From the IMG/VR virus record IMGVR_UViG_3300028178_000023, positions 1-21,781 of that record: a stretch of 21,781 bases of DNA, one strand, 5' to 3'. Shown here in pieces: positions 1-21,781 of the stretch. A program made the position numbers and the translations under genes. The notes under the pieces were generated by a model. That model was not told the DNA's origin. It worked only from the letters and a program-made list of their open reading frames with translations, and made no database searches. This stretch comes from a virus. Numbering within the stretch: the first letter of the stretch is position 1; each line of letters begins with the position of its first letter.

Positions 1-40
1 AAAAATAAACCCAGAATAATTAAATTAGCACCATTAGTCT

Positions 41-60
41 GTTCGTTTCCGTTCGTTACC
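41..60. repeat. Tandem 10-bp repeat
   Basis: Two adjacent copies, GTTCGTTTCC and GTTCGTTACC, differ at one base. They lie 21 bp before the first small gene, in 80 bp that show no other coding signal. They could form a small operator or protein-binding site, but two copies are too few to be sure and no clear promoter boxes are seen beside them. Confidence 0.35.
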
Positions 61-80
61 ACACTTAAGTGGATTTATAA

Positions 81-209
81 ATGACCATTCCTCACTGGGT
101 AGTAAATACCTTCGCATTTATTGGATTCTTTTTTACTTATTGCATATTCATTGGCATTGCTGCTAGTCGTTTATGCAAATTCATGAAGGAAGATGACTGT
201 GGAAACTAA
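81..209 (+). CDS. Small single-span membrane protein
   Basis: This 42-residue frame starts at ATG 81 and ends at TAA 207-209. Residues 6-28 are almost entirely hydrophobic (FAFIGFFFTYCIFIGIAA in the middle) and are followed by a charged tail (SRLCKFMKEDDCGN), which fits one membrane helix with a cytoplasmic basic/acidic end. It overlaps the next gene, which starts at 193 in another frame. The Shine-Dalgarno sequence is weak (AGTGGA about 8 nt upstream). I do not recognise a family. Small one-helix proteins are common at the edges of phage early operons, but nothing here indicates a role such as exclusion or lysis. It could also be a chance frame; the clean hydrophobic pattern argues for a real gene. 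Confidence 0.45.
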   Translation: MTIPHWVVNTFAFIGFFFTYCIFIGIAASRLCKFMKEDDCGN

Positions 210-390
210 TCTTTTTGAATATATTGGAACATCTGACAAGCTTAAAAATGCCGTAGTCACCATCGAGCGCGAAACAGATAAAAGCTTCTTTATAAACTTC
301 AGACCAAATGGGGGGGGGGCAGCTGGAAACTTGTCGAGTTTCAAAAACCAATCTAAAACCTCATCAAAGCATGTTGGGAATTTAGCATGA
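193..390 (+). CDS. Small hypothetical protein with a G10 run
   Basis: As read, this is a 65-residue protein starting at ATG 193 after a purine-rich AAGGAAG. Its stop (TGA 388-390) overlaps the next start in an ATGA. The first 39 residues look like an ordinary small folded protein ending in FINFRPNGGG. A run of ten G (310-319) follows, after which the composition becomes Ser/Lys/Asn-rich. In the frame expected from eight or eleven G, the protein would instead continue SWKLVEFQKPI and stop at 354-356. That ending looks more natural for a beta-rich domain. The run may hold a sequencing error, a replication-slippage site or a true mutation. No family is recognised. Confidence 0.45.
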   Translation: MTVETNLFEYIGTSDKLKNAVVTIERETDKSFFINFRPNGGGAAGNLSSFKNQSKTSSKHVGNLA

Positions 391-686
391 AAACCAACGT
401 GAAAGACAGCTCACTCGATAGCTACTTAGATTTAAAACAATCATCTACCCTGCAAGATCAGCAGCGAAAAATTATCAGTGTAATGAAGCCAAATGTCACT
501 TACACGCGCAGATTTTTAGCGATGTTATCAGGCATTGAAACATCAACTGTTTCAGCTCGAGTTAACGCAATGCTCGGTACTCATATTTTAGTCGTCGGTA
601 AGATGAAAGACCCAGTTACCAATAAAAATGTAGAAGCTTTGATGTTGAAGGAGTTGCATAGATGCACTACTACAAACGTAATTTAG
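387..686 (+). CDS. Winged-helix-like early DNA-binding protein
   Basis: This 99-residue protein has a segment at about residues 23-64 (QQRKIISVMKP, then TRRFLAMLSGIETSTVSARV) that reads as a helix-turn-helix. It has a helix with alternating hydrophobics, a Gly turn and a recognition helix with Ser/Thr/Arg, followed by a strand pair like a wing (HILVVGKMKDP). It overlaps the previous gene in an ATGA and the following DUF1376 gene by 25 bp. Small HTH proteins directly before the replication initiator are usual in lambdoid-type early operons. A role in early transcription or replication is inferred from place and fold only. No exact family is recognised. Confidence 0.55.
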   Translation: MKTNVKDSSLDSYLDLKQSSTLQDQQRKIISVMKPNVTYTRRFLAMLSGIETSTVSARVNAMLGTHILVVGKMKDPVTNKNVEALMLKELHRCTTTNVI

Positions 687-1426
687 GCGATTACGCAAAA
701 AAAGCTGGAAGATTATCGATGTTACAACACGGTTCGTACACGCTCTTGATAGATGCGTGCTATGACCGTGAACAATTCCCAACGCTAGAAGAGGCTATTG
801 AATGGACGTGGGCAAGCAACACAGAGGAAATAGAGGCTGTTACCTTTGTTTTACGTAAGTTTTTCACGCTTGAGAACGGTGTTTATATTCAAAATCGTAT
901 CAAAGAAGAGATTGATGAGTTCCATAGTAAGGCTGAAACAAACAAGCGTATTGCTAACGAAAGAGAAACGAAGCGTAAAGAAAACAACACGAACCGTGTA
1001 CGAACCGTTAACGAAAAGTTAAAAAAAGATAACGAAGCGCCACCTAACCATAAACCAATAACCATAAACCATAAACCAATTAAAAACATAACACCACTCG
1101 CGATGCTCGTTTCTATGGGTATTGATGAATCTCTTGCTAAAGATTGGCTTGCAGTACGCAAGTTAAAAAAATCAGCACCAACTCAAACGGCTTTTAACGC
1201 AATAAAGAAACATGCTGAATCTCATGGATATACATTTTTGCAAGCGGTTGAAATATCCGTTTCTAAAAGCTGGTCTGGGTTTGATGTTTCTTGGTTGCAG
1301 CAGGAAATGACAAATTCACAAAGCATTACCAATGCTGCCAGTTCGGTTTTCAAAGAAAAATACATCAAAGAACAAACTCAACAACCATTGGAGGTCGAGC
1401 ATGAACCAGTTAAACAAATTGCCTGA
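662..1426 (+). CDS. Replication initiator-like protein, DUF1376 (YdaU family)
   Basis: This 254-residue protein has an N-terminus (HYYKRNLGDYAKKAGRLSML, then YTLLIDACYDREQFPTLEEA) that is a clear DUF1376 domain, about residues 1-90. This domain is found in phage proteins in the position of the replication initiator (lambda O). A charged linker at about 90-125 is rich in Lys/Glu/Asn. It contains the repeated peptide NHKPI, whose DNA forms iteron-like repeats. The C-terminal half (from about 140: LAMLVSMGIDESLAKDWLAV, later SWSGFDVSWL) looks like the DNA-binding or loader-contact tail seen in phage O-like proteins. ATG 662 is chosen because AAGGAG lies 8 nt upstream. The next gene, a likely helicase loader, overlaps by 26 bp. 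The origin-binding role is inferred. Confidence 0.8.
   Translation: MHYYKRNLGDYAKKAGRLSMLQHGSYTLLIDACYDREQFPTLEEAIEWTWASNTEEIEAVTFVLRKFFTLENGVYIQNRIKEEIDEFHSKAETNKRIANERETKRKENNTNRVRTVNEKLKKDNEAPPNHKPITINHKPIKNITPLAMLVSMGIDESLAKDWLAVRKLKKSAPTQTAFNAIKKHAESHGYTFLQAVEISVSKSWSGFDVSWLQQEMTNSQSITNAASSVFKEKYIKEQTQQPLEVEHEPVKQIA
1046..1080 (+). repeat. Iteron-like direct repeats, candidate replication origin
   Basis: ACCATAAACCAAT or near copies begin at 1047, 1061 and 1068. The first and second starts are 14 bp apart, and the third overlaps the second by half a unit. AT-rich DNA (TTAAAAACATAAC) follows. The repeats lie inside the gene of the initiator-like protein, the arrangement known for the lambda origin inside gene O. 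In protein they give the NHKPI repeats, so selection on the linker peptide is an alternative reason for them. Confidence 0.45.
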
Positions 1427-1901
1427 TGAATGGATTGAACGAATTTTTATGCGTTTGCATGGGCGTTTTGGAAATACATTTTTCAATAAATTCAAAATTG
1501 GAAAACTTAACAACGATGGTGAAGATGTTGGCATTGTGAATGCTAAAGCTACATGGGCTTATGAGTTGCGATCTGTGACCTCAACGAGAATTAAAGCTGG
1601 TCTTGATGCTGATTATGACAGAGCGCCTGATTGTGATTTATTCAAATCAAAATGCGTTTTAGAGCATGTTATTGAGGATTACAAGGCTATTCCTAAACAA
1701 CTTACTGAAGAAGAAAACGAAATTAATCGCAAAAAAATTGAAAAAATTAGCAACGATTTAACCAAAAAATCTAGCCGTGATTGGGTGAAATATTGGAACT
1801 CAATTTTGGATAATCCTAAAGGTGAAAAAGAAATTACCTTGGATGGTGCGCGAGAGGCTTTGATTAATTTAGGGCATCCATATCGAGCAATAAATGGCTG
1901 A
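1401..1901 (+). CDS. Putative helicase loader, lambda P-like
   Basis: This 166-residue protein starts at ATG 1401, preceded by GGAGG about 6 nt upstream. An upstream in-frame ATG at 1332 is rejected because it lies deep in the previous gene and has no ribosome binding site. Residues 1-75 follow the outline of phage replication protein P. There is an aromatic/Arg helix (WIERIFMRLHGRFGNTFFNKF), then a W..EL..V....I..GL pattern and a Cys at the place where P-like proteins have a P..F...C motif (DCDLFKSKCV). The rest is charged and helical. Loaders of this kind bring the host DnaB helicase to the origin bound by the initiator. The position directly after the DUF1376 gene supports this. The assignment rests on pattern and context, with moderate certainty. 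Confidence 0.55.
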   Translation: MNQLNKLPDEWIERIFMRLHGRFGNTFFNKFKIGKLNNDGEDVGIVNAKATWAYELRSVTSTRIKAGLDADYDRAPDCDLFKSKCVLEHVIEDYKAIPKQLTEEENEINRKKIEKISNDLTKKSSRDWVKYWNSILDNPKGEKEITLDGAREALINLGHPYRAING

Positions 1902-2082
1902 TGAGAAATGCGAGCAATGTCCAAAGCCTGGCACATTCAACATGAATTGCCGTCAATGCGTAATCAAACATTTGCGTATGGTACCGAAGCATCATGCCAA
2001 AGAATATTTACGCAACTATCGCACAAAGCATGGTGAAGATGCGATGTTAAAACTCATTGCAGAGGTGAAATCTGATGTCTGA
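1894..2082 (+). CDS. Small zinc-binding-like protein (CxxC...CxxC)
   Basis: This 62-residue protein has C6xxC9 and C19xxC22 near the N-terminus, a spacing that fits a small zinc ribbon or knuckle. A basic helix-rich tail follows (KHLRMVPKHHAKEYLRNYR). It overlaps the previous gene by 8 bp and the next by 8 bp, so it belongs to the tightly packed early operon. The basic tail suggests nucleic-acid contact, but this is inference. No named family is recognised. Confidence 0.6.
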   Translation: MADEKCEQCPKPGTFNMNCRQCVIKHLRMVPKHHAKEYLRNYRTKHGEDAMLKLIAEVKSDV

Positions 2083-2566
2083 AATCATGCTTGTAAAACT
2101 TCCTGACGGTAAATTAGAAGGTTTGAGTGATGCTGACAAATTGGCATACAAGAGATTTAAGTCACGGCTGCATAACCTTGAAGCTGGTGAGCTTTGCACC
2201 ATCGATGCCAAGTTACCGCGTAACAGCAAATATCACCGCAGATTCTTCGCAATGCTCAATCTAGGTTACGAAGCATGGGAACCAAAGCGCCAGCATAAAT
2301 CTTACAAAGGCGAGCCAGTCACTAAGAACTTTGAAAGATTCCGCAGTGATTGCCTAATCATGGCTGGGCATTACGAGCAAACCTTCAGCCTCGATGGAAA
2401 ATTAAAACTTGAGGCTAAATCAATCAGTTTCGCATCAATTAACCAACCAGAGTTTGAAGAGATTTACAACAGCGTTCTCGATGTGCTGCTAGCAAAAGTT
2501 TTAAAAACTTATGCGGGTCGTGAAGAAGTAAATGACGTTGTTGAAAAGATGACGAGGTTTATATGA
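2075..2566 (+). CDS. DUF1367 family protein
   Basis: This 163-residue protein carries the DUF1367 signature. There is a short N-terminal strand with a Leu-Pro-Asp-Gly turn, a strand ahead of PRNSKYHRRFFAMLNLGYEAW (about residues 48-68), and near the C-terminus SISFASINQPEFEEIYNSV, then DVVEKM. DUF1367 proteins are found in proteobacterial prophages among recombination and replication genes. Their biochemical role is not established; an association with recombination (NinB-like neighbourhoods) is often suggested. ATG 2075 is preceded by GAGGTGA; a second ATG at 2087 is possible. The gene overlaps the next by 4 bp. Confidence 0.8.
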   Translation: MSEIMLVKLPDGKLEGLSDADKLAYKRFKSRLHNLEAGELCTIDAKLPRNSKYHRRFFAMLNLGYEAWEPKRQHKSYKGEPVTKNFERFRSDCLIMAGHYEQTFSLDGKLKLEAKSISFASINQPEFEEIYNSVLDVLLAKVLKTYAGREEVNDVVEKMTRFI

Positions 2567-2766
2567 GAACTTGGACCCAAGCACAAGACGACATGATTCG
2601 TGAGTTCTATCCTGACCACAGCATGAAAGAGCTAATGCAAATGTTAGGCCGTACAGCATGTGCGATTTATGGCAGAGCAGATCTGTTTGGAGTGAAGAAA
2701 AGTGAGGAATATCTATCCAGTCCAGCTGCAGCGGGTTTTGACGCTTATCGCTATAAGAAAGGATAA
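2563..2766 (+). CDS. Stand-alone SANT/Myb-like DNA-binding protein
   Basis: This 67-residue protein matches the N-terminal part of the HNH endonuclease encoded at 3388. Both have a WT...D.MI/VI start, a GRT or GIS turn, A.Y.RA..(F/L)G(V/I).KSE and then Y-R-(Y/F)-K-K-G. The short protein stops immediately after YRYKKG, where the long one continues into its linker and nuclease part. It is therefore a DNA-binding module without the HNH domain. It may be a true small regulator or a relic of a second homing-type endonuclease. Its start overlaps the DUF1367 stop by 4 bp (ATGA). Confidence 0.65.
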   Translation: MRTWTQAQDDMIREFYPDHSMKELMQMLGRTACAIYGRADLFGVKKSEEYLSSPAAAGFDAYRYKKG

Positions 2767-2770
2767 CACC

Positions 2771-2926
2771 ATGAACTATGCAGCCTTACTTTCAAAATCA
2801 CTAGAGCTATATCCTGACAGTTTAGAGATGCGTTTGCAGTGGCGAAAATGGACAGAATATCTTTATCAATCGGGCAAGCACGTCTTGCTCACAGGCAATT
2901 ACCCAAAGGAAAACAAAAATGCGTGA
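2771..2926 (+). CDS. Small hypothetical protein
   Basis: This 51-residue frame starts at ATG 2771, chosen because AAGGA lies 7 nt upstream. A longer in-frame start at 2702 lies inside the previous gene and lacks a ribosome binding site. The product is helical with many aromatics (LQWRKWTEYLYQSG) and no transmembrane segment. It overlaps the VRR-NUC gene by 8 bp. No family is recognised; the operon position suggests an early DNA-metabolism accessory role at most. Confidence 0.5.
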   Translation: MNYAALLSKSLELYPDSLEMRLQWRKWTEYLYQSGKHVLLTGNYPKENKNA

Positions 2927-3206
2927 GTCGTTAATAGAAGAGTACCTAGTCGAACAAGTGAAGCTTTCAGGCGGCGAGTGTCGCAAGGTGAAGTGGATAG
3001 GCAGACGCGGCGCGCCTGATCGTCTAGTCATGCTGCCTTTTGTTTCTCACTTTAGGCCGACATCGGTATGGGTAGAACTTAAAGCCCCGGGGCAAAATGT
3101 AGAGCCGCACCAGGCGCGTGAACACGCTCGCATGATGGATATGGGACAGTACGTAGACGTTATCGATTCGTTTGAAGCCGTTGATGCTTTGCTGGGGAAC
3201 GTATGA
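2919..3206 (+). CDS. VRR-NUC domain nuclease
   Basis: This 95-residue protein is a single VRR-NUC domain of the PD-(D/E)xK nuclease superfamily. Visible motifs are E8 in the first helix, GGECRKVKWIGRRGAPDR with catalytic-type D34, WVELK with E53 and K55, and a later Q65 and SFEAVDALL. The length is normal for phage single-domain members. Stand-alone VRR-NUC proteins have been linked to cutting branched DNA such as Holliday junctions. Here the gene stands in a cluster with HNH, Ref-like and RusA-like nucleases. The next small gene starts in the stop codon (ATGA at 3203). Confidence 0.85.
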   Translation: MRESLIEEYLVEQVKLSGGECRKVKWIGRRGAPDRLVMLPFVSHFRPTSVWVELKAPGQNVEPHQAREHARMMDMGQYVDVIDSFEAVDALLGNV

Positions 3207-3379
3207 AAACTCAATTAAAAAAAGATATTAAAAAATTAAAAGCATTATTAAATAAGGCGGGTTTGATTGGAGCTGAATACGAAGATATTGATCAGTATTT
3301 AGTAAATATGATTGAGGAATTAATAGTAAAAATTGAAGCAACCATCACTATTTTTAACGAAACATTAGCGGACTGCTAG
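3203..3379 (+). CDS. Small coiled-coil hypothetical protein
   Basis: This 58-residue frame is read from ATG 3203, which overlaps the VRR-NUC stop as ATGA, to TAG 3377-3379. The N-terminus is Lys-rich with heptad-like Leu/Ile spacing (MKTQLKKDIKKLKALLNKAG). A second helix follows with regular Ile/Leu (QYLVNMIEELIVKIEATITI). A two-helix coiled coil is likely. The frame fills an otherwise empty 181-bp gap between two nuclease genes. No family is recognised. Confidence 0.55.
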   Translation: MKTQLKKDIKKLKALLNKAGLIGAEYEDIDQYLVNMIEELIVKIEATITIFNETLADC

Positions 3380-3387
3380 GGGTTGGT

Positions 3388-4050
3388 ATGACTAAAAGCC
3401 TAAACAAGATAGCCAAAAAGGTTAAATGGACGCATGAGATGGATGCCGTGATTACCTCTCGTTACTCAGATATTAAATCCGCTTTAATCGCAGAGCAACT
3501 AGGTATTAGCCTCCATGCTGTATATAACCGAGCATTTAGATTAGGCATACAAAAATCAGAAGCTTTTAAAGCCAGCCTTGATGCTTGCAGACTTAGACGT
3601 GGTGACAATATTGGTGCTGATTATAGATTTAAAAAAGGACAGGTGCCATTCAATAAAGGAATCAAAGGTATTAATTACCCTGGCTGCGTATCTACTCAAT
3701 TCAAAAAAGGATTAGTGCCAGCAAACTATAAGCCAGTCGGCACAATCCGCATTAATAGCGATGGTTACACAGACATTAAAGTGGGCGAAGGCTTGCGCCA
3801 ATGGAAGTTATTGCATCGGATTAACTGGGAGAAAGTACACGGCCCAATTGCTAAAGGCATGGTGCTTATTTTCAAAGATAACAACAAACAAAATGTTGAG
3901 GTGGATAACTTAGAGATTTTAACTAAGGCGCAAAACATGAAGCGCAACACAGTTCACAACTACCCACCTGAAATAGTTCACCTGGTACAACTTAAAGCAG
4001 CAATCAATCGACAAATCAACAAAAAGGAGAAACAACATGAGCAACATTGA
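3388..4050 (+). CDS. HNH endonuclease with N-terminal DNA-binding module
   Basis: This 220-residue protein has a SANT/Myb-like DNA-binding module at about 13-65 (VKWTHEMDAVITSRYSD, later AVYNRAFRLGIQKSE). A linker follows with two similar FKKG.VP motifs at about 81-88 and 105-112. The HNH domain lies at about 138-188 (WKLLHRINWEKVHGPI, then FKDNN, NLEIL and MKRN). This layout is common in phage HNH proteins that act as homing-type nickases or take part in recombination. Key His and Asn residues are present (H143, N146, H151, D164, N174), so it should be active. The start has only a weak GGGG purine stretch upstream. The end overlaps the next gene by 14 bp. Confidence 0.8.
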   Translation: MTKSLNKIAKKVKWTHEMDAVITSRYSDIKSALIAEQLGISLHAVYNRAFRLGIQKSEAFKASLDACRLRRGDNIGADYRFKKGQVPFNKGIKGINYPGCVSTQFKKGLVPANYKPVGTIRINSDGYTDIKVGEGLRQWKLLHRINWEKVHGPIAKGMVLIFKDNNKQNVEVDNLEILTKAQNMKRNTVHNYPPEIVHLVQLKAAINRQINKKEKQHEQH

Positions 4051-4306
4051 CACACTAAGAGAGCATTTATTTGCAACATTGCAAGGCGTAAAAGATGGTT
4101 CAATTAATATCGAAAAAGCAAAAGTCATTGGTGATATTAGCCAGGTATTAATTAACACGGCAAAAGTTGAATGTGACTTCATTAAAGCAAATGGTGGTGG
4201 AAACTCTGTTTTCTTTAACACAGATACGAATAAGAAAATAAGCAACACCATGACAGGGTTAAAAGTGATTGAAGGCAACGTAACCACCCACAAGATGCGC
4301 GGCTAA
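4037..4306 (+). CDS. Conserved phage hypothetical protein
   Basis: This 89-residue protein starts after a strong AAGGAG, although the start lies inside the end of the HNH gene. The pattern DTLREHLFATLQGVKDGSIN, then IEKAK, then QVLINTAKVECDFIKA is one I associate with small conserved proteins in proteobacterial prophages, usually near HNH or Ref-like genes; their function is unknown. The first 60 residues are helical and the tail is polar with a GGG turn. It touches the next gene in a TAATG arrangement. Confidence 0.65.
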   Translation: MSNIDTLREHLFATLQGVKDGSINIEKAKVIGDISQVLINTAKVECDFIKANGGGNSVFFNTDTNKKISNTMTGLKVIEGNVTTHKMRG

Positions 4307-4560
4307 TGAACAAGACTGAATCTAATCACATCATGAGAGTTAAAAACCTATCATGCGGTGTATGTAGTGCTAGTGCTCCTAGTGACGCTCACCATATTTT
4401 AGAAAACAGTCGTCGTATCAGTAACTTTGCAGTAATTCCGCTATGCAAATCATGTCATCAAGACAATCACAACGGCATACATGGCCGCAAAGCTATGTGG
4501 AAGATTATGAAAAAAACTGAATTATCAGTATTGGCTGAAACTATAGAAAGGTTAATGTAA
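4306..4560 (+). CDS. Ref-like RecA-dependent nuclease
   Basis: This 84-residue protein has the metal-binding layout of phage P1 Ref-type (RecA_dep_nuc) HNH proteins. It shows C17GVC20, the DAHH pair (H29, H30), C47KSC50H51, H55 and GIHGRK at 57-62. A helix with WKIMKKTELSVLAETI follows. Ref cuts DNA at RecA-formed displacement loops. This copy is only the globular nuclease core, as is usual for the shorter prophage members. It starts in the last base of the previous stop codon and ends in the first base of the next gene. Confidence 0.8.
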   Translation: MNKTESNHIMRVKNLSCGVCSASAPSDAHHILENSRRISNFAVIPLCKSCHQDNHNGIHGRKAMWKIMKKTELSVLAETIERLM

Positions 4561-5048
4561 TGGCACGTAAGCATTCCGATCAAGATTTAAGAAGGCTGGA
4601 AAGTTACAACAAAATACTCCAGACATGCAAAGGTAAACAGCTAAATTTTACAAGGATTGGTCAGCTTATAACCAACATATCAATTTCAAGTATTGTTAGA
4701 CACTGTAATTTTTTAGCTTCAACTGGCTATTTAAGCACTACGGAAATGCCAGCCGGCAAACATAATAAAATAGTTGATTTTTACACGACTGTAATTGATC
4801 AATATTTACTCGATGACTTAGAGTCAATTTCTGAAAAGATTAGGTTTACAAAGATTGTAAACGGAACAATTACAAAAGCATCTACAGAAGTTGCTGTGAA
4901 AGAAATTAATCCAAATCTCAGGAAAATAAATGTACAAACTGACAAAGACCTTCAGGCAAAACATAAGCAGCAGGATGAGTTAAACAGAAAAGCGCAAAAA
5001 TCACCAAAGAACTATATCAGCGGTTCAATCTTGAGTGCTGCAGTATGA
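4560..5048 (+). CDS. Putative winged-helix DNA-binding protein
   Basis: This 162-residue protein has an N-terminal stretch at about 12-75 that reads as a winged helix: RLESYNKILQTCKGKQLNFT, then a second helix, SISSIVRHCNFLASTGYLST and a strand pair with DFYTTV. The rest is polar and basic, with a likely flexible C-terminus (KHKQQDELNRKAQKSPKNY). It lies between the Ref-like and RusA-like genes with 1- and 4-bp overlaps. A regulatory or DNA-end binding role is inferred from fold only, and I do not recognise a family. Confidence 0.5.
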   Translation: MARKHSDQDLRRLESYNKILQTCKGKQLNFTRIGQLITNISISSIVRHCNFLASTGYLSTTEMPAGKHNKIVDFYTTVIDQYLLDDLESISEKIRFTKIVNGTITKASTEVAVKEINPNLRKINVQTDKDLQAKHKQQDELNRKAQKSPKNYISGSILSAAV

Positions 5049-5401
5049 AACGCATATTAACTTTGCCTTACCCTGATAAATCACTAAATCCTAATCGTAA
5101 AAGCGGTAAGCACTGGGCAACGACTAAGAAAGTTAAAGATGCTGCATTTGAAGCTGCTTTCTACATGGCAAGAATGGCTTATGCCAGCATTACTGTACCA
5201 GATCAAGCTTTACCATTGGTTATTACATTTGTACGCAAGGATAAGCGCTACGTTGACCTTGACAATCTATTGAGTGCAAGTAAATCAACTTTAGACGGAA
5301 TCGCGCAAGGTATGAAACTGGATGATAAATTCTTTGAGCCTATCACAATCAAGCGTGGACACGACAAAGAGCAAAGTTACATGAAAGTTGAGATTGGATG
5401 A
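5045..5401 (+). CDS. rusA: RusA-like Holliday junction resolvase
   Basis: This 118-residue protein fits the RusA family in length and motifs. There is a SLNPNR..GKHW N-terminal motif (residues 13-24), the acidic pair in VDLDN (D71, D73), and KLDDKF with D93/D94. RusA is a dimeric, metal-dependent enzyme that cuts four-way junctions, here probably to clear branches before packaging. In E. coli RusA a lysine (K76) lies four residues after the second Asp. Here that place is Ser77, and the nearest lysine is K80 in ASKSTLDG, a variant I associate with other phage members. The gene overlaps both neighbours in ATGA arrangements. Confidence 0.85.
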   Translation: MKRILTLPYPDKSLNPNRKSGKHWATTKKVKDAAFEAAFYMARMAYASITVPDQALPLVITFVRKDKRYVDLDNLLSASKSTLDGIAQGMKLDDKFFEPITIKRGHDKEQSYMKVEIG

Positions 5402-5601
5402 AGGCTAGATCACTTGAATGCAGACAATCATCACCAAAGTCACCTGAAGAGCTTATGAAATGGAAAAGTGAAGCTTGGAACGAAACACCAGGGAGCAGGC
5501 ACTTTGTATTGAGCAACGAGCAAATGGTTAAGTTAAGCAACAAAGAGTTTGAAACAATCACAACAATAGGCAATCGTATTTATCCGAAAAAGGGGCAATA
5601 A
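5398..5601 (+). CDS. Small hypothetical protein
   Basis: This 67-residue protein starts in the RusA-like stop (ATGA at 5398) and ends two bases before the next gene. It is polar, with Trp residues in EELMKWKSEAWNETPG and a basic tail (NRIYPKKGQ). There is no signal peptide, membrane helix or cysteine motif. No family is recognised. The tight placement between resolvase and antiterminator candidate supports a real gene of the early operon. Confidence 0.5.
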   Translation: MKARSLECRQSSPKSPEELMKWKSEAWNETPGSRHFVLSNEQMVKLSNKEFETITTIGNRIYPKKGQ

Positions 5602-5603
5602 AA

Positions 5604-6098
5604 ATGGCAAATAAAAGAGAACCTGACTTAATTAAAAACTTCGTTCAAGAGGACTTTCTCTACTGGTTAAAAACAAGGTGCAAATATGCGCCATCAATTC
5701 CAGTTGGCATATTGGCATCGATGCAGCCAAGTAAGAATGGTGTGGAGAGAGACTATTTAAACAATCCATTAGCAAGTGCATTTAATGCTGCAATCATGTT
5801 GCAAAAAGAATTAATGGGATTAGATAGCTATCGCGCATTTCTGTTGGTTTATTTCAAAGAAGCAGCAACCAGATATTTCCGCTCAATAGACGACCCAATT
5901 ATCAATGTAAAAATGCAAGCTGATCTTTTAGGTGTGACGAAAGACACGGTTTATGACATGGCACACAAGTTTGTTTTTACCTCATACAACATGGCAGTAG
6001 CAAACTGTAATTTAAATTGCAAAATGCAAACTATGAGACTTGATAACTATTCATTTGTGGATCAATTCACTCCAATTGAGAAGCTCCACAAATTTTAA
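5604..6098 (+). CDS. Putative late antiterminator (Q/ArpU-like)
   Basis: This 164-residue protein follows a clear AGGGGC ribosome binding site. The first two thirds are helical (ASAFNAAIMLQKELMGLDSY, later AFLLVYFKEAATRYF). A helix-turn-helix-like segment follows at about 98-130 (NVKMQADLLGVTKDTVYDMA). The gene is the last one before a non-coding leader with terminator-like hairpins and the packaging and head genes. That is the usual place of Q, ArpU or RinA-type late regulators. The assignment depends mainly on position and the HTH; sequence similarity to a named Q family is not obvious to me. Another late transcription activator is the main alternative. Confidence 0.5.
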   Translation: MANKREPDLIKNFVQEDFLYWLKTRCKYAPSIPVGILASMQPSKNGVERDYLNNPLASAFNAAIMLQKELMGLDSYRAFLLVYFKEAATRYFRSIDDPIINVKMQADLLGVTKDTVYDMAHKFVFTSYNMAVANCNLNCKMQTMRLDNYSFVDQFTPIEKLHKF

Positions 6099-6113
6099 AT
6101 ATAAGGGTATATT
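6085..6113 (+). promoter_or_regulatory. Candidate late promoter
   Basis: TCCACA (6085-6090) and TATATT (6108-6113) are spaced by 17 bp and match the sigma-70 boxes at 4 of 6 and 5 of 6 bases. They straddle the end of the Q-like gene and lie just before the first leader hairpin, as the late promoter does in lambdoid phages. Such matches also occur by chance in AT-rich DNA. Confidence 0.3.
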
Positions 6114-6146
6114 ACTGCAAACGTGAGATTAAAGACCTTACAGTTT

Positions 6147-6173
6147 AAGCCTCGTCAAAAGCGGGGCTTTTTG
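6147..6173 (+). terminator. Leader terminator 1
   Basis: An 8-bp stem, AAGCCTCG with CGGGGCTT (one G-U pair), has a 7-nt loop and is followed by a T-rich stretch. It stands about 50 bp after the Q-like gene and may be the target of antitermination, or simply the end of the early transcript. Confidence 0.7.
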
Positions 6174-6349
6174 CATTTATACACATAACACTTAGCAATT
6201 TGACGCGCTCAACATGAGTGCGACACCCGACAATCGCCCATTAATGCGTCCAGTTGGCAGCTAGTGCCGAGGTTGAAAGTGATTGTATCTTGTGAAAAAC
6301 CAAGAAGCAGACAACTTTAAAACGTGGAGACTCACTCATAACCCTTTAT
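6174..6349 (+). other. Non-coding late leader
   Basis: These 176 bp lie between two terminator-like hairpins and hold no convincing reading frame. One compact hairpin is seen: GCGCTCA (6205-6211) with TGAGTGC (6215-6221), one G-U pair and an ACA loop. With the flanking hairpins, the stretch could be a leader RNA where an antitermination complex loads, or it could produce a small RNA. No tRNA features were found. Confidence 0.4.
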
Positions 6350-6376
6350 AGCCCATTGCATAGTGGGCTTTTTTTA
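6350..6376 (+). terminator. Leader terminator 2, directly before the late genes
   Basis: AGCCCA pairs with TGGGCT across an 8-nt loop and is followed by a long T-rich run (TTTTTTATTTTT). The ribosome binding site TAGGAG of the next gene begins in the end of the T run. Late transcription must read through this hairpin to reach any structural gene unless another promoter lies downstream. Confidence 0.75.
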
Positions 6377-6391
6377 TTTTTAGGAGTCAAC

Positions 6392-6580
6392 ATGCTTTCG
6401 TCACTTGTCGGTGATTATTGGACAGTTAATTCAAATTCACGCAATGCAAATTGGTTTGTGGATGCGCGTGATAATAATTGGTTAGTGAATGTAAGAAATA
6501 GTAACTGGGTAGTTGATTTAAGAGAGGGAGCATTTAAAGTTGCTGCCCGTGTTCAAAATTGGATAGTTGATAAGAGGTAA
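6392..6580 (+). CDS. Small protein with strict 9-residue W/R repeats
   Basis: This 62-residue protein starts at ATG 6392, 7 nt after AGGAG. An upstream in-frame ATG at 6356 lies inside the terminator loop and is rejected. Arg falls at 17, 26, 35, 44, 53 and 62, exactly nine apart. Trp or Phe falls at 21, 30, 39, 48 and 57, also nine apart. The consensus is N-W-x-V-(D/N)-x-R-x-x, as in NWFVDARDNNWLVNVRNS. Alternating hydrophobic positions suggest short beta strands, perhaps a small sheet stack or a fibrous, trimerising element. It is followed 3 bp later by an Ig-like structural gene. The pairing and late position suggest a virion part, perhaps head decoration. Function is unknown. Confidence 0.65.
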   Translation: MLSSLVGDYWTVNSNSRNANWFVDARDNNWLVNVRNSNWVVDLREGAFKVAARVQNWIVDKR

Positions 6581-6583
6581 TGA

Positions 6584-6922
6584 ATGTCGCAAGTTCTAGA
6601 TAAACGAACGGCAGATAACCGACTATTTGATATTGATTGCTCAAAGCTTCTGCAAGCTGGCGAAACAATCACATCGATCACTTCGGTATTAGCTGATCAA
6701 GGCGGATTAGTATTCACTTCTCCAACAGTCAATTCAGTGCCGATCACTTACCCTGATGGCCGAGTCGTTCCGATTGGCCAAGTATGCCAGGTGCTAATAA
6801 GTGGTGGAGCAATACCGTCAACTACTTATCATTTGAACTGCACAATCAGAGCACTATTTGTAACAAGTATTAACCTGGCATTAGAAGCAACTGTTGTACT
6901 TCGATTAATCAATACACCGTAA
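6584..6922 (+). CDS. Ig-like phage structural protein
   Basis: This 112-residue protein is almost all beta. It opens with RLFDIDCSKLLQAGETITSI, runs through strands with a Gly-Gly turn (VLISGGAIPSTTYHLNC) and ends in a strand VVLRLI. The outline GETI...GG...TYHL.C.I is that of small Ig-like phage proteins (fiber-tail adaptor or head-decoration types). It lies before the terminase genes and directly after the W/R repeat protein, with which it probably works. The exact place in the virion cannot be read from the sequence. Confidence 0.55.
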   Translation: MSQVLDKRTADNRLFDIDCSKLLQAGETITSITSVLADQGGLVFTSPTVNSVPITYPDGRVVPIGQVCQVLISGGAIPSTTYHLNCTIRALFVTSINLALEATVVLRLINTP

Positions 6923-6933
6923 TTAACAGACAA

Positions 6934-7020
6934 GCTAATAGTGCCTTATAACATTAGCAAGTCGCGATGACTTCTCTCCTTCCCTTCCTCAGAAGGTTTT
7001 TTGCAAGGTCAGGCGCGACT
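6934..7020 (+). other. Nested inverted repeats before terS
   Basis: GCTAAT (6934-6939) pairs with ATTAGC (6953-6958). One base later, AGTCGCG (6960-6966) pairs with CGCGACT (7014-7020), enclosing a small terminator-like hairpin at 6983-7002. DNA next to the small terminase gene often holds the packaging recognition site (cos or pac), so this is a candidate. A purely transcriptional role for the enclosed hairpin is the alternative. Confidence 0.4.
6983..7002 (+). terminator. Short terminator-like hairpin before terS
   Basis: CCTTC, loop CTCA, GAAGG and then six T form a minimal intrinsic terminator (5-bp stem). It lies inside the AGTCGCG/CGCGACT inverted repeat and ends 42 bp before the terminase start. 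Confidence 0.55.
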
Positions 7021-7044
7021 GATTTATTTTCACATGGAGCAATT

Positions 7045-7503
7045 ATGGCGCTAACAGCAAAACAGCGCCGTTTCGTCGATGAATACCTGATAGATCTTAA
7101 TGCGACGCAAGCGGCTATCAGGTCTGGATTTTCTATAAAAAGAGCCTCAGAAATAGGCTATCAACTACTACAGAAAACTACAGTTCAAGAGTTCATTGTT
7201 ATTCGCATGAAAGAGCGCGAACAGCGAACAGAAATTACTCAAGACAAAATACTTGCTGACATCGAAAAAGTTAAACAGCATGCGATGAAAACAGGCTATG
7301 ACGCTCAAGGCAATGAGGTGATGAATAATTATCCATCTGCACTTAAGGCTTCTGAGTTACAAGGTAAGCATCTTGGCATGTGGGTGGAAAAACAAAGTAT
7401 TGAAGTCACTGGTAAAAATGGTGGCTCTATTAATGCGGTATTAAACACAATGACGGAAGCTCAATATAAGATTGCTTTGAAAGAAGCCTTAAACGAGTTG
7501 TAA
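7045..7503 (+). CDS. terS: Terminase small subunit
   Basis: This 152-residue protein matches the Terminase_2 type: LTAKQRRFVDEYLIDLNATQ, then AAIRSGFS, and an ALKASELQGKHLGM segment in the middle. The N-terminal helix-turn-helix (about 5-50) should bind the packaging site. The middle is the oligomerisation part, and the C-terminus (ALKEALNEL) probably contacts the large subunit. ATG 7045 is chosen because ATGGAGC lies 6 nt upstream. An earlier in-frame ATG at 6967 would translate through the terminator hairpin and add a tail unlike the family. The large subunit follows 2 bp later. Confidence 0.88.
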   Translation: MALTAKQRRFVDEYLIDLNATQAAIRSGFSIKRASEIGYQLLQKTTVQEFIVIRMKEREQRTEITQDKILADIEKVKQHAMKTGYDAQGNEVMNNYPSALKASELQGKHLGMWVEKQSIEVTGKNGGSINAVLNTMTEAQYKIALKEALNEL

Positions 7504-7505
7504 TT

Positions 7506-8918
7506 ATGGCAAGCGCGATAGAAAAGCGCGTCGCTATAGTCAAAGCTTCGTCCGATGATTTATATACATTCTCACGCTTTATGTTTAAGGAGCGTCGTGG
7601 CTATTCTTGGCTATGTGCAGAACATCATGAAACAATATGTGATGCATTGATGAAAGTATATCGAGGCGACACTACTCGATTAATCATTAACATTGCGCCT
7701 AGATACTCAAAAACAGAATTAGCCGTTATTAACTTCATGGCATGGGCTTTAGGCAATGCACCTAATGCTGAATTTATACACACTAGCTATTCAAGTGTTC
7801 TTGCGGCTAACAATGCATGGCAGACACGTGAAATGGTTCAGCATGAATCATACAAAGAGATATTCCCGAACGTTCAATTAAGAACGGATAGTGCTGCCAA
7901 GAGTGAATGGCGTACGACTGATGGTGGTATCGTTTATGCCACTGGTGCTGGCGGTACAATTACAGGTTATGGCGCTGGCAAGCATCGTGAAGGCTTTGGT
8001 GGTGCGATTATTATCGATGACCCGCATAAAGCTGATGAAGCCAGAAGTGATGTAATGCGAAACAATGTGATTGAGTGGTTTCAGAACACTCTTGAATCAC
8101 GCAAGAACTCACCACAAACACCAATCATTCTAATCATGCAGCGATTGCATGAAAGTGATTTGGCTGGCTGGCTGCTGAATGGTGGAAATGGTGAAAATTG
8201 GGAACACATCAAGCTTGAAACCTTGAAAGATGACGGAACGGCTTTATGGCCTGCTAAGCATGATGTAGAAACACTGCGCCGCATGCGTGATTCTAATCCA
8301 TATGTTTTCTCAGGACAGTATCAGCAATCACCAACCACCCCACAAGGTAACGTGATTAAGCCTGATGCAATGCCTGTTATAGAAGCTATTCCTTCTGATT
8401 TATCCATTCAATGGGTTCGTAAGTGGGATTTAGCCGCAACAATGCCTAAGGTTGGCAATGACCCAGACTGGACGGTTGGCGCAAGAATTGGCAAAGACCG
8501 TGATGGAAGGTTCTATATTACTGACATCGTTCGTATGCGTGGTTTGGCTGATGAAGTCGAAAGCGCCATTGTTAACACTGCTGCACGTGATGGTCGTTCT
8601 GTACGGATTGCAATATCTCAAGACCCTGGACAAGCTGGTAAGTCTCAAGTGTTGTATTTAACACGTAAATTAGCTGGTTATAACGTGGTTTCAAGCCCTG
8701 AAACGGGTGATAAGGTAACTCGCGCAGAACCAATGGCTGCGCAAATTAACGTAGGCAATGTCAGCATAATAAAATCGCCATGGAATGATGCGCTTATATC
8801 TGAAATGCGAATGTTTCCGAATGGCTCTCATGATGACCAAGTTGATGCTTGCTCAGGAGCCTTTAATGAGCTAATTGGTAACCAAGCCATGCAACGAATA
8901 AAACTTATAGGACTGTAA
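7506..8918 (+). CDS. terL: Terminase large subunit
   Basis: This 470-residue packaging motor has two domains. The ATPase has a Walker A-like APRYSKTE at 64-71, a Walker B GAIIIDDPHK at 166-175 and a coupling-like LIMQRLHESDLAGWLL at 209-224. The RNase H-like nuclease has acidic residues at D308 (VRKWDLA), D373 (ISQDPG) and D443/D444/D447 (SHDDQVDA). These are in the expected order, so the enzyme looks intact. The length is normal for this family. It translocates DNA through the portal and cuts the concatemer. Its stop shares a base with the portal start (TAATG). Confidence 0.92.
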   Translation: MASAIEKRVAIVKASSDDLYTFSRFMFKERRGYSWLCAEHHETICDALMKVYRGDTTRLIINIAPRYSKTELAVINFMAWALGNAPNAEFIHTSYSSVLAANNAWQTREMVQHESYKEIFPNVQLRTDSAAKSEWRTTDGGIVYATGAGGTITGYGAGKHREGFGGAIIIDDPHKADEARSDVMRNNVIEWFQNTLESRKNSPQTPIILIMQRLHESDLAGWLLNGGNGENWEHIKLETLKDDGTALWPAKHDVETLRRMRDSNPYVFSGQYQQSPTTPQGNVIKPDAMPVIEAIPSDLSIQWVRKWDLAATMPKVGNDPDWTVGARIGKDRDGRFYITDIVRMRGLADEVESAIVNTAARDGRSVRIAISQDPGQAGKSQVLYLTRKLAGYNVVSSPETGDKVTRAEPMAAQINVGNVSIIKSPWNDALISEMRMFPNGSHDDQVDACSGAFNELIGNQAMQRIKLIGL

Positions 8919-10324
8919 TGATTAAACCCGATACCCAACACAGCGATTACGCCAAAGCGCAAACTCGCTGGACTAAGTGCCGAGACGTTATAGACGGTGA
9001 AGACTCCGTTCATAAGGCAGGTGAATCATACTTACCTAAACTTACTGAGCAGACGGATGCTGATTACAAAGCCTATGTGCTAAGAACGCCATTCTATAAC
9101 GCAACGGCTCGTACGATTGATGGACTTGTTGGGATGTTGTTTCGTAAAGAGCCAGTTCTCAATATTCCAACAACATTACAACCAATTATTGATGATATTA
9201 CGTTAACGAATTGTGACTTTAACGAGCTATCAGAGATTGTTGCACGTGAAGTGATTGGTGTTGGTCGCGTTGGCCTGCTAGTTGAATATCCTCAAGTTGA
9301 AACTAAAGGAATTACCAAGGCGCAAGCATCATCACAAAACTTGCGCCCATACGTCACAACATACAAAGCAGAAAGCATTAATAATTGGCGTGCGGAACGT
9401 ATCAATAACGCAATGCAATTGGTTATGGCAACTCTTATGGAAGTTGCAACCGAATGGGTTAACGAATTTGAATCAAAACAAATTCAGCAAATTAGAGCAT
9501 TGTTGCTTGAAGAAGGAAAATACTTACAACGTGTCTATCGTAAGAATATCAGGGATGAGTGGGAGCAATTCAACGAGGATATTATTCCCCTGATGAATGG
9601 CAAGCCTTTAACTTACATTCCATTCGTTATATTTGGCCCATTCCACAATGATGTCAGCACTCAGAAGCCACCAGTGTATGACTTGGTTACATTAAATTTA
9701 AGTCATTACCGTAGCACGGCAGATTTAGAACATGGCGCACACTTCACTGGATTGCCAACAGCGGTTATTACTGGTTATCAGTCATTAGATGGTGAAAAGT
9801 TGAGTATCGGAAGTGCAACAGCTTGGGTATTTCCTGAACCAACGGCTAAAGCTACTTATTTGGAATTCACCGGGCAAGGTTTAAGTTCATTAGAGAACAG
9901 GCTTAAAGCTAAAGAGGCTGGAATGGCTGCTATCGGTGCCAGAATGCTTGCTCCTGAGAAGTCATCAGCAGAGGCTGAGAGAACTGTCCAAATGCGACAT
10001 GCTGGCGAAGGTGCTGTACTTGGCGTTATTGGTGACATGATTGAACATGGCTTTGACCGTATATTAAAAATTATTGCTGATTGGGAAGGTGTCAAAGAAG
10101 AAGTAAGCACAGAATTTAATGATGACTTCATTGATTCCGTAATGACATCACAAGATGTTCTTGCATTAGTTCAAGCATGGCAAGCAGGTGCGATCTCATT
10201 TGATTCGCTTTTCTGGAATCTTAAGCAAGGTGAACTTGTTGAAGGCGACAAAACTGCCGATGAAGAAAAAGTGCTAATCAAGGCTTATAAACCAGCCCCA
10301 GTTACTGAAACAATCATCGCATAA
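8918..10324 (+). CDS. Portal protein, DUF4055 family
   Basis: This 468-residue protein is recognised by the DUF4055 pattern. It has an N-terminal Y.....W...RD...G pattern, then YVLRTPFYNATARTIDGLVG, MLFRKEP, the ARAVxGVGR-like VAREVIGVGRVGLLVEYP, and YIPFVIFGP in the middle. LYxFTG-like YLEFTGQGLSSLENRLKAKE and a helix with MAAIGARML and SAEAERTVQMRHAGE complete the pattern. DUF4055 proteins act as portals, forming the ring through which DNA enters the head and to which the neck attaches. The gene lies between terL and the scaffold, as expected. A terminator-like hairpin follows. Confidence 0.82.
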   Translation: MIKPDTQHSDYAKAQTRWTKCRDVIDGEDSVHKAGESYLPKLTEQTDADYKAYVLRTPFYNATARTIDGLVGMLFRKEPVLNIPTTLQPIIDDITLTNCDFNELSEIVAREVIGVGRVGLLVEYPQVETKGITKAQASSQNLRPYVTTYKAESINNWRAERINNAMQLVMATLMEVATEWVNEFESKQIQQIRALLLEEGKYLQRVYRKNIRDEWEQFNEDIIPLMNGKPLTYIPFVIFGPFHNDVSTQKPPVYDLVTLNLSHYRSTADLEHGAHFTGLPTAVITGYQSLDGEKLSIGSATAWVFPEPTAKATYLEFTGQGLSSLENRLKAKEAGMAAIGARMLAPEKSSAEAERTVQMRHAGEGAVLGVIGDMIEHGFDRILKIIADWEGVKEEVSTEFNDDFIDSVMTSQDVLALVQAWQAGAISFDSLFWNLKQGELVEGDKTADEEKVLIKAYKPAPVTETIIA

Positions 10325-10343
10325 CAAATTAAAGATTTAACCG

Positions 10344-10374
10344 AAACCGCCTTTCTGTGATTGGCGGTTTTTTT
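10344..10374 (+). terminator. Terminator after the portal gene
   Basis: AAACCGCC (10344-10351) pairs with GGCGGTTT (10363-10370) across an 11-nt loop that contains CTGTG. The T run (10368-10374) completes a strong intrinsic terminator. It separates packaging and portal genes from the scaffold and coat genes. Confidence 0.85.
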
Positions 10375-10375
10375 A

Positions 10376-10431
10376 TGGACTGTGTCCACCCGCAACTGGT
10401 CTGTGACCAACGTTATTAAGGCTGTGCCTTA
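10376..10431 (+). repeat. Array of three TGT-loop hairpins, 21-nt period
   Basis: Three perfect short inverted repeats share a TGT loop and the core CTGTG: TGGAC-TGT-GTCCA (10376-10388), TGGTC-TGT-GACCA (10397-10409) and TAAGGC-TGT-GCCTTA (10417-10431). Their loop centres are at 10382, 10403 and 10424, exactly 21 nt apart. Stem sequences differ but pairing is kept, which argues for selection on structure or on palindromic DNA sites two helical turns apart. The last ends 13 nt before the scaffold start codon. It could be an RNA control site for scaffold translation or an operator. Confidence 0.7.
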
Positions 10432-10444
10432 GAAAGAAGCTACC

Positions 10445-11068
10445 ATGAAATTAGAAGATTTAACGCAAGAAAAACTAGATGAAGTATTAGCATCAGTTGA
10501 AGCAATGACAGCCAGTAATCAAGGATTAAAAGCAGATTTAGCCAAAGCGAAAGCAAAAGCAAAAGGTGCTGATATTGATCCTGAAGTCCATGCTGGATTG
10601 CAAACCCAAGTAGAAGAATTAACTACTAAGTTAGACAAGTTAACTAGAGATAGCACCAAGCAAATTGAAACTCTCAATAAAACTTTGGGTGATAAAGATG
10701 GTGCAATTAATAAATACTTAGTTGAATCTCAGTTAACTGATGCACTAGCAAAAGCAGGCGTAAAACCTGAGTTTATGGATGCAAGCAAGGCACTCCTTAA
10801 GTCACAAGCTACCATCAAATCAGAAAACGGTGAGTACAAAGCACTGATTGGCGACAAAGCGTTATCTGACCACGTAAAAGAGTGGGCAACTGGTGAGCAA
10901 GGCAAACATTTTGTAGCAGCAGCTGAAAATAACGGCGGCGGCTCTCAAGGTGGTGGCAATAAAGGAACTGGCAAAACAATGACAAGAGCAGAGCATGACC
11001 AGAAGTCAGCAGCTGGCGACAGAACCCTTCAAGCCTTCTTTAGAGAAGGCGGAACTCTAGTTGACTAG
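10445..11068 (+). CDS. Capsid scaffold protein
   Basis: This 207-residue protein is typical of scaffolds. It has a long, highly charged N-terminal helix or coiled coil (MKLEDLTQEKLDEVLASVEA, then LKADLAKAKAKAKG and VEELTTKLDKL). A middle segment follows (ESQLTDALAKAGVKPEFMDA, then DHVKEWATGEQGKHFVAA), then a Gly/Asn-rich linker (about 167-180) and a polar tail. Scaffold proteins guide coat assembly into a procapsid and then leave. The place directly before the coat gene supports the call. The ribosome binding site is weak (GAAAGAAG), and an unusual hairpin array stands just upstream, so synthesis may be controlled after transcription. Confidence 0.8.
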   Translation: MKLEDLTQEKLDEVLASVEAMTASNQGLKADLAKAKAKAKGADIDPEVHAGLQTQVEELTTKLDKLTRDSTKQIETLNKTLGDKDGAINKYLVESQLTDALAKAGVKPEFMDASKALLKSQATIKSENGEYKALIGDKALSDHVKEWATGEQGKHFVAAAENNGGGSQGGGNKGTGKTMTRAEHDQKSAAGDRTLQAFFREGGTLVD

Positions 11069-11087
11069 CTAAATAATTAGTAAACAT

Positions 11088-11110
11088 AGCCCGCTAAATG
11101 CGGGTTTTTT
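11088..11110 (+). terminator. Hairpin with T run before the coat gene
   Basis: AGCCCGC pairs with GCGGGTT (one G-U pair) around TAAAT and is followed by six T. The coat ribosome binding site TAGGA begins 6 nt after the T run. Partial read-through or antitermination would be needed for full coat expression from upstream. Confidence 0.78.
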
Positions 11111-11129
11111 CATTTTAGGAATAAAAATC

Positions 11130-12287
11130 ATGGCAAATACGCTTACCAACCTTATACCCTACATGTACGAAGGCGCGGACGTTGTTTCACGTGAGCTTGT
11201 TGGATTTATCCCAGCAGTAACGCGCGATACTAAATCAGAAGGTGCTGCATTAGGTCAAGTAATCAACATCCCAGTAGTGGGCGCGGTAACAGGTGGTAAC
11301 GTAACACCTGGTTCATTTCCTCCTGATGATGGTGACTTTGCTCCTGCAAATACCACAATGACCATCAGCAAGTCACGTTACTGGCCTATTCGCTGGTCTG
11401 GTGAAGATATTAAAGGCGTAGATCAAACAGATATTTATGGTCACGTTAATTCACAACGCTTTGCCCAGGCAATGCGTGCTGCTGTAAATGAAATTGAAAC
11501 CGATCTAGCTAACCTTTACCAATTTACATCACGTGCTTACGGTACGGTTGGTACAACACCATTCGGTGTTGCTGGTGACCTTTCAGACGCTTCACTTGTT
11601 CGTCAGATTCTTGAAGATAACGGTGCGCCTACCGGCGATTTACAAATGGTTCTTGGCTCAAGCGCAACGGCAAACATACGCGGCAAACAAACTATTCTTC
11701 TGAAAGCAAATGAAGGTGGTGACGTTCGATTGATGCGAGATGGCTCTATCTCTGCTTTACCTGTTGATGGTTTCAACCTTCACTTATCAGGTCTAGTAAC
11801 AGCACCTGCCGTTGGTAACAACACTGGCGGTTACACATCATCTGCGGCAGGTTTTGCAGCTGGCTCAACAACCATTGCGGTTATTACAGGTACAGGTACC
11901 ATCCTTGCAGGTGACATCATCACATTTGCAGGTGACACCAATAAATATGTTGTAGCAACAGGCGTTGCGGCGGCGGGTAATCTGGTAATTGCAGAGCCTG
12001 GCCTACGTCAAGTACTACCAGCATCAGCCACAGCAATCACCATTATTGCATCAGCAAAACGAAACATGGCGTTCAGTAAGTCAGCCATCGCACTGATCAC
12101 TCGTGCTCCTGCACTTCCTTCAGGCGGTGATATGGCAACTGATCAAGTTCAAATTACTGACCCGTTCAGCGGCATGACATTTACGATCTCAGAGTACAAG
12201 CAATACAAGCGCGTTAAATACGAGCTTGCAATTGCATGGGGTGTTAAAGTTATTGCTCCTCGTCATACGGCAATCTTAATCGGTTAA
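11130..12287 (+). CDS. Major capsid protein, P22 coat-like
   Basis: This 385-residue protein follows the P22 gp5-like coat family with the HK97 fold. The N-terminal ADVVSRELVGFIPAVTRDT is followed by VINIPVVGAV and a PG.FPPDDGDF segment. A long helix is seen at about 104-133 (VNSQRFAQAMRAAVNEIETD), then YGTVGTTPFG and a LQMVLGSSATANIRG segment. A beta-rich insertion at about 236-308 contains ILAGDIITFAGDTNKYVV, and the C-terminus contains YKQYKRVKYELAIAWGVKVI. The insertion matches the accessory domain of P22-type coats. The start has AGGA 9 nt upstream. It forms the shell with the scaffold encoded just before it. Confidence 0.88.
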   Translation: MANTLTNLIPYMYEGADVVSRELVGFIPAVTRDTKSEGAALGQVINIPVVGAVTGGNVTPGSFPPDDGDFAPANTTMTISKSRYWPIRWSGEDIKGVDQTDIYGHVNSQRFAQAMRAAVNEIETDLANLYQFTSRAYGTVGTTPFGVAGDLSDASLVRQILEDNGAPTGDLQMVLGSSATANIRGKQTILLKANEGGDVRLMRDGSISALPVDGFNLHLSGLVTAPAVGNNTGGYTSSAAGFAAGSTTIAVITGTGTILAGDIITFAGDTNKYVVATGVAAAGNLVIAEPGLRQVLPASATAITIIASAKRNMAFSKSAIALITRAPALPSGGDMATDQVQITDPFSGMTFTISEYKQYKRVKYELAIAWGVKVIAPRHTAILIG

Positions 12288-12306
12288 TTGACTGATAAGG
12301 TAATTC

Positions 12307-12330
12307 AAGCCACTTCTCACGAGGTGGCTT
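12307..12330 (+). terminator. Strong hairpin without T run after the coat gene
   Basis: AAGCCACTTC pairs with GAGGTGGCTT (10 bp, one G-U) around TCAC. It is followed by CTGTAACC and not by T, so it is a poor intrinsic terminator. It may protect the 3' end of coat mRNA from exonucleases or mark a processing point. Confidence 0.55.
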
Positions 12331-12368
12331 CTGTAACCGTAAGTCATTTTCTTTAATAGGAGTTAATT

Positions 12369-12506
12369 ATGTCTGAATATACAACTGAAACTATTTTCGT
12401 TACTGATGCTGACCATCCTGATGGCTATTTAATAAATAAAGAAGATTTTAACGAAGCCATTCATACAAAAGCTGTTGAAGAGAAGCCAAAGAGCAAAAAA
12501 TCTTAA
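12369..12506 (+). CDS. Tiny conserved-looking protein after the coat gene
   Basis: This 45-residue frame has a strong ribosome binding site (AGGAG, 6 nt upstream) and runs from ATG 12369 to TAA 12504-12506. The middle HPDGYLINKEDFNEAIHTK resembles small proteins often found after phage coat genes. The tail is Lys-rich (EEKPKSKKS). It is soluble with no membrane segment. The role is unknown; minor head component or head-completion accessory is a guess from position. Confidence 0.6.
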   Translation: MSEYTTETIFVTDADHPDGYLINKEDFNEAIHTKAVEEKPKSKKS

Positions 12507-12536
12507 TCAGTAAGTCAATTTAATTTAGGGTAAAAA

Positions 12537-12938
12537 ATGGCTTTAACTAATGCACAAAAAGTAGATGTCCGCAGGTGGATTGGTTACGGCATGATTGCCG
12601 ATGGCAACATCATTGACACTAGCGACTTTGCTTATGGCATGAGGTCACCAGCCGTTATTACAACACTGGTGCATCGATTAAACACAATGCAGACAGAAGA
12701 AGAAGCTGTTTTAACTAGCGTTTACTTGACACCACTTACCGTGATGGAGGCTGCTATACCAGGTATCGGAGCAAACCTAGACACTGATGAAGCCGCCGTA
12801 TGGAAGCATAATAAAAACGAGTTAAATGATAGACGTGCGCTGTTTAATTCTGTTCGACGTGATTTATGTGGGTTCTTAGGATTTCCTCCCGGGCCATATT
12901 TAACATCTTCTAACTCTGTCTCGCTATCGAGGGCATAA
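12537..12938 (+). CDS. Head-tail connector (adaptor) protein
   Basis: This 133-residue, mostly helical protein opens with LTNAQKVDVRRWIGYGM, the usual start of small adaptor proteins after the coat gene in this kind of phage. It has a long helix with LVHRLNTMQTEEEAVLTSVY and a C-terminal helix DRRALFNSVRRDLCGFLG. Such proteins dock on the portal and form the first ring of the neck. The order coat, adaptor, further neck proteins and tail terminator agrees. The next gene starts in its stop (TAATG). Confidence 0.7.
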   Translation: MALTNAQKVDVRRWIGYGMIADGNIIDTSDFAYGMRSPAVITTLVHRLNTMQTEEEAVLTSVYLTPLTVMEAAIPGIGANLDTDEAAVWKHNKNELNDRRALFNSVRRDLCGFLGFPPGPYLTSSNSVSLSRA

Positions 12939-13588
12939 TGGACGGCCCAACCATACAGGCTCGAGTTTACGCAGGATATGCGAAGGCTGCTAACGTTATT
13001 GGCTTACCTTATCAGCAATACAGACCATTATCTGCAAATGCTCCGTTAAGCAATTTAATTTCAACAATTAAAGCCGCATTCGATTCAACACCAAACTATA
13101 AATTTACAACACCGAATGAATATGGTGACCCTTCATGGTTTGGTCTGATAAACGATGCTTCTGTGTTAACGGGTGATTATCTTATTAGCACCAATGATAT
13201 TAAATTCATAGCAGGTAAACAGTTCCTTTTACCAGTTATTGCAGTTGATTGTAATCGTAAAGTTAAAATCGTAAGACAGTCTGTTGAGAACAATGTTGGT
13301 GCAGTTTCATATGGCGGCATGATTCCTGCTAAAGAAGTTGAGATACTCGGCACGACTAATAACTTCTGGCCAGCCTCAATTTTAGTCGGTGGCAAGAGTC
13401 AAACTGGCGTTAAATTACCAGGCGATACTAAGCAAGCTGGATGGCGTGTGCTATTACCACCAAGCGTGCCGGTTACTTTAAATTATGGCGACATTATCAT
13501 TGATGATCTTGATCGTAGATACGTGATTGAATCAGCAGAATTTACTGATTTAGGCTGGCGTATTGGTGCTGTAGAGCAACATTCATAA
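12938..13588 (+). CDS. Neck-region structural protein, unknown role
   Basis: This 216-residue protein opens MDGPTIQARVYAGYAKAANV, which I associate with conserved proteins of this size between adaptor and tail terminator genes in proteobacterial phages. The middle has beta stretches (DYLISTNDIKFIAGKQFLLP, then AVDCNRKVKIVR). The end has a stopper-like strand pattern (NYGDIIIDDLDRRYVIESAE, then GWRIGAVEQ). A head-closure role is plausible from the last part and from gene order but is not proved. It shares single-base overlaps with both neighbours. Confidence 0.6.
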   Translation: MDGPTIQARVYAGYAKAANVIGLPYQQYRPLSANAPLSNLISTIKAAFDSTPNYKFTTPNEYGDPSWFGLINDASVLTGDYLISTNDIKFIAGKQFLLPVIAVDCNRKVKIVRQSVENNVGAVSYGGMIPAKEVEILGTTNNFWPASILVGGKSQTGVKLPGDTKQAGWRVLLPPSVPVTLNYGDIIIDDLDRRYVIESAEFTDLGWRIGAVEQHS

Positions 13589-14442
13589 TGGCAAACATAA
13601 CTGATGTATGTAATGCGCTAGTATCAAAGATTGCTAATGCACTCTATCCAAACGGTACTGGTCAAGAATCAGTTGCAGGGTTCGGTGTGCGCGTATTTGA
13701 AGGATGGCCTAATCCGCAAGGACTTGATGCTGATTTGCTCGCAGGTATTGCGAATGTGTCTGTTTTTCCAACGGCTAATGAGCGCAATACAAGTCGTTAT
13801 CCAAAAGATTGGCAACAATACTCGATTAACACTGTGACATTAACTGCCACGATACTGAATAAAACAATTACGATTGGCGGCACGATCACCACACCACAAA
13901 ACGTGAGTGCAATCATCAATAATAAGGCGTTTATCTATGCGGTACAGGCTGGTGATTCGTTAACAAGCGTAGCAACAGGATTAACGGCTTTAATTGTTGC
14001 AAGTATTGCTGGCGTTACAAGTTCCGGTTCTGTAATTACGGTACCGACAGGCATGACTATTCAGTCATCACGTGTAGGCGTTACAGGTACCAACATTCGA
14101 GAAATACGCAGACAAGAGCGTGTAGTGCAAATCACCATCTGGGCAAATGCTCCACAAAGCATTGATTTAGTTGCAAACCCAGTTGATATTGCCCTGGCTA
14201 ATTCTAATTTTCTGATACTTTCAGATGGTATGGCTGCGCGTCTGGTTTATAAAAATAGTCAGATGGTTGATACATTTCAAAAATCAAAGCTATATCGTCG
14301 TGATTTTAACTACTCGATTGAGTATGCAACCACTGAAGTTGAGACAGATACGCAAATTCTCGTATTGCAAGAGAACGTTTCACCGCAAGTCAGTGGCACA
14401 TCCGCACCAATTACCACATCAACCACACAAATTAACACTTAG
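13588..14442 (+). CDS. Tail terminator-like protein with inserted beta domain
   Basis: This 284-residue protein has an N-terminal half-domain (MANITDVCNALVSKIANALY to about residue 82). A beta-rich insert follows at about 84-167, with the phrase YAVQAGDSLTSVATGLTALI known from accessory domains of phage structural proteins. The second half-domain begins with RRQERVVQITIWANAPQSID and contains DGMAARLVYKN and KLYRRDFNYSIEYATT. The two halves together look like a tail terminator or completion protein that caps the tube and joins it to the neck. The insert would project outward. The tail end is Ser/Thr-rich. It is followed 8 bp later by a tiny gene. Confidence 0.6.
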   Translation: MANITDVCNALVSKIANALYPNGTGQESVAGFGVRVFEGWPNPQGLDADLLAGIANVSVFPTANERNTSRYPKDWQQYSINTVTLTATILNKTITIGGTITTPQNVSAIINNKAFIYAVQAGDSLTSVATGLTALIVASIAGVTSSGSVITVPTGMTIQSSRVGVTGTNIREIRRQERVVQITIWANAPQSIDLVANPVDIALANSNFLILSDGMAARLVYKNSQMVDTFQKSKLYRRDFNYSIEYATTEVETDTQILVLQENVSPQVSGTSAPITTSTTQINT

Positions 14443-14450
14443 GAATCACC

Positions 14451-14612
14451 ATGGCTAAATACAAATCTGAATATGAGCTAGTCGTAATTGAGAACTTCGG
14501 CAATTACGTCAAAGGTCAAATTATCACCGACGACAAAGAAATTGCTGATTTAGTGGATTCTGAATGGCAAGCTAATTTCGTGAAAAAACCAGTAACGGTT
14601 AAAATAACTTAA
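14451..14612 (+). CDS. Tiny protein before the tail sheath gene
   Basis: This 53-residue frame has AGGA 6 nt upstream (TTAGGAATCACCATGG) and a folded-looking composition: YELVVIENFGNYVKGQIITD, then DLVDSEWQANFVKKPVTVKI. The KG.II.D..EI..L pattern is like the small SH3-like proteins of head and neck regions, where a short strand is followed by a turn and a short helix. The place between tail terminator and sheath suggests a neck or sheath accessory, but function is unknown. Confidence 0.6.
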   Translation: MAKYKSEYELVVIENFGNYVKGQIITDDKEIADLVDSEWQANFVKKPVTVKIT

Positions 14613-14638
14613 TCAACTAATCATTAAATAGTCACAAT

Positions 14639-14661
14639 GCCACTTTCGAGTGGCTTTTTTT
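14639..14661 (+). terminator. Hairpin with T run before the sheath gene
   Basis: GCCACT pairs with AGTGGC around a stable TTCG tetraloop and is followed by seven T. The ribosome binding site GGAG starts 3 nt after the T run. It divides head and neck genes from tail genes. Confidence 0.82.
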
Positions 14662-14674
14662 ATGGAGATCCACT

Positions 14675-16210
14675 ATGCCAGTAGTTCAACAAGGCTCAAT
14701 TAATACAACCGCCCTAATCGTACCTGATTTGTATGTTCAGATCGTGCCACCAAGCATTTCATTGCTTAACGGCTTACCAACTAACGTACTTGGCGTTGTC
14801 GGTACAGCACAATGGGGCCCAGTTAACGCGCCTACTATCATTGGTGATATGGGTGCTTATTCTCGCCAATTTGGTGCAATTCAAGCGCGTAAATTTGACA
14901 TGGGTACAGCGATTGCCGCTGCCGTTCTGCAAGGTGCTAATAACTTCCGCTGCGTTCGTGTAACAGACGGTACGGACATTGCCGCATTTATTGCGGTACT
15001 GACTAACTGTATTACTTTCACAAGTAAATACACCGGTACGCTAGGCAACACAGCAAGCGTGACAGTTTCACCTGGCACACAAACAGGTACATTCAAAGCG
15101 GTTGTTGCAATGCCTGGTCTAGTGGCTGAGGCATTCGATAATATCGGCTTCGGTTTAACTGCCAATGCAATCTGGGTAGCGATGGCCAATGCAATCAACA
15201 ACGGTCAATCTGGCTTACGTGGCCCATCACAATTAATCGTTGCTTCTGCTGGTGTTGGTGTGACTACCCCAGCTTCAGCAACATACACATTGGTTGGTGG
15301 TACTGATGGTACAACTACAATCACAGGCACGACTTTAATCGGTGTTGATACCGTGCCGCGTAAAGGTATGTATGCCTTGCGTAATACAGGCGCATCTATC
15401 GGCGTATTGGCTGATGATGACGATACAACAACTTTCACCAATCAAGTGTCTTTCGGTTTATCCGAAGGTTTATACATGATCGGCGTTTCACCTGCTGGCG
15501 ATTCAATCAGCACAGCGGTAACCAATAAAGCTTCTGCTGGTATTGATAGTTATGCCTTCAAATATCTATTGGGCGATTGGGTTTACTTCAATGATACGGT
15601 GAACGGTGGCATTCGCTTAATCTCACCTCAAGGCTTTATCGCTGGTCGCCTAGCTAACCTTTCACCAGAACAATCAAGTTTAAATAAGCCCCTGTACGGC
15701 ATTGTCGGCACGCAAAAGTCTTATCAAAACTTGGTTTACTCAGGCGCCGAACTTCAATCTCTTGGCTTGGCAGGTATCGATGTAATTACCAATCCAGTAC
15801 CAGGCGGAAATTACTTCGGTGCTAGATTTGGTCATAACTCAAGTTCAAATGCTGTGACGAATGGCGACAACTATACCCGCATGACGAATTACATTGCTTA
15901 CACGCTTAATGCAGGTATGGGCTTGTTTATAGGTCAACTACAAAGCAAGACTGTTCGTCGTAATGCAGCCGCTACGATTAGCGCTTTCCTAGAAGGCATG
16001 AGCAATCAAGGCATGATCGGTAATGCTCAAGGCTCAACGCCGTACAGCGTTCAGATTGATGATAACAACAACATTCCATCGCGTGTGGCATTAGGTTACA
16101 TGCAAGCAGATGTGAAGGTTCAATATTTGAGCGTAATTGAGAAATTCTTAATTAACGTTGAAGGTGGCCAGTCTGTATTAATTAATCGCCAATCAGTCGC
16201 TTTAGCCTAA
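14675..16210 (+). CDS. Tail sheath protein
   Basis: This 511-residue protein is a contractile tail sheath subunit. The N-terminal NTTALIVPDLYVQIVPPSIS, then NVLGVVGTAQWGP and a GDMGAYSRQFG segment are typical. So is the C-terminal part with YTRMTNYIAYTLNAGMGLF, a helix around AAATISAFLEGM and the strand VKVQYLSVIEKFLINVEGG. A beta-rich middle (about 115-215) forms the variable outer domain. The sheath contracts to drive the tube through the envelope. It is the evidence that this phage is a myovirus. GGAG lies 7 nt before the ATG. The tube gene follows after a hairpin. Confidence 0.88.
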   Translation: MPVVQQGSINTTALIVPDLYVQIVPPSISLLNGLPTNVLGVVGTAQWGPVNAPTIIGDMGAYSRQFGAIQARKFDMGTAIAAAVLQGANNFRCVRVTDGTDIAAFIAVLTNCITFTSKYTGTLGNTASVTVSPGTQTGTFKAVVAMPGLVAEAFDNIGFGLTANAIWVAMANAINNGQSGLRGPSQLIVASAGVGVTTPASATYTLVGGTDGTTTITGTTLIGVDTVPRKGMYALRNTGASIGVLADDDDTTTFTNQVSFGLSEGLYMIGVSPAGDSISTAVTNKASAGIDSYAFKYLLGDWVYFNDTVNGGIRLISPQGFIAGRLANLSPEQSSLNKPLYGIVGTQKSYQNLVYSGAELQSLGLAGIDVITNPVPGGNYFGARFGHNSSSNAVTNGDNYTRMTNYIAYTLNAGMGLFIGQLQSKTVRRNAAATISAFLEGMSNQGMIGNAQGSTPYSVQIDDNNNIPSRVALGYMQADVKVQYLSVIEKFLINVEGGQSVLINRQSVALA

Positions 16211-16231
16211 TCCGATCATCGAAATACCTAC

Positions 16232-16252
16232 AACCCGCCAAGTGCGGGTTTT
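16232..16252 (+). terminator. Hairpin with short T run before the tube gene
   Basis: AACCCGC pairs with GCGGGTT around CAAGT, followed by TT and a C-interrupted T stretch. The core is close to the hairpin before the coat gene (11088-11110). The following TTTATGGAGAT is identical to the ribosome binding region of the sheath gene. Confidence 0.7.
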
Positions 16253-16272
16253 CTCATTTATGGAGATAACAA

Positions 16273-16707
16273 ATGTCATCAAGCAATCAATTCAATATCG
16301 GCAAGGACGTTAAGCTCGATGTTATCGGCCCTAATGGCCCATTACGTTTTAACATCATCACAGGGTTTGAATCAAAGCCCGGTTATAAATCAGTAGATAG
16401 CAAAGGTTTAGATGGCTTAGACCGCTTTGACGACTTACCAGCTGGTTGGTCTGGTTCATTTTCTATTGATCGAGCAGATAGTACGGTCGATGACTTCTTT
16501 GCGCAAAAAGAAGCTAACTTCTATGCTGGTTTAAGTGCCACACCTAGCACGATCACAGAAACGATCACAGAGGTAAGTGGCGCTATTTCACAATATCGTT
16601 ATACAGGCGTTGCGCTCACATTCCAGAACGCTGGCAGTAAATCAGCAGATAACAAAATCATGCAAACTGTTGGCTTCCGCGCAGCTCGTAGAATTAAAGT
16701 TAGTTAA
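16273..16707 (+). CDS. Tail tube protein
   Basis: This 144-residue, beta-rich protein follows the sheath gene, the usual place of the tube subunit. It begins with a NIGKDVKLDVIG strand and continues with NIITGFESKPGYKSVDSKGL. It contains GWSGSFSIDRADSTVDDFF and ends with NKIMQTVGFRAARRIKV, a pattern of small tube proteins with a helix against a beta barrel. Subunits stack into the inner tube that passes DNA. The length fits the family. The chaperone gene begins 2 bp later. Confidence 0.75.
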   Translation: MSSSNQFNIGKDVKLDVIGPNGPLRFNIITGFESKPGYKSVDSKGLDGLDRFDDLPAGWSGSFSIDRADSTVDDFFAQKEANFYAGLSATPSTITETITEVSGAISQYRYTGVALTFQNAGSKSADNKIMQTVGFRAARRIKVS

Positions 16708-16709
16708 TC

Positions 16710-17087
16710 ATGGCCGACGTTAAAGTAAAGCTGAATGATGTGCCAAGTGATGATGTTGTTGCTAAACAGAATCAATCATTTGTGGTGACTGATGCAAAAG
16801 GTAGAGCAATCACTCTTAAAAAGCCTGGTGTACTTTCTCAATTCAGATTGATTGAAGCCCTTGGCGATACAGCTAAGAATTCTGTTTATACATCTATGGT
16901 GCTGCCTATCATCTTTGTAACAGACATCGATGGCGACCCCATTCCACAGCCTCAAAGCAAGCGTGAAATTGAAGCATTGATTCAACGTCTTGATGATGAA
17001 GGTATTGAAGCCGTAAGTAATGGTGTAATGGCTAACTTTGGAGCTTCAAGTCCAGAAGCTGACAAGGACGCACTAAAAAACTCGTAA
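16710..17087 (+). CDS. Tail assembly chaperone, unshifted product (gpG-like)
   Basis: This 125-residue protein lies between tail tube and tape measure, the place of lambda gpG-type chaperones, which coat the tape measure before the tube is laid on it. It is mixed alpha/beta (QSFVVTDAKGRAITLKKPGV, then LPIIFVTDIDG) with a helical end (REIEALIQRLDDEGIEAVSN). The last sense codons hold a perfect A AAA AAC heptamer in register (17075-17081), two codons before TAA. A fraction of ribosomes should slip back one base and continue into the -1 frame to 17251. Confidence 0.75.
   Translation: MADVKVKLNDVPSDDVVAKQNQSFVVTDAKGRAITLKKPGVLSQFRLIEALGDTAKNSVYTSMVLPIIFVTDIDGDPIPQPQSKREIEALIQRLDDEGIEAVSNGVMANFGASSPEADKDALKNS
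17075..17081 (+). promoter_or_regulatory. Programmed -1 ribosomal frameshift site (A AAA AAC)
   Basis: The heptamer fits X XXY YYZ exactly in the zero frame (CTA AAA AAC TCG TAA). Both codons can re-pair after a one-base slip. The zero-frame stop is only one codon further on. A small GGC-TGT-GCC stem (17089-17097) lies 7 nt downstream but is too short to be a sure stimulator. Confidence 0.75.
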
Positions 17088-17251
17088 AGGCTGTGCCAAT
17101 TCGTGAATGTCTGTGGTTAATTAAAAATGGCATTCCATTTGATACAGCCTTTGCAATTGATGATGTGACCAGGGCTGGTTGGGCGATCATCTTTTCAGAA
17201 ATGGAAGGTAATACGTTCGACTTTGACACTATGTCATTCAAGGACACTTAA
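17081..17251 (+). CDS. -1 frameshift extension of the tail chaperone (gpGT-like)
   Basis: After slipping on the heptamer at 17075-17081, reading continues at CTC 17081 for 56 codons to TAA 17249-17251. This gives a fusion of 180 residues starting at 16710. The extension begins LVKAVPIRECLWLIKNGIPF and ends FSEMEGNTFDFDTMSFKDT, like the second part of tail chaperones in related phages (an F-D-(F/W)-x-x-M ending). It has no start codon with a ribosome binding site of its own. The GT-like part is expected to bring tube subunits to the tape measure. Confidence 0.75.
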   Translation, partial: LVKAVPIRECLWLIKNGIPFDTAFAIDDVTRAGWAIIFSEMEGNTFDFDTMSFKDT

Positions 17252-17253
17252 TC

Positions 17254-17742
17254 ATGCGCGAGTTTCATAGCCTAGAAAGTTTTGCAATACATCTTGCAGA
17301 AGCAGCCGTTGCGGTTGTAATTGCAGAGCAAAAAGCGCTTGAAAGAGCCGCAATACTCATTGAGAAAGACGCAAAAAACAGAATTGGTGAATATCAAGGT
17401 TCTGTTGGGCCGTTCCAAGATTGGGCGCCATTGGCTGACAGTACCGAGGCTGAAAAATCACGATTAGGTTATGCGCTTGATGCGCCATTACTTCGTGAAG
17501 GTGATTTGCGTGACAGCATCGAGCATGAAATAGAACGTGGCGAGGCTGTTATCGGCTCTAAGCTAGATATTGCAGCTTATCAAGAATTTGGTACTGACAA
17601 AATACCGCCTAGACCGTTCATTGGACCAGCAGCATTTGCCAATAAAGACAAGATAGAAAGATTGATTGGAAATGCCGCGATTGAAGGCTTAACGCTTGGC
17701 GAAGTGATACACCACTCGTTAGGTTATGACATTGATATTTAA
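17254..17742 (+). CDS. HK97-gp10-like / virion morphogenesis protein
   Basis: This 162-residue protein has the pattern of the HK97-gp10/phage virion morphogenesis group. It has a long N-terminal helix (FAIHLAEAAVAVVIAEQKAL), a WAPLADSTEAEK segment, LLREGDLRDSIEHE, VIGSKLDIAAYQEFGTDKIP and the PPRPFIGPA motif near residue 120. Members act in tail completion or as tail terminators and occur near the tape measure. Here a second terminator-like protein is encoded at 13588, so the two must have different roles. Its TAA overlaps the stop of the opposite-strand gene in TTAA. Confidence 0.75.
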   Translation: MREFHSLESFAIHLAEAAVAVVIAEQKALERAAILIEKDAKNRIGEYQGSVGPFQDWAPLADSTEAEKSRLGYALDAPLLREGDLRDSIEHEIERGEAVIGSKLDIAAYQEFGTDKIPPRPFIGPAAFANKDKIERLIGNAAIEGLTLGEVIHHSLGYDIDI

Positions 17743-17960
17743 GCAGTGATTACTGCCCAGGTAATCCAGAGAATTACGGCCGCTATGATGGCTGCCAGCA
17801 TCAAACCTGCGATACCCACAACAAATAATAAATAACGCTTCCAAAACGGCATTTGATGCTTAAAAAACGGCTTTTGTATGCCAACAACATCTGGGTATTG
17901 AACCCAACTAATATTATCTGCAGCCCATTCATGAGCGCGAGTTAAAAGAGGTCTTTTCAT
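17739..17960 (-). CDS. Opposite-strand small membrane protein (moron candidate)
   Basis: This 73-residue protein is encoded on the minus strand inside the otherwise rightward late operon. Residues 1-42 are polar and aromatic (EWAADNISWVQYPDVVGI, then PFFKHQMPFWKR). Residues 43-72 form one long hydrophobic helix (LLFVVGIAGLMLAAIIAAVI), so it is a C-terminally anchored or single-span membrane protein with positive residues before the helix. The frame fills the gap between the flanking genes completely. Its stop shares TTAA with one and its start shares CATG with the other. The plus strand of the gap has many stops in all frames. The ribosome binding site is weak (AGG, 8 nt) and no clear promoter is seen. 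It may alter the host membrane in a lysogen, for example by exclusion, but this is a guess. Confidence 0.6.
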   Translation of the reverse strand: MKRPLLTRAHEWAADNISWVQYPDVVGIQKPFFKHQMPFWKRYLLFVVGIAGLMLAAIIAAVILWITWAVITA

Positions 17961-19761
17961 GTTCGATGCCTATAAAGTTGCCGTAAAGCTATCGCTAGTT
18001 AATGGCGTAAGCTCTGGTTTAGCTGCACTGGCTTTAGAATTTAAAGCCTTGAATCAACATGTTAACACTACTCAACAGAGTGTAACAATGCTTGAGCGCA
18101 AGATGAAAGAAATTAAGACCATGGGCATGGTTGGCGGTGCTATGGCAATGGCTGGCGGCTTTGGTCTTTCACTATTCAGCGCCCCTTTAGAAGAGGCTAA
18201 AAAGTTTCAGACAGAAGTTGCTAAATTCTCATCACTCGGCTTTGGTGACAATGTTAATCGTCAGGCCGTAAGCTTTGCTAATGGAATGCAAACGATCGGA
18301 ACAAGTGCCAGAGATAACATGGCCATTGTGGGTGATGCAATGGCTGTGTTCAAAGATTTAGGCGATGCCAAGATGGCCGCTCCTTGGATGGCAAAGATGA
18401 AGTTTGCCAACGAAGCTATTTATGGCGCCGGTGGTGGTGACCGCGATAAAAAGTTAATGGACATGATGAAGGTTGCCGAGTTTAGAGGCGGCACTAAATC
18501 ACCAGAAGAATTTGCACGACAAGTGAATTTTGCACAACAAGCAATTTCAGGCAGCCGTAACCGCGTAGATGCCTCATCTATGTTGCAAGCACTTAAAACA
18601 GGTGGCGTTGCATTATCTCAGCGTTCTAATCAAGCTTTCTATCTTGGCGCAGAGCCTTTGATTCAAGAATTCGGTGGAAATCGTTACGGTACTGCAGCAA
18701 TGAGCATTTATCAAAACTTAGTGCAATCACGCGGTACGATCACAGCTCAACAAGAGTTATTCAGATTGGGATTGCTAGACCCTAGCATGGTGCAATTTAA
18801 CAAACTTGGTATGCTAAAGAAAGCTTTACCTGGCTCTTTTAAAGGTTCCAGCACATTAGAGAGTGACGGCGAACTAGCGTTACTTGAAAAGGTTCTTTTA
18901 CCTGCTTTCGCGGCTAAAGGCGTTACCAGTGACGAAGGCGTGATTCGTGAATTAGGCATGATACTTGGCAATAGAACAGGTTCAAGTTTAATGGCCAGAA
19001 TCTACCAACAACGCACAAAATTGCACATGCAAACTGATGCTAACTTACATGCTGAGAATTTAGACCAAGCGAGTGCCAGAGCTGCCAATACCCTAGCAGG
19101 TAAAGAACTTGATTTACATGCTAAATGGGCAACAGTCATGAAAGAACTCGGCACAACAATCTTGCCAGTTGCAATTAAAGCTGTTGAAGGTTTGACTAGC
19201 ATGCTCAAGGGCGTGATTAATTTTGCTCGCGAGTTTCCAGTTTTAACAAAAGGGCTAGTTATTGCTTTTGGTGTTTTATCTGGAATGGTTGCAACTGGAG
19301 GTGTTGTATTAATGGCGACTGCAGCATTCAAAGCGCTAGGTCTTGCAATGGCATTCAATAGTGTTGGTGGCGCTGTCGGCATTGCCAGAACTGCTACCTC
19401 ATTAATCACATTATCAGGTGGAATATCGGCTGTTGTGGGTGCCGTATCACTTTATGCTGGTTATAAAGTTGGCGGTGCTAGTGTTGAATGGTGGAATAAA
19501 ACTCTTGCACCTAAAGGTTATGATGGTTTAGCAGATTGGTGGGTTGATAAAGGCGGTAATGGTAAACATACCTCTGCATTTATCGCAGCTCAAAAGAAAA
19601 TGAATGGCGGCGGCAATGGCGACATTTACATGGATGGTAAGAAAGTTGGTGAAATCGTCAGTGGACATCAAGCCAAAGCCGCACACAAACCATTTAACGG
19701 ACAATCAGCATTTGATATGAGCATGTCACCATTACCAGCAGGCATGAGGTTCGCTAAATGA
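17959..19761 (+). CDS. Tape measure protein
   Basis: This 600-residue protein sets tail length. It is mostly helical, with an N-terminal amphipathic part (VNGVSSGLAALALEFKALNQ) and a coiled-coil stretch (VTMLERKMKEIKTM). A Gly/Ala/Met-rich hydrophobic segment follows at about 54-70, then a long helical middle with FANGMQTIGTSARDNMAIVG. Two hydrophobic stretches at about 430-465 and 475-515 (VIAFGVLSGMVATGGVVLMA, later AVSLYAGYKVGG) could enter the host membrane on injection. At about 1.5 angstrom per residue the tail would be near 90 nm. AGAGG lies 7 nt before ATG in the loop of a small AAAAG/CTTTT hairpin. The start overlaps the opposite-strand gene. Confidence 0.88.
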   Translation: MFDAYKVAVKLSLVNGVSSGLAALALEFKALNQHVNTTQQSVTMLERKMKEIKTMGMVGGAMAMAGGFGLSLFSAPLEEAKKFQTEVAKFSSLGFGDNVNRQAVSFANGMQTIGTSARDNMAIVGDAMAVFKDLGDAKMAAPWMAKMKFANEAIYGAGGGDRDKKLMDMMKVAEFRGGTKSPEEFARQVNFAQQAISGSRNRVDASSMLQALKTGGVALSQRSNQAFYLGAEPLIQEFGGNRYGTAAMSIYQNLVQSRGTITAQQELFRLGLLDPSMVQFNKLGMLKKALPGSFKGSSTLESDGELALLEKVLLPAFAAKGVTSDEGVIRELGMILGNRTGSSLMARIYQQRTKLHMQTDANLHAENLDQASARAANTLAGKELDLHAKWATVMKELGTTILPVAIKAVEGLTSMLKGVINFAREFPVLTKGLVIAFGVLSGMVATGGVVLMATAAFKALGLAMAFNSVGGAVGIARTATSLITLSGGISAVVGAVSLYAGYKVGGASVEWWNKTLAPKGYDGLADWWVDKGGNGKHTSAFIAAQKKMNGGGNGDIYMDGKKVGEIVSGHQAKAAHKPFNGQSAFDMSMSPLPAGMRFAK

Positions 19762-20714
19762 CAGTTCTAAAAGTAACCTTAGGTGACTTCGTATTTCAAG
19801 GCCTAGAGATACCAGAAAGCATTCCATACGGTGGTTCTCAAAAACTGGCCACTCATGAATTAGTCGGTGGAGTTCGTGTAGTTGATGCAATGGGCCGCTC
19901 AGATATGCCATTGGTATGGTCTGGGCTTCTACTCGGGCAAGAGGCTAATAATCGTGCACGCTATCTGAATAATTTACGGATTTCTGGCAAAGTTTTATCA
20001 CTCACATGGCATGAAATGTCATTTAATGTGATTGTTCAAGAGTTCACGGCTAATTTTCAACGCTACTATGAAGTGCCTTATTCTATCCATTGCCAAGTTG
20101 TCGAGGATTTAACCACGCCGATTGTCGGATTTATCGATGACGGTGTTGATTCATTGGTCGATGCTGATATGACGAATGCAAATAGCATTGGCGGTGATAT
20201 TGGTGACAGCGCCCTATCAACTACATTGAGCACGCTGAACGATGCTATTGCACAAGTAAGTAACTTTGCCAAAGCAACACAATCAACTATTAACAGCGTG
20301 TTAGTTCCTTTGGCAGCCGTTCAAGCTCGCGTAAGAATATTGATTGATAGCGTTGGTGGCGTAATTAACAATGTGACAACATTAGGCGGAATTTTGCCAA
20401 ATAATACGATTGCACAAAATGCAGCCAATATTATGAATCAAGTGGTTTCAATGACAAACATGGCCAAGCTATACGATTTGCAATCTGTACTAGGTCGCAT
20501 GGGTGGAAATCTTGGCACTATTGGCGGTGGTGGTATTTCAGTATCGTCTGCAGGTGGTAATCTTTACGGCATGGCCTCTGAATATTATGGTGACCCAACT
20601 GCATGGACAACCATTGCAAACGCTAATAACTTGAGTGACCCGCAATTGACAGGCTTGCAAACTCTTTCAGTTCCATTGTTGCCAGATAACTTTGGCGGCG
20701 TTCTAACCAAATAG
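19758..20714 (+). CDS. Baseplate/tail protein (Mu gpN-like) with LysM-like end
   Basis: This 318-residue protein begins with a beta domain (LGDFVFQGLEIPESIPYGGS, then THELVGGVRVVDAMG, DMPLVWSGLLLG and RARYLNNLRISGK). That is the outline of Mu gp43/DNA circulation N-terminal or distal tail proteins found between tape measure and hub. A helical and Asn/Ser-rich middle follows (about 130-260). The last about 50 residues (NLYGMASEYYGDPTAWTTIA, then LQTLSVPLLP) look like a LysM fold that would bind peptidoglycan or pack in the baseplate. It overlaps the tape measure by 4 bp, and the hub gene follows after 7 bp. Confidence 0.68.
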   Translation: MTVLKVTLGDFVFQGLEIPESIPYGGSQKLATHELVGGVRVVDAMGRSDMPLVWSGLLLGQEANNRARYLNNLRISGKVLSLTWHEMSFNVIVQEFTANFQRYYEVPYSIHCQVVEDLTTPIVGFIDDGVDSLVDADMTNANSIGGDIGDSALSTTLSTLNDAIAQVSNFAKATQSTINSVLVPLAAVQARVRILIDSVGGVINNVTTLGGILPNNTIAQNAANIMNQVVSMTNMAKLYDLQSVLGRMGGNLGTIGGGGISVSSAGGNLYGMASEYYGDPTAWTTIANANNLSDPQLTGLQTLSVPLLPDNFGGVLTK

Positions 20715-20721
20715 ACCATTT

Positions 20722-21781
20722 ATGATTAATCAAATACCAGCCATAGCAGAAGGCAGGCAGCCTCGCGCTATTATCAAGCTAAACGGTGTTGCGGTAGATG
20801 GCTGGATAAATTGGGAAGTACAGAACAATAGTTTTTACCAAGCCGATACATTCTCAGTAAGTTTCGCGGCTTCTTTGCTATCAAATGCTTATAGCGTTGA
20901 TTGGTTCTCGGCTCAAACCGTGATTGCTGTGGAGATATTCGCAGGCTTTCCGATCAATGTAGATAGCTTCACTCAAGCAGAATTAACCAGCTTGATTTAT
21001 GGCAATGTGGACAGCGTGAGCTATAACCCTGTCAATACAATTATCGAGCTATCAGGGCGCGACTTAACTTATAAGTTAATTGATGAAAAGACCACACAGA
21101 AATATGCGAACCAAACATCATCAGAAATAGCGACGAGTATTGCAAAAGCACATGGATTAACGCCAATTGTCACTAAAACTAGTGTCAGATCTGGCACATA
21201 TTATCAAATAGATCATGCCAGGTTAAATGACAGTAATAGTGATTGGGATTTACTCACTTACCTTGCTAACGAAGAAGGCTATCGTGTTTATGTCAAAGGG
21301 CAGTCACTTTACTTTGAGCCTGACACTAGCGCCACGGCAGAGCCATATATCTTGCACTGGCAATTGCCTACTCAAGATAACGCATATCCTGTATTTAATG
21401 GTGTATCAGTTGATTTCTCACGCAATTTGAATATCGCTAAAGGTTCAGTGGTCACGGTTAGAAGCTGGAATAGTAAGCAAAAGAAAGCGTTTACAACTAG
21501 CTATCCAACAAAATCAGCAAAAGGTATTGCACCAGGTAAAGCTTCTGCACCAGCTCAAGTTTATAGCTATACGATTGCAGGACTATCGCCAGAACAAGCT
21601 TTGCAACGCGCGCAAACGCTCTATAAAAATATCGTGCAGCATGAAATGAAAATTCAGGTGTCATTACCTGCTGACAATATCTTAATGCCTACGAGCGTGA
21701 TTAAATTTGAAGGTAGCAATACAAGTTTCGACCAGCTTTACTACCCTGAATCAGTGACTAGAAGCATGTCAATTGATGAAG
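20722..21781 (+). CDS. Baseplate hub protein (Mu gp44 / P2 gpD-like), partial
   Basis: This frame opens at ATG 20722 and stays open for 353 codons to the window edge, so the gene is cut off at its 3' end. The product has the hub pattern: PRAIIKLNGVAVDGWINWEV, SFYQADTFSVSFAA, then IIELSGRDLTYKLIDEKTTQ, YANQTSSEIATSIAKAHGL and SDWDLLTYLANEEGYRVYVK. Mu gp44, P2 gpD and T4 gp27 form the ring at the tail tip that holds the spike. No clear ribosome binding site precedes the ATG. Coupling to the gene before, whose stop is 7 bp away, is likely. Confidence 0.82.
   Translation, partial: MINQIPAIAEGRQPRAIIKLNGVAVDGWINWEVQNNSFYQADTFSVSFAASLLSNAYSVDWFSAQTVIAVEIFAGFPINVDSFTQAELTSLIYGNVDSVSYNPVNTIIELSGRDLTYKLIDEKTTQKYANQTSSEIATSIAKAHGLTPIVTKTSVRSGTYYQIDHARLNDSNSDWDLLTYLANEEGYRVYVKGQSLYFEPDTSATAEPYILHWQLPTQDNAYPVFNGVSVDFSRNLNIAKGSVVTVRSWNSKQKKAFTTSYPTKSAKGIAPGKASAPAQVYSYTIAGLSPEQALQRAQTLYKNIVQHEMKIQVSLPADNILMPTSVIKFEGSNTSFDQLYYPESVTRSMSIDE

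Follow-up and report, generated by a model that had tools for sequence, protein, structure and literature searches.

A tandem array of same-loop hairpins in the scaffold leader of a phage genome and its relatives

The intergenic region between portal and scaffold genes

The window analysed here is the whole 21,781-nt stretch of virus DNA in IMG/VR record IMGVR_UViG_3300028178_000023, for which searches of INPHARED with the window DNA and, by tblastn, with its scaffold protein returned no match. A hairpin array lies in the intergenic region between a DUF4055 portal gene and a scaffold gene, which is followed by a P22-type coat gene. The features are as follows.

8918–10324, + strand: portal protein (phrog_145, DUF4055), by profile match; the array is downstream
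10345–10369, + strand: terminator-like hairpin AACCGCC-TTTCTGTGATT-GGCGGTT followed by a T-run; its inner TC-TGT-GA (10354–10360, centre 10357) is a fourth array element
10376–10388, + strand: hairpin 1, TGGAC-TGT-GTCCA, centre 10382, from direct reading and an exhaustive triloop scan; stem changes are compensated in relatives
10397–10409, + strand: hairpin 2, TGGTC-TGT-GACCA, centre 10403, from the same reading and scan; covariation in relatives
10417–10431, + strand: hairpin 3, TAAGGC-TGT-GCCTTA, centre 10424, from the same reading and scan; just 5' of the Shine-Dalgarno-like stretch
10431–10439, + strand: Shine-Dalgarno-like AGAAAGAAG, from the sequence, starting where hairpin 3 ends
10445–11068, + strand: head scaffolding protein of 207 aa (phrog_206, clade A), by profile match
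11130–12287, + strand: major capsid protein (phrog_283, P22 coat family), by profile match

Reading of the sequence together with the triloop scan bears out the initial annotation in describing three TGT-loop hairpins with an exact 21-nt spacing that occurs twice, a last hairpin 13 nt before the ATG at 10445, and a fourth TGT loop capping the upstream terminator. Hairpin 3 could be extended by one further outer U-G pair. On both strands of the window, the occurrence of at least two same-loop hairpins is confined to 80-nt stretches covering the array, and none of 5000 dinucleotide shuffles of positions 10366–10444 contains two such hairpins; a chance origin of the array is excluded.

A second terminator-like hairpin with a T-run, AGCCCGC-TAAAT-GCGGGTT, is located between the scaffold and coat genes at 11088–11110, so that the scaffold gene is bracketed by terminator-like hairpins on both sides. 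A search for a sigma-70 promoter between the portal and scaffold genes of the window found none; TATAAT-like boxes are visible by eye, unscored, just 5' of the array in several relatives. Elsewhere in the window, positions 6356–6580 hold a small ORF of repeated short W-containing units (NWFVDARDNNWLVNVRNSNWVVDLRE...) without a PHROG match, and an inverted repeat with perfect 8-bp arms around an AGA triloop, GTTTACAA-AGA-TTGTAAAC, is found at 4844–4862 within the ORF at 4560–5048.

Structure prediction for the window leader indicates that hairpins 2 and 3 form with a probability of about 0.97–0.99. Hairpin 1 has a rival, in that a mutually exclusive helix is predicted between UAUGG (10374–10379) and CCAUG of the start codon (10443–10448). 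Among the tested relatives the start codon is predicted to be paired more often than not only in L017 and, more weakly, in L044 and L230; a switch based on this long-range pairing was considered and dropped, its conservation in these relatives not being general. Compared with shuffled sequences, the predicted folding of the window leader is only weakly better (z −1.0).

Arrays, covariation and loop classes in relatives

Related loci were collected in IMG/VR scans with the window scaffold (50 loci), with the coat protein (80) and with the HK639 scaffold (80), and named phages joined the set through coat matches. Most scaffold leaders of these relatives contain arrays of short perfect hairpins, among which three groups are seen. 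Clade A, the window type with scaffolds of about 200 aa, has two to four hairpins with the triloop NGT, the final loop being AGA or TGA where the Shine-Dalgarno sequence is overlapped (GTCC-AGA-GGAC, centre about −12); in some sub-clades the Shine-Dalgarno sequence is contained in this last hairpin. Clade B, comprising DUF6651 scaffolds including that of HK639, has the tetraloop GGAT on hairpins at about −18, −40 and −60. Group C is mixed, includes PF06810-type scaffolds, and has heterogeneous loops (AAG/TAG/GAG, GGA, GGGAT, GAGAG and others). In the scaffold tree, the NGT-type leaders L165, L204 and L224 are placed outside the main clade-A branch, and among the leaders inspected a clear array is missing from some with related scaffolds, for example L164, L063 and L064. 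The constant 21-nt spacing envisaged initially is not kept in relatives, since neighbouring hairpins in clade A are mostly 16–25 nt apart, with a mode of 20–21 nt.

Arrays are also present in independent loci, namely scaffold relatives in bacterial genomes outside the set from which the loop rule was formed: L226 (Bordetella) has the loops CGA/TGA/AGA, L227 CGT/AGT/AGA, L230 AGT/TGT and L235 AGT/CGC. Because the first loop base varies, only one of 11 such loci passes a strict identical-loop test. The arrays of L237 and, read by eye, L236 have CAA/AAG loops, which suggests from sequence that a whole array can switch its loop together, and L233, L234 and other bacterial-genome loci have fewer hairpins or none that are clear.

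Paired stem changes in relatives, which the initial annotation had proposed to look for, were found. Across 18 loci and three hairpins, 98% of cells are paired, compared with 60% after shuffling and 35–49% in slid controls; changes on both sides occur in 13 of 14 stem pairs, and covariation is 0.986 versus 0.214 shuffled and no higher than 0.155 in slid controls, these counts being biased towards structure because the alignment is centred on the hairpins and its rows are loci where hairpins were seen. Counts that pick sites by their loop rather than by pairing, with a stem threshold of at least four pairs, are free of this bias. By this measure 53 of 130 NGT sites in clade-A leaders have a stem, versus 218 of 10128 elsewhere in the same loci, and the complementary orientation ACN has one in 1 of 106 sites in clade-A leaders. 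For GGAT in clade-B leaders the count is 67 of 90, versus 63 of 939 at other places in these loci, the latter including some coat-leader copies. The loops thus occur in the mRNA sense only. G-U pairs are present in the stems of relatives, and the 61 clade-A sites comprise 53 distinct stem-loop sequences. In the close relatives L018, L019 and L022 the first stem reads ACGTC, GTGTC and ACGCC, respectively, and is paired in each, with nearly identical flanks. At this position, about −60 from the scaffold start, stem replacement outpaces change in the flanks, which could reflect template switching or recombination.

While stems vary, loops within a leader agree: at least two strictly identical loops are present in 36 of 85 leaders versus 12 of 3588 control windows, and 56 identical loop pairs are observed versus at most 37 after permuting loops among leaders.

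Related loops are found at two further places. An apical NGT or NGA triloop is present in 14 of the 17 upstream terminator-like hairpins detected in clade A, the window included, and in 0 of 25 in clade B, where for clade A some loci are closely related and the terminators are strong only in part. The matching loops in clade A hint that whatever reads the array may make contact with the upstream transcript at its end as well. In several clade-B phages whose scaffold and coat genes are separated by a long gap (L166, L061, L062, L192 and L054), two further GGAT hairpins precede the coat gene, and in L151 and L178 the scaffold and coat leaders have the same or nearly the same loops (GGA-type, GGGAT).

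Comparison with known regulatory elements

In Rfam 15 the array has no match at the gathering score, either in the window or in the scanned relatives, and the matches in the window at E<10 are weak terminator look-alikes. A separate Rfam element, the int-alpA RNA (RF02996), was seen in L052 (Acinetobacter phage qsb1) at 8075–8145, just before an antirepressor gene. Our literature search found no description of these hairpins; most subscription papers were outside its coverage, and an earlier description is possible.

GP20 motifs are reportedly described in a paper of 2017. The nearest known element is the GP20-a RNA (RF02991), classed as cis-regulatory in Rfam and named after the GP20 (scaffold-type) gene of phages, which resembles the window array in being placed before a phage scaffold gene (that of the window being phrog_206) and whose alignment ends in AGGAGG, similar to a ribosome-binding site. 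Its structure of 97 positions, however, consists of one hairpin and one composite stem, unlike the tandem same-loop array of the window, and it was seen in two genomes out of 291 from a single bacterial class. The GP20-a covariance model (gathering score 47.2) has no match in the window record and none over the cut-off in 14 related records. An accession for GP20-b was not found in Rfam, RF02988, RF02990 and RF02992 being other families. The candidate motif TwoAYGGAY has, by its name, two elements with one common sequence (AYGGAY); it is listed without a cis-regulatory role from gut, gamma-proteobacterial and Clostridiales samples and, unlike the array, without a link to scaffold genes (Weinberg 2010, PMC2864571).

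Two precedents concern the control of capsid-assembly proteins. The P22 scaffolding protein, the product of gene 8 and of the same gene type as the window scaffold, limits its own synthesis post-transcriptionally. We know of no RNA site for this control, and P22 differs from the window in lacking such a leader or array, which would be impossible there because the gap between portal and gene 8 is only 13 nt. The coat protein of MS2 or Qbeta binds a short RNA hairpin at the ribosome-binding site, where it recognises bases in the loop and tolerates changes in the stem. The working principle, a capsid-assembly protein at a hairpin by the ribosome-binding site, is similar to that proposed below, but these ssRNA phages have a single operator with a bulged A that is read by coat, whereas the arrays of the dsDNA phages described here have three or four tandem hairpins without a bulge and track the scaffold.

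Possible readers of the loop

The sequence comparisons give good support to an RNA-level array located in the 5' leader of the scaffold mRNA. Loop class is associated with scaffold clade: when 44 loci common to all three trees are compared, it changes four times for scaffold, seven for portal and 11 for coat, and on 63 loci five times for scaffold and 14 for coat, with loop classes assigned by hand and quick trees having some long branches. Since the array adjoins the scaffold gene, linkage by itself would tilt the comparison towards the scaffold tree; counter to this, the portal gene, directly upstream in many loci, fits loop class less well, and linkage is a partial explanation. The scaffolds scanned, in all groups, belong to the phrog_206 superfamily, which includes the PF06810-type Pm86 scaffold. 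In clade-A scaffolds the basic motif KAKAKGADIDP (residues 36–46), where the first predicted helix ends, is largely invariant and is a candidate RNA contact. No known RNA-binding domain was seen in the AlphaFold model of the scaffold (mean pLDDT 82.5), and searches of the PDB, by fold with this model and by sequence and profile, gave nothing significant.

The reading that we favour, with confidence only just above even, is that of a translational operator with loops recognised by a factor of the phage, most probably the scaffold protein, which would thereby repress its own synthesis. Each hairpin would offer the same triloop (UGU in the window) on an interchangeable stem, so that a loop-reading protein could occupy three to four neighbouring copies, the last of them beside or over the ribosome-binding site, which protein on the loops would cover. 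Surplus unassembled scaffold would occupy the array and keep ribosomes from loading onto the scaffold message, and consumption of scaffold in proheads would relieve the binding, giving autogenous translational control. Protein binding, the scaffold as ligand and repression as the outcome are what we infer; given the P22 precedent, autogenous repression by free scaffold would be the simplest account, and activation or protection is a possible effect in place of repression. Hairpins with compensatory changes in the leader of the gene under control, as expected of an autogenous operator of a capsid-assembly protein, are indeed found. The initial annotation had considered an array on the mRNA to which scaffold, coat or another regulator would bind, and the paired stems, constant loop, mRNA sense, position at the ribosome-binding site and link to scaffold clade uphold this for scaffold or another regulator, with the coat part faring differently as described below.

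Another trans-acting reader of the same RNA operator array, either an RNA-binding protein of the phage or a regulator of the host like CsrA/RsmA, is rather unlikely but is the strongest competitor, because the loop rule implies a reader without naming it. CsrA/RsmA leaders and CsrB-type sponges likewise combine multiple hairpins that share a loop motif and lie near or over the Shine-Dalgarno sequence, and their core GGA is present in the GGAT/GGAA loops of clade B and in some loops of group C (GGA, GGGAT, AGGAC), but it is absent from the UGU loops of the window and from clade A generally (UGU/AGU/CGU). Moreover, GGAT arrays are found in phages whose hosts differ widely (Escherichia, Klebsiella, Salicola and Synechococcus), some of these hosts presumably lacking CsrA, and the association of loop class with scaffold clade also counts against this reading.

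Ligand-free leader structures, in which tandem hairpins set translation efficiency, protect the mRNA or provide a ribosome standby site, are improbable. The location at the ribosome-binding site, the sub-clades with the Shine-Dalgarno sequence in the last hairpin and the stem variability expected of a purely structural role are consistent with such structures, but these would leave unexplained the one shared loop per array, the differences among lineages and the mRNA-sense orientation, and the loops differ from the usual stable tetraloops.

The coat protein, the other abundant head protein, could read the array in the manner of ssRNA phage coat operators, and the hairpins repeated before the coat gene in some clade-B and group-C phages point in this direction. 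Nevertheless, this is very unlikely, and the coat as specificity determinant is unsupported, because clade A keeps NGT beside two coat families told apart by profile searches, P22-type phrog_283 and phrog_247/Gp13-like (the latter paired with the nearest scaffold to that of the window, L010 at 63%), and because the coat tree fits worst, with its 11–14 changes against four or five for scaffold. The multi-site DNA operator or packaging signal suggested initially, or single-stranded DNA hairpins, would suit perfect dyads spaced by two helical turns but is barely credible, because the would-be half-sites are neither conserved in sequence nor held in register at the variable clade-A spacing, the stems contain G-U pairs and the loop orientation is bound to the mRNA strand.

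Returning to the scaffold as reader, a broader proposition is more tentative and, on balance, doubtful: many dsDNA phages with phrog_206 scaffolds may have a private RNA loop code in which the scaffold reads hairpins in its own leader, in some coat leaders and, in clade A, in the terminator upstream. Head assembly would in this way be linked to translation and perhaps to transcription read-through, and joint switches of loop and protein between lineages would give mutually orthogonal circuits.

The arrays point to an unrecognised RNA switch by which the phage probably adjusts its scaffold production. Post-transcriptional limitation of scaffold was worked out genetically in P22, to our knowledge without a defined RNA site, and with the arrays many phages offer a specific site that is easy to mutate, among them the isolated HK639 and Klebsiella phage ST405-OXA48phi1.3, where UGU versus GGAU loops and the scaffold variants give a built-in test of specificity. 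Should the scaffold be the ligand, a common superfamily of phage proteins would have an RNA-binding activity of a kind so far undescribed, and would supply orthogonal RNA-protein pairs.
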